From Methanosarcina horonobensis HB-1 = JCM 15518 (GTDB lineage: Archaea; Halobacteriota; Methanosarcinia; Methanosarcinales; Methanosarcinaceae): a DNA stretch of 64,000 nucleotides. The stretch lies in the NCBI RefSeq assembly GCF_000970285.1, contig NZ_CP009516.1:4939036-5003035 (forward strand). The letters run 5' to 3'. Under the pieces are notes generated by a model, which worked only from the letters and a program-made list of their open reading frames with translations, was not told the DNA's origin and made no database searches. The translations under genes and the position numbers were made by a program. Positions 1 through 64,000 of the stretch are shown here, in pieces (positions within the stretch are counted from its first letter, which is position 1; each line of letters starts with the position of its first letter).

Positions 1-755
1 TCCTTCAGATCTTCGTACTCAAGTTTCTCAAAACTTTCATGGGCTGTCTTATGAAGGTAAACAAAAGCGATTTTTGCAAGATTTTCGATAGTCCCCGAAC
101 TTCCAATTGCGCAGCCTACCGTGTACCTGGAAAGCTCTTTAATTATATCCGCACTCTTGCGCCTGATGTATGCTTTGATCTGCTCATAACGTTCGTCGGA
201 AACCGGACCTGCTTCATCCGGAAGGAACATGTTTGTCAGGCGAATTGACCCGAGGTTAAGGGAGTGAAGGAAATAGCACTGGTTCTGGTCACCTACTGAC
301 ACTTCAGTACTTCCTCCACCTATGTCGATAAAAAGGGCTTTTGAGTATCCGAGCCTGAGCCCGCTTGAGACTCCGAGATAGATCAGGCGAGCTTCTTCTG
401 AACCTGAAATCGTGCAAACCTCAAGGTTTGCTTCCTTTTTAATCATTTCAAGAAGCTGGACTTTATTGCTTGCATCCCGTGTTGCAGAAGTTGCCACAGC
501 TATGATGTCTTCTGCCCTGTAAGCCCTTGCAAGCTCCATAAACTTTTTACAGACAACAGTTGCCCGCTCCATAGCTTTTGGCTGCAGAATTCTGTCTATA
601 AACTCCTTTTCTCCAAGCCGCACCGTTTCCTTCTGCTTGGTCAGGGGCTGGTAAGACCCGTTAGGATTGATCCTGACCAGAAGAAGCCGGACCGAGTTGG
701 TCCCTATATCAATAAACGCAACAACCCTGCCTTCGGAAATTTTCTCGGGTTCCAT
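1..755 (-). CDS. ppx: Ppx/GppA-family exopolyphosphatase, partial
   Basis: Exopolyphosphatase / pppGpp phosphohydrolase family; removes terminal phosphates from polyphosphate in the cytoplasm. The reading begins MEPEKISEGRVVAFIDIGTN and shows the two actin-like ATPase-fold signatures, FIDIGTNSVRLLL near residue 14 and FIDIGGGSTEVSVGD near residue 145, with an intact GSSGTIENLA segment further on. About 251 codons are present; the C-terminus lies beyond the window edge. The ATG at 755 is chosen because the only nearby ATG upstream (759) is in another frame and stops quickly. It lies downstream of ppk on the same strand with a 347-bp gap, so synthesis and breakdown of polyphosphate are encoded side by side. 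Exopolyphosphatase rather than guanosine pentaphosphatase is inferred from the ppk neighbour. Confidence 0.85.
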   Translation of the reverse strand, partial: MEPEKISEGRVVAFIDIGTNSVRLLLVRINPNGSYQPLTKQKETVRLGEKEFIDRILQPKAMERATVVCKKFMELARAYRAEDIIAVATSATRDASNKVQLLEMIKKEANLEVCTISGSEEARLIYLGVSSGLRLGYSKALFIDIGGGSTEVSVGDQNQCYFLHSLNLGSIRLTNMFLPDEAGPVSDERYEQIKAYIRRKSADIIKELSRYTVGCAIGSSGTIENLAKIAFVYLHKTAHESFEKLEYEDLK

Positions 756-1102
756 TCATGACCACCTGAAAGCCCTGCCTTTCGTTTTTCTCGAAGGATT
801 CGAGAGCTTCATAAGCTTCACAATATCCGTTCACATTTTTATTCTATTTGAGATTTGTTTTTCGGTCTCTTATTTTAATGATTTGTATCTTTCTATATAT
901 GTAAAATTGTAAGTTCAAAAACCCTGCCCATATGAAACTCTGAAAAGTTGTATAAAAACTTCCGGTGGAAAAAGAAATAAGAAAAATAGGTAAAAAAGAG
1001 GAAAAATGAAAGAGAAAATAAAGAAAATAAGAGAATAAGTATTTGATAAAAGGAAGGAAAAAGGAAAGAAAAAAGAAAAAAGAAAAGTTTAGATTTTTCC
1101 CT
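756..1102. other. ppk-ppx spacer, purine-rich
   Basis: No gene is seen. From about 960 to 1090 the plus strand is almost all A and G, so the minus-strand transcript leaving ppk is pyrimidine-rich here and could support termination on U-runs. Short open frames in this stretch are low-complexity and are not believed. Confidence 0.5.
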
Positions 1103-3301
1103 TCAGCTTTCTTCTGTCTTAATATCCCAGTTACCTCTGTTCTCAAGCATCCAGAACTGAGAATCCAGTTCTTCTTCTTCGGGTTGCGGGTAAATCCTTT
1201 CAGTCCTGCCGTTGGGAAGCAGGAGACGGGCTTTTATGTTATCCTTCAGGTGGGTGCCGAGAATGACATCGCGTACAACAGGAATATAATCCGAAGACAC
1301 GGGAAAGAGGACTTCGACCCTGTTGTCAAGGTTGCGGGGCATAAGGTCGGCGCTTCCCATAAAGATTTCTTCTTTTCCGCCGTTCCTGAAGTAATATACT
1401 CTTGAGTGCTCAAGAAAACGCCCGACTATCGAAATTGCTCTGATGTTTTCGCTCAACCCGTAAATACCGGGCCTCAGGCAGCAGATACCTCTTACAATAA
1501 GATCTATCTTTACCCCGACTCGTGAAGCCCGGTAGAGCTCACGGATGCACTGATAGTCAACAAGGGAATTCATCTTGAAGATCAGGTGTCCATTTCCGAA
1601 TTTTTCATGTACGTCAATCTCGCGCCTGATGCGTTCAAGAATTTGATGTCTCATAGTCTGGGGAGCTGCAAGGAGTTTTATGTAATGATCTTTCCTTGAG
1701 TAGCCTGTAAGGGCATTGAAAAGGTCAGAGATATCCTTGCCTATGAAAGGGTCGCTTGTCAGATAGCCGAAGTCGGTATAGATTTTGCCTGTAACAGCAT
1801 TATAGTTTCCAGTACTCATATGCACATAATACCTGATGCCGCCTTCTTTTTCAGCTCTAACGATCAGGCACATCTTGGCATGGGTTTTGCGCCCTGGAAA
1901 GCCATAGGCTACATGAACCCCTTTGCGCTCAAGTTCTTTTGCCCAGCCAATGTTGTTCTCCTCGTCAAAACGGGCTTTAAGCTCAACAAGGACTGCAACC
2001 TGCTTGTTCCGATCCGCGGCTTTCATGAGAGCCTGGATAATCCTGGAGTTGTCATCCACCCTGTACAGCGTCATTTTGATCGCCAGAACATCAGGGTCAT
2101 CAGCGGATTCTTCCACCAGATCGGTTACCGATTCAAAACTGTCATAAGGATGATAAAGAAGGATATCTTTCTTTTTTAAGGCTGAAAAAATGTTTTCTTT
2201 ATCAGCCATACGAGAATGCTTTTTCTGCTCGAAGGGTTCGTATTTAAGTTCAGGGCGGTTAATTTGAGCAAGCTTCATAAGGCTTGAGAGGCCCAGAGGC
2301 GCAGCTGACCTGAACATCAGAGGAGGAGTCAATTCCAGGTTCTTAAGGAGTATCTCAGAAACCCTCTCGGGCATGGTATGATCGGTTTCAAGCCTGACAG
2401 CAGGTCCGAAGTAATTTCTCCCTACTCTCTGCTTTACAGCAGTCAGGAGGTCTTTGTCCCCATCTTCATCAAACCCGAGGTCTGCGTCTCGCGTGATCCT
2501 GAAAGGATAAGCTCCCAGAATGCGCTGCCCCGGGAAGAGTAGATCGAGGTTTGCAGCAATCAACTGTTCAAGCCATACAAAGCGTCCTGTTTTTAGTTCG
2601 TCAAAACTGGAAGTTATTTTTTCCTGACCTTCCTCAGGCACAACAATCAGCCTTGAGAACATAGGAGGGATTTTAACCCTGGCAAAACGTTCGCCATAGT
2701 CCAGATCATCAATAAGTACTGCAAGGTTGAGACTGAGATTTGAGATATGCGGGAAAGGATGACCGGAGTCGAAACCAAGAGGAGTAAGTAGCGGAAAAAT
2801 ATTTCTTTCGAAATAGTCTCTGAGTTTTTCTCTATCCTCTCCGGAAAGTTCGAAGTAGTTGAGAACTTTAATTCCATTTTCCCTGAGAGCAGGTTCAAGT
2901 ACTTCGTTCCAGCAGTTATCATTAATAGGAAGCTGTCTTAGAAGTTCTTCCCGGATGACTTGCAGCTGTTCCTGAGCCAGTTCATCAACACGATCTTCCT
3001 TTGTCCCTTCTGTAATACGTTTCTGAACTCCAGAGACCCTGACCATGAAAAACTCGTCAAGATTGCTCCCGAAAATAGAAAGAAATTTTACTCTCTCAAG
3101 CAAAGGATTTCGTGCATCCAGAGCTTCTTCGAGTACTCTGTCATTGAACTGGAGCCAGCTGTATTCCCTGTCTGCATAAAAGCACGGGTCACTCAGGTCA
3201 GGCATGCCTGATACTTCAACCCGGACTCCCTCAACACTATCCGTAACTAGCCTATCAAAATCTGCACACTGAATTGGGAAGTTCCGCTCCATTCCTATCA
3301 C
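1103..3301 (-). CDS. ppk: Polyphosphate kinase (PPK1)
   Basis: Makes polyphosphate from ATP through a phosphohistidine intermediate. The protein has 732 codons, the usual PPK1 length of about 700. It has the N-terminal signature FYADREYSWLQFNDRVLEEA (near residue 40) followed by FGSNLDEFFMVRVSG. Two phospholipase-D-like catalytic modules follow: the presumed phosphorylated histidine is His474 in RKTHAKM, with HMSTGNYNA behind it, and the second essential histidine is His632 in FLEHSRVYYF, followed by MGSADLMPRNLDNRVEV. The longest frame starts with GTG at 3301; an ATG three codons later (3292) is an alternative, and the AGGTCA upstream fits the GTG better. The gene precedes ppx on the same strand. 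All catalytic positions look intact, so activity is expected. Confidence 0.95.
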   Translation of the reverse strand: MIGMERNFPIQCADFDRLVTDSVEGVRVEVSGMPDLSDPCFYADREYSWLQFNDRVLEEALDARNPLLERVKFLSIFGSNLDEFFMVRVSGVQKRITEGTKEDRVDELAQEQLQVIREELLRQLPINDNCWNEVLEPALRENGIKVLNYFELSGEDREKLRDYFERNIFPLLTPLGFDSGHPFPHISNLSLNLAVLIDDLDYGERFARVKIPPMFSRLIVVPEEGQEKITSSFDELKTGRFVWLEQLIAANLDLLFPGQRILGAYPFRITRDADLGFDEDGDKDLLTAVKQRVGRNYFGPAVRLETDHTMPERVSEILLKNLELTPPLMFRSAAPLGLSSLMKLAQINRPELKYEPFEQKKHSRMADKENIFSALKKKDILLYHPYDSFESVTDLVEESADDPDVLAIKMTLYRVDDNSRIIQALMKAADRNKQVAVLVELKARFDEENNIGWAKELERKGVHVAYGFPGRKTHAKMCLIVRAEKEGGIRYYVHMSTGNYNAVTGKIYTDFGYLTSDPFIGKDISDLFNALTGYSRKDHYIKLLAAPQTMRHQILERIRREIDVHEKFGNGHLIFKMNSLVDYQCIRELYRASRVGVKIDLIVRGICCLRPGIYGLSENIRAISIVGRFLEHSRVYYFRNGGKEEIFMGSADLMPRNLDNRVEVLFPVSSDYIPVVRDVILGTHLKDNIKARLLLPNGRTERIYPQPEEEELDSQFWMLENRGNWDIKTEES

Positions 3302-4094
3302 GCGTGACCTGGATTCTTTATCTCTTCAGATCCATTCTTAAAAATATCAGAAGATCTGAGTATAAGATCTTTGCCTGTTTTATTTTTTGACATAATTACC
3401 GTATGTTCATCGAGTATAATTATCAGGGTTGAAAAGAAGATAGCCCGCGATCAGACGACAGCCAGAACAGCCAGCTTTCGGAAAAAATATTTCCTGAACT
3501 GAATATCAACCCTTCCAATACCGTTTAGCTAGCTGAGGTTTTCGGTTTCCTGTCCAAGGTAAAGCACATCTTCTTATAAAGTGATCGGAGAAGCATTGAC
3601 ACTAAGCCATATATAGACTTTTGGATTAACAGAAATGTAAAGACTGTCCGAAATCCTAGCAAACTCACTACTATTTATTAATATATAGTACTAAAGATTT
3701 ATAATATTATCTCTTAGAAAGCAGAAAAAAATAAACAAAAAAAAGAATAAAGTGTATTTACAAAAAAGAAAATAACAAGATATTATCAGAAAGAAACCAC
3801 CAAAAATAGACAGAAAATACCATACATGCAGAAAGTGTCTATGTGTAAGAGATTAGGAAGTTTTAAAAGAAATTTTGAAATTTTCCTGATAGTAAGCTTT
3901 TTTATATAATTTAAAAAGCTTAAATTTCCTGTAAGTTTTGATCCATAACTTACTAATTCGTCTGTTCCTTTAATCAATATTTGATCACTCAATCAATGTT
4001 TCAGCACTCAATCAATGTTTCAGCACTCAATCAATGTTTCAGCACTCAATCAGTGTTTCAGCACTCAAACTTATACTTTAGCGCCGGTTTTCCT
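3302..4094. other. 790-bp spacer upstream of ppk
   Basis: AT-rich spacer between the MutS-like gene and ppk, both on the minus strand. It should hold the ppk promoter. A 68-codon open frame at 3786-3992 has no recognisable features and partly consists of the repeat at 3986-4061, so it is not called. No RNA gene was recognised. Confidence 0.5.
3986..4061. repeat. Four tandem 19-bp repeats
   Basis: The 19-bp unit cactcaatcaatgtttcag is repeated four times without spacers (3986, 4005, 4024, 4043); the fourth copy has one change (a to g), and a further 7 bases of the unit follow. It lies just past the 3' end of the MutS-like gene. Direct, spacer-free and short units rule out CRISPR. Confidence 0.9.
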
Positions 4095-6218
4095 TTAGTT
4101 TTTAAATTTATCCTTTAAATGAGCATAAAATTCCTGCTCTTTTCCCGTGGTCTTCCTCAATAATCTTTCCACAATCAGTTCAGGAGTGCTTCTTGCCACG
4201 CGATTGTATACCGGATTTCGGTTTACTATCAGTTCAAGGCTGGAGTCCAGTCCCTCGGCTTCAATTCCATCCACTCTGATCTCTGTCCAGGTGTTCTCGA
4301 GGATCAGCTCCGAAAGATGGGAGACGAAAACTCCGAGGCTCTCTTCGCTCCGGGCGAGATATTCAAGAATTCCTGCTATAATCCGGGCTGATGCTCCGGG
4401 TTCGGTAATCGATTCAAGCTCATCGGCAAGCACAAGTTTTCCGGAAGTTTCGGAAAGCACGGAAAACTGTTTGAGAGTGGTCTCAAAGGCTCCTGCATCA
4501 AGAGTTCCTTTTGATTTTCCGAAGTAATAGAATTCTTCTACAGGCCCGAGTTCAAGTTTTCTTGCAGGAACCGGAAAGCCCATATGTCCGAGAACCACAC
4601 ACTGGGCAAGCAGTTCGAGCAGGGAAGTTTTCCCACCGGAGTTTACCCCGCTCAAAAGTACAACCCTGTTTTCCAGACCTTCAGGAGATAAGCTCGTTTT
4701 TCCGACGGAATAACTTACAGGGTCAATTTCTCCATACCTGGCTTTCAAAAAAAGATTTTCTCCGGCTTCAAAGCCAATTCCGGCTTCAGAAATAATTGCC
4801 GGCATGTTCAGCTGGAACTGTGCGGCAAAGCAGGCTATGGAAAAACCCAGGTCAAAGTCAAGGACCTCCCTGACAAGCCTTTCTACACGCTGGTGGAAGG
4901 TTGAGAGAATTTTTGCAAGTTCCCTTTTGCGGGAAAGCCTTGATTTCTCAAGGGACATATTCAGTTTTTGTCTGAGAAGCTGCAGCTGAGCCTGTTCTGT
5001 TTTGAGGGGATAGGAAATTTCATCGGAAAAGAGGGAATCAAGCATCAGCTTTTCCTGTTTCTGGAAGTTGAGCTTCTCTGAGAGTTCCTCTTTTACGGCT
5101 TCGATCTCACCCGTATAGACTCTCTGAAGTTCTTTTGCGAGCAGATCTTTGATTTCCATTCCCCCGCTTACAAGCTTGATGAGTTCCTGCCCGCTCAGGG
5201 TAAGAGAACTGGCTTCGAGTGTCCGGTTCATGCGCTGGTTTGCTTCATTTAAGGTAGAGGTCAGTACAGGGTCAAGGTTTTTCAAAGCAGTTTCAAGCCT
5301 GTCAAGTTCGGAGTCAAGTCCTTCAATGGGTTTTCCGTCCTCTCCCACCTTTAGAAGGGCTGTTTTAAGATTTTCAAGCTCAACGCCTGAAAGTTCTTCA
5401 AAGAAACCGAAACCTCCGGCCCGCAGAGCTGATGCTATGTTCAGGCAGGCAAGGATGCAGTCCAGATTTTTTGCAAAAAAAGCCAGCTCTACTTCAGGCA
5501 GGATCTGCCAGAACTCAGCTTTTAAGGGATCCTGGAAAAGTTCAGGCTCAATCCCTTCAGGAAGGTCAAAACTGAGATAGGTATCATCAAAAACAATAAC
5601 ATTTGAGTATCCTCTTGCAAGATCTACGAACTCGGAAAAGTCCTCCACTGCCTGAACAGATAGAAACTCCTGGAACCTTTCCCTGGCCGCATCCAGAGTT
5701 TTCCGATCCCCCGAAATAATTATCCTGTCTCTTACTCTCAGGTTTCCAGGTACAGGCCTGAGTTTTTTAACCCTTGAAAGAAGATTGAGAAACTCTGTAT
5801 CCGCAGAGAAAGTGTCTGCTAGTTCCAGATACTCTGCCACAAAAGCCCGCCTCTCTTCAATAAGGTCCATGCGGGACGCTGGGAATGGATAAAAAAGGTC
5901 CAGCTTGTCCCTGGCATGTGAAGTGTGAGCAAAGGTTTTTATCAGCTCAAGCAGGCGGGAGTACAGATCAAGGGCTTCTTTTGTCTTCAGGAAGTCGGAA
6001 ATCGCACATCCTTCAGCCCGAGCCCTGACGTCTCTGGCAAGGGAAAGGGCAAATGTGTGGCTGACCCCGTTGACCTCAGAAAGCGAAGCTATATCCCCTT
6101 CAAGGATTGCCTGGAGAGCTGCGTCCTCGCTCCCGAAGTGCTCGACAAGCCTGCCGGCTACTCGCTCACCTATTCCATGAAGTTCCCGTAAACCTGAAAT
6201 ATTTCGCCCTGACATCAT
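4095..6218 (-). CDS. MutS2-like DNA mismatch-repair family ATPase
   Basis: Archaeal MutS-family protein of 707 aa. The N-terminus (residues 10-65) resembles a helix-hairpin-helix pair: LRELHGIGERVAGRLVEHFG and later LSEVNGVSHTFALSLA. A long helical core with coiled-coil character (about 280-430) forms the lever/clamp region. The C-terminal ABC-type ATPase has Walker A GVNSGGKTS near residue 522, the Walker B strand LVLADE near 594, and a VSHLSEL switch histidine. A C-terminal Smr nuclease domain is not seen, so it is not a full bacterial MutS2. The family is generally linked to branched DNA or recombination intermediates rather than classical mismatch repair; the exact role here is inference. 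ATGs at 6218 and 6215 are equivalent starts. Confidence 0.85.
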   Translation of the reverse strand: MMSGRNISGLRELHGIGERVAGRLVEHFGSEDAALQAILEGDIASLSEVNGVSHTFALSLARDVRARAEGCAISDFLKTKEALDLYSRLLELIKTFAHTSHARDKLDLFYPFPASRMDLIEERRAFVAEYLELADTFSADTEFLNLLSRVKKLRPVPGNLRVRDRIIISGDRKTLDAARERFQEFLSVQAVEDFSEFVDLARGYSNVIVFDDTYLSFDLPEGIEPELFQDPLKAEFWQILPEVELAFFAKNLDCILACLNIASALRAGGFGFFEELSGVELENLKTALLKVGEDGKPIEGLDSELDRLETALKNLDPVLTSTLNEANQRMNRTLEASSLTLSGQELIKLVSGGMEIKDLLAKELQRVYTGEIEAVKEELSEKLNFQKQEKLMLDSLFSDEISYPLKTEQAQLQLLRQKLNMSLEKSRLSRKRELAKILSTFHQRVERLVREVLDFDLGFSIACFAAQFQLNMPAIISEAGIGFEAGENLFLKARYGEIDPVSYSVGKTSLSPEGLENRVVLLSGVNSGGKTSLLELLAQCVVLGHMGFPVPARKLELGPVEEFYYFGKSKGTLDAGAFETTLKQFSVLSETSGKLVLADELESITEPGASARIIAGILEYLARSEESLGVFVSHLSELILENTWTEIRVDGIEAEGLDSSLELIVNRNPVYNRVARSTPELIVERLLRKTTGKEQEFYAHLKDKFKN

Positions 6219-6370
6219 TCGAATAACAATTTGAAATTATTTAAATAATATAGCTAAGAGAATTAAAATAAAGGTTTAAATATAAAAGCTTTGGCAAACA
6301 AATTAAAGTTAGTGCAGCTTACTACTTCACTGTATGTTGACCAAGAATACCATTATAGTTTTTTATATTC

Positions 6371-7684
6371 TCATAGCAACAGGTCTCCAGATTTAGAAAT
6401 TTTTTGAACAATATCAGCCACAATCTCTCGCTCTTCAACCTGTAACTTATAATATTTCTGAACATCCTTTGTTTCTATGATTTCAACCGCTTTTACCAGA
6501 GATTTTAGAAGTTCTGGACAGATACCACCCTTAATTTCCATAATTTCATCAATAACTATTTTGAGGACTTCGAATTCTCCAGAATCAATCGCTGTTTTGA
6601 AAAAGTTCATCATCGAAGCTTCAAATGTTTCTTTTTTAAGTCTAGACTTCAAGTCAAAAACGATGTTTATATGTTTTTTCCCACTCCCAAGGTTCTTAAT
6701 TATTAATTCTTTGAAAATAATTTTCCAACAAAGGTTAATAAATTCCTCAATTAAGTAAGGTTCTTGATCAACTATTTTGCTCTTTACTAATTCAATTTCA
6801 GTGATGGCCTCGACAACTTTATCAAGAGACAAATAAGCTTCAACCAATTTGAGGGTATTTACAATTTCAAGTGATTCATTACTTGTTATTTTTTTGATTT
6901 CTTTTTGTTCTTCCGAAGTATACCAGAGTTTCAAGAAATCTAGAAATACGGAAATTCTATTTCTTCCAAGAGGCTGCCGCATATCCCTCCAGAGACGGAA
7001 AAGTCTCTCACGCACTTCATAGAAAGTTTCTCTTCCCGCAGGTCTTGAAAGAACATAGCCGTCCTTTTCCAGTCTTCGAAGTTGTGTTATGACAGTTGAA
7101 GCATCAATTCTTGACTTTTCAGCGATTTGCTTTGGAGTCATAGGAGATTCAGAAGATATAATCGTATCAAATATTAGCCTCTTCTGACCTGTTAGAAGCT
7201 GAAATATTTCTCGATAATAAGGAGTGTGTTCGTCCAGTATTTTGAAAAACACTTTTTCTAGATCTTCAAAATTATCTCTAGCAATCAGTTCATAGAAAAA
7301 GATTACAAGTCTTGGACTGCCGCCGGTGAGGTGTGTCATCCCTTCTGTTCTGGATTCATATTTCTCGAAGTTCTCCAGAAATTCTTTGTTACCTTCGGCT
7401 CGAGTTGCCGGAATACTTCATGCAAATTCTCAACAAAAATTAGGTATATCTTGTTTTCTTTTTTGACAATTTCCTTAAGCCTGTCAAGAGAAGCATCAAG
7501 AATCTCATCTTCATTGCTGAGAGACAAAATACCTGAAGTGTCTTCGTTTCGCTCTTGTAGAATTCTCAAGAAGAAATCAGAAGCTCTGTAAATTGAATAT
7601 TCTTCTGCAAACTTAATCGGGATATAAAAAAGAGAATTTGAAGAAATTGAATCAACTAAATCTAGTAAAAAATACTGAGTAAAA
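6371..7684 (-). pseudogene. Decayed archaeal ATPase / winged-helix gene
   Basis: Remnant of an archaeal STAND-like ATPase fused to a winged-helix domain. Reading 5' to 3': a frame beginning DFTQYFLLDLVDS at about 7680 runs through RILQERNED and VENLHEVFRQLEPK and stops at 7336. A second frame then takes over with HLTGGSPRLVIFFYELIARD, a winged helix (MTPKQIAEKSRIDASTVITQ) and a helical C-terminal region. The Walker A part that should lie ahead of the first piece is absent, because the remnant abuts the stop codon of the hydrolase gene. The join at 7336 brings together segments that in the family are usually separated by roughly 80 residues. So there is a 5' truncation, an internal deletion and a frame change. 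The 322-codon downstream frame could still be translated. Confidence 0.75.
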
Positions 7685-8626
7685 TCAAGAAAGAATTAGC
7701 GCAAGTTCTTTTTCAAGATAAGGACGCATGGAAGCCGTATATCCGTGCGTTTCTTCAGTAGTATTGTACATTGCCTTTGGCTCTTCTGCAATGGCAAAGG
7801 TCCTGAGTGCAAGTTCATGAGAGATAATCGTATCGTTAAAAGAATGGATCATAACAAATTTTGAAGGCGGCAGGGCATTAAGATAAGTGTCCGGGTCAAT
7901 TGAAAGGTAGAACCGATAAGCTTCGGAATCTGTCACGCTCGCAGGGTCGATCTCTTCAGTGCCATACCCCGAGGTACTTATCCCTATTACCCCTTTAAGG
8001 GAAGGATCAAGGGCACAGGCGATAATCGCGAACTTGCCTCCGTTGCTTTCCCCCAGAACTGCAAGCCTTTCCGGGTCGATTTCCGGCTGGGAAGCAAGCA
8101 CATCTGCGGCTTTAAGGACGTCATACACCATAAGGTATTCAACGGGTTCAAGGTCCGCTCTGAAGAGTTCAAGATCCCTTTCAACGTTTATTGAGCCCTG
8201 ATTGCGCTGGTCAAGGGTAAGGGTTGCATACCCCATTTTAGAGAGCTCTACAGCCAGTCCCTGTTCTCCTTCTTTACTAACACCTGCTCCAGGAAGTAAA
8301 ATTACTCCGGGAGAGGAAGAGGAAGCGTTTGCAGGAACTCTCAGCAGAGCCTGGACTTTATCGCCTCTGCTCTCAAAAGATATTAGTTTCAGAGTATCCG
8401 GGTTTTCAGGAGAATAAAGATCTTCAATTTTTTGAATTGTAAATACAGATCCTTCTCTCTCTGAAAAGGATAAAATTCCTGCTTCCGAAACTTTCCAGGT
8501 AAGAGTTTCCGTTAGGGAATTGGAAGGATTATACAGGATCCCGAAGATACCTACCAGTATAAAAAGAAAACCCAGGACAAAAACTGCAGGTTTTGGAGTT
8601 CTGGTTCCTGAAGAAGATCTCTTCAT
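7685..8626 (-). CDS. Membrane-anchored alpha/beta hydrolase
   Basis: Serine hydrolase of the dienelactone-hydrolase / acetyl-xylan-esterase-like group, 313 aa. An N-terminal hydrophobic segment (about residues 14-31, VFVLGFLFILVGIFGILY) suggests a signal anchor with the catalytic domain outside. The lipase-like fold shows an oxyanion strand VILLPGAG, nucleophile elbow GESNGG near residue 192, catalytic Asp in HSFNDTI and catalytic His in EETHGYT near the end. The substrate is not recognisable. The 3' end touches the decayed ATPase remnant: the last codons and the stop are immediately followed by its frame, so a deletion may have joined the two loci. The full triad suggests the hydrolase itself is functional. 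Confidence 0.8.
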   Translation of the reverse strand: MKRSSSGTRTPKPAVFVLGFLFILVGIFGILYNPSNSLTETLTWKVSEAGILSFSEREGSVFTIQKIEDLYSPENPDTLKLISFESRGDKVQALLRVPANASSSSPGVILLPGAGVSKEGEQGLAVELSKMGYATLTLDQRNQGSINVERDLELFRADLEPVEYLMVYDVLKAADVLASQPEIDPERLAVLGESNGGKFAIIACALDPSLKGVIGISTSGYGTEEIDPASVTDSEAYRFYLSIDPDTYLNALPPSKFVMIHSFNDTIISHELALRTFAIAEEPKAMYNTTEETHGYTASMRPYLEKELALILS

Positions 8627-8687
8627 ATTACTAACTCTTTTTTCCAGAACTATGCCTGCTCAAGGGAACCCTGCCAGAAAAATGCAA

Positions 8688-8855
8688 TTACGGCCAGAAG
8701 CCGTTTACAGCACTTAAGAATAATACTGCTATGCCTACAAGGGCGCCTACTATCAGCACTATTTTGGGCTGAATATGAATTGCGTTTTTGTCAGCTTCGT
8801 AATAGCGCATGAGCCCTGCTGAGGACTGAAGTCCGGAACCTGATTTTTTAGCCAT
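8688..8855 (-). CDS. secG: Preprotein translocase Sec61-beta subunit
   Basis: A 55-residue protein beginning MAKKSGSGLQSSAGLMRYYE and ending SAVNGFWP. It is the small tail-anchored subunit of the SecYEG/Sec61 translocon: a polar Gly/Ser-rich N-terminus, the conserved AGLMRYYEADKNAIHIQPK motif and one membrane helix (IVLIVGALVGIAVLFLSAV). The length and motif match archaeal Sec61-beta closely. It sits alone between the hydrolase and a 410-bp spacer, transcribed on the minus strand. Confidence 0.95.
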   Translation of the reverse strand: MAKKSGSGLQSSAGLMRYYEADKNAIHIQPKIVLIVGALVGIAVLFLSAVNGFWP

Positions 8856-9265
8856 GAGTGAAACACCTTTAAGAATGTATATGATATTGATTAATTGATT
8901 AAATTATGTTTTTGCTTGAAAGTTGCGATAATTAAAGATTTGTTATAGATATCTGTGAGAGTTCTATCAAGGATTATTTTTAAAGTGATTATTAATTGTT
9001 TATGGAAATATTATCTTGAGAGAATATTGCCTTGAGATTAGAAAAATGTAACTCCGATATAAATTTACTGTAATAAAATTACTATAATTTGAACTATTCA
9101 TTTAGACAGTTATAATATAATTTATAGTTTTCATATAATTTACAGTTCTCATATATAAATCCTGCAGAGCAATTTTGAATCATTTCTGTAATGAAAACAA
9201 GCCTCTGACTTTAAGGATCTCAAAAGTCAGAGCCAAAGTCAGAGATACATCAGAGGCCGAAGATC
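8856..9265. other. Spacer between mtnA and secG
   Basis: AT-rich, no gene seen. It holds an imperfect direct repeat (tataatttatagttttca at about 9115 and a copy 20 bases later) and a repeated aaagtcagag near 9220-9240. The secG promoter must lie here. Confidence 0.45.
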
Positions 9266-10285
9266 TCAAACGAGAACCTCATCCAGCAGGATAGGCGGGT
9301 AAAATACGCCTCTTTCCGTAATCATCGCAGTCACATTCTCCATGGGAGTTGCGTCAAAGGCAGGGTTATAAACCTCAACATCTTTCGGGGCAAGCTGTTC
9401 ACAGCCTGTGAACCGCAGTTCATCAGGATTTCGCATTTCAATCTTTGTGCTCCCTTCCCAGCCTTTAAAGTCGAAAGTAGAGATCGGAGCTGCTACATAA
9501 AAGGGGATTTCATGCTCTTTTGCAAGGATAGAGTGCGTATAAGTCCCTATCTTGTTAAAAACAACATCCTGGGTAATCCGGTCAGCCCCTACAAGCACGC
9601 TGTTTACAAGCCCCTGGCGCATTGCCCAGCCAGCCATGGAATCTGCAATAAGGGTCACAGGGATTTTGTCCTGCATGAGTTCCCAGGTAGTGATCCTACT
9701 TCCCTGGTTTAAAGGCCTTGTCTCACAGGCAAGAACTTTGATCTCTTTGCCTTCTGCAATAGCCGAACGCACAACTCCGAGGGCTGTACCCCAGTCAACA
9801 CAGGCTAACCTGCCTGCATTGCAGTGTGTAAGTACGGTATCTCCATCTTTCAGGAGCTTTGCCCCAAATTTGCCTATCAGCTTATTTGTTTCGATATCTT
9901 CTTCTGCAATATCTCTGGCTTCCTGAAGGGCAATATCCCGGATACCCTGAACATCGAAGGCATCAGAAATTGCTTTTAAGACCCTGTCCACACCCCAGCT
10001 CAGGTTCACAGCTGTAGGGCGTGTTGATTTGAGAGCTTTAGCCGCAACCCTGAGATCTCTGGTTATGGATTCAATGTCTTTCGCCCCGCTAAGGGAAGCT
10101 GCCAGGGCAATTCCGAAACCTCCTGCAGCCCCGAGTGCAGGTGCGCCCCTTATCCTGAGAGACTGTATAGCCTCACAGAGGGAGCTCAGGGTCTTACATT
10201 CTATTACTTTGTATTCTTGCGGGAGTAAGGTCTGGTCTACCAGTACCACAGAATTGGACTCTTCGTTCCAGTCAATTGTCCTCAT
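9266..10285 (-). CDS. mtnA: Methylthioribose-1-phosphate isomerase (MtnA-like)
   Basis: Member of the eIF2B-alpha/MtnA isomerase family, 339 aa from the chosen start. MtnA turns 5-methylthioribose-1-phosphate into the ribulose form during methionine salvage. The N-terminus MRTIDW, the IRGAPALG substrate loop, the catalytic Cys (about 152) in THCNAGRLA, ETRPLNQGSR, and the catalytic Asp (about 232) in LVGADRI are all present, which favours MtnA over the ribose-1,5-bisphosphate isomerase or true eIF2B subunits. A longer frame reaches 10309, but MRTIDW is the family's usual start and has a GGAAAGTGA ribosome site 5-6 nt upstream. It is divergent from ino1; no other salvage gene is adjacent. Confidence 0.85.
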   Translation of the reverse strand: MRTIDWNEESNSVVLVDQTLLPQEYKVIECKTLSSLCEAIQSLRIRGAPALGAAGGFGIALAASLSGAKDIESITRDLRVAAKALKSTRPTAVNLSWGVDRVLKAISDAFDVQGIRDIALQEARDIAEEDIETNKLIGKFGAKLLKDGDTVLTHCNAGRLACVDWGTALGVVRSAIAEGKEIKVLACETRPLNQGSRITTWELMQDKIPVTLIADSMAGWAMRQGLVNSVLVGADRITQDVVFNKIGTYTHSILAKEHEIPFYVAAPISTFDFKGWEGSTKIEMRNPDELRFTGCEQLAPKDVEVYNPAFDATPMENVTAMITERGVFYPPILLDEVLV

Positions 10286-10930
10286 TAAATCACTTTCCGA
10301 TGTAAACATCAGGTTCTGCCGGAAAATTCTCCGACTTCTTTTTCAAGCCGTCCATCCGATAAAAACCTATTCGACTCCTCCTTTTGAAGGATGAGCTTTT
10401 TCTTCAGATTATACTCGGCAGGTTAAGTTTATTATAAACAGATTAGATTTATGATCAACAGTTTATAATCAAGCAACCTGATTAAGCAACCCGAAAAACT
10501 TGAATAAGAAGTTTAGATTAATAAAGGTCTCTGTCTTGCCTAAAAATAACTTATAAGTGAGCTGTTCAGAAGCCTGACGTCTGATTAATAATTTTATTTT
10601 ACTACAAGCCAGCAAATTTTAGAATGCGTTTTAGATATATATAAATAAACGCAATATTTCTTTCAAGAGGGGCAAAGTTAGATATAATAGATTTATAAAG
10701 TAACAGTACAAATAACAGAAGATTTTAAATCCATAGCTGAGATAGAGGAAAATTTGTAATAGAGGAAAATTTGTAATTTCAGGAATAATTTCAGGAATTA
10801 TACTTTCATAATTTCAGGGACCTTGAATCCGTAAATCTCCGGATCTATAATTTTGGAAGTCTTGGAAATCTGTTGCTTCATCAAGTTGTGGTTTATGAGA
10901 GTCAGGGTATTCGTCGGAGAGTAAGCGCTT
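10286..10930. other. mtnA-ino1 divergent spacer
   Basis: Divergent promoter region without a gene. The 3' part has a 17-bp direct repeat (agaggaaaatttgtaat, twice between about 10743 and 10777), followed by repeated ttcaggaat stretches. A GGAGAG ribosome site precedes ino1 by 9 nt. Confidence 0.45.
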
Positions 10931-12031
10931 ATGACAAAAATAAAAATAGCAATTGCAGGAATCGGGAACTGTGCAAGCTCTTTGATACAGGGCATTGAGT
11001 ACTATAAAACCGAAGATAAAGATCCCATAGGGCTTATGCACATGGACATCGGGGGATACAGGCCCGGCGATATCAAAGTTGTTGCCGCCTTTGACATTGA
11101 TGCCAGGAAGGTAGGTAAAGACGTTTCAGAGGCGATATTTGCTCCCCCGAACTGCACGGCGGTTTTTTGTCCTGATGTTCCCCTTACAGGTGTGAAAGTA
11201 AACATGGGCAGGGTGCTTGACGGAGTCTCTGACCATATGAAGAACTATGGGGAAAATTATACTTTTGTTGTCAGCAAAGAGCCCGAAGCCGCAAAAGCAG
11301 ATATTGTGAAGGAACTGAAGGATTCGGGCGCAGATATGCTTCTCAATTACCTCCCTGTAGGTTCCGAAGAAGCTGTCCGTTTTTATGCCGGATGTGCACT
11401 TGAAGCAGGGGTGGCTTTTATCAACAATATGCCTGTTTTTATTGCAAGTAATCCGGAATGGGCAAAACGGTTTGAAGAAAAGAATATTCCTATTATAGGC
11501 GATGATATAAAAGCCCAGCTTGGGGCAACGATTACTCATAGAGTCCTTGCTGACCTGTTTGAAAAACGCGGTGTAAGGCTCGACAGAACCTATCAGCTGA
11601 ATACCGGCGGAAACACCGATTTCCTCAATATGCTCAACAGGAGCAGGCTTGCTTCCAAACGTGAATCAAAGACCGAAGCCGTTCAGTCCGTGCTTTCACA
11701 GAAGCTTGAGGATGAAAACATCCACATAGGACCGAGTGACTATGTTGCATGGCAGAAAGATAACAAGGTCTGTTTCCTCAGAATGGAAGGCAGGCTCTTT
11801 GGGGATGTACCCATGAATATTGAACTCAGGCTTTCAGTGGAAGACTCCCCTAATTCTGCAGGTGTAGTTATTGACGCTATTCGCTGCTGCAAACTTGCTC
11901 TTGACCGAGGGATAGGAGGAGTACTGTACTCCCCGGCTTCTTACTTCATGAAACATCCGGCTGTCCAGTACCCTGATGATGAGGCATACCGCAGGACTGA
12001 AGAATTTATAGCCGGCACCAGAGAGCGTTAA
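10931..12031 (+). CDS. ino1: myo-inositol-1-phosphate synthase
   Basis: Converts glucose-6-phosphate to inositol-1-phosphate with bound NAD, feeding archaetidylinositol and other inositol lipids. The protein has 366 aa, the compact archaeal/actinobacterial length. The dinucleotide fold starts at once: [16 protein letters not shown] (residues 7-22). The family signatures [25 protein letters not shown] and [11 protein letters not shown] are present in order, with KSRT-type lysines replaced by the archaeal [11 protein letters not shown] pattern. ATG at 10931 has GGAGAG nine bases ahead. A hairpin terminator follows the stop by about 75 bp, so it is probably monocistronic. Confidence 0.95.
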
Positions 12032-12106
12032 AGCAAAAAGGGAGAAAATCCTGAAAGCAAAAATTCCTGTAAAAAGAACTAATCTCAAAAGATTCAATCC
12101 ATAAGA

Positions 12107-12137
12107 TCCCGGAAAACATCCGGGAGTTTTATATTTT
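12107..12137 (+). terminator. Hairpin terminator after ino1
   Basis: A 6-bp perfect stem (tcccgg 12107-12112 / ccggga 12120-12125) with a 7-nt loop, followed by gttttatatttt. It lies 75 bp after the ino1 stop. Confidence 0.7.
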
Positions 12138-12282
12138 GGGAATTTTATATTTGTTTCTGTTCTGAGATATTCTCTACCAAAGAAGATATTTTTTATGAAA
12201 AAGCATTTTTACCAGAAAATGTTTTTCTGCAAATTTAACTTAACTTATTTCAATTTTTTTATCTAATAGCGAATTTATCTAT

Positions 12283-12996
12283 TTACCGAATTCCTTCTGC
12301 TGTAATTGTAAATTCTGCACTTGAGCCTTCAGGACGGGAACGATGCTTGTAGAGAATGGCGCGCCTTGTACCCTCACCTGTTTTTTCCAGCTGAATGATT
12401 GTCTTTGAGATATGTTCAAGGGAACTCCCTCCCAGAGGGCGCACCCCACCTGCAATAACATCAGAGTATACCTGATTTGTTATAACTGCGGCAAAACTAT
12501 GTTTCCGGGCAAGGGCGTGTAAGAATCCTATCTGATTGGCAAGCTCTCTGCGGCTTTTTATTCCGGTCTCCTCGTCTTCCAGCTCAAACCTGTAGTATGA
12601 TGTTGCAGAATCGAGGATCACGAGCCCTATGTTCTCACCTGCTATCCTTTCTACCTCTCTTACGGCTGAGTACTGTTCTTCAAAACTGAGAGGTTCGTAA
12701 ATAATTATACTCCTGGCTATTTCCTTTGCATTTTCTCCTGCAATCTGCTTGAAACGAACAGGAGAAAGCCCTTCCGTGTCTATGAAAATGACCTTCTGCC
12801 CCTGTTTTACACATTCCACTGCAAGCTGGATACAGATGTTTGTTTTTCCGGTTCCTGCGGCTCCGAAGACCTGAGTTACGATTCCTCTTTCGAAACCCCC
12901 TCCAAGAAGATCATCAAGGGGTTTACAACCGGAAGATAATAGTTTCTCTATGACTTGACACCTCTTTTTGCACTTGAGAAAGGTATGAAAGATCAA
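12283..12996 (-). CDS. radB: DNA repair and recombination protein RadB
   Basis: RecA/Rad51-family paralogue limited to euryarchaea; it assists RadA and lacks the N-terminal DNA-binding domain. Core motifs: LSSGCKPLDDLLGGG, Walker A GAAGTGKTN (residues 45-53), IDTEGLSP, Walker B LVILDSAT and loop GGSSLEHISKTIIQL. The longest frame starts with TTG at 12996 and adds about 15 residues (with CKKRC) not typical of RadB. There is no ATG, GTG or TTG nearer the conserved core. An AUA codon at 12951 (residue 16, before EKLLSSGC) has a well-placed GAGGTG 7 nt upstream and may be the real start, giving 222 aa. Confidence 0.9.
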   Translation of the reverse strand: MIFHTFLKCKKRCQVIEKLLSSGCKPLDDLLGGGFERGIVTQVFGAAGTGKTNICIQLAVECVKQGQKVIFIDTEGLSPVRFKQIAGENAKEIARSIIIYEPLSFEEQYSAVREVERIAGENIGLVILDSATSYYRFELEDEETGIKSRRELANQIGFLHALARKHSFAAVITNQVYSDVIAGGVRPLGGSSLEHISKTIIQLEKTGEGTRRAILYKHRSRPEGSSAEFTITAEGIR

Positions 12997-13947
12997 TGAT
13001 ATAATGCTTTTTTCGTAATTTTTTGTTTTTTCTCAAAAAAGAGCCATGAAGGCTGAAAAATGTAAAAGAAAGCAGAAACGGAGGAAAGAGAAAAGTAGAA
13101 AAGAGTAGAAAAGGAGGAGCAAGAAAAAAGAAACATAGATTGAAGAGTTGAAAAGGGTAGAAAAATGTTGAAAAAAAGATAAAAAAAGGTTGAAAAAATG
13201 GAGAATTGAAACTTAGGCCTGAATCATGAAATCCGGAAAATTCAAACGTTTTACAGAATGGAATCATGGAAGATGTATAAGAAGGAACTCACTTTACTTA
13301 TAATCACAGTCTTTTGCTACAGATTGCATATTTTTACGCAGCAGAGATATAGAGGGATATCCTTTGATAATATGTTATGATGTTTTCAAGGAATAAAGCC
13401 ATATATATGTTATCCGTACCTATATCCACCAAAGTGCCTTCCACACCAGATAAAGTCTTCCGTACTTGGAAATATTCTCATGAATCAGGCATTTTTTTAA
13501 AAACAGATGCCCCTACGTTTGTTATCAGATCTGATAACAAACGGCTATCTTTGTATACAAAGTAAGAGGGTAACTGTATCCAAACATGGGTTGAAAAACC
13601 ATTATAAGTAAGATCGGGCATTTAGAATAATTACCTGGAAATAAAGATAAACTTCACTCAATGGAGTGAAAAACGATATCTAAAGGGCACTCTTTAGAAA
13701 CTGCATGCCCTGTTCCGATAATCGCTGACTAGTTTGGAAGAGTTATTATACAATTAGTGGGTTGGCTATGGAATGGTACCCGTGCAGGGTTTTGTTTTGT
13801 TGCTTTGACGCATTCTGCGCCGGCACAATCCCTCTCTGCACACCGGAAATAAAAATAGAATGTAGTAAAGATGCATGCCGAAAGCATGCGAAATACGAAG
13901 TAAAAATACAGAGAAATATTGTACCATAGATAAGAGGGGCGCAAAGT
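12997..13947. other. 950-bp spacer between radB and nrdH
   Basis: The first 200 bases are A/G-rich on the plus strand. A 62-codon frame at 13377-13565 has no recognisable features and contains the long palindrome at 13516, so it is not called. Hairpins stand at 13653-13670 (ttcactc/gagtgaa, 4-nt loop) and at 13873-13889 (gcatgc/gcatgc, 5-nt loop) in the probable nrdH leader. Confidence 0.5.
13516..13543. promoter_or_regulatory. 28-bp perfect palindrome
   Basis: Both halves are exact reverse complements (cgtttgttatcaga / tctgataacaaacg), centred on agatct with no spacer. Loop-free symmetry suggests a dimeric protein site rather than an RNA hairpin, though either is possible. It is 405 bp upstream of nrdH. 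Confidence 0.6.
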
Positions 13948-14199
13948 ATGGCAAAAGTAATAGTTTACACAACCGAACGTTGTCCTAAATGCAATAGATT
14001 GAAGAAATTCCTGGAAGCAAATTCAGTACCTTTCGAAGTAGCAGATATGTCTACGCCAGAGGCCCTGACCGAGCTGCGTTTTAATGGAGTATTTACAGTG
14101 ACAGCGCCTGTTTTACAGATTAATAACGAATTCCTGACCTATGCGGAGCTCTTCCATGGGGAAGAAGTAGACTCTGAAAAAATCATGAAAATTGTGTAA
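13948..14199 (+). CDS. nrdH: Glutaredoxin-like NrdH redoxin
   Basis: Small thiol-disulfide redoxin of 83 aa. The CPKC active site (residues 12-15) follows the first strand VIVYTTER, and a cis-Pro stands in TVTAPVLQI. In methanogens such redoxins are reductants for class III ribonucleotide reductase or other disulfide partners. The gene ends 90 bp upstream of nrdD on the same strand, which supports that job. A short GC hairpin (13873-13889) lies in its probable leader. NrdH versus a general glutaredoxin is decided by context, not by motif. Confidence 0.85.
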   Translation: MAKVIVYTTERCPKCNRLKKFLEANSVPFEVADMSTPEALTELRFNGVFTVTAPVLQINNEFLTYAELFHGEEVDSEKIMKIV

Positions 14200-14289
14200 C
14201 ATGACATACACAGGCATCTGAAAATTTAAGACCGCTTAAAAAGTTTGTAAATTCCATCCAATCATTAAACGATTACTGAAGATGAGAAA

Positions 14290-16674
14290 ATGACAGGCGA
14301 GATTTTCTTAACCGATGATGAATTATCCGATAGCCAGCCAGTGCAAAAAGCACTTACCGGGCTCTCCATCTCTTCCCTCCCCAAAAATGACCAGTTATCT
14401 GACAATCAGCCCGTACAGAAGACACTTGACGGGCTGTCCGTCTCCCCCCTCCCCAAAGTCAGGACAACAGAAGGTTTCATTCTTAACTGGGACAGGAATA
14501 TCATTGTAAGCCAGCTTTTGAAAGAAACAAAATTGAGCGAGATCTTCTACAGCAAGCCTGCAATCACAAAAGAAGAAGCTGTTGATATTGCAAAAGAAGC
14601 CGAGAAAATAATCAGAAAAATGAATATTAAATTCCTTTCAGGTCCTCTTATCCGTGAGATAGTAAATAATATTCTGCTTGACAGAGGGCATGTGGAATGG
14701 AGAAATATAATGACAAGAGTCGGGGCATCTGTTTATGATGCTTATGAAATCGACTCAGGATATGGCTTCGGGGCAAACGATAATGCAAACCAGCTGAATA
14801 ATGCCGAAACATCTCACAAGAGAAAAGCCGACAAAATGTCCAAAGAGCAAAATCTCCTCCTGATGCCAAAAGAGCTTGCAGACCTTCACCTGAGCGGTGA
14901 CTTCCACATCCATGACCTCGAATATATGGGCACAAGACCTTTTTGCCAGGACTGGGACCTTCGATACTTCTTTTATTACGGGCTCATGCCTGATGGGGTT
15001 GGAACACAGTCAAGTGTTGCAAAACCTGCAAAGAATGCCGAAGTAGCTTTCCTGCATGCTGTGAAGGCAATGGGATCAGCTCAGACTAATTTTGCAGGAG
15101 GACAGGGCTTTTACAATTTCCTGACTTTTATTGCGCCTTATCTGGAGGGAAAGTCCGAAGTAGAGATCAGACAGCTCATGCAGATGTTCGTCTATGAAAT
15201 GATGCAGATGATGTGTGCAAGAGGCGGACAGACTGTCTTTTCCTCGGTCCAGCTCTCCCCTGGCGTCCCAAAGCTCTGGAGAAATATCCCGGTTATTGCC
15301 ATGGGCAAGGTCTGGGACGGAAAGCAGGCTCCCCTCAGGACCTATGGAGAATTCGAAAAGGAGGTCAGGCTCGGGTTCAAGGCCCTTATGGATGTCATGC
15401 TTGAAGGAGATGCCTGGGGCAAACCTTTCAGCTTCCCCAAACCGGAAATTTCTCTAGAACCCGACTTCACGGAAGAAGACGAGAACTTTAACAAATCTCA
15501 CCCTGAACTCCCAACCTACAAAGAACTTTACAGATTGACCTTTGAACTGGCTGCCAAATTCGGGACTCCTTACTTTGACAACCAGCTTCCCGAGTACAGA
15601 GGTGCGGGAGAAGGGATTTCATGCTACCAGTGCTGCGCTTACCAGTTCTCTGCAAACCCTACCGATGATAAGGAATTCGATGACAAGCTGCACTTCAGGG
15701 ACGGAAAGCATTTCTCAATGGGCTCGTGGATGGTTCTGTCCTTAAACTGCCCGAGGGCTGCATACAGGGCTGAATATGATGATGAGAAGCTTTTCACCGA
15801 ACTTAAGAATCTGATGAACAAAGGTGTGGAAGTCTTCAAAATCAAAAGAAAATGGATGAACAGCTTGATCAAGAAGAACAGGATTCCCTTTGCAGCCCAG
15901 TGTCCCAAGGACCCTAACAACGGGGAAAAAGGAGCAATGGCTGTTGACTTTGACAGCCTTGTATATACGATTGGAGTTGTAGGGATCAATGAGATGGTCC
16001 AGTACCATACAGGTTACCAGATCCACGAGTCTTCTGCTGCGTATAAGCTTGCTATCAGGGCTATGTTCGAAATGAAAATGCATGCCCAGAAACTTTCGAA
16101 GGAAAACGGTATGGAAATTGCCCTTGCAAGGACTCCTGCAGAAACAACAGCCCAGCGCTTTGCAGTCTCGGACCTTCTGCACAGAGAATATGCTGACAAA
16201 GCACAGCTCACAATCAAGGGAGATCTGAAAACCGCAATGAAAGAGTTCAACGAGACACGGGATCTGCCAATATATTATACCAACGGCACTCACATCCCCC
16301 CCGGAGCCGATGTCTCCCTGCCTGAAAGGATAAAGTACGAGCACACTTTCTTCCCGATTGTGGACGGAGGAAATATCATGCATATCTGGCTTGGGGAAGG
16401 AAAGCCTGATCCTGACGGTCTGCAGGAGCTTGCCATGCATATAGCAAAGAACACACAGACTGGTTACTTTGCCTTCACAAGGGACATGACAGTATGCACC
16501 GACGAAGGATATGTAGCTGCAGGACTACTGGACAACTGCCCGAAATGTGGGTCTGAACACGTACAGCACCTCTCAAGGATTACAGGATATCTCCAGTCCG
16601 TAGAAGGCTGGAACAGAGGTAAGCGCCAGGAACTCAAGGACAGGAAAAGATACGGCACAAGGGAACTCAGGTGA
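14290..16674 (+). CDS. nrdD: Anaerobic ribonucleoside-triphosphate reductase (class III)
   Basis: Glycyl-radical enzyme making deoxyribonucleotides from NTPs; 794 aa. Order: a duplicated 24-residue segment (9-32 and 33-56), an ATP-cone-like domain (about 57-140, VRTTEGFILNWD to REIVNNILL), the barrel core (residues 150-730) with GGQGFYNFL, RGGQTVFSSVQL and ISCYQCCAYQFSAN, then the C-terminal zinc region and the glycyl-radical loop RKRYGTREL. The zinc region reads TVCTDEGY..NCPKCG: three cysteines are visible where T4/E. coli enzymes have two CxxC pairs. ATG at 14290 leads the frame. nrdG follows 89 bp later. Confidence 0.95.
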   Translation: MTGEIFLTDDELSDSQPVQKALTGLSISSLPKNDQLSDNQPVQKTLDGLSVSPLPKVRTTEGFILNWDRNIIVSQLLKETKLSEIFYSKPAITKEEAVDIAKEAEKIIRKMNIKFLSGPLIREIVNNILLDRGHVEWRNIMTRVGASVYDAYEIDSGYGFGANDNANQLNNAETSHKRKADKMSKEQNLLLMPKELADLHLSGDFHIHDLEYMGTRPFCQDWDLRYFFYYGLMPDGVGTQSSVAKPAKNAEVAFLHAVKAMGSAQTNFAGGQGFYNFLTFIAPYLEGKSEVEIRQLMQMFVYEMMQMMCARGGQTVFSSVQLSPGVPKLWRNIPVIAMGKVWDGKQAPLRTYGEFEKEVRLGFKALMDVMLEGDAWGKPFSFPKPEISLEPDFTEEDENFNKSHPELPTYKELYRLTFELAAKFGTPYFDNQLPEYRGAGEGISCYQCCAYQFSANPTDDKEFDDKLHFRDGKHFSMGSWMVLSLNCPRAAYRAEYDDEKLFTELKNLMNKGVEVFKIKRKWMNSLIKKNRIPFAAQCPKDPNNGEKGAMAVDFDSLVYTIGVVGINEMVQYHTGYQIHESSAAYKLAIRAMFEMKMHAQKLSKENGMEIALARTPAETTAQRFAVSDLLHREYADKAQLTIKGDLKTAMKEFNETRDLPIYYTNGTHIPPGADVSLPERIKYEHTFFPIVDGGNIMHIWLGEGKPDPDGLQELAMHIAKNTQTGYFAFTRDMTVCTDEGYVAAGLLDNCPKCGSEHVQHLSRITGYLQSVEGWNRGKRQELKDRKRYGTRELR
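14314..14457 (+). repeat. 72-bp in-frame tandem duplication in nrdD
   Basis: Residues 9-32 (DDELSDSQPVQKALTGLSIS..) and 33-56 (NDQLSDNQPVQKTLDGLSVS..) are two back-to-back copies of 24 codons (14314-14385 and 14386-14457), about 70% identical in protein, both ending LPK. The segment precedes the ATP-cone-like domain and has no counterpart I recognise in other NrdD proteins. Confidence 0.85.
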
Positions 16675-16700
16675 GCTCCCTTAAATCCTTTTTTACATAA

Positions 16701-16765
16701 ATAAACTGGAAATACAAACTGGAAACATAAACTGAAAACATAAACTGGAAACATAAACCGGAAAT
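16701..16765. repeat. Five tandem 13-bp repeats before nrdG
   Basis: Units of exactly 13 bp start at 16701, 16714, 16727, 16740 and 16753, consensus ataaactggaaac with one or two changes each. The last unit overlaps the first possible ATG of nrdG (16764). They fill most of the nrdD-nrdG gap. Confidence 0.85.
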
Positions 16766-17558
16766 GGTAACTGCTATGAAAGTAAATTATGCAGGAACTA
16801 TCCCGATCTCAACTCTTGACTGGACAGGTAAGGCTGCTGTTACTATCTTTTTTCGGGGGTGCCCTCTTCGCTGTCCTTACTGCCAGAACCATCCTTACCT
16901 TGAAGGGCCTAGTCTTGTCGAACTTGATTTTGTGAAAGAGAAGATTAAAACATCAAAACCTTTTGTAAGTGCGGTTGTTTTTTCAGGAGGGGAGCCCCTT
17001 ATGCAGGAGGCTATTATTCCCCTTGCAGAGTTTGCAAAAAGTATCGGGCTTTTGGTAGGAGTTCACACAAACGGCTGTTACCCTGAAAGAGTAGCCGAAC
17101 TGGTTGAGCGAAAACTGGTTGACAAGTTATTTGTTGACATAAAAGCTCCTCTTGACAATCCGGAGCTCTATGGAAAGGTTGCAGGTTTTGAGACATATAG
17201 AGTAGCAGATATCCGTCCCTCCAGGACACCAGAGGAGATTACTGCAGCTGTTACGAAAACGATTGAGATTGCAGACACCCGCGGCATGGAACTGGAACTC
17301 CGGACAACTGTAATCAGAAACCTCATCGGAAACGAGAAGGAAATATTCCTGATATCAGCGTGGATTTCAAAACACGTCAAAAATAAAGGGGTTACATACG
17401 TTTTGCAGCAAGGAATTCCTGAACATAGCCTGCAGAAAGATCTCAGGAAAACCAGAATTCTGGAAAGAGAAGAACTTTTTGAACTTGGGGAAATAGCGAA
17501 AAGTTTCCTGGAAAAAGTAAGGATAAGGACAAAAGAAGAAGGTGAAGAAGTTATTTGA
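16764..17558 (+). CDS. nrdG: Anaerobic RNR activating radical-SAM enzyme
   Basis: Radical-SAM activase that generates the glycyl radical on NrdD. The cluster motif CPLRCPYC (CxxxCxxC) follows FFRG near residue 35, and the SAM-binding FSGGEPLMQ motif follows. With 264 aa it is longer than bacterial NrdG (about 155) and closer to the archaeal/PflA-like activases. Two starts are possible: ATG 16764 (MVTAMKVNYAG) lies inside the 13-bp repeat array, while ATG 16776 (MKVNYAGTIPIS) begins at the conserved part and may be the true one. It follows nrdD on the same strand. Confidence 0.9.
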   Translation: MVTAMKVNYAGTIPISTLDWTGKAAVTIFFRGCPLRCPYCQNHPYLEGPSLVELDFVKEKIKTSKPFVSAVVFSGGEPLMQEAIIPLAEFAKSIGLLVGVHTNGCYPERVAELVERKLVDKLFVDIKAPLDNPELYGKVAGFETYRVADIRPSRTPEEITAAVTKTIEIADTRGMELELRTTVIRNLIGNEKEIFLISAWISKHVKNKGVTYVLQQGIPEHSLQKDLRKTRILEREELFELGEIAKSFLEKVRIRTKEEGEEVI

Positions 17559-18175
17559 TCCGACTTGGCATCACTAAATAGTTTCGCCACTAAATAATTT
17601 CGCCGCCATACAACTAACCATCACATACAACTAACCATTAAACCGATTCACCAACAAAACAGATTCACCAGTAAACAGGTCCTTTATTAAATAGCTTAGT
17701 TATAATATTACTGTATCTTTCACTGGCATTTTTCTAGAGTTTTTACCTTTTGTGCTGTGTTTTCAGAAATCTATTATAATCTACTCAATTTTCGTTTTTT
17801 TCATCAATTTTACCTTACGGATTTTACAGAAAAAAACGTATTTTAGGTTCAAATTCATTTGAAGTTTACAAAAGTCTTATACATGTCGAAGAATAAAAAG
17901 AAATTGATTCAACCCCTGATAAATTCTTGCTTTGGATTTGAGTTCCGGAGGAGAAGAGCTCTTCTGGAGCACTTTCCATAGCATCTCTGTTGGTATTCCG
18001 TTGCCCTCTGACAGGAAATCGAAAAATCTCTAAACTTCTTTATACCTGTCACCAAACTTTTTGTAACCTCCGGGGTTACAAAAATTAAATAAAGGAGAGA
18101 GACTCAGTCCATTTTAGCCCGGAAAAATGGTACGTATCTACAAAAAATAAAATCGGAAGTAACTGCTTCTAAAAA
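17559..18175. other. nrdG-thiL spacer
   Basis: No gene seen. After nrdG come imperfect repeats (cactaaataatttcgcc; catacaactaaccat, each about twice). A 14-bp self-complementary agaagagctcttct lies near 17952. A likely box A, ctttatacc, stands at about 18038-18046, directly followed by the palindrome at 18058. No TPP-riboswitch core was found. Confidence 0.45.
18058..18084. promoter_or_regulatory. Palindrome at the probable thiL transcription start
   Basis: Perfect 11-bp inverted repeat, tttttgtaacc (18058-18068) and ggttacaaaaa (18074-18084), separated by tccgg. The TATA-like tttatacc about 15-25 bp upstream places the transcription start inside it, which is where a repressor operator would sit. 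It could alternatively fold as a leader hairpin. Confidence 0.5.
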
Positions 18176-19195
18176 ATGATTATGAAAGAAACAAAAGTGT
18201 CTTCAATCGGAGAGCGCGCTTTAATCTCCCGCTTATCTGAGATTTTCAATGCCCCTGAAGGAGAGGAAAAAGGACAGGAAGGAATCCTTATAGGTGCCGG
18301 TTCCGATGACTGTGCCGTCCTTTACCTGAAAGGTGAAGACTGTCTGGTTGTTACGACTGATATGCTGCACAGGACAACGGATTTTCCGGCAGAGATGACT
18401 CCCTGGCAGATGGGCTGGATGTCCGCAGCCGTAAACCTGAGCGATATCGCTGCCATGGGCGCAGAGCCCGCAGGCCTTCTTATGGCAATAGGCATGCCGG
18501 CAGATACTGAAATTGTTTTTGTAGAAGAGCTTGCAAGAGGCATACAGGCGTGCGCCGGGTTCTGCGGGACCGCTGTTATCGGAGGCGATCTTGATACCCA
18601 CGCAGAACTGACAATTACAGGAACAGCCCTGGGAAGAGTTAAAAAAAGCAAGCTCCTCCTGAGAAAAGGAGCAAAACCGGGAGACCTTGTCTGTGTTACA
18701 GGGTATACAGGGTCAGCCGGAGCAGCTCTTAAGGCAATTCAGTCGGAAAAGCCGGTCAGTGAAATTGTCCTGAAGGCTCTCTTTGAACCCATCCCCCGCA
18801 TAAAGGAATCCCGGCAACTGGCTGAGTCCGGTGCAGTCACATCTATGATGGATACCAGCGACGGACTTGCCATGTCTCTTTACGACCTTTCCAGGCAGAG
18901 TAAAGTGGGCTTCAGAATCTGGGAAGATGCTCTTCCGATTCTCCAGGAAGTTAGAGAATTCGCTTCAGGTCCTGAGGAACTGCTCGAATTTGCCCTTTAT
19001 ACAGGCGGAGACTTTGAACTTGTCTTTACAGTTGACCCGAAACGGCTGAAAAAAGTACAAAATATATGTAACTTGACTATCATAGGGGAATGCACAGAGT
19101 ACGAGACTGGTATTATGCTTGAATCCCCCGAATGCAGGCTGACAGCTGTAAAACAGCTGGGATACCAGCAGCTAAAAGCCGAAACGGCTGACTAG
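18176..19195 (+). CDS. thiL: Thiamine-monophosphate kinase
   Basis: Phosphorylates TMP to thiamine diphosphate, the last step of cofactor synthesis (used, for example, by the Por enzyme encoded at 46-49 kb). The protein has 339 aa and the PurM-like ATP-binding fold: GIGERALI-type start, GAGSDDCAVL, TTDMLHRTTDFP, the conserved VNLSDIAAMGAEP, GGDLDTH, and DTSDGLAMSL in the C-terminal half. ATG at 18176 is the first of two (MIMKE); the second, two codons on, is equally good. A palindrome lies 92 bp upstream. The gene stands alone. Confidence 0.95.
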   Translation: MIMKETKVSSIGERALISRLSEIFNAPEGEEKGQEGILIGAGSDDCAVLYLKGEDCLVVTTDMLHRTTDFPAEMTPWQMGWMSAAVNLSDIAAMGAEPAGLLMAIGMPADTEIVFVEELARGIQACAGFCGTAVIGGDLDTHAELTITGTALGRVKKSKLLLRKGAKPGDLVCVTGYTGSAGAALKAIQSEKPVSEIVLKALFEPIPRIKESRQLAESGAVTSMMDTSDGLAMSLYDLSRQSKVGFRIWEDALPILQEVREFASGPEELLEFALYTGGDFELVFTVDPKRLKKVQNICNLTIIGECTEYETGIMLESPECRLTAVKQLGYQQLKAETAD

Positions 19196-19364
19196 CTTTC
19201 CTGAATAATGGTAACCCCCGTAAATCAAGAGCCTGGAGTGAGAGAAAAATTAAGAAACTATGACTGACAAAGCTCGCACTACCACATAAATAGGACAAAC
19301 TTCAGGCTAAACTAATCAAACTCGTGACTATATAATTTATGCACAAGGTTCAGAAGGATAAAAT

Positions 19365-22300
19365 ATGAAAAAAGATTGGCTACAAATATTTACAGCGGTT
19401 CTGGCGCTGGGGATATTATTCTGCGGGACTGCAAGTGCAGCTCCAAGTATAGAAGAAGTATCGCCCTCGGATTCGAACGTTACAGGGATAGTGGGAGATC
19501 TTAAAACGTTCAGTATCCGAACAAACGAATCAACAACAATTGACTGGTCAGTTGATGGATCTCCCGTAACAGAAACTTCATATGATTCTGGAACGAACAC
19601 ATCTGCTCTAAGCCACACAGTTCAAACTGTTCCATGCAATATCACAGCCACTGTTCACTCAACTGGTGGGAGCAGGACTTGGACTGTAAGGAATGAAGCA
19701 CCGAAGATCATTTCGTTTGAGCCTTTACAATCAGAGATTAGTAATGATGTAGGAGACTCAAAAAGTTTCAATGTGACTGTAGACCAGCCCTCTGATATTA
19801 CTTGGTATCTTAACAATAATGTGATTCAAGGCACTGAAAACTCCGTAACCACATCCACATATACAAACAGTTCTGCAGTAGCGGGTAATTATACAATTGA
19901 AGTGAAAGCAGAGAACTCTAATGGAACAGTTTCAAAATCCTGGACATGGACAGTAGGTTCTTCCTCAAGTGACAATAAAGTGTCTGTAGATGTTAACCCT
20001 TCAGATGAAAAAGTTGAGATATCTCAAGGAGAGTCCAAGATTTTCTATGTCAACTCTACAGACAGCCAGAATATCACAGTAGCATGGATCGTCGGGAACG
20101 AAACGAAAGAAACAGATGGAAACACGACTTCCGCTTCATATGAATTTAAGGGAGATACTTCCGGCACCTACAATCTTAGCGCAGTGGTCACTGACTCCGA
20201 CAATGATAAATTGACAAAAGCATGGAATATAACAGTCCAGTCAAAATATTATTCAAGCGGGAACAGGATCTGGGACGAAGATCTTGGGTTATCTACCACA
20301 TACAAATGGACTGCCCAGAGTTACTCAGGCTTCTTCTATGACCTTGATACCGGAGTTTCTTCTGAAGAAATGACTATCAAAGATATAAGCAGAAAGATAG
20401 ATGAAGGGAATATTGAGTACATCACAAGAGCTACCGAAACTAAGTTTGAATACAGCAGCTGGGGCTCATACCAGATAATAGGATTCATGGCAGAGAAATA
20501 CTTCGCAGGTTACGTTGATGATAACGTAACAGTTCAAGGAATTGACGATGTAAGCCTGATATCCGATGGTGTACTCGCCAAGATCCTGATAGACAGCGAT
20601 GATAAAAAGTCCATATATTCAGGAGATTCCTTTGAGCTTGAAGACGGATATGCCCTGAATATTGTGGAAGTAAATGTTAATGGGGATACCGTATGGGTCC
20701 AGCTTGAGAAGGACGGAAATGTGGTAGATGATGGTTTCATCTCCTCGAATGAAGACTACGTCTATGAAACCGATATCGGAGAAGCTGAAGACGTACCCAT
20801 AATCATTGTCCACTTCGGTACGGTTTTTGCGGGCCAGGAAACCTCTGCTGTCTACATACAGGGCATTTTCCAGGTCTCAGACACCTATCTGGAACTTGAA
20901 GGAGGAGATTCTTTCGGGGAAATGGAAGTAACTTCCCTCAGCGGCGATGAAATAAAAATGAAGAATGAGGACGACATAAGCCTTGACAAAGGTGACACAA
21001 TCGACCTTATGGGCAAGATACAGATTCAGGTAGCCGATGACAGCAAACTGCGCTTTGCCCCGATCCTTGATACCTCCGAGGAAGGAGTCTATGAACTGCG
21101 CGGAACCGTCTATGATGAAAATATTGATAAATCTCTCCCAACATGGACGCCTTACAACTTTGAAGGCTTTTATTATAGCATAGATGAGGGAATAGGAACC
21201 GAGAATCTGACAATTGAAGAACTGGATGAGGATGGCAAGGAAATTCCCTCAGGAAAGCTGGTCTACAGGTCCGAACCCCAACCTGTCCAGTTTGAACATA
21301 AAGCATGGGGCAATTTCACAGTTGTCGGTTTCATGGCAAAGAAATACTTTGCAGGATATCCCGATGACACCGTTAATGGAGAGATCGATGACGTAAGCCT
21401 TCTTTCGGAGAATATCCTATCCGAAGTCCTTACTGACAGCGATGACAAAGTGTCCTTTTACTCAGGTGAAGCCCTTACACTTGAGGAAGGCTATTCTCTG
21501 AACATCCTGGAAGTAAACGTTAACGGAGATACCGTATGGGTACAGCTTGAAAAGGACGGAAAGATAGTGGATGATGAGTTCATCACCTCGAATCATGACT
21601 ACATCTATGAAGGCGATCTTGGAGAAGCAGAAGACATACCTATAATCATTGTCCATTTCGGCACGGTTTTTGCAGGCACAGAGACCTCTGCTGTCTTCAC
21701 ACAGGGAATTTTCCAGATCTCGGATAAGTATATCGAGATTAATAATGGAGATAACTACGATGAGATGGAGATCACCAGCGCCTCAGAAAATGGCATCACA
21801 ATGAAGAATGACGATGATATCGGGCTTGGCAAAGACAAAACCATTGATATTATGGGCGACGTCAAGTTCAAGACAGCGGATTCCAACACTCTCAGGTTCT
21901 ATCCATTCGTTGAAGTCGAAACCGCAAGTGGAGAAAGCAGAGAGCTCAAGATAAACCTGCCTGATGAGATCATTATAAGTGACACTTTCGATATCAAAGT
22001 GATTGCAGGTAATAATTCGATTGAGGGCGTCAATGTAAAGGTCAACGCAACCAGCGTGGGTAAAACCAACGCCGATGGTATCGTTGAGTACACTGCCGAT
22101 AAGGAAGGAACTTTCAAGGTTACTGCAGAGAAAGAAGGGTACACTACAGCAAACAAGAACATGAAAGTTATTCCTCCGAAAGAGAAAATGAGCCTTAACG
22201 TTTCTCCTGAAACAGTGTATGTGGGAGACACGATCACAATAGAAGCCTTAAAAACAGTCGGAGGAGACCCGATTGAAGATGTAAATATCTCAGTCGACAG

Positions 22301-22853
22301 CAAAGCTCTTGGGAAAACCGATTCCGACGGAAAGATCACATATAAAGCTGAGGAAGTCGGTAAAATCAAGATCAGTGCAACTGCAGAGGGCTTCCTTGAC
22401 AAGAGCGTTGAGGTCAATGTAAAAGATTATGAAGCTATCTTTGAGTTCTCCAACCTGCTAATCAGCCCTATAGAGGTCAGGGCCGGAAAAGAAGCGAAGA
22501 TCACTATTAATGCCGAAAATACGGGTAATGCTGCAGGGGAATATAATGTGGAATTATTTGTGAACGAAAGCTCGGTTGATTCCCAGCAGATATCCCTTGA
22601 TGTGGGAGAAAGTACAACAGTAACCTTCGACCACAGCGAAGAGACTCCAGGTACCTATACGGTAAAAGTAGGAGGGCAGGAAGCTACCTATACTGTAAAA
22701 GAAAAGTCCTCCATGCTGCTTTATGGCCTGTTAAGTATTATCGTGTTATTGGTCGGCATGATAGCTTATATGTTTACCAAGGGAGGCTGGACTGTAGCAA
22801 CTCTACAGGCTAAGGTAGACGAACTTATTAAGTCGGTAAACTCGAAAAGATAA
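19365..22853 (+). CDS. S-layer-family surface protein with two DUF1608 domains
   Basis: Large exported protein, 1162 aa. A signal peptide (residues 1-25, ending CGTASA) is followed by three Ig/PKD-like beta domains with many N-x-S/T sites (25-300). Two copies of the Methanosarcina S-layer domain come next (about 303-567 and 576-850), each with the GFFY/GFYY..DxGxxxExxTI, WGxxxxxGFMAxKYFAGY and DSDDKxSxYSG signatures and ending in RFxPxxxx. Then two carboxypeptidase-regulatory-like beta domains (about 865-1030), a CARDB-like domain, one membrane helix (about 1117-1137) and a short basic tail. The layout matches C-terminally anchored S-layer subunits; whether it is the main lattice protein or a minor paralogue is unknown. 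A strong terminator follows. Confidence 0.9.
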   Translation: MKKDWLQIFTAVLALGILFCGTASAAPSIEEVSPSDSNVTGIVGDLKTFSIRTNESTTIDWSVDGSPVTETSYDSGTNTSALSHTVQTVPCNITATVHSTGGSRTWTVRNEAPKIISFEPLQSEISNDVGDSKSFNVTVDQPSDITWYLNNNVIQGTENSVTTSTYTNSSAVAGNYTIEVKAENSNGTVSKSWTWTVGSSSSDNKVSVDVNPSDEKVEISQGESKIFYVNSTDSQNITVAWIVGNETKETDGNTTSASYEFKGDTSGTYNLSAVVTDSDNDKLTKAWNITVQSKYYSSGNRIWDEDLGLSTTYKWTAQSYSGFFYDLDTGVSSEEMTIKDISRKIDEGNIEYITRATETKFEYSSWGSYQIIGFMAEKYFAGYVDDNVTVQGIDDVSLISDGVLAKILIDSDDKKSIYSGDSFELEDGYALNIVEVNVNGDTVWVQLEKDGNVVDDGFISSNEDYVYETDIGEAEDVPIIIVHFGTVFAGQETSAVYIQGIFQVSDTYLELEGGDSFGEMEVTSLSGDEIKMKNEDDISLDKGDTIDLMGKIQIQVADDSKLRFAPILDTSEEGVYELRGTVYDENIDKSLPTWTPYNFEGFYYSIDEGIGTENLTIEELDEDGKEIPSGKLVYRSEPQPVQFEHKAWGNFTVVGFMAKKYFAGYPDDTVNGEIDDVSLLSENILSEVLTDSDDKVSFYSGEALTLEEGYSLNILEVNVNGDTVWVQLEKDGKIVDDEFITSNHDYIYEGDLGEAEDIPIIIVHFGTVFAGTETSAVFTQGIFQISDKYIEINNGDNYDEMEITSASENGITMKNDDDIGLGKDKTIDIMGDVKFKTADSNTLRFYPFVEVETASGESRELKINLPDEIIISDTFDIKVIAGNNSIEGVNVKVNATSVGKTNADGIVEYTADKEGTFKVTAEKEGYTTANKNMKVIPPKEKMSLNVSPETVYVGDTITIEALKTVGGDPIEDVNISVDSKALGKTDSDGKITYKAEEVGKIKISATAEGFLDKSVEVNVKDYEAIFEFSNLLISPIEVRAGKEAKITINAENTGNAAGEYNVELFVNESSVDSQQISLDVGESTTVTFDHSEETPGTYTVKVGGQEATYTVKEKSSMLLYGLLSIIVLLVGMIAYMFTKGGWTVATLQAKVDELIKSVNSKR

Positions 22854-22916
22854 ACAACAGAAACCAAAAAAAAGGAAGTTCAAACAAAGTCTTAATTTAA
22901 GAACAAAATTTAAGTT

Positions 22917-22956
22917 CCCGCGTTTCTTGTTTAACGCGGGTTTCTTTTCTATTTTT
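22917..22956 (+). terminator. Terminator after the S-layer gene
   Basis: An 8-bp perfect GC-rich stem (cccgcgtt 22917-22924 / aacgcggg 22933-22940), 8-nt loop, then tttcttttctatttttt. It closes the S-layer gene and also separates it from the convergent regulator. Confidence 0.8.
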
Positions 22957-22990
22957 TAAAACACTAAATTTTACTCAAGTCTACTATTTT

Positions 22991-23512
22991 TTACTCCATC
23001 TTCTTAAGTGCAAGCTCGATGGCATCTATAAGGCTGCTTTTCGGGATAATAGTTGTTACCGGAATGTTCAGGATTTTTTCAACAGTTGGGCTCACTATAG
23101 GGGCACAGACCAGAGCTTTTGCCCCGTCCCTTTCGGCATTGACGGCTGCTATTATGGCTTCTTCCATTGACGTTGCCGAATATTCCCTTATTGTAACCAG
23201 CCTGCCAGCGATCTTTTTCTTTGTTTCCACAATATTGTCAAGTACGGATCTAGCTGCAATTACAGCAATAAATTCTCCACTATCCGATTCCTTGATATCG
23301 CGGATCGTTTTTACTATCTGGCGGAGGGTTTTTATGTTTGGGTCCCGATTACCCGATAGGATCTTATAGAGGGTGCTCGGGGGGATGTTCGCCTTTTTTG
23401 CAAAATCCACTGCAGTCAGGTTAAGGTCTTCCTTAATAACAGCGGAAAGTGTTTTTTGAAACACTTCATCAGACTCAAATGCGGATTTAATGACCTTGTC
23501 TGCAACGTTCAT
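22991..23512 (-). CDS. HTH transcriptional regulator
   Basis: DNA-binding protein of 173 aa. An XRE-like helix-turn-helix lies at about residues 32-75 (LTAVDFAKKANIPPSTLYKILSGNRDPNIKTLRQIVKTI). The C-terminal half (about 80-173) is an alpha/beta domain with VAIAARSVLDNI and ALVCAPIVSPTVEKILNIPV, probably a ligand or dimerisation domain. It is divergent from the ABC importer starting at 23894, with a 381-bp spacer holding a 12-bp palindrome, so it may control that importer; this is inference from position. Confidence 0.75.
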   Translation of the reverse strand: MNVADKVIKSAFESDEVFQKTLSAVIKEDLNLTAVDFAKKANIPPSTLYKILSGNRDPNIKTLRQIVKTIRDIKESDSGEFIAVIAARSVLDNIVETKKKIAGRLVTIREYSATSMEEAIIAAVNAERDGAKALVCAPIVSPTVEKILNIPVTTIIPKSSLIDAIELALKKME

Positions 23513-23893
23513 TAAAATTCAACCTCTGATCCTGTAAAAAATTCGATAAATACGATGGGTTTACGTTTTACAGGAGTTTTGTTCCTGAATGAGAAATATC
23601 TCCTGAAGTATTAATACATTTGGGTTATAATAAAAAGGCATTTGAGAAAGTATATATAGCAAATTTTAAAGAACATTACATGTAATAGATTAATCTTTAT
23701 TTTCGTGGGAGTTATTCTTTCAGGCAAAAGTGAAAGAATGAGGTGGGTTGGCTTTTTGAGTAAATTTGTAAAAAGCCAGTGAAAAAGAGACGAAAAATCC
23801 ACAGGATTTTCCCGAAGAGAACCCTATCCCAGTAGACCTTATTTAGCAGGTAAGATCTATTAGTGTTAGAAGAGGCAATATTGAGGTGAAGTT
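23513..23893. other. Divergent regulator-ABC spacer with palindrome
   Basis: Promoter region for two divergent units. It holds the perfect 12-bp palindrome attacatgtaat at 23675-23686 and a TATA-like tatatata at 23651-23658. GAGGTGA at 23883-23889 is the ribosome site that fixes the TTG start of the next gene. Confidence 0.5.
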
Positions 23894-24883
23894 TTGAGAA
23901 AATCAAGCATACTTATCCTTGTTTTACTGTTGGTCACATCTATCTTCGCATCGGGTTGTGCTGATAGTGGAGATGAAATCACCGAATTAAACATTGGCTA
24001 CCAGCCGAGTACACACCAGATTGCATATATGACCGCCTATGAAAAAGGATGGTGGCAGGAAGATCTTGCACCCTATGGGATTACAAAAATAAACGAATAC
24101 CAGTTCCCAACAGGCGCTCCCGAAATGCAGGCTATGATGGCCGGAGACCTGGACGTAGCCTATGTTGGAGCAGCCCCCGCTATTACAGCCCTCAGCCAGG
24201 GTCTTGATGCAAAGATCGTTGAACCTGTACAGATTAATGGTTCAAGTCTTGTCCTCAGGCCTGAGTATGAGTATGAAAGTCCTGAAGACCTGAGAGGGCT
24301 TAAAATCGCTACCTTCCCAACAGCAACAATTCAGGACACCCTGCTCAGAGACTGGCTCAGAGAGAACGGACTTGACCCGGAAAAAGACGTGACAATCCTT
24401 GGAATGACTCCAGGAGATGCTGTTACTGCTATTTCAGCCAAACAGGTAGATGCGGTCTTCCTGCCTCACCCTTCCCCTACTATTATCGAAAATGATGGTA
24501 ACGGGCGTACCATTGTACAGTCCGGAGAGATGAGTCCTAATCATGCATGCTGTGTACTTCTGGTGAGTGGAGAACTTATCAGAGAGCACCCGGAACTTGT
24601 GGAGCAGATTGTAAAAACCCACATTAAAGCAACCGAGTACAACCTGGCAAATCCGGAAGAAGCCGCCCAGATTTACTCAAACAAGACCACAGAGAACGTA
24701 GAAGTTATAAGGACGTCTATTGAGGAATGGGATGGAGAATGGATTACAGATCCTGCAATAATTGAGAATTCAACTGTTGAATATGCAAAAATCCAGTCAG
24801 ACCTTGGATATATCCAGAAACCTCTGACAGAAGAAGAAATATTTGACACAAGCTTCTATGAAGCAGCTATAAACGAAGAATAA
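23894..24883 (+). CDS. ABC transporter substrate-binding lipoprotein (SsuA/TauA type)
   Basis: Solute-binding protein of the nitrate/sulfonate/taurine/THI5-like group, 329 aa. The signal sequence ends in a lipobox FASGC (Cys22), so it is probably membrane-anchored. LNIGYQPSTHQIAYMTAYEKGWW and AGDLDVAYVGAAPAITAL are typical of the family. The start is TTG at 23894, chosen because GAGGTGA sits 4 nt upstream and no ATG precedes the signal peptide. It is first of three genes (binding protein, permease, ATPase). The ligand is not evident: sulfonates, coenzyme-related thiols or pyrimidine precursors are all possible. Confidence 0.85.
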   Translation: MRKSSILILVLLLVTSIFASGCADSGDEITELNIGYQPSTHQIAYMTAYEKGWWQEDLAPYGITKINEYQFPTGAPEMQAMMAGDLDVAYVGAAPAITALSQGLDAKIVEPVQINGSSLVLRPEYEYESPEDLRGLKIATFPTATIQDTLLRDWLRENGLDPEKDVTILGMTPGDAVTAISAKQVDAVFLPHPSPTIIENDGNGRTIVQSGEMSPNHACCVLLVSGELIREHPELVEQIVKTHIKATEYNLANPEEAAQIYSNKTTENVEVIRTSIEEWDGEWITDPAIIENSTVEYAKIQSDLGYIQKPLTEEEIFDTSFYEAAINEE

Positions 24884-25017
24884 AAAAAGAATATGGAAAT
24901 AAATATTTAAGGCATGTTCAGCTGTCCGGTTATTGGAAGGGACAGTTTGAACTCCATTTATTCTATAAACGAGTAACTGCCGGAAAGATAAAAAACTAAG
25001 AATCCTTTTAATTAGCC

Positions 25018-25806
25018 ATGAAAATTAATTTCATAAAAACAATCGAAGAAAAAGGCGTTGAAGCATTATCTCTTATATTCGTGATTGCTATATGGCAGCT
25101 TGCAGCAGATAGGATCGTACAGAATAAATTGCTTCTGCCAAGTTTTTATGATGTGGTAATCTCTTTTTCCGTGATAGTTAAAAACGGGCTAATTTATACG
25201 GATACCCTGACAAGTTTACTTCACTTTTCGATTGGTATTGCGGCCGCGCTTATGCTGGGAATCCCTCTCGGAATAGCCATGGGGTGGTTCAAAGCGGCAA
25301 ATAGGGCAATCGATCCTATAATAGAGATTTTGCGCCCGATTCCTCCTCTTGCCTGGATCCCTTTTGCAATAGTATGGTTCGGGCTTACTCACAGGTCTGC
25401 GGGTTTTGTTGTGTTTGTCGGAATGATCTTTCCTATAATCATCAATACTTATACAGGTTTCAAAAATGTCCCAAGAGTTTATGTTGAAGCAGCAAAAGTT
25501 CTCGGCTGTACCCGAAACGTAGACCTTATCCGCTCTGTTGCGATCCCTTCAGCCATGCCTTCAATTGCTGCAGGAATCAGGATTGCAATGGGTGTAGGCT
25601 GGATGTGTCTTGTAGCTGCAGAAATGTTTGGGGTCAGTAACAGGGGGCTTGGGTACCAGATCTGGCATAATTACTACCTGCACAGAATGGATTTTGTGCT
25701 TGTATATATGCTTCTCCTGGGTTTCCTGGGTCTTTTTATAGACCGTTTTTTCAGATATTACGTGGATGAAAAACTGCTCAGATGGAAGTCAGGGACTGTG
25801 GTATAA
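25018..25806 (+). CDS. ABC transporter permease (SsuC/TauC type)
   Basis: Inner-membrane channel subunit of the importer, 262 aa with about six membrane helices. The coupling EAA loop is clear: VEAAKVLGCTRNVDLIRSVAIPSAMPSI (residues about 160-187). IPLGIAMGWF and LRPIPPLAWIPFAIVWFG are hallmarks of the nitrate/sulfonate permease family. It begins 134 bp after the binding protein and its stop is one base before the ATG of the ATPase gene, so translation is probably coupled. Confidence 0.9.
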   Translation: MKINFIKTIEEKGVEALSLIFVIAIWQLAADRIVQNKLLLPSFYDVVISFSVIVKNGLIYTDTLTSLLHFSIGIAAALMLGIPLGIAMGWFKAANRAIDPIIEILRPIPPLAWIPFAIVWFGLTHRSAGFVVFVGMIFPIIINTYTGFKNVPRVYVEAAKVLGCTRNVDLIRSVAIPSAMPSIAAGIRIAMGVGWMCLVAAEMFGVSNRGLGYQIWHNYYLHRMDFVLVYMLLLGFLGLFIDRFFRYYVDEKLLRWKSGTVV

Positions 25807-25807
25807 A

Positions 25808-26572
25808 ATGGGTAGAGTAAGTATAAAAAACGTATCGCGTATCTTCGCCAAAAATGGAGATGAGTCCGGGACCGAAGCTCTACATAATGTAAGTTTTGAT
25901 ATACAGGATGGAGAGTTTATCTGCCTCCTAGGACCTTCAGGTTGCGGAAAGACAACGCTGCTTCGAATAACTGCAGGGCTTGAAACTCTGACTTCAGGAG
26001 AAATAACACTTAATGGAGTTCCTATAACGGGCCCTGATCCTAAAAGAGGTATGGTTTTTCAGCAGTATTCTCTTTTCCCCTGGAGAACTGTTATTGATAA
26101 CATCACATTTGGGCTGGAGATGCAAGGAGTTAAAAAGAGTGAAGCCCGGAGGCAGGTGGAAAAGTATCTGGAACTTGTGGGTCTGAAGCAGTTCAAAAAC
26201 AGTTACCCTCATGAGCTTTCAGGAGGTATGCAGCAAAGAGCAGCTATTGCAAGAGCCCTTGCTAATGAGCCTGAGGTCCTCCTTATGGACGAACCCTTTG
26301 GAGCTCTTGATGCTCAGACTCGAAATGTGCTTCAGGATGAAGTCTTGAAGATATGGGAACAAAAACACGTGACATTCCTTTTTGTAACGCACAGCGTGGA
26401 TGAAGCTGTAGTCCTCTCTGACAGGATAGTGGTTATGACTTCAAGACCGGGAAGGATAAAGGAAATCGTAAAAGTGGAATTGCCCCGTCCGCGAAGCCGT
26501 ACCAGTCCGGAAGTAAATCGCTTAAGGGATCGCGTTCTCAAACTTCTGGAAGAGGAAAGATTCGGCAGGTAA
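25808..26572 (+). CDS. ABC transporter ATP-binding protein (SsuB/TauB type)
   Basis: ATPase of the importer, 254 aa from ATG 25808. Walker A GPSGCGKTT (about residue 42), Q-loop QQYSLFPW, signature LSGGMQQRAAIARAL, Walker B VLLMDEPFGALD and switch His in FVTHSVDEAV are intact. A longer frame opens at 25766 inside the permease gene, but its extra 14 residues (MKNCSDGSQG..) are the permease 3' end in another frame. The start at 25808 gives the expected GRVSIKNVSRIF. Confidence 0.92.
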   Translation: MGRVSIKNVSRIFAKNGDESGTEALHNVSFDIQDGEFICLLGPSGCGKTTLLRITAGLETLTSGEITLNGVPITGPDPKRGMVFQQYSLFPWRTVIDNITFGLEMQGVKKSEARRQVEKYLELVGLKQFKNSYPHELSGGMQQRAAIARALANEPEVLLMDEPFGALDAQTRNVLQDEVLKIWEQKHVTFLFVTHSVDEAVVLSDRIVVMTSRPGRIKEIVKVELPRPRSRTSPEVNRLRDRVLKLLEEERFGR

Positions 26573-26616
26573 ACGATTGAAAAAAAACTCAAAATGAGTC
26601 TCTAGCGAGCCGGAAA

Positions 26617-27045
26617 TTATTTTTCGGCCCGAATAATTACTTTTGTCAACGGCTCTACTCTTTTCACAGCAACCTTTCCTACAAGCTCAAGAGTTCCTCC
26701 TGCTTTTACTGAACCGAGAAAGCAGCCAGGCCTTACCCGGATGTCCCCTTCACACGCTGCAACATTTACTCTTGCTCCGTCAAGGAGTACAAGCTCGGAA
26801 ACTGTTTCTATATTACCCAGAACTTTTGCTGCTGCACAGATCAGGGCACTTCCGGCTTTCACATTGCCCTTAACAATCGAACCTTTCCCGAGCTCAAGCC
26901 TGCCAGATACTGTAAGACTTTTCCAGAACTTCACTTCCTGACCGACAATAACATTGCCGTCCAGTACAAGGTCTTCTTCCAGAAAGGTCCTTTTTTCAAT
27001 CACGAAAGTATTGGACCGGGGGTGGTACTTGATAAAGCATATCAT
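26617..27045 (-). CDS. Bactofilin-like polymer-forming protein
   Basis: A 142-aa protein built of short beta turns with a glycine about every 6-8 residues (LDGNVIVG, VSGRLELGKGSIVKGNVKAGSAL, VLGNIE, LLDGARVNVAACEGDIRV), typical of a right-handed beta-helix such as bactofilin or the predicted acyltransferase group. It lacks the hexapeptide catalytic His of true acyltransferases. A role as scaffold at the membrane or cell envelope is inference. It is convergent with the ABC operon (44-bp gap) and has no partner gene. Confidence 0.55.
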   Translation of the reverse strand: MICFIKYHPRSNTFVIEKRTFLEEDLVLDGNVIVGQEVKFWKSLTVSGRLELGKGSIVKGNVKAGSALICAAAKVLGNIETVSELVLLDGARVNVAACEGDIRVRPGCFLGSVKAGGTLELVGKVAVKRVEPLTKVIIRAEK

Positions 27046-27428
27046 TGGAAATCACTCCGGTTAGTGTCCCCGGCTATCGATAGAGGAGAGCCGCAAACAA
27101 TTTGTTTTTATGGCGTATGTAAAAACTTTGCCAATTGGGTTCCAAAGTATGATTGAACATCTATTATATAATATCATCGAGTGTTCAATATCAGAAGACT
27201 TAATGAGAATCCTGGCAAAAGATTGTTTACGTACTGAGAAAAATCAGATCAGAAAAAGGGACTGACGAGAAAAAGAAACTAACGAGAAAAAGAAACTGAC
27301 GAGAAAAAGAGATTCCGGCATATTCTCGAAGCCGGAAATTAGTTAGATTCTAAAATTAAGAGTGAAAAGACTGAAAAATTGTAAATAACTCATTTTTCAG
27401 CCTGCTTTCTTATTTTAAGTTGTCCTGT
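27046..27428. other. Spacer before the TRAM array, with 17-bp repeats
   Basis: No gene seen. It contains three tandem 17-bp units actgacgagaaaaagaa at 27261, 27278 and 27295 (one change in the second, one in the third). Confidence 0.6.
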
Positions 27429-27635
27429 TTACTCAACAAGGCTGGCAAAACCGTATTTGGGAAGTACCCTTTCGATTTTAATCCTTACCTCATCGCCTAC
27501 TTTGGTGCCTGGAACAAAGATTACAAAGCCCTCTATACGAGCAATGCCATCTCCCTGACGAGCGATGTCCTGAATCGTAACGTCATAGACTTCGCCTTCT
27601 TCAACAGGAACAGAGCGACTTTCTTCTCTGAACAT
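27429..27635 (-). CDS. TRAM-domain protein, copy 1
   Basis: A 68-aa stand-alone TRAM domain: MFREESRSVPVEEGEVYDVT, IQDIARQGDGIARIEGFVIFVPGTKVGDEVRIKIERVLPKYGFASLVE. Single TRAM proteins in methanogens bind RNA, and members from Methanosarcina mazei and cold-adapted methanogens are described as RNA chaperones with cold-shock-like activity. The start MFREE is used, not the ATG three codons upstream: AAAGGA sits 9 nt before MFREE in all four copies, and copy 3 has no in-frame upstream ATG. With copy 2 it forms a subgroup (PGTKVGDEVRI). It is last in the array. Confidence 0.9.
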   Translation of the reverse strand: MFREESRSVPVEEGEVYDVTIQDIARQGDGIARIEGFVIFVPGTKVGDEVRIKIERVLPKYGFASLVE

Positions 27636-27697
27636 GAAAACCATTCCTTTAATCAGGTTAAAACTTAGTATAACCAGGTGATTTTCTCAATTCAAAC

Positions 27698-27904
27698 TTA
27701 CTCGACAACGCTTGCAAATGCAAATTTCGGGAGTACTCTTTCGACTTTAATGCGAACTTCATCGCCGACCTTGGTGCCCGGGACAAAGATTACAAAGCCT
27801 TCTATGCGAGCAATGCCATCTCCCTGGCGAGCAATATCCTGAATTGTAACATCGTAAACTTCGCCCTCTTCGACAGGGACTGAGCGACTTTCTTCTCTGA
27901 ACAT
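27698..27904 (-). CDS. TRAM-domain protein, copy 2
   Basis: 68 aa, nearly identical to copy 1 over the N-terminal 55 residues and to copies 3-4 in the C-terminus (RVLPKFAFASVVE). This mosaic suggests exchange between copies. The ribosome site AAAGGA precedes MFREE by 9 nt. The gap to copy 1 is 62 bp. It is a probable RNA chaperone, as for copy 1. Confidence 0.9.
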   Translation of the reverse strand: MFREESRSVPVEEGEVYDVTIQDIARQGDGIARIEGFVIFVPGTKVGDEVRIKVERVLPKFAFASVVE

Positions 27905-27968
27905 GAAAACCATTCCTTTAATTTACTTTAGTTAAATCTCTAGTATTTAGTTTAATACCCTTGCCGAG

Positions 27969-28175
27969 TTACTCGACAACACTTGCAAATGCAAACTTAG
28001 GAAGAACCCTTTCGACCTTAATCTGAACTTCGTCGCCAACACTGGTGTTAGGGACAAAGACTACAAAACCCTCAATACGAGCAATGCCATCTCCCTGGCG
28101 AGCAATGTCCTGAATTGTAACATCGTAGACTTCACCCTCTTCGACAGGGACTGGGCGACTTTCTTCTCTGAACAT
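27969..28175 (-). CDS. TRAM-domain protein, copy 3
   Basis: 68 aa, MFREESRPVPVEEG.., with the PNTSVGDEVQI variant shared with copy 4. An extra T in the leader removes the upstream in-frame ATG found in copies 1 and 2, which fixes MFREE as the family start. AAAGGA lies upstream as in the others. Confidence 0.9.
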   Translation of the reverse strand: MFREESRPVPVEEGEVYDVTIQDIARQGDGIARIEGFVVFVPNTSVGDEVQIKVERVLPKFAFASVVE

Positions 28176-28237
28176 GAAAAACCATTCCTTTAATTAATTT
28201 AACAAAACTTGAAGTAATTAACTTTCTCAACCCAAAC

Positions 28238-28444
28238 TTACTCAACAACGCTTGCAAATGCAAATTTCGGAAGTACCCTTTCGACCTTAATCTGGACTTC
28301 GTCGCCTACACTGGTATTCGGGACAAAAACCACAAAGCCTTCGATACGGGCAATGCCGTCTCCCTGGCGAGCAATATCCTGAATAGTTACGTCGTAAGTT
28401 TCGCCCTCTTCAACGGGCACAGAAGTACGTTCATCTCTAAACAT
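28238..28444 (-). CDS. TRAM-domain protein, copy 4
   Basis: 68 aa, MFRDERTSVPVEEGETYDVT.., the most divergent N-terminus of the four but an identical C-terminal third to copy 3. AAAGGA lies 9 nt before the ATG at 28444. It is first in transcription order; the promoter should lie in the following spacer, which also holds a dead fifth copy. Confidence 0.9.
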   Translation of the reverse strand: MFRDERTSVPVEEGETYDVTIQDIARQGDGIARIEGFVVFVPNTSVGDEVQIKVERVLPKFAFASVVE

Positions 28445-28530
28445 TAGATTCATTCCTTTGACTTCTATTAATCAGCTTATGAAAGCTCCATCTATAGAAC
28501 AGAAAAGAGTAAAAACAGTACTTAAAGGCC

Positions 28531-28577
28531 AAACTTGAAAAACCAAATTTAGGAAGTACACATTCTACTTAATCTAT
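28531..28577 (-). pseudogene. 3' stump of a fifth TRAM gene
   Basis: Reading the minus strand gives VECVLPKFGFSSL, matching VERVLPKFAFASVV of the intact copies. The DNA agentattaag / gtacttcc / aaattt blocks align with copy 4 with one deleted base (agattaag-tagaatg against agattaaggtcgaaagg), which destroys the frame. No upstream part of the gene is recognisable. About 45 bp remain. Confidence 0.7.
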
Positions 28578-28997
28578 TACGGTGAACTAATCCCCAATAG
28601 AGCTTCGGATAAGTCAATTAATTGGTCATACTCATATCCGCTTGTATATAACGTTTTGCTTTAATTCATTTTAAAAAAAGAAAAATAAAGAAGTTAGGAA
28701 ACTACCTGAAATCTGATTTCCGGAGTTCAGGGATCTTACTTCAAAAACAGGATAAGTAATGATAGATTATTAATAATTAATATACAAAATAAAATTATCC
28801 ATAATAAAACTATGGCTTACAATAAAAAGAAGTTCCTTAACATAAAATTAAAGTTATCCCGAAGATTTAGATGAATATAGAAAAAAATCCAGCATTCATG
28901 TTCTGAAGAACTATGAGGAGTACCCCCATGGGCGTAATCTATAAATATTTGAACATACATTCTGAGAGTCGCTCATTAAATAAGAACAACAATGCGT
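28578..28997. other. Spacer upstream of tRNA-Lys
   Basis: AT-rich, no gene seen. It should hold the promoter for the TRAM array on the minus strand and that of the tRNA on the plus strand. Confidence 0.4.
28939..28947 (+). promoter_or_regulatory. Box A of tRNA-Lys
   Basis: ctataaata, about 50-59 bp before the mature 5' end, predicting a transcription start near 28970 and a leader of about 28 nt. Confidence 0.55.
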
Positions 28998-29071
28998 GGG
29001 CCCGTAGCTTAGTCAGGCAGAGCGATGGACTCTTAATCCATAGGCCGGGGGTTCAAATCCCTTCGGGCCCG
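28998..29071 (+). tRNA. tRNA-Lys (anticodon CUU)
   Basis: A 74-nt cloverleaf. The acceptor stem gggcccg pairs with cgggccc; the D arm contains tagcttagtcaggcagagc; the anticodon stem atgga/tccat encloses ctcttaa, giving CUU at positions 34-36; the T arm has ggttcaaatcc. The discriminator base is G and CCA is not encoded. No intron. Confidence 0.97.
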
Positions 29072-29506
29072 CTATATCATATTTTTTTAGCAATTTTCAT
29101 AAATCTCTTTTTCATCGTTCTTTTTGGAAGTTATCTCGACACTTTTATCCAAATCCTTTCTGGCTTTTCTATTCAGTCTAAATGAATTGAATAACCTGAC
29201 TAAAGAGTGTTTTGAAATCTTAAGAAGTACATGAGACTGGAAACCTATGATTTATGATTCGATGTATGATATCCTGAGCATTGTGTTTCCCTGCAAATTG
29301 TACCTTTCTAAGAGATCTCTGAAACTTCAGCTACTAAAGAGAAGCTGTCCAAGAACCTCTATCATGTAAAGAGACCAAAAAGTTCGCTAAAAAGCTGATC
29401 AATCTAAGAGATAAACAAGAGATAAACTTAAGCTGAAGGAAGAAGTTATCAATCAGGAAAGACAAAAATAAAAATAAAAAGAAGAAAAAAATGGAGTGCA
29501 GCCCTG
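29072..29506. other. Spacer after tRNA-Lys
   Basis: AT-rich sequence without a recognisable gene or structure; ttttttagcaatttt just after the tRNA may end its transcript. Confidence 0.4.
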
Positions 29507-29677
29507 ATGCCAAAAGTAAGTGTTGAAATCCCTCAGGAACTCCTGGATGACCTCAATAAACATGTGGGAGATAATAAAAAGTTCGTCAGCCAGTCAGATG
29601 CCATCCGAACTTCTATTCGTAAAATGCTGGATATGATGGACGAAATAGATAGAAGACACGGAAGACTTAATGAGTAA
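29507..29677 (+). CDS. Ribbon-helix-helix DNA-binding protein
   Basis: A 56-aa protein, MPKVSVEIPQELLDDLNKHV.., ending GRLNE. The N-terminal strand KVSVEIP and the two helices (QELLDDLNKHV and SQSDAIRTSIRKMLDMM) match the CopG/Arc/MetJ fold, which dimerises and inserts the strand in the DNA major groove. A ribosome site GGAG precedes the ATG by 10 nt. No toxin or partner gene is adjacent, so a free-standing regulator is more likely than an antitoxin. Targets are unknown. Confidence 0.8.
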   Translation: MPKVSVEIPQELLDDLNKHVGDNKKFVSQSDAIRTSIRKMLDMMDEIDRRHGRLNE

Positions 29678-30057
29678 ACTACTGATGCGCTCATGAACAA
29701 ATTTCATAAACTTACAGCAAAAAATTGTAAAAACATGAATAGAATAAGAAAAACATGAATAGAATAAGAACTTGACCAGAAGCCTTATTCAGCTAAATAT
29801 CTTATTCAGCCAGAACATTTTATTCGACCGGAAAATTGCTGGAAAAGACCACCCCTTTATTTCTACTGTGTATTGAGCATCAGTAGGCTAATTTTAGCAG
29901 ATTTTCAAAGTCAAGCAGAGTTTCTACTGGAAAAGAAAGTGAGAGCTGACCTGACTGGGAGATTCAGAAGACAAATGAACATGATTAGATAATTTTCCGA
30001 TATTCCTTAATCTTCTGGCATTTCTGGCTGAATTGTCAAAAAGAGAGGTTTTCAGGA
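29678..30057. other. Convergent spacer before the MetE-like pair
   Basis: No gene seen. It contains direct repeats (aaaaacatgaatagaataagaa at 29730-29772, twice; ttattcagc/ttattcgac words near 29785-29825). Confidence 0.4.
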
Positions 30058-31092
30058 TTAGAGATTTTCCCTGAAATTCCTGATACCCTGCGCAACATTT
30101 GAAAGCAGGATAAAAGCTATCCTCTGGTTAGGCCAGGAGCCCAGACCGCAATCAGGACCCACGTATTTTACCAGGCTGCCAAAACGTCTGTAAGCCAGTT
30201 TCAACCTTTTTGTAATCACATCAGGGGTTTCCAGCTGCGAAACGATTTCAGGAAGATACTGCTGGTCTTTCCAGATATTGGTACAGTATCTCTCATTAAG
30301 AATTCCTGCCAGGGAATAGATATCCGTTCTTGCAATTCCCAGCCTCAGGAATGAATCAGTGTCTTCGAGTACTTTTTTGTCGATGAGCTCCAGATAGGAA
30401 GGAGTACCCGCAGATTCCATACCTATCACATTGATTGTGGGGGTCTCGCAGGCAAGATTATAATAGAGAGCGGAATGAAGATGTATCTCCACATCAGCTC
30501 CCCACTTGCTAGCTGATCTGGAGGCCTCTGTAAGGGCAGAGATTATGTCGTTCTCGTCAAATGCAAGTTCAGGGTTCAACCCTATGCTTGGCTCGTCAAT
30601 TGAAACCGTTGCTATCTTAAAATGTTTTGCAGATCTCATCGAGTTCCTGACGAACTTGTTTATGCTTTTTGCAAAAAGAGAATATATGTCCGTATATCGC
30701 GTGCCTCCGAACTCTTTAAGGTAAAGTTCGGTTGGACCGGTTACGCAGATCCGGACTTTCAAAGTTTCCCCGAATTTCTCTTTATAGGCTTTAGCAACCG
30801 TTTCTATAGCCTCAAGCTCTTCAATCCTTGCGCACTCCAGTTTTACATCGAAGGGACCGTCTGTGCAGTTAGAATCCCGGATAACCTTCAGGAACTGTTC
30901 GTTCATGTCCTGATACTGAGGATAAGTAGGGACTTCTACACCTGCATCGATTTTCTGCTGAAAGGCATCATTGATAACAGTAAAGAGTTTCTCATCTTCT
31001 GCTCTCGTTTTAAAGGCATTCTGGACCCATTCCCTGCTAACTCCCTCAGGGAGAGGATAGCTTCCTATATCGTCAAAGATGATTTCTTGCAT
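30058..31092 (-). CDS. MetE-like methyltransferase, paralogue 1
   Basis: Cobalamin-independent methionine synthase C-terminal domain family, 344 aa, one TIM barrel without the N-terminal MetE half. Archaeal stand-alone enzymes of this type move methyl groups from corrinoid proteins to homocysteine. Aligning by eye to the zinc site of MetE (H641, C643, E665, C726 in E. coli): His in EIHLHSALYY, Glu in GMESAGTPS and Cys in GPDCGLGSW are present, but the residue matching C643 is Ala. A Cys eight residues later (LACETP) is shared with the neighbour paralogue and could substitute. VSIDEPSIG is the usual DEP motif. Substrate uncertain. Confidence 0.75.
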   Translation of the reverse strand: MQEIIFDDIGSYPLPEGVSREWVQNAFKTRAEDEKLFTVINDAFQQKIDAGVEVPTYPQYQDMNEQFLKVIRDSNCTDGPFDVKLECARIEELEAIETVAKAYKEKFGETLKVRICVTGPTELYLKEFGGTRYTDIYSLFAKSINKFVRNSMRSAKHFKIATVSIDEPSIGLNPELAFDENDIISALTEASRSASKWGADVEIHLHSALYYNLACETPTINVIGMESAGTPSYLELIDKKVLEDTDSFLRLGIARTDIYSLAGILNERYCTNIWKDQQYLPEIVSQLETPDVITKRLKLAYRRFGSLVKYVGPDCGLGSWPNQRIAFILLSNVAQGIRNFRENL

Positions 31093-31212
31093 GCTCTCTA
31101 GTAGACCTGTAAGAATTTATCATTATTGGAAAGACAGTAAAATTATAAAATAGCAGATGAAAATGCCAGAGAGCATTTTCTCAAAGAGAAACAATCTATC
31201 TTTTTTCTTGAG

Positions 31213-32256
31213 TTACTCCCGGTTTTTCATCTCTGCATTAAACGCGTTGATTCCTTTTGCCGTATTTTCAAGCAGCTTGAAAGCAAGTTCCTGGTCAGGC
31301 CAGAATGCCAGCCCGCAGTCCGGACTTGCATATTTTATACGGTCCCCTAGAATGGAATAAGCTTTTTCAAGCCTTTTTTGTATGAGATCAGGGGTTTCCA
31401 TTTCAGTGACGATCTTTTGCATGTATTCTTTTTCTTTCCAGGCATTGACTCCATAGGTTTCGTTAACCATGCCTATGAGGCTGGAAATATCAGTCCGAGA
31501 GACCCCAAGCCTTATGTAAGTGTTCGAGTCCTCCAGGATTTTTTTATCCATTAGATCTATGTATGAGGGAGTTGCAGCGTACTCAAACCCGATAACATTA
31601 ATCGGGGTTTCACAAACAAGTTTATATTTTAATGGTGAGTGAAGATGAATCTCCACATCCACTCCCTGTTTTCGAGCGTGTGTAGAAGCCAGAGTAAGGG
31701 CAGAGATAATGTCGGAGTCAGAGAACTGAATTCTATCGTTCATCCCGAGGCTTGGTTCATCCAGAGCTATAACCCTGATTTTAAAGTTTTTCGCAGCTTT
31801 AAACGCCTGTTTTATGAAATTCTCGATATCAAGAGCCATGATGTGATATGCATCAGCAAAAGCAGTTGTCCCGAAAGCCTGAAGATATAGATCCGTAGGA
31901 CCGGCAACACAAACTCTTACCTCCAGAGTTTCTCCTGTCTTTTCTCTATAGTGTTTTGCAACCTCATCAATTATCTCCAGTTCAAGTATTTTTGCGTTCT
32001 CTTCTTTTACCACATAAGGCTCATAGCAGTTCTTTTCATCCCTGATAATGTCCAGAAACTGCCCGATCATATCCCGAAACTGAGGATAAGTTGGAACATC
32101 TACTCCAACATCAATTTTTCTCTGAAAAGCCTTCCTTACCATGGAAAAGAGTTTTTCGTCTTCTGCCCGGCTTTCAGCTGCAGCTTTAACCCATTCCCTT
32201 GTGAGACCTTCAGGAGTGGGAAGGCTGCCTCCATCAATAAAAGTGATCTCCTGCAT
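31213..32256 (-). CDS. MetE-like methyltransferase, paralogue 2
   Basis: A 347-aa protein similar to its downstream neighbour along the whole length, so the two arose by tandem duplication (120-bp gap). It has the same barrel and motifs: ALDEPSLGMN, EIHLHSPLKY, GFEYAATPSYID, SPDCGLAFWPDQ. The HxC zinc-ligand pair reads H-S-P; the shared LVCETP cysteine is again present. It is probably a methyl-corrinoid or methyl-thiol:thiol methyltransferase; methionine synthesis is plausible but not shown by the sequence. Confidence 0.75.
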   Translation of the reverse strand: MQEITFIDGGSLPTPEGLTREWVKAAAESRAEDEKLFSMVRKAFQRKIDVGVDVPTYPQFRDMIGQFLDIIRDEKNCYEPYVVKEENAKILELEIIDEVAKHYREKTGETLEVRVCVAGPTDLYLQAFGTTAFADAYHIMALDIENFIKQAFKAAKNFKIRVIALDEPSLGMNDRIQFSDSDIISALTLASTHARKQGVDVEIHLHSPLKYKLVCETPINVIGFEYAATPSYIDLMDKKILEDSNTYIRLGVSRTDISSLIGMVNETYGVNAWKEKEYMQKIVTEMETPDLIQKRLEKAYSILGDRIKYASPDCGLAFWPDQELAFKLLENTAKGINAFNAEMKNRE

Positions 32257-32872
32257 ATCTGGTATGTAAGACTGATCGAGTATTATAAGTATTTGAATTG
32301 CTCCGGATAATAAATTAAAAAGAAAAGGTTATAAAAATTTTCAATATGAATATAAATTATTAACTCAGAAAGTACAGAAAAAAATTTAAGGTATTAAATA
32401 TCTTATAATGAATAGTATAGTACAAAAAAGTTTTGGGAGCTTACATCCTGAAACGTTTTTCGTGGTAGAAAGAGGCAGCAATTAAAGGGGATTTAACCAA
32501 GGCTTGATTGGGGGTAAATAGCCAAACAGGATCCGAACTGGTTTAAAATAGAGCATTTGCTGTTTCCTCAAAGACAGGTAATCTCATAGGAAAAAATACA
32601 AGTGACTCTGAGATCGATTCTGAAAAATAGACTAAAGAAAAAAATCTTCCAGAAAATGAGTTTTTCCTGAAGTTAGATTTTCCAGAGATTGAAACCATAG
32701 ATGAGGTCCAGAATAGGTCTGAAAACAAAGTCCAGATCCGTATCTAATCCAGAACTAAGAATAGACCAGATCAGGATTTCACACTTTCAGTCCTTCCCTG
32801 ATGTTGTTGAAATAATCCTCAAAATTCAACCAGAATTATGTCTTCAACCAGAAATTTTGGGGGGCAGGAATT
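32257..32872. other. Divergent spacer, MetE-like pair and AsnB-like gene
   Basis: No convincing gene. Short frames (61 codons minus, 60 codons plus near 32543-32883) are low-complexity. Words such as ccagaa and tccagat recur irregularly. Promoters of both flanking units must be here. Confidence 0.4.
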
Positions 32873-34636
32873 ATGAGAAGTGAAATAAGGCTGCTTAATG
32901 AGTATTATCCCTGGAAGGAAATAAAACTCAAGGGAGCCAGATGTTATCTAAAAGGAAATGTGTTTTTCGAGAACAAACATCTGAATTCGGAAAAGTTTGC
33001 TGAGTTGATATTCCCATTAATTTGTAAAGAAGGGCAGGGTAAAGAAAAAGAAACCGGAGACTTTCTTGAGAAACTAAACGGGGAGTTTGCATTTGTTGCC
33101 GAGACTAAAAACATTATACTTTGTGCTGTTGATAAAACAAGAAGCATTCCTTTGTTTTACATAAAAACAAAAAACAGCATTACTATATCAGACAGTGCCT
33201 ACTATTTAAAAGATAAAATTAATCAGCATCTGAATGAGGAAAATGCAGCAGAGTTCATGGTTGCAGGTTACGTAACAGGTAACGAGACCCTTTTTGACAA
33301 CATAAAGCAGGTAAGAAACGGGGAATTTTTAATTTATCAAAAAAATGAAAAACGTCTAAAGTCCTGTTTCTATTTTAAATTTTTACATAGAAATAATTAC
33401 GAACTGCCTGAAATCAGATTAATTGAAATGCTTGATCAAACTTTTGTAAACACCTTCTCAAGGCTCATAAAAAGCACCAGCAAGCAGGGAAAGAAGCTTG
33501 TTGTTCCTCTAAGCGGCGGGCTTGATTCGCGCATCATTGTTGCAATGCTGAAGAGACTTGGAGTCAATGATGTTATATGTATGAGTTACGGAAGAAAAGG
33601 CAGCCGGGAGTCAGAGATAAGCAAAAATGTGGCAGAAGCTCTCGGATATGAGTGGATTTTCGTAGAATCCACAGCGAAAAAATGGCGCGAATATTATAAT
33701 TCAAAAGAAGCTGACTTGTTCAGGATATGGGCTGGAAACCTATCGTCTCTCCCGCACATGCAGGACTTTCCGGCTGTAAAAGAGCTAAAGATCCAGGGGA
33801 AGATTCCGGAAAACTCAGTATTCGTCCCAGGGCACACAGGATATGGCTGCGATATACCCGAATACTGCCTCGACAATTCAACGAATTTCGATTCAGAAGC
33901 CTATCTGGCAGCCTGTCTGAAAAAACATTATAACCTATGGGGATGGCCTTATGGGCAGGAGCTCGAAAAGATCTTCAAGCAGAGGATAAGCAAATCAACA
34001 TCAGGACTTGAAATTAAAGACAATGAAACACTTGCAAGTGCACTGGAATATTTTGATTCTAATGAAAGGCAGGCAAAATTTATTATCAATTCGGTCAGAG
34101 TCTATGAGTTTTTTGGATACGAATGGAGAATCCCGTTATGGGACGCTGAATTGATGGAGTTCTTTTTAAGAGTCCCAATAGAACACAGGATAAACCGGAA
34201 CCTTTACAAAAAATACGCCAGAGACTGCCTGTTTTCAGGAGAGCTGGAGATACTTAAAAGAATTGATTGCACTACCGATTTCCTGAACCTCAAGACTCTT
34301 GAAAAGCGCTCAAGATATGAAAAGCTTCTTTATTACAGGACATTCTCTCACAGCTACTATGATGAAAAAGTGAATAACCCTGTGTGGGGAAGGTACTTTG
34401 AAAACCCTCTTATCTCAAGACTTCTAATCAAAGTTTCCAGATATGACAACGAAAACATTGAGGAATATCCGTTATTAAAAACTATTCTTGAGTACAGAAA
34501 CAAAGAGAAATACCCTCTGACATTGAACGGAGTAAGTTCTCTGGAATATCTGGCAGGCATCAAGGGAGAAACTTATTCATCCAGAAGCAAGACGGTTCTT
34601 AAGCCTGCTGTTTCTCCGGCAAAAAGACCTCTTTAA
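32873..34636 (+). CDS. Asparagine-synthase-like amidotransferase
   Basis: A 587-aa protein with an N-terminal Ntn-like domain (about 1-180) and an adenylating synthetase domain with the PP-loop SGGLDSR (about 215-221) and YGRKGSRESEI. The Ntn domain keeps LNGEFAFVAET and DKTRSIPLFY but begins MRSEIR, so the Cys that must follow Met in glutamine-using AsnB is absent. Glutaminase activity is therefore unlikely; ammonia or another amine may be used, or the substrate may not be aspartate. Related proteins occur in cell-surface and secondary metabolite loci. It stands alone here. Confidence 0.75.
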   Translation: MRSEIRLLNEYYPWKEIKLKGARCYLKGNVFFENKHLNSEKFAELIFPLICKEGQGKEKETGDFLEKLNGEFAFVAETKNIILCAVDKTRSIPLFYIKTKNSITISDSAYYLKDKINQHLNEENAAEFMVAGYVTGNETLFDNIKQVRNGEFLIYQKNEKRLKSCFYFKFLHRNNYELPEIRLIEMLDQTFVNTFSRLIKSTSKQGKKLVVPLSGGLDSRIIVAMLKRLGVNDVICMSYGRKGSRESEISKNVAEALGYEWIFVESTAKKWREYYNSKEADLFRIWAGNLSSLPHMQDFPAVKELKIQGKIPENSVFVPGHTGYGCDIPEYCLDNSTNFDSEAYLAACLKKHYNLWGWPYGQELEKIFKQRISKSTSGLEIKDNETLASALEYFDSNERQAKFIINSVRVYEFFGYEWRIPLWDAELMEFFLRVPIEHRINRNLYKKYARDCLFSGELEILKRIDCTTDFLNLKTLEKRSRYEKLLYYRTFSHSYYDEKVNNPVWGRYFENPLISRLLIKVSRYDNENIEEYPLLKTILEYRNKEKYPLTLNGVSSLEYLAGIKGETYSSRSKTVLKPAVSPAKRPL

Positions 34637-34680
34637 TTGGTTAATTGGTTGATATAGGGTCATGTAATATTTTCAAGAAA

Positions 34681-34743
34681 GCCCCCTCTAATAAAATATA
34701 AGCCCCCTCTAATAAAATATAAGCCCCCTCTAATAAAATATTA
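34681..34743. repeat. Three tandem 21-bp repeats
   Basis: The unit gccccctctaataaaatata plus one a occurs at 34681, 34702 and 34723, the last with one change, 45 bp after the AsnB-like stop. The ccccct and T-poor context does not look like a terminator. Confidence 0.9.
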
Positions 34744-34922
34744 CAGGTATTCAGTCAGTGTAAGAAGTGGAAGCAAAAGTTTAAAGCAAACACTAACCGT
34801 TGAGGAAGATATTAGATGTAATAAAGTGTTAGAGTATAGGAAAAGGAAAATAGAGAAAAGAAAGTAGAGAAAGGAAAGCGGTAGAGCGCAAATTAAACAA
34901 AGATTTCCCCATTCTTGGAAAC

Positions 34923-35333
34923 TTAATATCTTTTCTTATACTTCGCAAGCACTTCTTTATTTGCCTCAAAAGCCTTCTCTTCAATGTAACCCTTTTCCAG
35001 TGTCCACTCAAAAAAGGAGTCCAGAACCTTTGCAGCTGTCCCGATAAATTTTTTACCTCCTCCTACCTCAACCACATAGTCATCAAGGAAATCCTTGACT
35101 CCTGCAGGGCTAAGTTGGTCGGGATTACAAACATCAAAGTAGTTCTTGTTTTCACGTTCGGGACGGGTGGAACAAAGAGCCCTATCTTCTTCTGACAGGT
35201 AGTCCTCAGCATTGAGTTCAAGGAATTCTTCGTAAAGAAGAATCACATCTTCACAGTCCAGGAAGGCATCGGGTTTTAAAGAGGCTTCCTGTTCACTTAA
35301 GAATGTCCGGAAAGCTTCGTTTATCGTGATCAT
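34923..35333 (-). CDS. Hypothetical protein, 136 aa
   Basis: I do not recognise the family. The protein is acidic and helical (MITINEAFRTFLSEQEASLK to NKEVLAKYKKRY) with four cysteine-poor helices; the patterns FRTFLSEQEAS.., DFLDDYVVEVGG and VLDSFFEWTLEKGYIEEKAFE recall the helical core-binding domain of tyrosine recombinases, but no catalytic domain is present. Codon use is like that of neighbours. It is convergent with the AsnB-like gene and lies downstream of argS on the same strand. Confidence 0.6.
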   Translation of the reverse strand: MITINEAFRTFLSEQEASLKPDAFLDCEDVILLYEEFLELNAEDYLSEEDRALCSTRPERENKNYFDVCNPDQLSPAGVKDFLDDYVVEVGGGKKFIGTAAKVLDSFFEWTLEKGYIEEKAFEANKEVLAKYKKRY

Positions 35334-35676
35334 ACTTATCTCTGCAATGATGATTTGTAGAGTAATATCAGTTTGCTATGAAAGATTTTTATATTTTTCT
35401 AGAAGGCCTTATATACAAAATTTTGCTACTGCCAGTATATATTAGTTTTCTAAAGGGAAATCAAAATAGCAAATCAAGGTATGGATTAAGATAATAAATC
35501 AAGATAATAAATCAAGATAATAAATCAAGATAATGAGTTAAAAATAAGAAATTAAAAGAAAGAAAAGAAAGGAAAAAAGAGTGTATCTGTTTTTTTCTCT
35601 TTATTTCTTATCTGTTTTTTTCTCTTTATTTCTTATTCCTGTCCTCTCTCAATTACTTTCGTTTCCCGCATTCTTT
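35334..35676. other. Repeat-rich spacer below argS
   Basis: No gene seen. Three perfect tandem 13-bp units aagataataaatc stand at 35488, 35501 and 35514, and a 25-bp T-rich unit (tatctgtttttttctctttatttct) is duplicated head to tail at 35584 and 35609. Confidence 0.7.
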
Positions 35677-37386
35677 TTACATTGATTCAGGGGCACCTAT
35701 TCCCAAGGTATCAAGTGAGTTTGCAAGGACAATTCTTGCACAGTCCACAAGGGCAAGCCTTGCAGCCCTGACTTTTTCGTCCTCAGCTGCGATGACAGGG
35801 ACGAAGCGGTAGAACTGGTTGAAGGCATCGGCAAGTTCACGGGCATAGATTGCAAGGATATGAGGCTTGAGTTCACGGGCTCCAAGATCAATTATGCTGT
35901 CAAACATTGCCATCTTCTTGATAAGATCGATTTCACTGTCCTCGACAAGGAGAGAAGGATTAATCGATTCTTCAGGATTCCAGGCTGCCTCCTCTTTTGC
36001 TTTCTCAAGGATACTGCAGGCGCGAGCGTGTGAGTACTGGATGTAAGGGGCACCCTGCTTCTCAAAATCAAGGGCTTCTTTCCAGTTGAAGACCGTGGAT
36101 TTTTCAGGGGAAACCCTAACTATATCATAGCGAACTGCACCAAGTCCTACTGTTTCTGCGACCTGCTTTTTGAATTCGTATGATGTTTCAGGGCGGCGGG
36201 TTTCGACCTGTTCAAAGGCAGCCTCAGTAACCCTGTCAAATAGGTCATCTGCGCTTATGAACTGCCCGCGGCGGGTGCTCATTGAGCCTTCTGGCAGAGA
36301 AACAAACTCAAAAATTACGACTTCAGGCTCTTTAATCCCGATCGCATTCAGGGTAGCCCTGAGCTGGCCGGAAATAAGCTTATGATCGGCTCCGAAAATA
36401 TCGATTATGCGGTCTGCCTGTTCGGCTTTCCATTCGTGGTAGGCAAGGTCGCGAGTTGTATAAAGAGAAGTGCCGTTTGAACGCTGGATAACAAGGGTCT
36501 TTTCAAACCCATAGTCCGAAAGGTCAACCACAAGGGCTCCTTTGTCAGTCTCAGTCCTGCCAGTAGCCTTGATGCGTTCGACAATATCATGTACTGCCCC
36601 GGATTTAAGAAAAGTGGACTCACTTACGAACTTATCGTGGACAACGTTCAAGCGAAGCAGGGTCTCTTTGATCCCTGCAACAGCCAGGGAAACTGCCCTG
36701 TCAAAACGCTCAATAGTCCTGATATCCCCGGCTTCCACCTTTTCCATGAGGGCATCGATTTCCTTCACGTATTCGGGATTTTTGTCCAGCTCAACATTGG
36801 CTTTTATATATACGTCAGCAATTGCAGCATCGGACTTCCTAGAAAGGTCAAGCTTAAAGCGCTCACACGCCCAGGAAACTACAGCAATCTGTCTGCCCAT
36901 GTCGTTAACATAATACTGGACTTCCACATCGTATCCTGCACGTCTGAGGATGCGGGCAAGAGTGTCTCCAATAATTGAATTGCGGATATGTCCTACATGA
37001 AGGGGACCATTAGGATTTGCTGAGGTGTGCTCAAGGAGAATTCTGTCCTTTGGAGCCCCACAGCCGAATTTTTCTTTCTTTTCCCGAACAGCAGTCACTG
37101 TTCCATCCATGTAGTGCCTGCCTGCAAAGAAGTTGATGTAAGGACCTGCCGCACTCACTTTTCCTATATATGAGCCATCAGGAATTTCAACTGCAGAAAC
37201 GATACGAGATGCCAGCTCTTTTGGATTTTGCTTATGAATGCCTGCAAGCCTGAATGCGGCTCTGCTCGCAAGGTCAGCATGAGGGGAGGTTTCGAATTGA
37301 AGTTCGGAATCCTCAACCTCAAACCCGACCTTTCGGATAGCTTCTTTTAAAATTGATGTAGCCTGAGCTTTAAGTTCCAGGAACAA
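35677..37386 (-). CDS. argS: Arginyl-tRNA synthetase
   Basis: Class I synthetase charging tRNA-Arg; 569 aa, normal length. The N-terminal additional domain (about 1-110) is followed by the HIGH motif as HVGH (130-133) in HTSANPNGPLHVGHIRNS. The KMSKS equivalent is the degenerate EGSMSTRRGQ, as is common in ArgRS. The helical anticodon-binding domain carries YIQYSHARACSIL and ends LGIGAPESM. The ATG at 37386 begins MFLELKAQATSIL. It lies 285 bp downstream of prf1 on the same strand, with a hairpin between, so it is probably transcribed on its own. Confidence 0.97.
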   Translation of the reverse strand: MFLELKAQATSILKEAIRKVGFEVEDSELQFETSPHADLASRAAFRLAGIHKQNPKELASRIVSAVEIPDGSYIGKVSAAGPYINFFAGRHYMDGTVTAVREKKEKFGCGAPKDRILLEHTSANPNGPLHVGHIRNSIIGDTLARILRRAGYDVEVQYYVNDMGRQIAVVSWACERFKLDLSRKSDAAIADVYIKANVELDKNPEYVKEIDALMEKVEAGDIRTIERFDRAVSLAVAGIKETLLRLNVVHDKFVSESTFLKSGAVHDIVERIKATGRTETDKGALVVDLSDYGFEKTLVIQRSNGTSLYTTRDLAYHEWKAEQADRIIDIFGADHKLISGQLRATLNAIGIKEPEVVIFEFVSLPEGSMSTRRGQFISADDLFDRVTEAAFEQVETRRPETSYEFKKQVAETVGLGAVRYDIVRVSPEKSTVFNWKEALDFEKQGAPYIQYSHARACSILEKAKEEAAWNPEESINPSLLVEDSEIDLIKKMAMFDSIIDLGARELKPHILAIYARELADAFNQFYRFVPVIAAEDEKVRAARLALVDCARIVLANSLDTLGIGAPESM

Positions 37387-37647
37387 GATAAATCACCTGT
37401 TTAAATTACCCGTAAAAAACTGAAATTGCTTAATTAATCCTCATATGATAGTTTAACCTGTCAAATTCTGATACGCTGATTTGATTAATGCTAAATATAT
37501 TGATCTGGTTAACGTTGATTACTGACCTGATGAACATTGATCTACGGATCTGATTAGTCCAATAGTTTTGACTTACAATTCCTGATCCACTGATCTAAAG
37601 GGCAATTTAATTAAAAAAGTATTGGGTAAAAATTACCGGATACTAAA

Positions 37648-37663
37648 AGGGGACTTTGCCCCT
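37648..37663 (-). terminator. Possible terminator after prf1
   Basis: Read on the minus strand, a 5-bp stem AGGGG/CCCCT with a 6-nt loop runs directly into CCCCTTTTAG. It is 9 bp past the prf1 stop. Confidence 0.45.
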
Positions 37664-37671
37664 GAGCGAAA

Positions 37672-38919
37672 TTAGACTCCAGTACTGTATCGCAGGATTG
37701 CAGCTATGCCACCAAAGGCGTTCATGAGCTGGGAACCCTCATCAAAGTCGGTGGACACGAAAACTACCTTTGCATTGCTTTTGTCGGCAAGCTCTGAAAA
37801 TTCATCCACAACATCCGTAACGTCTGTAACCTCAAGGGAAGAACCACACTTAGGACAGTTACCGGCTGCGGGGGCAGGCTCTCCGGGTTTCCAGCGCCTT
37901 GTCCATTTGTTTTCGTATCCGCAGACACTGCAGTTCGCAGTTATCCTTTCTGCCCGCAGGTCTTCGGAGAGCAGGAGCACATCCACTGCATTGATCTCGA
38001 GGTTTGCCCTGACCTGGGCTTCTCCATAAGCTGCCTTACCCGAGTCAGCAATCAGTTCCTTGAAGAAATCCCTGACTGCATTCTTCTGGCTCATAAGCTC
38101 AATATCCTGAAGTTTTTCTCCTGCAGCATTTACAAGCTCGGAAAGCCCTGATTCATCTGTATATGCCGTGTCAAACAATCCGAGGATTTTCTTCTGAAGC
38201 TCGTGGTGCAGGAATTCCCCTGCGTAGAACTCTTCCTTTGTCGGAGAGGGACCCCCTATCAACACACCTTTGAGATCTTTATGATCAACAGCCATGAAGA
38301 CTTCACTTGCAGCATCTCCTATCCTCTTGTAGAAGTCGTGGATTGCAATGAGCCTGAGCTGCTGGAAACGATGGGCACTCTGACCTCCTTTCCTCTGCTT
38401 GCCAGGAACTGTCGAAGTCAGATTGCGGAATGGCTGGATTCTCTTTCCCACCAGAAGCCCTACAGTTGCTTCTCTGCGGTCAAGAACCAGAAGCCCGAAG
38501 GTGCTCTTGTCCTTAAGCATATCTTCAAGAGGCTCAAGATAGAAAGATGAATCACAGTGGTACTTGTAGACAGTGATTGGTTCGGGAGGGACAATTACCT
38601 CACTTTCCATGCTAGTCTTATTGGCTCCGATATCCACGGCTCCCGTAAAGTAAACTATCCCGTTTTCAGGTACTTTGTCCAGGTATCTGAGCCTTGAAAG
38701 TAGAGACTCGATCGCTCCCTGGACATTTGTTCTCGTAAGTTTGGACTTAATGTTTGCAGCCTGTCCATGTTCGTCTTTTAACTGGTTTGTAACATCGAAA
38801 ATTTGCTTGTCAGGAGGGATGTAAAGGGATATGAGCTCGGTGCTCCTTCCTTTTTTATCCCTGAGGCCCTCAAGCTTCTTTTTAAATTCGTACATCTCGT
38901 GTGCAGAATGTTCAGTCAT
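37672..38919 (-). CDS. prf1: Peptide chain release factor aRF1
   Basis: Recognises all stop codons and triggers peptide release in archaea; 415 aa, the normal length. The stop-codon recognition motif NIKS is at 56-59 (AANIKSKLTRTNVQ), and the peptidyl-transferase-centre motif GGQ at 178-180 in GKQRKGGQSAHRF. The C-terminal domain has a CxxC..CxxC zinc-like insert (CSVCGYENKW and CPKCGSSLE), as in many archaeal aRF1. The ATG at 38919 gives MTEHSAHEMYEFKKKLE. It is followed by argS. Confidence 0.97.
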   Translation of the reverse strand: MTEHSAHEMYEFKKKLEGLRDKKGRSTELISLYIPPDKQIFDVTNQLKDEHGQAANIKSKLTRTNVQGAIESLLSRLRYLDKVPENGIVYFTGAVDIGANKTSMESEVIVPPEPITVYKYHCDSSFYLEPLEDMLKDKSTFGLLVLDRREATVGLLVGKRIQPFRNLTSTVPGKQRKGGQSAHRFQQLRLIAIHDFYKRIGDAASEVFMAVDHKDLKGVLIGGPSPTKEEFYAGEFLHHELQKKILGLFDTAYTDESGLSELVNAAGEKLQDIELMSQKNAVRDFFKELIADSGKAAYGEAQVRANLEINAVDVLLLSEDLRAERITANCSVCGYENKWTRRWKPGEPAPAAGNCPKCGSSLEVTDVTDVVDEFSELADKSNAKVVFVSTDFDEGSQLMNAFGGIAAILRYSTGV

Positions 38920-39802
38920 TTTAAAAATTCCCCAATAGAGTAGTATGATTTGGTAATCCTGTAATGGTGGTAAACTGAGATTTGAGATTTGAGATTTGAG
39001 ATTTGAGATTCGAAATTTGGAATTTAAAATTTGAAATTGAGATATAAACTAATCTTCAAACTGGCAAATTTAAGGTGAGAGAATCTGGATCTACTGTTTA
39101 ATTTGAAGTTTCTGTACCTTTCCGGATCTGGTCAAAGTTTTCTATAAGAATTATCAAACCCATCAAATCCGATTTCATAGTAAATTTAGTTATCCAGTAC
39201 AAAACTTGTTTAGCATATCGGTTGCATACAACGGATAACCGGAGGATTTGATAAGGACGAATCACACAGTGAGCTCCTGTCTCACCCGAAATCCGGGTAC
39301 AAAAACCGCCTGGAACACGAAGAACCTGAGAGTGAGAAATACACCTTTCAGAAGCCGGCATCTCAGCAAGCCGCGAAGCCAGTCGCTAAAGCCTGCATGT
39401 ATGCTGCGCAAACCTTCCAGGTTTCGCATTCTTTTGATCGCACTAGATATGAGACATAATCTTACTCAAACTGTATGTGATAGTTAAAAGTTTGTTTAAT
39501 TTGAATTAAATTAACCCCTGACGGGATCATATCCTAATTGAAACTTAGGTTTATATTTGTTTCTATCCCCGACTTGTTTTATATATTCATACAACTATAA
39601 AAGTCTTCCTGTATATTAGTCCTTGTCTTCAGAGAACTGATTTCCTGAGAGGTAGATAAAATCAAGAAAAAAAATAGAAGTGATCATATAAGTAAGGACT
39701 AAGTAAGGATAGAAAAGAAGTTAAACAGTAAGGGTTTAACCCAAATGAATAAGCCAAAAAAGATTAATAAAAAATCAGGTAAAAAGAGTTAGAAAGTAAG
39801 GA
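38920..39802. other. Spacer upstream of prf1
   Basis: It holds four perfect tandem copies of the heptamer gagattt (38977-39004) plus a partial fifth, and a GC-richer island at about 39240-39430 that contains the start-less open frame listed separately. The rest is AT-rich. Confidence 0.5.
39214..39459 (+). other. Coding-like open frame without a start codon
   Basis: From the TAG at 39211 to the TAA at 39457 one frame stays open for 81 codons. Its second part, GYKNRLEHEEPESEKYTFQ then PASQQAAKPVAKACMYAAQ, uses codons typical of neighbouring genes (GAA, CTG, CAG, AAG) and has balanced composition. No ATG, GTG or TTG lies before it. A GGAGG at 39240 leads instead to a TTG in the +1 frame, giving a Ser/Arg-rich 79-codon product that looks unnatural. 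It may be the 3' remnant of a lost gene, or a small gene with a one-base shift near its start. Confidence 0.35.
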
Positions 39803-40840
39803 TTAACTCGGGCAGACAGGCTTTTTTACAGGAGATTTCCTTCCGTCCTTTGAAAGCAGGACAACCCGGCTGATTTCAGACTCATCTGCTATCTCATATC
39901 CCAGGTGCTTTGCAAGTTCTTTTGAGAATTCAAGCACTTCCTCATGGGACGGCATGGCAGAGCGGTCCAGGCGAAGGCGTGAGAAACCGAGATGCATATA
40001 AGCTTTTATTTCTACAAAATCCGGTGAGGCTTTTTTAATCAGCTCGGCGTAACCTTCGGGATTGAACATATTTTCACCTTTAACAAGGGTGGTCCGAATG
40101 ACCGTTCGAGAGGATTTTTCTTTCATAATCTCCAGGGATTCGTTAATCCTATCCCAGAGTGCGGGAGACTTTGGCTGGCAGACCCTGAGGTAGGTTTCGA
40201 GATCAGAAGCATCAAGACTCATATATAACTGTGAGGGATTGACCTTTGCAAGCATCGAAGGAACAGTTCCATTTGTTACCAGAAAGGTAGTAAAACCTCT
40301 TTTTTCGTATTCCTCAATGAGTTCAGGGAGATAAGGATAAAAAGTTGGTTCTCCAGACAGAGAGATTGCAACATTATTCGGTTCATTGCCTTCAAGCCAT
40401 CGCTCCCTGAGTGCACTTGGGGAGCCGCCAAAACCCGTAATCAATTTGCGCTGGCAGGTAATGCTTTCTTCTACTATCTTTTTAGGAGAATCCCATGCTC
40501 CGGGAGCAGGGACCGGAACCTCTGTTGGGCGCCAGCAGAAAAGACAGCGTTGATTGCACATGAGAGTTGGAGTCATCTGGAGGCATCGATGGGACTGGAC
40601 GCCATAAAACTTCGATTTATAACAGAAACCTTCGTCATTCATGGCTTTTCTGAGCCAGAGGCAGGTCTTTACTGCCGAGTGGCGGCCTGCAAGAGCATAG
40701 CTCTGCTTTTTAAGGAGGGTCTCAAAATCAGGGATATCAAAAGGAATAGGGGTCTGCTCTTCATCCCGATTTTCTTCAAGGACTTCCGAAAGGCTTTCCC
40801 TGGAATTTTCCTTTTCTTCTTTTTTTTCTTCAAGCGGCAT
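39803..40840 (-). CDS. taw1: tRNA-Phe 4-demethylwyosine synthase
   Basis: Radical-SAM TYW1/Taw1 enzyme that builds the tricyclic base at G37 of tRNA-Phe from N1-methylguanosine and pyruvate. The SAM cluster is C95-x3-C99-x2-C102 (CNQRCLFC). The second cluster ligands C60, C73 and C86 have the 13-residue spacing seen in the family. SGEPTFYPYLPELIEEY and SLDASD are also present. The start at 40840 (MPLEEKKEEK, 345 aa) is preferred to the longer frame at 40912, because a TATA box lies 25-30 bp upstream of it and there is no ribosome site: a leaderless transcript. The first 30 residues are very rich in Glu/Lys. Confidence 0.93.
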   Translation of the reverse strand: MPLEEKKEEKENSRESLSEVLEENRDEEQTPIPFDIPDFETLLKKQSYALAGRHSAVKTCLWLRKAMNDEGFCYKSKFYGVQSHRCLQMTPTLMCNQRCLFCWRPTEVPVPAPGAWDSPKKIVEESITCQRKLITGFGGSPSALRERWLEGNEPNNVAISLSGEPTFYPYLPELIEEYEKRGFTTFLVTNGTVPSMLAKVNPSQLYMSLDASDLETYLRVCQPKSPALWDRINESLEIMKEKSSRTVIRTTLVKGENMFNPEGYAELIKKASPDFVEIKAYMHLGFSRLRLDRSAMPSHEEVLEFSKELAKHLGYEIADESEISRVVLLSKDGRKSPVKKPVCPS

Positions 40841-40862
40841 TTTTCGGATATTAATTCTTTGT

Positions 40863-40872
40863 GGTATATATA
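40863..40872 (-). promoter_or_regulatory. Box A of taw1
   Basis: On the minus strand TTATATATAC, centred about 27 bp before the ATG at 40840, so transcription should begin at or next to the start codon. It lies inside the longer frame, which argues against that frame. Confidence 0.65.
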
Positions 40873-40941
40873 AGAATCGGAAAATAATTTTAAGAGCGTC
40901 ATGACTTTTCAATATGCATTACTGACTTTTCGGATAGGCTC

Positions 40942-42930
40942 TTAATCGAATGACAGAATTTTCACGTCAAAATCGGCAAGATCTACAACGGGAACCCGGG
41001 CAGGTACAGGCATCAGGTTTACGCGCTTCTGGAACTCTGTCTGAGCCTGCCATGTTCCGGAATTAACTAAAAGAACATTTTTATAGCGCTGGACTCCCAG
41101 GGTATGAACGTGCCCTGTGTGAATAATATCAGGAACGGGATCAATTATAAAATAATCCTTTTTCTCCGGTGATATGGAAACCCTGCTTCCGTAAGTTGGG
41201 GCAAGATGCCTGCGCTTAAGCATCTCAAGAACTGCACCTGCAGGCTCCTGATATGAAACTCCGGGAACACTTGCCACAAGATCGTCAATCGACCTTCCAT
41301 GATAGATAAGGATTCGGACGCCGTCAAGGTCCACAAGGGCAGGATTACCTACAAAGGTGACATTCTCGGGAAAATCCACGCAGATCCTCTCAGGCAGGGC
41401 AGGCTGAGGTTCTGCCTGACGTACAGCATCGTGATTTCCTGGACTTATAATCACACGGATGTGTTCGGGAACTTCCCTGAAGTACTCTGCTGCTTTCCTG
41501 TACTGTTCATAGACATCCAGAATATCGAGTTCCATTTCCTGGTCGGGATAAATTCCAATTCCGTCCACAAGATCTCCTGCGACAACGAGATAACGTACCT
41601 GGGATGCGACCTCCCGCATCTCTTCCGAGTCGGATTCTCCCTTTAAGAAGTCCAGAAAGTCCAGCCATGCATCTTCCAGAAACTGGGAGCTGCCCACATG
41701 AACATCGGAAATGAGTACAGCTTTCCCATGGCTTCCTGTCCTGCGCTGGACGCTATTAGGGACATCAGGCTGGAGAATCTTTGTAGCCATCATAAGATTT
41801 CCGTCATTCGTGACCGAACCTGTTACTCCGATAACCTCGTCCAGAAGAAGCCGAGAAGCCAGTTCAAAGAGTTCTTTGTCGCTGTTTCGGATAAGCACTG
41901 AAAAAGAGCCTGTCGGGTCTTCAAGAGAAAGAATTTTGTGCCCGTTATTTGTACTGCTGATATCTGAAACCATCCCTATAATCGATAGTTCCTCGTTGCC
42001 CCCATCTGATCCCCGGCGAAAACTTCTTCTTTTCAAACTTTCTATAGGGCGTGCATTCATCCTGCTTCTAAGGATCTCAGAGAGCCTGCTGTACCTGTCC
42101 CTGAAATACTGTACGAACTGCATGTACTCCCCAACACAGGTTGAATGACCTGTGATATCGGAAATCACGGTAACAGGATTGCGGCCTGAAAGATGCCTGA
42201 TTCCTTCATTTCTGGGTCTTGAAGGAAAAGCATTTCCCGGGTTTGAGAAGAGGGAGTTTGTTCTGGAAACATGGTTGGAAGCAGAAAGAGAAGGAGAGCC
42301 TGCCTGTCCGAAAAAAGAGGAAGCCTGCCTTTCTGTACCTCCTGAAGATAGTGATGATTTGACAGAGCTGGAAAGAGAACCACGAGCAGAATTGGCAGTT
42401 GAAGCAGTAACGAAACTAGAAGAACCAGACTCATTAGTAGAATTGGGAACAGGATCAGCAACAGATTTAGCAACAGGATTAGCAATAAAATCAAGAGTGG
42501 GTTCTCGAGAAGATAGAATATCAGAATCTGTTTCTGGATTGCTGTCCGGGACACCAAGTGTTGAAGCCGGTTCAGATTCAACACTTGAGACTAATACTGT
42601 TTCCTTAAGATTGTTTGAAAGAGGATTAAGAATTCTTGCCATCTCATGATCTACTGGTCTTAAAGCAGGAGAAGAAGCACTGTCTGAAGGCATCCTGGAA
42701 ACAATTTCGGAAGATGATCCGGAAGCCACTTCTGAAACTGCTCTTGAAGCCTCAAAACCTTTCAGGTCTATATGTTCGGGTTCAATAACGAAAACACAAT
42801 CGTCAACAGTTGAAAGGACGTATTTTAGAAGACTGTCAGGGGAGTTACTCGATTTAATTAGTTCTACTGCTAGCGGACTTATCTGATACCCTTCTTCTAT
42901 AACTGCCCTTACAATATTGATTTCATCCAT
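40942..42930 (-). CDS. polB: DNA polymerase D small subunit (DP1)
   Basis: The exonuclease and scaffold subunit of the euryarchaeal replicative polymerase D; 662 aa from the chosen start. The N-terminal helical domain (1-60) is followed by a long Ser/Asn/Pro-rich linker (about 90-240), an OB fold (about 315-385), then a calcineurin-like phosphoesterase with LISDVHVGS (about 405), VVAGDLVDG (about 450), SPGNHD (about 497) and HTGHVHTLG (about 605), giving the full metal-binding set for 3'-5' exonuclease. ATG 42930 (MDEINIVRAV) has AGGTCG 6-8 nt upstream; the frame also extends to 42963. The large subunit is not in the window. Confidence 0.95.
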   Translation of the reverse strand: MDEINIVRAVIEEGYQISPLAVELIKSSNSPDSLLKYVLSTVDDCVFVIEPEHIDLKGFEASRAVSEVASGSSSEIVSRMPSDSASSPALRPVDHEMARILNPLSNNLKETVLVSSVESEPASTLGVPDSNPETDSDILSSREPTLDFIANPVAKSVADPVPNSTNESGSSSFVTASTANSARGSLSSSVKSSLSSGGTERQASSFFGQAGSPSLSASNHVSRTNSLFSNPGNAFPSRPRNEGIRHLSGRNPVTVISDITGHSTCVGEYMQFVQYFRDRYSRLSEILRSRMNARPIESLKRRSFRRGSDGGNEELSIIGMVSDISSTNNGHKILSLEDPTGSFSVLIRNSDKELFELASRLLLDEVIGVTGSVTNDGNLMMATKILQPDVPNSVQRRTGSHGKAVLISDVHVGSSQFLEDAWLDFLDFLKGESDSEEMREVASQVRYLVVAGDLVDGIGIYPDQEMELDILDVYEQYRKAAEYFREVPEHIRVIISPGNHDAVRQAEPQPALPERICVDFPENVTFVGNPALVDLDGVRILIYHGRSIDDLVASVPGVSYQEPAGAVLEMLKRRHLAPTYGSRVSISPEKKDYFIIDPVPDIIHTGHVHTLGVQRYKNVLLVNSGTWQAQTEFQKRVNLMPVPARVPVVDLADFDVKILSFD

Positions 42931-44005
42931 AATTTCGACCTGATTTTCTCGACCTTTGCCCATGACTGCCAGGATCTGTTGAACCTGTTTGGCCTGACAT
43001 TCACTAACCTAAAATCAAAAAGATTTAAGGCAAACACCCATTTAAAATATAAAAAATAACCACATACAAAACTAATTCGATACAAGCAAAATAACATAAT
43101 ATAGTTTTAGTAATGTTTTTCATTCTCAAAATTGGTTGAGAATTCTTTATGACCTCATAACTGATGGTATATTATAGTAGCTGACCAATGTAGTTACTCA
43201 CAATATAAAATATAATCATTGATAACACTCTAATAATTATATCATATACTTTTATAATATTACTTGAAGACTATTCCAAAATTAGTCCGTCAATACTCAT
43301 TTACACTTTAGAATTAACAATTAAATGTCTCTTCTTAACTGCCTGCAGTACTCTGATATTAATTAGAACATGATGCACCCTGAATAATTAATAGAACTTT
43401 CTGCAACTACTTTCTGCAACTAAAAATTAGCTTAAAAGTGTTTGTCATCCTTGATATCGAGTGTTCTTATAAATTCTCGAGAGAATAGCTATATTTAGCC
43501 TTATTAGCTATGTTTAGCCTTATTAGCTATGTTTAGCCTTATTTAGCCTTGTTTACCCTCATTTAGTATTATTAAATTATTTAGCTTTACTAAAAGACCA
43601 ATATTCTTATGCTCAAATTTATGTTCAGTTAAGACTTAATCTTCATAGTTTCCAGCCCATTGACATAGTAAGATTTCTAAACAGCTTATAGAATTCTGTG
43701 GAACTTCAGTCTATTTCCTGAGAAATCATCCATAAAATATTATAGCCTGTGAATAAATTGTAAGTTAATATAGGAGAAAAACAAATCGTATAGGCAAGTA
43801 TACCGAAAAGGATATAATAAAACGGAAAATCCAGTACAGTTAAAAATGATAACGAGATTTATACAAAAGCATAAATGAGACTTATATAAAAGCATAAATT
43901 ACATGGCTGATGAAGTGCTGACAAAGGCGATGCAGACCGAGTGAAATATAATTAAAATATAAAAACAGCACCAGAAAACTAAGATAAAGAGAGTAAAGGC
44001 TTACT
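42931..44005. other. 1.07-kb divergent spacer
   Basis: Very AT-rich, without a gene I can support. Repeats: three tandem 19-bp units at 43486-43542, and ctttctgcaact twice near 43405. TATA-like stretches occur throughout, so none can be chosen as the promoter. Confidence 0.45.
43486..43542. repeat. Three tandem 19-bp repeats
   Basis: The unit tagctatgtttagccttat starts at 43486, 43505 and 43524 (one change in the first copy), followed by decayed half-units tttagccttg and tttaccctc. Confidence 0.85.
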
Positions 44006-44563
44006 ATGAATAAAACTAATACACAAAACAATACCCAGGAAGAAGGAAGTTTCCTGGTCTCCCTTGGAAAGGATTTGCTGTCAGTAGCAGCTGTCCTGAT
44101 AGCCTTTATGGTTCTTTCCAAACTGGCATTCGGGCTCTGGACCCCTATGGTTGCAGTGGAGTCCGGAAGTATGGAGCCTCATATGCAGGTAGGAGATATT
44201 GTCTTCATCAAAAGCATCGATCGAGTTGATCTTGTTACTCATGAAGAAGGGAATGATTCAGGCTATATGACCTTTGAAGATTATGGAGATGTGATACTCT
44301 ATCGACCCTATGGGCAGGAAGGCATAACTCCTATAATACATAGAGCAATGTACAGGGTGGAAGCAGGAGAGCCTATGTGGGAAAATGGTCCTGTTGCCCC
44401 TTATTCGGGATACATTACCAAAGGAGATAACACTGTAACCAACAGGCACTATGACCAGGAAGGACAGATAAGTTACTATGTACCTGTCAAGGATGAATGG
44501 ATAATAGGAGTTGCAAAGTACAGGATTCCTTATCTCGGGTACATAAGGCTGCTCTTTTCATGA
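44006..44563 (+). CDS. Signal peptidase I, archaeal type
   Basis: Membrane protease that removes signal peptides from secreted proteins such as the S-layer protein at 19 kb. 185 aa, one membrane helix near the N-terminus (about 22-46). The catalytic Ser55 is in ESGSMEPHM. The general base is His112 in IIHRAMYR, replacing the bacterial Lys as in archaeal and ER enzymes. Box D/E GDNTVTNRHYDQ supplies Asp141 and Asp150. The C-terminal second membrane anchor is missing or very short (YIRLLFS). It is single-gene, flanked by long spacers. Confidence 0.93.
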   Translation: MNKTNTQNNTQEEGSFLVSLGKDLLSVAAVLIAFMVLSKLAFGLWTPMVAVESGSMEPHMQVGDIVFIKSIDRVDLVTHEEGNDSGYMTFEDYGDVILYRPYGQEGITPIIHRAMYRVEAGEPMWENGPVAPYSGYITKGDNTVTNRHYDQEGQISYYVPVKDEWIIGVAKYRIPYLGYIRLLFS

Positions 44564-44886
44564 GATCCTTGAGTTGTCTTTGAGTTGCCTTAGAATTATA
44601 CAGCGCCAGTTAAATTTTTCTCCAATTTATAGAACAGTCGTTATATTTGCTTCAAGTTGTATAATCTCTTGATCCGTATATCCAATTCAATCAAATTCCA
44701 TGCCCTTCATTGAGATCTGAACCAAGTATTTACTCTGATTTAAGTATCTGCTGTCAATTTGCTGCAAATTTGCTGCAAATTTCTTTTCCTCAAGACAAAG
44801 ATTGATTGAAAACTTGGTTAAAAAATAAATTAAATTTATAAAAAATTGATTAAAAATTGATTAAAAACTAATTAAACTATAAAAAC
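44564..44886. other. Spacer between signal peptidase and dus
   Basis: AT-rich. It contains tandem repeats of tttgctgcaaa (44757-44782) and of aaaattgatt (44840-44865). No gene or clear terminator. Confidence 0.45.
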
Positions 44887-45858
44887 ATGAAACTTAAAAA
44901 ACTGAAAATTGGCAAAACAGAGCTTTCTGGAAACCTTCTGCTCGCACCTATGGCAGATGTAACAAATCTGGCTTTCAGGCTGCTTTGCAGGCGGTATGGA
45001 GCTGACCTGACATATACTGAGATGATCAATGCAGACGCGCTGCTTAATGAGAGTAGGAAGTCTTTCATTAAAGGGTTGAGCTCTCCAGATGACAGGCCTT
45101 TCGGAGTTCAGCTTGTAGGGAGCTGTCCTGAGAAACTGAAGCAGGCAGCGCTTTTTATTGAAGAAGAGTACAGGCCTGAAATTATAGATATTAACATGGG
45201 CTGTCCCGCGAGATGCATCACAGTAGCCGGATGTGGTTCTGCTCTTCTTAATTCTCCGGAGCTTGTATATATGATAATCTCGGAGCTGACAGACTCCCTG
45301 AACACTCCGGTCAGCACAAAAATTCGCCTCCTCGGAAGGGAGGAAAAAACCCTTGAGATTGCCCGCCTGATAGAAAAGGCAGGAGCATCAGCTCTGACCG
45401 TTCACGGCAGGACAGCAACACAGATGTATTCAGGCAGCTCGAACATTCCGGGGATAAGAGCTGTCAAAAGTGAGCTTTCGATTCCTGTTATTGCAAACGG
45501 AGATGTCAGGGACGAGGAATCTGCAGAAAGAACACTGGAACTAACAGACTGTGACGGATTGATGATAGGGCGCGCAGCAATGGGGAACCCTTTCATTTTC
45601 AAAAGGATCGGACACTACCTGGAAACCGGTGAAAAGCTTGAAACAGATAAACAGTCCAGGCGGCTTGAAGATTTTGACACTTATATTTCCCTCCTTGAGG
45701 AACACGACCTGCTTTCATCTATAAACCTCAGGATGCATGCACACTGGTTTACCAAAGGGCTGCGTGGCTCGCGGCAGGTAAGAGAAAAAATTAATGGTTT
45801 GGAAGATGGAAGAGCTATAACTGAACTGTTAAGGAGTTTCTGCCAGGAAAAACACTAA
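44887..45858 (+). CDS. dus: tRNA-dihydrouridine synthase
   Basis: FMN enzyme reducing uridines in tRNA loops; 323 aa. The TIM barrel begins LLLAPMADVTNLAFRLLCRRYGA. The catalytic Cys106 is in NMGCPARCITVAGCGSALL, where bacterial enzymes usually have a Lys-Val after the Pro. The FMN-binding STKIRLL, TVHGRT and ANGDVRD motifs follow in order, with the phosphate loop GLMIGRAAMGNPF. The small helical C-terminal domain recognises tRNA. Which uridine is modified cannot be told. A tight hairpin with a T-run overlaps its stop codon. Confidence 0.93.
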   Translation: MKLKKLKIGKTELSGNLLLAPMADVTNLAFRLLCRRYGADLTYTEMINADALLNESRKSFIKGLSSPDDRPFGVQLVGSCPEKLKQAALFIEEEYRPEIIDINMGCPARCITVAGCGSALLNSPELVYMIISELTDSLNTPVSTKIRLLGREEKTLEIARLIEKAGASALTVHGRTATQMYSGSSNIPGIRAVKSELSIPVIANGDVRDEESAERTLELTDCDGLMIGRAAMGNPFIFKRIGHYLETGEKLETDKQSRRLEDFDTYISLLEEHDLLSSINLRMHAHWFTKGLRGSRQVREKINGLEDGRAITELLRSFCQEKH

Positions 45859-45876
45859 AGTGTTTTATTTTTTTAG
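45849..45876 (+). terminator. Terminator overlapping the dus stop
   Basis: An 8-bp perfect inverted repeat aaaacact/agtgtttt around a 2-nt gap, then attttttttag. The stop codon TAA (45856-45858) lies within it. Confidence 0.65.
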
Positions 45877-45885
45877 AGGTCAACT

Positions 45886-46104
45886 TTGTTTACGTCAGTG
45901 CCAGTAAAAATCGTAGGCTATGGGCATGTTAACCTGAAAATAATAATTATAAAACATTTAAAAAATAATTTTGGATTAGAAGTATTTATAAATAATTTCT
46001 CGACTTTCACCGAAAAACTAATAATAATCTACACTATTATCCATGAACTATCAGGCACCAAACGGCGTAAACATATAATTGAAAATATATTACACTCAAA
46101 ATAA
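45886..46104 (+). pseudogene. Possible archaemetzincin N-terminal stump
   Basis: A 72-codon frame with a TTG start. The pattern VKIVGYGHVNLKIIIIKHLK followed by NNFGLEVFI, and the ending RRKHIIENILHSK, resemble the N-terminal third of archaemetzincins (strand, helix, FGxxV strand, then RxQYxSxxIL). The zinc-binding HExxHxxGxxHC region does not follow in any frame I examined. Either this is a truncated remnant or a chance likeness in AT-rich DNA. Confidence 0.25.
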
Positions 46105-46260
46105 TTACGATCCAATAATTATGAATACTTTCAGGTTGACAATTCTGCCGTCCATATTCTTGAGCTACCTTTAATCTCTCTGGAACTTATGGTGTCTGAA
46201 GAAAAAGCCAGATAAAGAATCGTACAAGGGTAGGTACTGAGTCTCTAAACTGGCAAGAAT

Positions 46261-46270
46261 TTATATAGGG
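46261..46270 (+). promoter_or_regulatory. Probable box A of the por operon
   Basis: tttatatagg, the best TATA box in the spacer, about 173-182 bp before porC. It predicts a start near 46290 and a 150-nt leader. Just after it, ttaacttcaggttaa forms a short inverted repeat at 46272-46288. Confidence 0.45.
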
Positions 46271-46442
46271 ATTAACTTCAGGTTAACTCGATTTAACAGT
46301 AACTTAATTACCAGCAGTATGCCGACAACTAAATTATAAGTATGCCATACAGACTGCCGAGAACAGAGAAGTCTTAGAAAAACGGTAGAAAAACCTGAAT
46401 TAAAACTTGAAACTTTAAAACCGCATAAGAAGGAGAATCCAG

Positions 46443-46991
46443 ATGAAGGAAATCAGAATACACGGTCGAGGAGGCCAGGGTTCTGTTACTGCGGCTGAAA
46501 TGCTTTCCGTTGCAGCTTTTGAAGATGGAAAGTTCAGCCAGGCCTTCCCCGCTTTTGGGGTCGAGCGAAGAGGCGCCCCTGTGCAGGCATTCACCAGAAT
46601 CAGTGATAGTCCAATCAGACTCCGAAGTCAGATCTACGCCCCGGATTACGTTATTGTCCAGGATGCCACTCTGCTTGAAACTGTTAATGTTGCAAGCGGA
46701 ATAAAAGATGACGGAATCATCATAGTTAACACCACAGAAAAGCCGGAAAGCCTGAAACTTAACACAAAAGCCAGGGTTATGACCGTGGACGCTACAAAGG
46801 TGGCAATGGACGTTATGGGCATCCCCATCGTTAACACTGTCCTCCTTGGAGCTTTTGCTGGCGCAACCGGAGAGATTAATGTGGAGTCCATCCAGAAAGC
46901 CATAAGGGCTCGTTTTGCCGGAAAAGTCGGAGAAAAAAATGCACAGGCAATTCAGAAAGCCTATCAACTGATCAGGGGAGAGGAAGAATGA
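46443..46991 (+). CDS. porC: Pyruvate synthase gamma subunit
   Basis: Subunit of pyruvate:ferredoxin oxidoreductase, which joins acetyl-CoA and CO2 to pyruvate for biosynthesis in methanogens, or runs in reverse. 182 aa with the KOR gamma signature [17 protein letters not shown] and [31 protein letters not shown] near the C-terminus is also typical. An AAGGAGAA ribosome site precedes the ATG. The gene order C-D-A-B, with overlaps between neighbours, is the standard archaeal por operon; its stop overlaps the porD start by four bases. Confidence 0.96.
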
Positions 46992-47320
46992 GCTCTGAAA
47001 CCGAACAGGACCGCAAGATTCGTCCGGAAGTCCTGAAAACCGATGAGGAAAAGAACGGTTTAAACATTTCACGCTGCAGAACATGTAAGCCCGGTTCAAC
47101 CCTTAAAAACAAAACCGGTGGCTGGAGAAATTTCCGTCCTGTCTATATTTATGAAAAGTGCACCAAGTGCGGAATCTGTGAGATTGTGTGCCCTGACATG
47201 TCTGTCAAGCCAAGAGAAGACGGCTTTTTTGAGTATGATTATGATTACTGCAAAGGTTGCGGCATCTGTGCAAACGAATGTCCTGCAGATGCAATTGAAA
47301 TGATCCTGGAGGAGAAATAA
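46988..47320 (+). CDS. porD: Pyruvate synthase delta subunit (ferredoxin-like)
   Basis: A 110-aa protein with two [4Fe-4S] motifs in the C-terminal half: [12 protein letters not shown] and [12 protein letters not shown]. It passes electrons from the thiamine centre to ferredoxin. The N-terminal 50 residues are polar and family-specific ([15 protein letters not shown]). It overlaps porC (ATGA) and its last base is the first base of porA. Confidence 0.96.
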
Positions 47321-48528
47321 TGATTGACCCGGCATATAAGGGAAAAATGGTGGTAGTGGAAGGCTCCTACGCTGTGGCCCATGCTGCAAAAATCTGCCGT
47401 CCAAACGTAATCTCAGCCTACCCGATTACTCCTCAGACACATATCGTTGAAGACCTGTCTCAGTTCATGGCAGATGGAGAAATCCCCAACTGTGAGTACA
47501 TTAACGTAGAATCGGAATTCTCGGCAATCTCTGCCCTGATAGGAGCATCTGCAGTAGGCGCAAGAACCTATTCAGCCACTACTTCGCAAGGACTTCTGCT
47601 CATGCATGAGGCGCTTTTTAACGCTTCAGGAATGAGGCTCCCGATTATAATGACTGTGGCAAACAGGGCAGTTGGAGCTCCAATCAATATATGGAATGAC
47701 CACCAGGACTCAATTTCCCAGAGAGACACAGGCTGGATTCAGCTCTATGTAGAAGACGTTCAGGAAGCTTCTGATACTCTTCCCCAGCTCTACAAGATTG
47801 CAGAAGATAGTGAGGTCATGATGCCAGGTATGGTCTGTATGGACGGTTTTATCCTGTCTCACGTTTACGAGCCTGTTGTCCTGCTTGAACAGGAACTGAC
47901 AGACAATTTCCTCCCATCTTTCCAGCCTGAAAATGTCCTTGATCCTGAAGATCCCAAGACCTTCGGAGCTTTTGCAGCCCCGGATACCTATGAAGAATTC
48001 AGGTACCTGCAGGAACAGGCAATGCAGAAAGCTCTTCCGAAGATCGAAGCTGTCGCAAAGGAATTCGAAGAAGTCTTTGGCAGGTTCCATGGAGGGCTTG
48101 TTGACGGGTACAAACTCGATGACGCTGAAATTATAGTCATGTCCATGGGCTCTATTCTCGGAACTGTTAAGGATGTTGTTGACCAGTACAGGGCAAAAGG
48201 AGAAAAAATCGGCGTCTTGAAGGTCAGGTCCTTCAGGCCTTTCCCGGTCGAGCAGGTCCGCAAAGCTGTTAAGAACGCTCATGCAGTTGTCGTGCTTGAC
48301 AAGAACATCTCAATAGGTACAAACGAAGGAGCTCTCTTTACCGAAACAAAGTCCTGCCTCTACAACAGCAAAATCCGCGTACCTATAATGGGTTACACTG
48401 TTGGACACGGAGGCCGTGATATCCGTGCAGAGAGCATAGTAAAGGTTATTGAGGAGACAAAGAAAGCTGCAAAATCCGGAATCACGGTTGAAAGCCGATT
48501 CCTGGATCTCAGGGAGGAGTTGCTATGA
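47320..48528 (+). CDS. porA: Pyruvate synthase alpha subunit
   Basis: A 402-aa protein, the substrate-binding half of the active site. [64 protein letters not shown] and [11 protein letters not shown] are hallmark segments; the Tyr-Pro-Ile-Thr-Pro-Gln loop binds pyruvate and thiamine diphosphate. A transketolase C-terminal-like domain (about 250-370) follows. A strong GGAGGAG ribosome site lies inside porD. Confidence 0.97.
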
Positions 48529-49415
48529 GTAAAGCTGCACCTAAAACATATATTGCTTCCGGGCACAGCGGCTGTGCAGGCTGTTGTGACGCCTTTGCTG
48601 CAAAGTTCACACTCATGGGCGCAGGCCCAAATTGTATTGTGGTTAACCCTACAGGCTGCCTTGAGGTGATGTCCACTCCTTTCCCGAATTCTTCCTGGCA
48701 GGTCCCGTGGATCCACTCCCTCTTTGAAAACGCAGGCGCAGTGGCTTCAGGTGTAGAAGCTGCCTTAAAAGCCCTTGGCAAAAAGAATGACACCAAGGTC
48801 GTATCAATAGGAGGCGATGGCTCTACTATGGACATAGGAATCGGTGCTCTTTCAGGTGCCTTTGAGCGCGGCCACGACTTCACCTATGTGTGTATGGACA
48901 ACGAAGCCTACATGAACACTGGAATTCAGCGCAGTAGCGGGACTCCATTCGACGCCAGCACCACAACAAGTCCGGCCGGAAAAGTTTCCTTTGGAAACCC
49001 GCGCCCCAAAAAGGACATGCCTGCTATTATGGCAGCCCACGGTTCTCCGTATGTAGCCACAACCTCAATAGGCTACCCGAGAGACATGATGCGTAAAGTT
49101 AAGAAAGCCACAGAAATAGTGGGCCCGACTTACGTCCATGCCCATGCACCCTGTACAACAGGCTGGGGCTTTGACACATCCAAGACCCTGGAAGTTGCCA
49201 AACTAGCAGTCGAAACCTGCCTCTGGCCAATGTACGAAATGGAAAACGGAGAAATCACACAGGTCAGAAAGGTCAAGGACCCAAAACCAGTCGAGGATTA
49301 CCTGAGAGTTCAGAAACGCTTCAAACACCTCTTCACAATGGAAGGCGGCGAAGAAGAAATCAAGAAAATCCAGGCAATGGCTGACTGGAATATAAAATAC
49401 TACGGACTTCAGTAA
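48525..49415 (+). CDS. porB: Pyruvate synthase beta subunit
   Basis: A 296-aa protein that binds thiamine diphosphate and the proximal [4Fe-4S] cluster. The TPP motif is [28 protein letters not shown]. The cluster cysteines are in [13 protein letters not shown], the conserved NPTGCLEV and one more in the C-terminal part ([10 protein letters not shown]). The ATG overlaps the porA stop by four bases after GGGAGGAG. The stop codon lies in the terminator hairpin. Confidence 0.97.
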
Positions 49416-49442
49416 AAACTGAAGTTTTACTTTTTTATTTTT
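49406..49442 (+). terminator. Terminator of the por operon
   Basis: An 8-bp perfect stem acttcagt (49406-49413) / actgaagt (49418-49425) with an AAAA loop, then tttacttttttattttta. It includes the porB stop codon. Confidence 0.85.
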
Positions 49443-50281
49443 ATATCCTATTTTTAGTTAGTAATCTTTTTTCAATTTTGAGACTTAACATGATTGCGAC
49501 AAAAATACAAAGTGAAGACTTAGATGAAAAACTAGATAAAAAAACTTAGATGAAAAAGATAAAGATCTGAAACTGGAAGACTTAGATCATAAAACAAAAA
49601 GAGAGACAAAGATACTGAGATAAATTATACTTTGAAAAGATCTAAAATTGAATAGGATAGGCATCTGTTTAGTAAATACAGTTTTTAAACGCCGTTTTTA
49701 ATACTATTGTTCGAAGTTTCCTTTTTATGTCGTTTTTAGATATTTCGTTTTTCGAGTATGTTTTTAAGACATTGTTTTTCAAATACCGTTTTTAAGTCAC
49801 TGTTTTTCAAATATATCGTTTTTTAAATTACCGTTTTTCAAATATATCGTTTTTTAGGCGGCCGTTTTTCACAGATGCCTTGCACGCCAAATATCTTTTC
49901 ATAAATATAAGGCTACGTATGTACTGAAAATTGAATATAAATTTTCAGAGGTACTGCAAATTATCCATAAAGTTAAAGACAAAAATTAAATACTGAAGAG
50001 CGTTTCATACCTAAGAGATTTTTGTACCTAAGAAATTTTCATACCTTTTAGAGTTCTTTAACGATTTTTTTTGGCCCTCAAAAAGCTTTAGGTTTTGATT
50101 GACTTCAGTTATAAAAATTGGACTTGACAAAACTTCAATTATAAAACTTGTTTTACAAAACTTGAATTTCATGAACAGAACTTAGGTTTTATAAAGCATT
50201 AGATATCAGAAAAAAAGACTGTATAAAAGAAATAGGATAAAAAAGAATAAAAATGGAATAAAAATAAGCTGCGCCTGAGGG
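49416..50281. other. 866-bp spacer after por
   Basis: No gene seen. Its middle carries the GTTTTT array listed at 49747-49870. The 3' part has repeated words (acctaagagatttt/acctaagaaatttt near 50010-50030; caaaacttcaattataaaacttg near 50125-50150). Confidence 0.5.
49747..49870. repeat. Periodic GTTTTT array
   Basis: Nine GTTTTT words begin at 49747, 49760, 49774, 49788, 49802, 49818, 49833, 49849 and 49864, that is every 13-16 bp, usually preceded by c or t and followed by caa or aag. Within it a 25-bp segment (cgtttttcaaatatatcg and seven more bases) is repeated at 49801 and 49832, one base differing. Confidence 0.8.
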
Positions 50282-50737
50282 TTAAATATCGACTAAGGGC
50301 AGCTGTCTTCTGAGATCTGGCAAATAACCCTCTCTGTGCAGGGCAATCTTATAATCGCTTATTGATCTGCATACTTTCTGTGTGTATTTTATACAGTCAG
50401 TACCGACTTCCCCTTTAAACAGCAGCTTTTCTATCTTTTCTATGAATTCCGGATAGGTATATACAAGTTCTTCTCTGGTGTGCAGGAAGAGTGCTGTAAA
50501 ATCTCTGTGGATACCCATGCTCCTTTTAAGCAGCTCAACATTGAGGTGATCTTCAGAGAGGTAGCTGTTGAATTTCACAAACGTGTAAAAGTCTGCGATA
50601 TTCTGATTTAAGGAGTTTAGGATTGAATACAGCACATTATCTGTTTCCGGAAGAGGGATATCCGGAAGGTTGAGGTTTTCGCCGTTAAAAGTCTCGTTTT
50701 CTTCTATATTTTGATCCCGGGTTGTCTCACGGTCCAT
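50282..50737 (-). CDS. Hypothetical protein, 151 aa
   Basis: Family not recognised. A soluble, mostly helical protein; the N-terminal 30 residues are acidic and disordered-looking (MDRETTRDQNIEENETFNGE), the rest amphipathic (YSILNSLNQNIADFYTFVKF, KRSMGIHRDFTALFLHTREE, YTQKVCRSISDYKIALHREG). No membrane segment, signal or metal motif except two lone cysteines. Codon use is ordinary for the window. It lies alone between two GTTTTT-rich spacers. Confidence 0.65.
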   Translation of the reverse strand: MDRETTRDQNIEENETFNGENLNLPDIPLPETDNVLYSILNSLNQNIADFYTFVKFNSYLSEDHLNVELLKRSMGIHRDFTALFLHTREELVYTYPEFIEKIEKLLFKGEVGTDCIKYTQKVCRSISDYKIALHREGYLPDLRRQLPLVDI

Positions 50738-51490
50738 TTTATCACCCTGGTATGACGTTTTTATTTTATACTTATATTCTTAATATTGGGTTGACTGTTT
50801 CCGATTAATACTTGCAGAACTAGTCTTTTCCTTTTGAGGTGGCTTTAGGATACTCCCACTGGTACTATAGAGACGGCATAAGTGTCAGTTGAAGTGCATC
50901 CAAGTGATATCTGCCCTGTGCAGACTAACTTAACCTGTTGCAAGCGCATCACTTCCCCACTAGAAGTGGCTTTGCGGCGTTTAACGTGGAGTTTTGGACT
51001 CCATTTTTGGATTTTATTTTTGGATTTCGTTTTTTGAACTCCGTTTTTGAACTCTGTTTTTGATTTCCGTTTTTCCACCACTAATTCACTCCAGAGACGC
51101 TGATCTTGCAGCCATAATCCTGAAGTCATATAAAATAAACTTGATTTAACGATAGGCTTCTTGCATTTTACTATATATAAAATTATGTCTTAATAAAACT
51201 GACAAAATATAATTTTACAGAAACTTGCATTTGTTTCTGCCAGAAACTTGTTTAAATGTATTATATATTGAGTAATGCTAGAATATATATTTGAGCCTTT
51301 ATATTAGGGACAAATATGTTATTGAATTCCGAAAGAAATCAGTTTTTGGTCTAAAATTAGTTTTCGAGCTTTTCGAGTTATAGTAGCGAGTTAAACTGCT
51401 AACCAGAGATGCTCGTGATGAGGGTACCTATAGGCTCAAAAGAAATTTTAAGTCTTTCAAACCTATCTACGCGTTTCTATCTACACGTTT
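50738..51490. other. Spacer with a second TTTTT-repeat cluster
   Basis: Between about 50990 and 51078 words such as ctccgtttttgaa, ttccgtttttcc and ccatttttgga recur every 13-17 bp, like the array at 49747. A 94-codon minus-strand frame over it (50845-51129) owes its Lys-rich middle to these repeats and is not called. The 3' end has acgcgtttctatctacacgttt. Confidence 0.5.
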
Positions 51491-52315
51491 TTAGCTCTTC
51501 AAAGCACGTCTGTCTTCGAGCATATCCATCCCGATAGCTACAACCCCGTATACGAGGCTTAATACCAGAATAATAGTTGCTCCCGACGGAACGTCCAGAG
51601 CATAAGAAAGACCTATTCCTGCGACACTTATCACGATCCCGAAGGCGGTTGAGATAAGCATCATTCGCTTCAGATTATGGGTAAATTTGCGGCTTAGAGA
51701 GGCAGGAATTGTTAGAAGAGCTATCACAAGGATAATGCCCACGACTTTGATAAGGACTACAATTGTAAGGGCAATAATACAGAGCAGGAAAAGGTAAAGT
51801 TTTTCGGTAGGAACGCCCTGTACAGTTGTGAACTCTTCGTCAAAACATAAAGCAAGGAATTCCTTATAGAATAAATAGACTGCACCCACTATGATGATAT
51901 CAAGGGCCAGCATCAGGTAAAGATCCAAGCGGGGAACCGTAAGAATGTTTCCGAAAAGATAAGTCATCAGATCCGGGGCATACCCGGGAGTAAGGTAGAC
52001 AAAAATAACTCCAAGAGCCATTCCGAGAGACCAGAGTATGCCTATTGCACTGTCTTCCGGAATTTTTGATTTCTTGCTTACGGTACCCATAACAAGTGCT
52101 GATAACAGGCTGAATGGAATAACCCCATACATCGGATTGATCCCTAGGTAGTACCCAAGTCCTACACCTCCGAAAGAAGCATGAGCAATTCCTCCACTTA
52201 TGAAAACAATCTTTTTGACAACAACATAGGAACCTATTATTCCACAGGCAACACTTGCAAGGATTGCAGCTATAAGGGCGTTCTGGATAAAAGTATATTG
52301 AAGAAGATCAAACAT
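51491..52315 (-). CDS. znuB: Metal ABC transporter permease (ZnuB family)
   Basis: Membrane channel of a Zn/Mn-type importer, 274 aa with about eight or nine hydrophobic helices. The family features are [18 protein letters not shown] near residue 36 and [24 protein letters not shown] near 190, the coupling region. It starts 48 bp after the end of znuC and is the last gene of the regulator-znuA-znuC-znuB series. Zinc rather than manganese is suggested by the His-rich binding protein and is an inference. Confidence 0.9.
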
Positions 52316-52363
52316 TTTTCATTTCTCCTTGAGAGACTGTTTTTCGAACCTAATCCTTGATCT

Positions 52364-53128
52364 TCAGGAACTCCCTTTATGCCTCTCCAGCACTCTGTGG
52401 GGCACTCCATGAGCAATCAGTTCGACAGGGCACTGATAGGTGGCTTCCAGGTCCTCAACCGGGATTTCTTTCGAGTTATGATAGTGGAGCGTGCGGTTCA
52501 GGCAGGCTATCCTGTCCACATAGACAGAAACTGCACTGAGGTCGTGAGTGACCATAATAATTGCCATTTCCCGCTTGAGCCTATTCAGGAGCCGGTAGAG
52601 TTCATCCTGCATATGAGGATCAAGCCCGGAGTTAGGCTCATCAAGGAGCAGGAGTTTAGGATTTGTGGCAAGAGCCCGAGCAATAAAAACCCTCTGCCTC
52701 TGCCCACCCGAGAGCTGTCCTATCTGTCTATCTTTAAGCTGGAACATCTCTACTGTTTTCAGAGCTTCTTCAGCAGCTTTTTTGTCTTCCTCACTGTATT
52801 TTTTCAGAAAACCTGTATGGCTCATCCTGCCTGTAAGTACCACTTCCCAGACACTGATAGGGAAATCAAAATCAAAGCGTCTGTACTGAGGAACGTACCC
52901 TACAAGGTCTCTGCTTTTTTCCGGAGGCTTTCCAAAAATTTTCACGCTACCTTTATATGGCTTCAGGAGTCCGAGGAGCACTTTGAGGAATGTGGTTTTT
53001 CCTCCACCATTAGGTCCAATTATCCCGAGAAGCCCGTTAGGCTCTTTTAATTCCAGATTCACGGCCTCAAGGACTGTCTGGTTTCCGTAGCGGACCCAGA
53101 CATCCTCTAGCTCTATAACCTTCTCCAT
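52364..53128 (-). CDS. znuC: Metal ABC transporter ATP-binding protein (ZnuC family)
   Basis: A 254-aa ATPase. Walker A GPNGGGKTT (38-46), Q-loop VPQYRRFDFDFP with the following VWEVVLTGR typical of Zn/Mn importers, signature LSGGQRQRVFIARAL, Walker B LLLLDEPNSGLD and switch MVTHDLSAV are present. The C-terminal HYHNSKEIP and the His-containing tail (AHGVPHRVLERH) may sense metal. It lies between znuA (82-bp gap) and znuB. Confidence 0.92.
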   Translation of the reverse strand: MEKVIELEDVWVRYGNQTVLEAVNLELKEPNGLLGIIGPNGGGKTTFLKVLLGLLKPYKGSVKIFGKPPEKSRDLVGYVPQYRRFDFDFPISVWEVVLTGRMSHTGFLKKYSEEDKKAAEEALKTVEMFQLKDRQIGQLSGGQRQRVFIARALATNPKLLLLDEPNSGLDPHMQDELYRLLNRLKREMAIIMVTHDLSAVSVYVDRIACLNRTLHYHNSKEIPVEDLEATYQCPVELIAHGVPHRVLERHKGSS

Positions 53129-53210
53129 TACCCTTCCTTCAGAATATCGTTTTTATCTTACCCCGAATTATGTTCTTTTTATATTTAGATATAGAACCTG
53201 ATAACTTATT

Positions 53211-54158
53211 TTACACAAGATTTCTGGCAAAAATGTCGGATACATTATCCATGTTTTCAATATAATTCTTTGCAAGAGGATCAACAGCCACAACTTCGCC
53301 TCCAATTTCCTGAGCTAAAACCTCCGCACTCCGTGTGCTGAACTGAGACTGGACAAAGATAACTTTGACATTCTTTTCCTTTGCAAGATCCACGAGATTT
53401 GTCAGATCCTGAGCACTTGGCTCTTTTCCTTCAATTTCAACGGAAATCATATTAAGCCCGTATTCCGCGGCAAAATAGCCCCAGGAAGGATGGTAAACCA
53501 TGAAATTACTTCCTTCTCTCCCTTCCAGCTTTTCCCTGATCCTTGCATCCAGAGCATCCAGCTCTTCAAGGTAAGCATCTCTATTCTGGGCATAGTAAGC
53601 TTCATTTTCTGGATCGAGTTCTACAAGTCCTTCATAAATTTCTTCAACCATTATCTTTGCGTTTGCAGGTGATGTCCAGATATGCGGGTCCAGTTCTTCG
53701 TGTTCATCGTGTTCTTCTTCCTCTTCTTCATGATGATGTTCCTCAAGCTCTCTCAATTCTAACCCTTCGGAACAATTTACAATAAGAGTACCACTATTCA
53801 TTGTCTCGAATCTGTCAATCCAGACATCTTCGAAAGGCATGCCGACACCAACTGTCACGAACATACCGGCTTTGCTAATTTCCTGGACTTCTTTTGGAGA
53901 AAGTTCATATGTATGGGGATCTGCCCCCGGAGGAATTATGACAACGGTACTTACTTTATCTCCTCCGACTTTTTCTACGAACTCAGCCTGAGGAACAACG
54001 CTTACAGCAACCAGTATTGGCTCGTCAGTTTCTGACATTTCAGCTTCCTGCCCTGTACTCTCATTATTCCCTAAGTCTCCGGAATCTGTACAACCGCTAA
54101 CAAAAATGCTAAGACCAACAATCAAAAGTAATAATACAGTTATAATTTTTAGTTTCAT
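53211..54158 (-). CDS. znuA: Metal-binding lipoprotein (ZnuA family)
   Basis: Cluster A-I solute-binding protein for zinc-like metals, 315 aa from the chosen start. The signal peptide ends with lipobox FVSGC. Ligand histidines are in PGADPHTYELSP, LDPHIWTSP and VYHPSWGYFA. Between the first two lies a charged His-rich loop (about 150-170: EEHHHEEEEEEHDEHEELD), typical of zinc-specific members. ATG 54158 (MKLKIITV) is preferred to the frame start at 54179, because AGGAG lies 7 nt before it. Confidence 0.92.
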   Translation of the reverse strand: MKLKIITVLLLLIVGLSIFVSGCTDSGDLGNNESTGQEAEMSETDEPILVAVSVVPQAEFVEKVGGDKVSTVVIIPPGADPHTYELSPKEVQEISKAGMFVTVGVGMPFEDVWIDRFETMNSGTLIVNCSEGLELRELEEHHHEEEEEEHDEHEELDPHIWTSPANAKIMVEEIYEGLVELDPENEAYYAQNRDAYLEELDALDARIREKLEGREGSNFMVYHPSWGYFAAEYGLNMISVEIEGKEPSAQDLTNLVDLAKEKNVKVIFVQSQFSTRSAEVLAQEIGGEVVAVDPLAKNYIENMDNVSDIFARNLV

Positions 54159-54311
54159 AGTTAAGCTCCTGTTTTTCATTTTCTCTCATTTTCATTCTCA
54201 CTTTTACTTCGTTGTTTCAACCGGTTTCACTTCTGGAAGGGACTGAATACTTCTAATATGAGTAAGATAAGTTTGACATATATCCAAAAATAAAGTCAAT
54301 TTATGAAATTG

Positions 54312-54328
54312 TTTGGTATAACTCCAAA
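54312..54328. promoter_or_regulatory. Possible metal-regulator operator before znuA
   Basis: Inverted repeat tttgg-tataact-ccaaa, 154 bp upstream of the znuA ATG. The arms match those of the site before the regulator gene at 54873-54897. Confidence 0.4.
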
Positions 54329-54381
54329 TTCATCTCAAAACTGGATTAAAGGTATCGTTCAGCTCTAAATCATGCAGGAGA

Positions 54382-54831
54382 TTAATGATAATGTTCCTCG
54401 TGGAAGCATTTCTCGTGGCTTATTTCTCCGCATACACCGACCATTGGATGGCCCATTGAGTTGCAAATTTTGTTTACCGCATCCCTGGAAACAAAAGCTT
54501 CAAAACGAGAAACTTCGGCACATGCTTCCTCTGTCGAGAGGCCGTAGTGAGTAAAGAGAAGACTCAAAATCCTGTGTCTTCGGACAAGGAACTCTGCATA
54601 AGCTTTTCCCAGATCAGTCAGATCCACACCCCTATATGGAATATGGTTCAGATAGCCAGCATTTGCCAGTTCGTTTAATGTCTTGCTTGTTGTTGAAGGA
54701 TCTACCTGCAGACAGGAGGAAATCTCAGTAGTTTTCACAGTGCCTTTTTTCTCGAAAATAAATTTGAGGTAATCTACCTTCCTAGGAGAGAGTTCAAGGC
54801 CTGTAAACTCAGGATAATTCTTCTCGTTCAT
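54382..54831 (-). CDS. DtxR/MntR-family metal regulator
   Basis: Metal-dependent repressor, 149 aa from the chosen start. A winged helix (about 15-75: SPRKVDYLKFIFEKKGTVKT to NELANAGYLN) is followed by the dimerisation/metal domain with LVRRHRILSLLFTHYGLSTEEA.. and the motif CAEVSRFEAFVS, where DtxR proteins have metal-binding Cys/His/Glu residues. The C-terminus is His/Cys-rich (HEKCFHEEHYH). The start MNEKNYPEFTG at 54831 has a TATA-like aataaata about 27 bp upstream and no ribosome site, so leaderless; the frame runs up to 54903. Its position ahead of znuACB says it controls that importer. Confidence 0.85.
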   Translation of the reverse strand: MNEKNYPEFTGLELSPRKVDYLKFIFEKKGTVKTTEISSCLQVDPSTTSKTLNELANAGYLNHIPYRGVDLTDLGKAYAEFLVRRHRILSLLFTHYGLSTEEACAEVSRFEAFVSRDAVNKICNSMGHPMVGVCGEISHEKCFHEEHYH

Positions 54832-54872
54832 GTAGAGAAATATAAAAAACTGGTATTTATTGTTTGTCATAT

Positions 54873-54897
54873 TCCAAATTGAAAGCTGATATTTGGA
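54873..54897. promoter_or_regulatory. Possible operator upstream of the regulator gene
   Basis: A perfect 7-bp inverted repeat tccaaat (54873-54879) / atttgga (54891-54897) with an 11-bp spacer, just above the regulator's TATA box. A second ccaa-aa-ttgg element follows at 54928-54937. They may mediate autoregulation. Confidence 0.45.
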
Positions 54898-55009
54898 GCA
54901 CATACAAAAACCAATGTTTGTAGTATACCAAAATTGGAAAAAACCGTAATGAGAAACCAGTACATTCTATGGAAAAAAAGCCGGTAATACGAGAAAACGA
55001 ATTGATAAC

Positions 55010-56524
55010 TCAGTAGAAGAAAACATAAACTCCAGAGACCAGCAGAAAACTTACCACACCCATCAGAATGCCTCCAAGAGAGTATTTGACCTGAAAACCT
55101 CGGAGGGTTTAAGTTCTGCAAGTTCTCCAAAAATCCAGAAGAATGGATCATTGACGTGTGAAATCAGGAAAGTACCTGAGGCCATTGCAAGGATCAGAAT
55201 TTCCGGAGGAAGCCCGAGTTCCGGAACCAGAGGAAGTAAAAGAGATGGTGCAACAAGCATTGTTACGACCCTTGACCCCTGCACAGTTTGAAGAGCTGCT
55301 GCAACAAGAAATGGCACAAGGATATGAGGAAGACTAAGCTGCAGGAAAAGCCTGTCAAGGGCTTCCCCTGCCCCTGTCATGGCAAGAGTTGCCCCAATAG
55401 CTCCTCCCCCGCACAGGTCGAACAGGACAACACCACTTCTCCTTACGGCTTTTTCGACCAGGGTTCTAACCATTCCAAATCCCAGCGTTCTGCTGGAAAA
55501 AAATAGAAAGAAGGACCCCTATAAGCAATGCGACATTAGGGTTTCCCAGAAAAGCAAATAAAGGGTGAGGGTGCTCAAAGCCAGCCTGAAACAGAATGAG
55601 AAGCAAAGGAAGAAAGGAGAAGTAAAGGAAGAAAGATCGGAGCATAAGCTTCAAATCTGCCTGGTTTTCCGGTTTCTCTACTTTTCACTGTGTCTTCTAT
55701 CTGTACCTTATCATTTTTCTTCACTTCAATACCTTCAGCTCTGACAGCCTCAGCTTCAACAACCCTAGCTTCAACAGCCTTAGCTTCAACAACCTTAGTT
55801 TCAACAGCCTTTCTCTGTATTACTCCTGCCCCACTCTGTTGTGAAGTTTCTGCAACTTCTATAAATCCTGTTTCTGGAAATCCCATTTGAAACTTCCCCT
55901 GACTGTTATTTTTAAAAATTCTGGTAGTTTCAATCTTTTCTAATTTCCTGGCATAGAGATATCCTGCAGTAGAAGTGGGAACAGCAATAAGAAATCCTAG
56001 AATAATAAGCGTATCCTTATATGCTGAAAGCTCTTCTGCTGCCGATATAATCACAGGGGAAGGGTATACCAGATTAAATGAGGCAACAGCACCGAGTGCA
56101 AGTGCGGTTGCAGTGGAAATGGAGGGGTAATTGAGCCTGGAAGACAGTTCTTTTGCTATCGGGATAAAAATTACATAAGCAAGGATATAGCACATTGTTG
56201 GCACGGAAAAAAGGAAACCAAGAAGGCTCAGGGCAAGCAAAGGATTTTTGAAAAAGCGCATGATGTCAGAAGCTATTAAAGACATTCCCCCGGTCTTCTG
56301 GAGCAGAAGCCCGATAATACTTCCACTGGTGATAATAATAGCAAAACGAGAGAAGACGCTTCCCAGTCCCTGTGTTATTGCTTCGATATAAGCATGAGTT
56401 CTCCTGCGAGCACCCCTGTAAGAAGAGACACAAGAATAAGGCCAAGGAAAGGGTGCAACCTGAGTTTTGCTGTAAAAAGCAGTATGGTTACAAGGGCAAA
56501 AAGGAAAATAATGACAGGATGCAT
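55010..56524 (-). pseudogene. Frameshifted GntP-family permease
   Basis: Remnant of a gluconate/organic-acid permease of about 440-500 aa. Frame 1 from ATG 56524 reads MHPVIIFLFALVTILLFTAK.. to GELMLISKQ and stops. Frame 2 resumes within about 20 bp (YIEAITQGLGSVFSRFAIII) and runs to FLPLLLLSS. Frame 3 continues LPLLLILFQAGF to FFQQNAG. Frame 1' continues LGFGMVRTLVEKAVRRSGVV to FRSNTLLE, and a last shift gives GGILMGVVSFLLVSGVYVFFY. At least four indels are needed, so it is not a sequencing slip. The central loop holds a tandem VVEAKAVEA-type repeat (about 55750-55815). Confidence 0.85.
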
Positions 56525-56628
56525 ATGTTTCACTCTTTTGAAAGTATAAACAACAATGATTTATTGTCAATAAAAAATTTTCATTATTCAGATCTTACTC
56601 ATAATCTTTCAGACATTTTCTTGAGTTT

Positions 56629-57174
56629 TCAAACTTTTTCCTCAGGAAGCTGTTCAAAAGAAGGAGATGAAGTGGAAGAAGATAGCTGATCCAGTTCATC
56701 AATCTCTTCTTCTCCAAGCACTCTTGCAAGGTTCAGGAGAATAAGAAGCCTGCCCCCTATTTTTCCGACTCCATTAAAGTATTTCGAATTAATCTTTGAT
56801 TTAATCATGTCTGGAGTTGGTTCAATAGAAGAAAGGGATAATTTCAATATCCCACTTACGGAATTCACAAGCATTCCGATTGTTGTATCTCTAACTTCTA
56901 CTATAATAATTCTGGACAGGCTGTCATTTTCTCTGGAGTTGAAACCAAGGCGCCGATTGAGATCTATTACTACGATGATTTTTCCTCGCAGGTTAATTAA
57001 TCCCCTTACACATTCCGGAGCCTGAGGAACCCGGGTGATTTTTGAAAGCGGCATGATTTCGGAGACCTGCATGATATCGACCCCAAATTCTTCTCCTGAC
57101 AATTCAAAAACTACGAGTTGAAACGATTCTTCGAAGGACGATGAACCTCTCTCTTCTTGTCTTTCCTCAAACAT
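56629..57174 (-). CDS. cheW: Chemotaxis coupling protein CheW
   Basis: Links MCP signalling tips to CheA; 181 aa. The SH3-like double barrel is complete: QLVVFELSGEEFGVDIMQVSEIM, RVPQAPECVRGLINLRGKIIVVIDLNRRLG and IGMLVNSVSGILKLS. The tail after residue 160 is Ser/Glu-rich and not part of the fold. It starts 43 bp after the end of the MCP gene on the same strand, so it is co-transcribed with it. Confidence 0.95.
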   Translation of the reverse strand: MFEERQEERGSSSFEESFQLVVFELSGEEFGVDIMQVSEIMPLSKITRVPQAPECVRGLINLRGKIIVVIDLNRRLGFNSRENDSLSRIIIVEVRDTTIGMLVNSVSGILKLSLSSIEPTPDMIKSKINSKYFNGVGKIGGRLLILLNLARVLGEEEIDELDQLSSSTSSPSFEQLPEEKV

Positions 57175-57217
57175 CTTAATTCCTCAGGACCAATTTAAGG
57201 ATTTCAAGCAGCCATAT

Positions 57218-59287
57218 TCAAGTAGAAATACTTTCTAACTCTCCTTTTGAATTGCCAAGCCTGAATTTTTCAGTAGCTTTTTTCATCTTTTCCCCAAGCA
57301 AAGAGAGATCATTTGCCATGCTGGCAAGTTCAGACATTGAGGCGCTCTGTTCTTCCAGGGCTGCGGCAGTTTCCTGAGTCCCCGTAGCGGACTGTTCCGA
57401 TATAGAGGATATATCTTCCAGTGTAGAGGTAATTTCTTCAATGGACGCTGACTGCTCTTCTGTAGCAGCTGCAACATCTTCTATCATATTTGTGATTTCA
57501 TTGATTGTTGAGACAATCCCGGTAACCATCTCGACCTCTTCACTGACTGATATCGAGCCGTTCTTCACATTCTTTTTACTTGCCTCTATGCTTTCCACTG
57601 TGTCGCTGATACTTTCCCTGATTTCATCGATTAGCCTGGAAATATTTTTAGCTGCAGTTCCGGACTCTTCGGCAAGTTTGCGGACCTCATCGGCTACAAC
57701 AGAGAAACCTCTGCCATGTTCACCTGCCCGTGCGGCTTCAATTGCGGCATTCAATGCAAGCATATTGGTCTGGTCTGCGATTCTGGTTATCAGAGTTATA
57801 ATTTCATTGATTTGTTGAGACTTCGAGTCGAGTTCCTTGATAACATTTTCAGTCTCATCAACGGAAGAACGGATAAGGTCCATCTTTAAAAGGACATCTC
57901 GGGAAACACTTCCGATATTGTGAACAGTGTCATTCACCAGATTTGTACTCTTAGAAACTTTCTGGGTATTATCCGCAACTTCCTGGATGTTATGGGTCAT
58001 ATCCTGCATTGCATGAGTTATATCAACGATTTTTGTGCTCTGCATCTCTGCTCCGTTAGAGATTTCAGCTGCGGTTTCTGAAATTCTTCTTGATGCAGAT
58101 GCTACTTCTTCTGAAGAGGCAGACATTTCTTCCGAGAGTGTGGCAAGGTGCAATGAACCGTCCTGAATTTCTTTGATCAGGTTGCACAGGTTTTCAACCA
58201 TTGCTTTAAAGGCCTCTGAGAGCTGGAAAATCTCACTTCTCGATGAACCTTTAATATCAACATTAAGGTTTCCTTCCGAAACCATATCAGCAGCTTCAAG
58301 CAATTCGTAGATGGGTTTTCTGTAAATGTTCAGAATCACAAAAACAAGTAAAGCGCCAATAAGCATTGAAAGGAAGCTTACCAGAAAGATCTTGTTTATG
58401 GAGTTCACAATCAGCGTATCCAGTTTGCCTTTCTGATCAGCACTGGCAGCTGCAGCTACCTCTCCAACCTGTGAAGCTATAGCTGTCATATTTTTCTCTT
58501 CAATCATTTTTCTTTCTTCAAGAACCTTAAACTGCTCAAAATCAGCCTGGAAATTCTCTGCACTTGTAAGTATTTCCTTTCCTGCGGCAATATTCTCAGG
58601 TCTTTCCATTCGCCCGTTTAAGTCTGTGGAAAGTTCAATGACATCTTCCATAAACGTATCGAAGTTATCTGCATACTGCTGGCCAGGATTCATGGCATAG
58701 TTTTGATACTCGTTTCTGGCTTTCATCGTCAATACAATAATCCTCTGAGCACTTTCGGCGTTGGAGAATTTTCTCTCGAGAGTTTCATTTGGATATCCGG
58801 CCTCAAATTCCTCCCTGTACTGAGTCATTTGATTTTTAGAAAGCTCATCTGCATTTGTTACTAGAGCCTCACTATCTATAGCCAGTTTATCTTTTACATC
58901 TGCCTGTTCTTTATCAGCTTCGATGTATTTGTCAAAAGCTTTCCGAAAATCGCTGGAAGATGCGAGAACGAGATCCATTCTGTCGCGGTTCACGGGGTCC
59001 AGGTAGCCTATGTATATTTCTTTGGATATTGCTGCCTGCGTGGGCACTTGATCAAGATAATAATAAACCTCTTCTTTGTGAGCAGGATCGCCGTGAATAA
59101 TGTAACTTTCCTCAGCTTGCAGAGCTTCCTGCATGTTATTCATGATAAAAGTCATATTCTGGATAGCCCGGCTCTTTTTCTCGACTTCGTTCATACCTTG
59201 ATAACCCGTATATCCCACAAAAAAGATCAAAACCAGGAGTAGGGCAAATCCTATCACCACATGCCCTATTTTTGTGCTTTTATACAT
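57218..59287 (-). CDS. Methyl-accepting chemotaxis protein
   Basis: Transmembrane chemoreceptor, 689 aa. TM1 is at about 8-28 and TM2 at about 296-318. The 265-residue outer segment between them is all-helical ([15 protein letters not shown].., [18 protein letters not shown]..), suggesting a helical-bundle sensor rather than a PAS/Cache domain. HAMP follows (about 320-372), then the long signalling hairpin with the tip at about 505-535 ([30 protein letters not shown]). Gln/Glu pairs in the flanking helices ([10 protein letters not shown]) could be methylation sites, though CheB here is broken. The ligand is unknown. Confidence 0.93.
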
Positions 59288-59559
59288 CTATTTCACCCGT
59301 GCTTCCAGTTTCTTAGTCTCTTTAGCTCTTTCTATTTTGCAGCCTAATATAATCCACAGGCAATACCTGTCGAGGGACAGAAAAATATAAACGACATAAA
59401 GGTTTTTATCCAGATTTCCCAACCGGTATTTAATATAGATTATTTAAGAATTCATAAATTTTTTGATTCCTTAAAAGAGTAAGAACCTCAAATATTAGGA
59501 GAACCAAAAATTTTGCATCCATAGTGAATACTCCTTCAGGAAACATTACTCAGGAAAAC

Positions 59560-59940
59560 TCAATGAAGAGAATTGGGTACTTTCAGAAACTCTTTGATTT
59601 GAGATCCGAAACTATCAAAATTTATGGGTTTGGAAAGGATAGCGTGACAACCGGCTTTAAGAAATTTCTGTTTACTTTCAGGATCGCAATGTCCTGTGAC
59701 AGCGACCACTTTTATGTTTTGTGTATCAGGGTTGCACTTTATTCGCTGAAGCAGTTCAAGACCATGCATTTTTGGAAGTTCCATATCCATCAATACAAGA
59801 TCAACTTTGACCTTGTTGAGAACTTCCAGAGCCTCAAAGCCGTTTTTTGCCTTCTTCGGATCATATCCGCAGGATTTCAGAAGATCAGCTTCAATAACAA
59901 GATTAAGCAGGTTATCCTCAACTATCAGGATTTCAGGCAT
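59560..59940 (-). CDS. Single-domain response regulator (DivK-like)
   Basis: A receiver domain alone, 126 aa. Acidic pair in ILIVEDN, phospho-acceptor Asp52 in LVLMDMELPKMHG, Thr in VVAVTGH and Lys in ILSKPIN are intact. The NLVIEADLL and GYDPKKAKNG region is DivK/CheY-like; it differs clearly from the cheY at 61157. It lies 272 bp upstream of the MCP gene on the same strand, so it may be a second output or a phosphate sink for the local CheA. Confidence 0.88.
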   Translation of the reverse strand: MPEILIVEDNLLNLVIEADLLKSCGYDPKKAKNGFEALEVLNKVKVDLVLMDMELPKMHGLELLQRIKCNPDTQNIKVVAVTGHCDPESKQKFLKAGCHAILSKPINFDSFGSQIKEFLKVPNSLH

Positions 59941-59980
59941 TTGATCAGCTCCTGTACTTACTCGAGAGTTCTTTGAACGA

Positions 59981-60033
59981 GATTCTTTCAGAGATGTCGT
60001 TCTTAAGGGATTCTTTCAAAGATGTCGTTCTTA
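59981..60033. repeat. 25-bp direct repeat upstream of the receiver gene
   Basis: gattctttca-gagatgtcgttctta at 59981-60005 and gattctttca-aagatgtcgttctta at 60009-60033, 24 of 25 positions equal, 3 bp apart, about 40 bp before the start of the minus-strand receiver gene. Confidence 0.85.
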
Positions 60034-60695
60034 GAGGAGATACTTTTGGAAACGATTTTATAATCTGGAACAGATAAACGGCTTAAGGATATGATATCCT
60101 AATTATCTGAATAAACTATCTTACTCCGCTGGTAAAAATTCTATTCTATAATTTCTAAGTTTTTTATCATACACAAATTTCCTCTATGTTAGCATTTCAG
60201 GGTACAATGCGTAAGATTTAAAGGCAGATCGGTTGGAATTTGCAGGCTAGCGTTCAAACACGTACAACTAAATCTTAACACCAAATAGAGTGAGTTTAGT
60301 GACAAAAAGAAGACATTCAGTTCCCAGTGTTGATCCTTTACTTAACAATATATCGATAGCAGTAAATTTACCGACTTAGTAAAGATAATAAATTCCCGTC
60401 TGATATAAAGTTATTTATTAAGATTTATATTATTAATTTAATATATAAATAAGAGATGAATATTTACTTTGTTTATATATTTTGAGGAAAATTAAATTGT
60501 ATATATTATACGAAAATTTATGCGAAAATAAAAATCTTCAAGCCTTTTGCATCCATCCTGGTTAGTGGCGTACTTTGATAGACTTAAAGAAAATTTTTTT
60601 AATAATTAATAAATTTTTAGGAACATTTGTTAACCTGCAAGAATGCCAAAATTAAGACAAGCTTTTACACAATTTGTTAAAGATAATTAAAAAAG

Positions 60696-60705
60696 TTTAA
60701 TATAG
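60696..60705 (+). promoter_or_regulatory. Box A for the candidate RNA
   Basis: tttaatatag preceded by the purine run aaaaaag (BRE-like). The predicted start, 25-27 bp downstream of its centre, falls at about 60725-60730, a few bases before the first stem of the structured element. Confidence 0.4.
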
Positions 60706-60734
60706 CTGATCTTGCATATACTTTTTCACTTTAA

Positions 60735-60836
60735 CAAGAAAGACTAGCGTGAGCAAGAAAACTTGCGTTAACCAATTACACTAACCTTAAGTGTACCTTC
60801 GCTAGAATTTCTTTACTTTCAGTTTCAGCGAAATTC
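60735..60836 (+). ncRNA. Candidate three-way-junction RNA or cheY leader element
   Basis: Closing stem: 60736-60741 aagaaa pairs with 60808-60813 tttctt, then a 2x2 GA/AA internal loop, then ctagcg (60744-60749) pairs with cgctag (60800-60805). Inside are two perfect hairpins: gcaag-aaaa-cttgc (60753-60766) and tacact-aacctta-agtgta (60777-60795). Further, gaatttc (60805-60811), part of the closing stem, can instead pair with gaaattc (60830-60836), giving two exclusive folds. It is on the cheY strand, 320 bp upstream. It may be a free small RNA or a 5' leader switch. No known family was recognised. Confidence 0.4.
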
Positions 60837-61156
60837 TTCAGTAATTATCTCAATAAAAGTTTTTCAATAACCATCTCAAAAGGAATTTTTCGATAATCAT
60901 CTATATGAATTTTTCAATAACTGTTTCAACATGACCTTCGGTTGCTATATAATCTTCGGTTAATATCACAATACCAGAGGCTAAAAGAAAAGAAACAAAA
61001 CTACAAACCTGGCATGGTTATACGATTACTCTGAATCTAAGGATTTTCAAAAGATTAATGAGGCCAGAACAGCTCTAAAAAGCTTTTGATTTAAAATAGA
61101 AGGCAATACTGCCATAAAAGACATTTAAATCCAATAAAAATAAGGAAGGTATGTAA

Positions 61157-61522
61157 ATGGCAAGAGTTATGATCGTGGACGATGCCGAATTTATGCGAAT
61201 GATAATCAGAGACATCCTTCTAAAGCACGGACACGAGGTAGTTGCTGAGGTAGGGGACGGAGAAGAAGCAATTCAGACATACCTTGAGGTAAAACCTGAC
61301 CTTGTATTAATGGATATAATAATGCCAGATATGGATGGCAAAGAGGCGTTGCAAAAACTTCTTTTAATGGACCCTGATGCGAAAGTAGTAATGTGTTCTT
61401 CTCTTGGGCAGCAGGCTCTGATAACCGAGTCTATTAAAATAGGTGCCATGGGTTTCATAATAAAACCTTTTGAGCCTGATGGCATGCTGGATGTAATTAA
61501 AAAAATTGCTGAACCTAATTAA
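61157..61522 (+). CDS. cheY: Chemotaxis response regulator CheY
   Basis: Single receiver domain, 121 aa: MARVMIVDDAEFMRMIIRDI.., acidic pair Asp8-Asp9, phospho-acceptor Asp53 in LVLMDIIMPDMDGKEAL, Ser/Thr site in VVMCSSLGQQ and Lys in IIKPFEPDG. It is the archaeal CheY type that signals through CheF-like adaptors to the archaellum motor. GGAAGGT precedes the ATG by 6 nt. First gene of the rightward chemotaxis unit; a 1.2-kb spacer with the RNA candidate lies upstream. Confidence 0.95.
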   Translation: MARVMIVDDAEFMRMIIRDILLKHGHEVVAEVGDGEEAIQTYLEVKPDLVLMDIIMPDMDGKEALQKLLLMDPDAKVVMCSSLGQQALITESIKIGAMGFIIKPFEPDGMLDVIKKIAEPN

Positions 61523-61774
61523 CAAAATCGGGCAGCAAGTCCAGAACTAAATGATTGGTTATCGGTATCACGTACTAATTCAATATCAAGTTACTGATGT
61601 CAATATCAAGTTAATGTTATCGTAATCAAGTTACTGGTATCATATTGATGGATAACATTTGAGTGTGAATAAATTAACCTGACCTCCAGTTAAGACAAAA
61701 TGAATCGGATAAGTCAAATAAAAATAGATTTAAATGGATTTTAAGTAAAACAATTCAACAAAAAGTGCTTGTAG

Positions 61775-62736
61775 ATGATTATCCGCGCCATAGTAGACGA
61801 TTCTGCTTTGATTCGCAAAGTTCTTTCCGACATTCTGAACCGGGATCCAAAGATCAGTGTTATCGGAACTGCAGTCAACGGGAAGGAAGGTCTTGAAAAA
61901 GTCAAGAAACTTAGGCCTGACGTAGTACTTCTGGATAACATAATGCCTGTTCTTGACGGCCTTAAGACTCTTAACCATATTATGAAAGAATGTCCAACTC
62001 CTGTTATTATAATGTCGGCTCTGGGGGAAAGAGCTGAAGAGATTACCCTTACAGCTTTTGAGTATGGAGCAGTGGAAGTAATCGAAAAACCCTCAGGTAT
62101 TCTCAGTCAGAACATGCCTGAGATGGCAGAGAAAATTTGCAGAAAAATCAGGACAGCCTCAAAAGCTAACTTAAAAAACCTGGAGCGTATGCGAGGTTTG
62201 GAGCCCTGAAACCAGGGAAAAAGTGAGAAAAAAGAGAGTTCTTGTAGTACAGCACATGCCTTCAGGTTTTACAGCATCTCTCTAAAGAACTTGATAAAAA
62301 GTCAGTTCTCAGAGTAAAAGAGGCACAGGAAGGAGATAGAGTGGAAGAAGGAACTGTGCTTATAGCTCCATAGCTTCGGGTAATTACCACATGGAAATTA
62401 TACGAAATAAAGTAAACGGCCTTGAAGGAAAGGCAGTGCATTTATCTTGTGGCCCTAAAGAATTGGGATCCAGACCTTCAGCAAATGTTCTTTTCAGATC
62501 AGTTGCCCCGATTTACGGTTCCAGAGTTATTTCTCTTATTCTTACCGGAATGTACTACGACAGAGCGGATGGAGCTGAAGAGATTAAAAAGATGAGAGGC
62601 AAAATAATCGCTAGAAGCCCAAAGTTCATTTGTGGTATATGGAATGCCTGGAGAGATTGTAAGACAAAACCTGGCAGATATCGTGCTCCCGGATAAAATG
62701 GCTGAAGAAATTATCAGAATGATTGTATCAGAATGA
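61775..62736 (+). pseudogene. cheB: CheB methylesterase, broken
   Basis: The receiver half is intact as a 144-codon frame (MIIRAIVDDSALIRKVLSDI.., acceptor Asp in VVLLDNIMPVLDG, Lys in VIEKPSG) ending in TGA at 62207. Remains of the methylesterase domain follow in shifting frames: RVLVVQHMPSGFTASL then stop; KELDKKSVLRVKEAQEGDRV..GTVLIAP then stop; GNYHMEIIRNKVNGLEG.. to LTGMYYDRADGAEEIKKM; and finally VVYGMPGEIVRQNLADIVLP to 62736. The GASTGGP segment with the catalytic Ser is missing altogether. At least four lesions: methylesterase activity is lost, though the receiver could still be made. Confidence 0.88.
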
Positions 62737-62848
62737 TTGAACAAACTTATGAAAACAACTGAATGAAGTTTAAAGTAGAATAATCTAATAATTTCTTATT
62801 CACCGGAAATTCAGGCAATTTTCAGGACTATAAAAGGCAGGCAAAATC

Positions 62849-64000
62849 ATGGATATGTCAAAATATACGGGCATTTTCAGGTCCGAATCTGAAAAAAACA
62901 TTAAGGAAATGAGTGATTCCCTGCTATCGCTTGAACAGGATCCTGAAAACGCGGAACAGATAAATGTACTATTCCGTGCAGCTCATACTTTCAAAGGCAT
63001 GGCTGCAACCATGGGATTCAAGCAAATTGTCGAACTAACACATGAGATGGAAAGCCTGATTGATAGATTCCGTACAGGAAAGCTAACCCTTGATTCTTTT
63101 TTAATTGATATTCTTTTAGAATGTTTGGACTCTCTGGAAGGACTTGTTGACAATGTTTGCACAGGCCTGGAAAACAAAATAGAAAAAATAGAAGAGAGAA
63201 AAAACGATGTAAATGAAGGTAATAATTCCTATCCTGATGCCGAAAAGATTCTGAAAACTCTCAGAAATATAAATGCTCCTTCAGAAGATATCCCTCGAAA
63301 AAATGAATCCAATACCTTTTCTACAAATAAAAAGAGGAGAGAAGAAGAAGGAAAAGAAAGATTCGAAAAAGAGGAAGAGGAAAGAAGAGAGAAAGAAGAA
63401 AGTAGAAGAGAGGAGAAAAAGGAGAGAGAGGAAAGAAAAGAGAGAGAGGAGAGGAAAAAAGAGGAGGAAAAGGAGGGAAAGGAAGAAAGAGAAAGAAGAG
63501 AGGAGAAAAAAGAAGAAAGAAAGGAGAAAGGAGAAGAAAGAAAGGAGAAAGGAGAAGAAAGAAAGGAGAAAGGAGAAAAAGAAAAGGAATCCGAAAGCAT
63601 AAATGAAGAACGAAAAGAAAATGAAAGCTTTACTTATTATGAGCTGGGTTTCAGAGTAAAAGAGATGCAAGGCTCAATAATGCAGAGTTCAAAGGCACAG
63701 AGCTCAAAGACACAGGGCTTAAAAATACAAGGTCCAAAGATACAGAGTTCAAGGATTAGCACGGAACAACTAGATAAACTGATGAATCTTGTTGGCGAAC
63801 TCGTAATCAATAGAAGCAGAGTAAAAGAGCTTACAGGAGAAGCGAAATCAAAAGATCTGGAGTTTGCACTCTCCGATTATCAGAAGCTGACCAGAGAACT
63901 TCAGGAAGAAGTATTAGAAATAAGAATGGTTCCTCTGGATCATATAACCAATATGTATCCAAGAATGATAAGGGATCTTTCAAGAGCACAAAATAAGAAA
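62849..64000 (+). CDS. cheA: Chemotaxis histidine kinase CheA, partial
   Basis: 384 codons of the 5' part, open to the window edge. The HPt domain (1-110) has the phosphorylated His46 in FRAAHTFKGMAATMG. Then, where CheA normally has P2, comes a strongly charged Lys/Glu/Arg linker (about 160-248, with EERKEKG three times) and a short repeat region (about 270-302, QSSKAQSSKTQGLKIQG..). The P3 dimerisation helices begin at STEQLDKLMNLVGELVINRSRV (about 305) and the kinase domain at LEIRMVPLDHITNMYPRMIRDLS. AAGGCAGG precedes ATG 62849. The ATP-binding boxes and CheW-binding domain lie outside the window. Confidence 0.93.
   Translation, partial: MDMSKYTGIFRSESEKNIKEMSDSLLSLEQDPENAEQINVLFRAAHTFKGMAATMGFKQIVELTHEMESLIDRFRTGKLTLDSFLIDILLECLDSLEGLVDNVCTGLENKIEKIEERKNDVNEGNNSYPDAEKILKTLRNINAPSEDIPRKNESNTFSTNKKRREEEGKERFEKEEEERREKEESRREEKKEREERKEREERKKEEEKEGKEERERREEKKEERKEKGEERKEKGEERKEKGEKEKESESINEERKENESFTYYELGFRVKEMQGSIMQSSKAQSSKTQGLKIQGPKIQSSRISTEQLDKLMNLVGELVINRSRVKELTGEAKSKDLEFALSDYQKLTRELQEEVLEIRMVPLDHITNMYPRMIRDLSRAQNKK
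63404..63589 (+). repeat. 186-bp pure purine tract in cheA
   Basis: Every plus-strand base from 63404 to 63589 is A or G. It includes three perfect tandem 21-bp units (gaagaaagaaaggagaaagg plus a) at 63512, 63533 and 63554, coding EERKEKG. Such tracts can form triplex DNA and change length by slippage in 21-bp, in-frame steps. Confidence 0.9.

Follow-up and report, generated by a model that had tools for sequence, protein, structure and literature searches.

The spacer between two divergent chemotaxis units in Methanosarcina horonobensis raises the question of whether it gives rise to a structured RNA in its own right or simply holds the promoter and the beginning of the mRNA of the neighbouring cheY operon. 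The window analysed here is a 64-kb stretch of a 5.02-Mb Methanosarcina chromosome, the spacer was compared in 25 Methanosarcina genomes, and all statistics of genome-wide character are based on this window and on pattern searches. The first gene past the spacer is cheY (61157..61522, plus strand). Of 31 Methanosarcina genomes, 27 have an ortholog of it, and in nearly all loci examined a response-regulator gene lies upstream of cheY in divergent orientation. A description of this promoter, or of leader RNAs of Methanosarcina chemotaxis genes, was not found in searches of an open-access library. The reading that we favor, with a probability of roughly 0.8, is an ordinary promoter followed by the first 110 nt of a long cheY-cheB-cheA-cheR leader, accompanied by candidate GTTAAC operators and by a fold that is a species-level, unselected feature.

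The sequence-only reading had placed a box A ahead of its proposed RNA, and this part proved sound, because nothing else in the spacer is as well conserved across the genus as box A and the start region. The conserved block at 60671..60729 (plus strand) reads AAAGATAATTAAAAAAGTTTAATATAG..GCATATA..TTTTTCAC, corresponding to BRE, TATA box, and initiation region. BRE (AAAAAG) and TATA box (TTTAATATAG) occupy 60690..60705 on the plus strand, and TTTAATATAG recurs exactly at the orthologous place in all genus hits except that of G022. Box A, TTTAATATA (60696-60704), lies 24-32 nt ahead of A60728, and the spacing together with the conservation of this A suggests that transcription starts at about this position. 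As in other archaeal BRE/TATA promoters, AAAAAG-TTTAATATAG stands genus-wide, and its spacing to a purine start is the usual one; the differences are that conservation here is unusually strong through the -10 region and that the start is a predicted one.

Of the 27 genomes having this cheY, 25 carry the TTTAATATAG core with its surroundings ahead of it, and the core was found also in a sister genus, where the TATA part occupies the corresponding place in two loci. This count started from cheY and presupposed no promoter; 24 genomes were recovered by one motif and G025 with one change, and of the two exceptions G022 has a degenerate core while none was seen for G019. When the genus was searched for near matches of TTTAATATAG with three mismatches allowed, the closest copy of the core in each genome was the one at this locus, and no regulon for the core appeared elsewhere in the genomes. 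A blastn comparison of the window spacer with 24 loci detected the core in all 24, but these loci had been selected for carrying it, and therefore the independent count is 25 of 27. The depth of these alignments was 23-24 of 24 at 60681-60720, 13 at 60721-60740, and 2 from 60801 onward. Pairwise identity to six relatives likewise falls from 85-93% in the core to 67-83% at 60730-60775 and 51-67% at 60776-60836, and few parts of the spacer are less conserved than the body of the claimed RNA.

The RNA that begins here most likely forms the first part of a long 5′ leader on the mRNA of the cheY operon, because the core keeps its place ahead of the same cheY throughout these genomes and in the sister genus. 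The leader would extend over 60728..61156 on the plus strand (429 nt), if continuous with the operon in the order cheY-cheB-cheA-cheR, and the distance from core to cheY is 253-536 nt in relatives. Long 5′ UTRs have been reported for Methanosarcina mazei mRNAs (PMC3600222), which this leader resembles in its length and in its position ahead of the first gene. Compatible with the leader reading for the plus strand is the possibility that the core acts as a bidirectional promoter for both divergent chemotaxis units, using face-to-face boxes, TTTAATATA on the plus strand and AAAAAGTATATGC (60726-60714) on the minus strand. Both AT boxes are indeed conserved within the core, but the second may instead belong to the plus promoter, as an AT-rich element close to its -10 position, and a separate conserved AT-rich block at 60403..60451 (minus strand; depth 13-14 of 24 relatives), nearer to the divergent gene, could serve the divergent unit of response regulator, MCP, and CheW as its possible promoter. 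We regard the bidirectional arrangement as unlikely, albeit still the best of the alternatives.

The cheB gene of the operon (61775..62724, plus strand) is broken. A tblastn search with the intact CheB of G001 as the query recovered it as three pieces that fall in three frames, interrupted by stops and lacking about 38 residues, and this damage makes relaxed selection on the operon likely. The cheY and cheA genes beside this pseudogene are intact, and the cheA linker (63300-63620, inside cheA) contains a long low-complexity stretch of Glu, Lys, and Arg that is open in several frames. G001 has a full CheB as well as cheC and cheD following cheR, neither of which was found past cheR in the corresponding stretch of the present genome; this absence is not specific, because in G007, too, neither was found next to the operon. 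In four other genomes (G004, G012, G026, and G028) the cheY operon is present and a match to archaeal flagellin was not found, and therefore the chemotaxis unit there may serve something besides swimming.

The stems and the junction on which the RNA proposal was founded do exist as a prediction, since the minimum-energy fold of 60720-60840 contains all of them. A closing stem of 12 bp with one internal loop (60736-60741/60808-60813 and 60744-60749/60800-60805) encloses hairpin 1 (60753-60757/60762-60766) and hairpin 2 (60777-60782/60790-60795). The predicted energy of this fold is -24.7 kcal/mol, with a z of -2.92 and none of 200 shuffles as low; the trimmed segment 60728-60816, whose bounds were picked from the fold itself, gives a z of -3.97 with none of 1000 shuffles as low. 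However, a z of -2.9 is reached by 1.5% of 999 plus-strand 121-nt stretches across the 64 kb, so the stability of the junction is notable rather than rare and alone is not decisive. The junction is retained as a local fold when all 433 nt of the leader are folded, although the leader is not unusually stable overall (z -0.54). Part of the closing stem had also been proposed to switch to a downstream partner, and GAATTTC (60805-60811) and GAAATTC (60830-60836) are certainly complementary as written; the mutually exclusive fold that they were supposed to form is present in no predicted optimum, and a conserved alternative pair of this kind was not found.

Whether the three stems are conserved and covary in relatives had been set beforehand as one test of a new RNA, and the outcome was negative. 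When 25 leaders were folded over their first 115 nt, the mean z was -0.2, and the three-way junction (60736..60813, plus strand) appeared solely in the window genome, with none of 24 relatives predicted alike. The RNAalifold consensus contained no pairs for the sets of 19 and 23 sequences and four pairs, all in hairpin 1, for the seven closest sequences, and a fold common to all members was absent in sets of 7, 16, 19, and 23 sequences. Members of the mazei-like clade share a weak fold (p 0.01-0.035) that could reflect RNA and not a DNA palindrome. Of the 12 closing pairs, 7-10 are kept in the nearest relatives, yet other folds are predicted for them. For the inner part of the closing stem, CTAGCG/CGCTAG, the share of paired cells in relatives is 45-62%, below the mean of 70-77% for all regional stems.

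For the claimed structure as a whole, 75% of cells are paired in 7 sequences and 70% in 19 sequences. Its covariation scored 0.267 against 0.211 in shuffled alignments with 7 sequences (10 of 500 as high) and 0.272 against 0.216 with 19 sequences (none of 500 as high), in shuffles that ignore relatedness among the sequences and for a structure derived from one row of the alignment. We discount this mild excess for those two reasons, and also because other stems of the region are paired about equally often and no single pair covaries above the background set by all column pairs, the smallest E being about 0.1 whether the window row is included or left out. Indeed, related sequences alone can yield such an excess. 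Among these relatives covariation is absent to weak, a result that speaks to the genus rather than to this species alone.

These results bear on the idea, put forward with the fold, that the leader is a riboswitch or an attenuator. Known three-way-junction riboswitches and attenuators likewise place three helices round a junction in an mRNA leader; the present one differs from them in having no conserved junction sequence among the relatives, no conserved expression platform, and no match near threshold in Rfam at either gathering or permissive thresholds. A scan of the leader for a bacterial-type terminator-like site was negative. Structured cis-regulatory RNAs are recognized by a covarying structure and by a conserved junction or a known family, and attenuators by folds that exclude each other and include a terminator; neither set of features was found here, and the idea is left unsupported. 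A narrower version supposes a lineage-specific structured leader, an attenuator or other regulatory RNA, whose active fold is the three-way junction and which controls the cheY operon. The stable fold that persists within the full-leader fold, the slight excess of paired cells and of cells with two-sided changes, and the retention of much of hairpin 1 in the nearest relatives speak for it. It is quite improbable nevertheless: those same relatives fold otherwise in spite of their closing pairs, the 3′ arm falls in the least conserved part, the alternative pair and the terminator fail as described above, and the cheB of the operon to be controlled is broken.

Equally improbable is a small RNA gene that stands alone, transcribed from a promoter of its own and separate from any mRNA leader. 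The promoter and the 429 nt between its predicted start and cheY would suit such a gene, and M. mazei is rich in intergenic sRNAs, 208 sRNAs having been reported (PMC3600222). But the core always stands ahead of the same cheY, in the sister genus as well, and both a conserved RNA body and a terminator-like site are absent.

The promoter and leader reading gains a further element from short GTTAAC motifs at fixed places round the core. In 16 of the 25 genomes a GTTAAC precedes the core start by 56-63 bp (about 61), and in 23 of 25 one follows it at 81-96 bp; the 64-kb window contains 12 copies in total. Three candidate sites are discernible in the window, none assigned to a strand. First, the upstream motif (TTTGTTAACCTG) at 60629..60634 is the one shared by 16 genomes. 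Second, the downstream unit CTTGCGTTAACC at 60762..60773 overlaps hairpin 1 and recurs as the same unit at this place in several of the nearest relatives, 13 bp from the next unit. Third, the degenerate unit ATTACACTAACC at 60775..60786 overlaps hairpin 2 and represents the decayed second downstream copy, relatives having CTTACGTTAACC or similar; most relatives have a GTTAAC here, at +90 to +96 counted from the core start, and the window has lost it. In the clade nearest to the window the downstream element is the unit CTTRCGTTAACC, in some members repeated 13 bp apart. In G009 (L011:1553-1735) the GTTAAC unit has grown to a tandem array of 14 copies of 13 bp directly past the promoter.

The spaced pair TTTGTTAAC...GTTAAC occurs in nine genomes at this locus only; no regulon for the pair was found elsewhere in those genomes, and the flagellin loci showed no consistent motif. 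Archaeal operator-flanked promoters likewise carry short palindromic motifs at fixed places round the core, and to judge from this arrangement the GTTAAC motifs may be operators, that is, protein-binding sites, although the motif pair here is confined to one locus and the operators are candidates. Part of the conservation could come from shared ancestry rather than selection, but the sequence round the motifs has diverged to 50-70% identity. The hairpins overlap these units, and the self-complementary centre of the unit accounts for the ease with which such a leader forms stems. The most doubtful of the alternatives is that the junction is a young regulatory RNA at the species level, recently arisen from these repeat units and now controlling the cheY operon.

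According to the promoter and leader reading, TBP and TFB would bind AAAAAG-TTTAATATAG at 60690-60705, and RNA polymerase would initiate near A60728. A transcription regulator probably recognizes the GTTAAC-centred elements on either side of the start, and the downstream ones may act as a repressor or roadblock site. The stems would stem from diverged copies of the unit with its self-complementary GTTAAC centre in the leader, and drift may have left a stable, unselected junction in this species, whose operon bears the broken cheB. The z of the trimmed fold, the mild covariation excess, and the weak common fold of the mazei-like clade count against this account.

What had been a candidate RNA family is thus removed and replaced by a more modest claim, that of a chemotaxis promoter shared across the genus and flanked by candidate operators. 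The case also shows how repeated palindromic DNA can mimic the stems of an RNA. To our knowledge, no regulator of the Methanosarcina chemotaxis genes has been described, and the GTTAAC elements may therefore be useful as bait for finding one.
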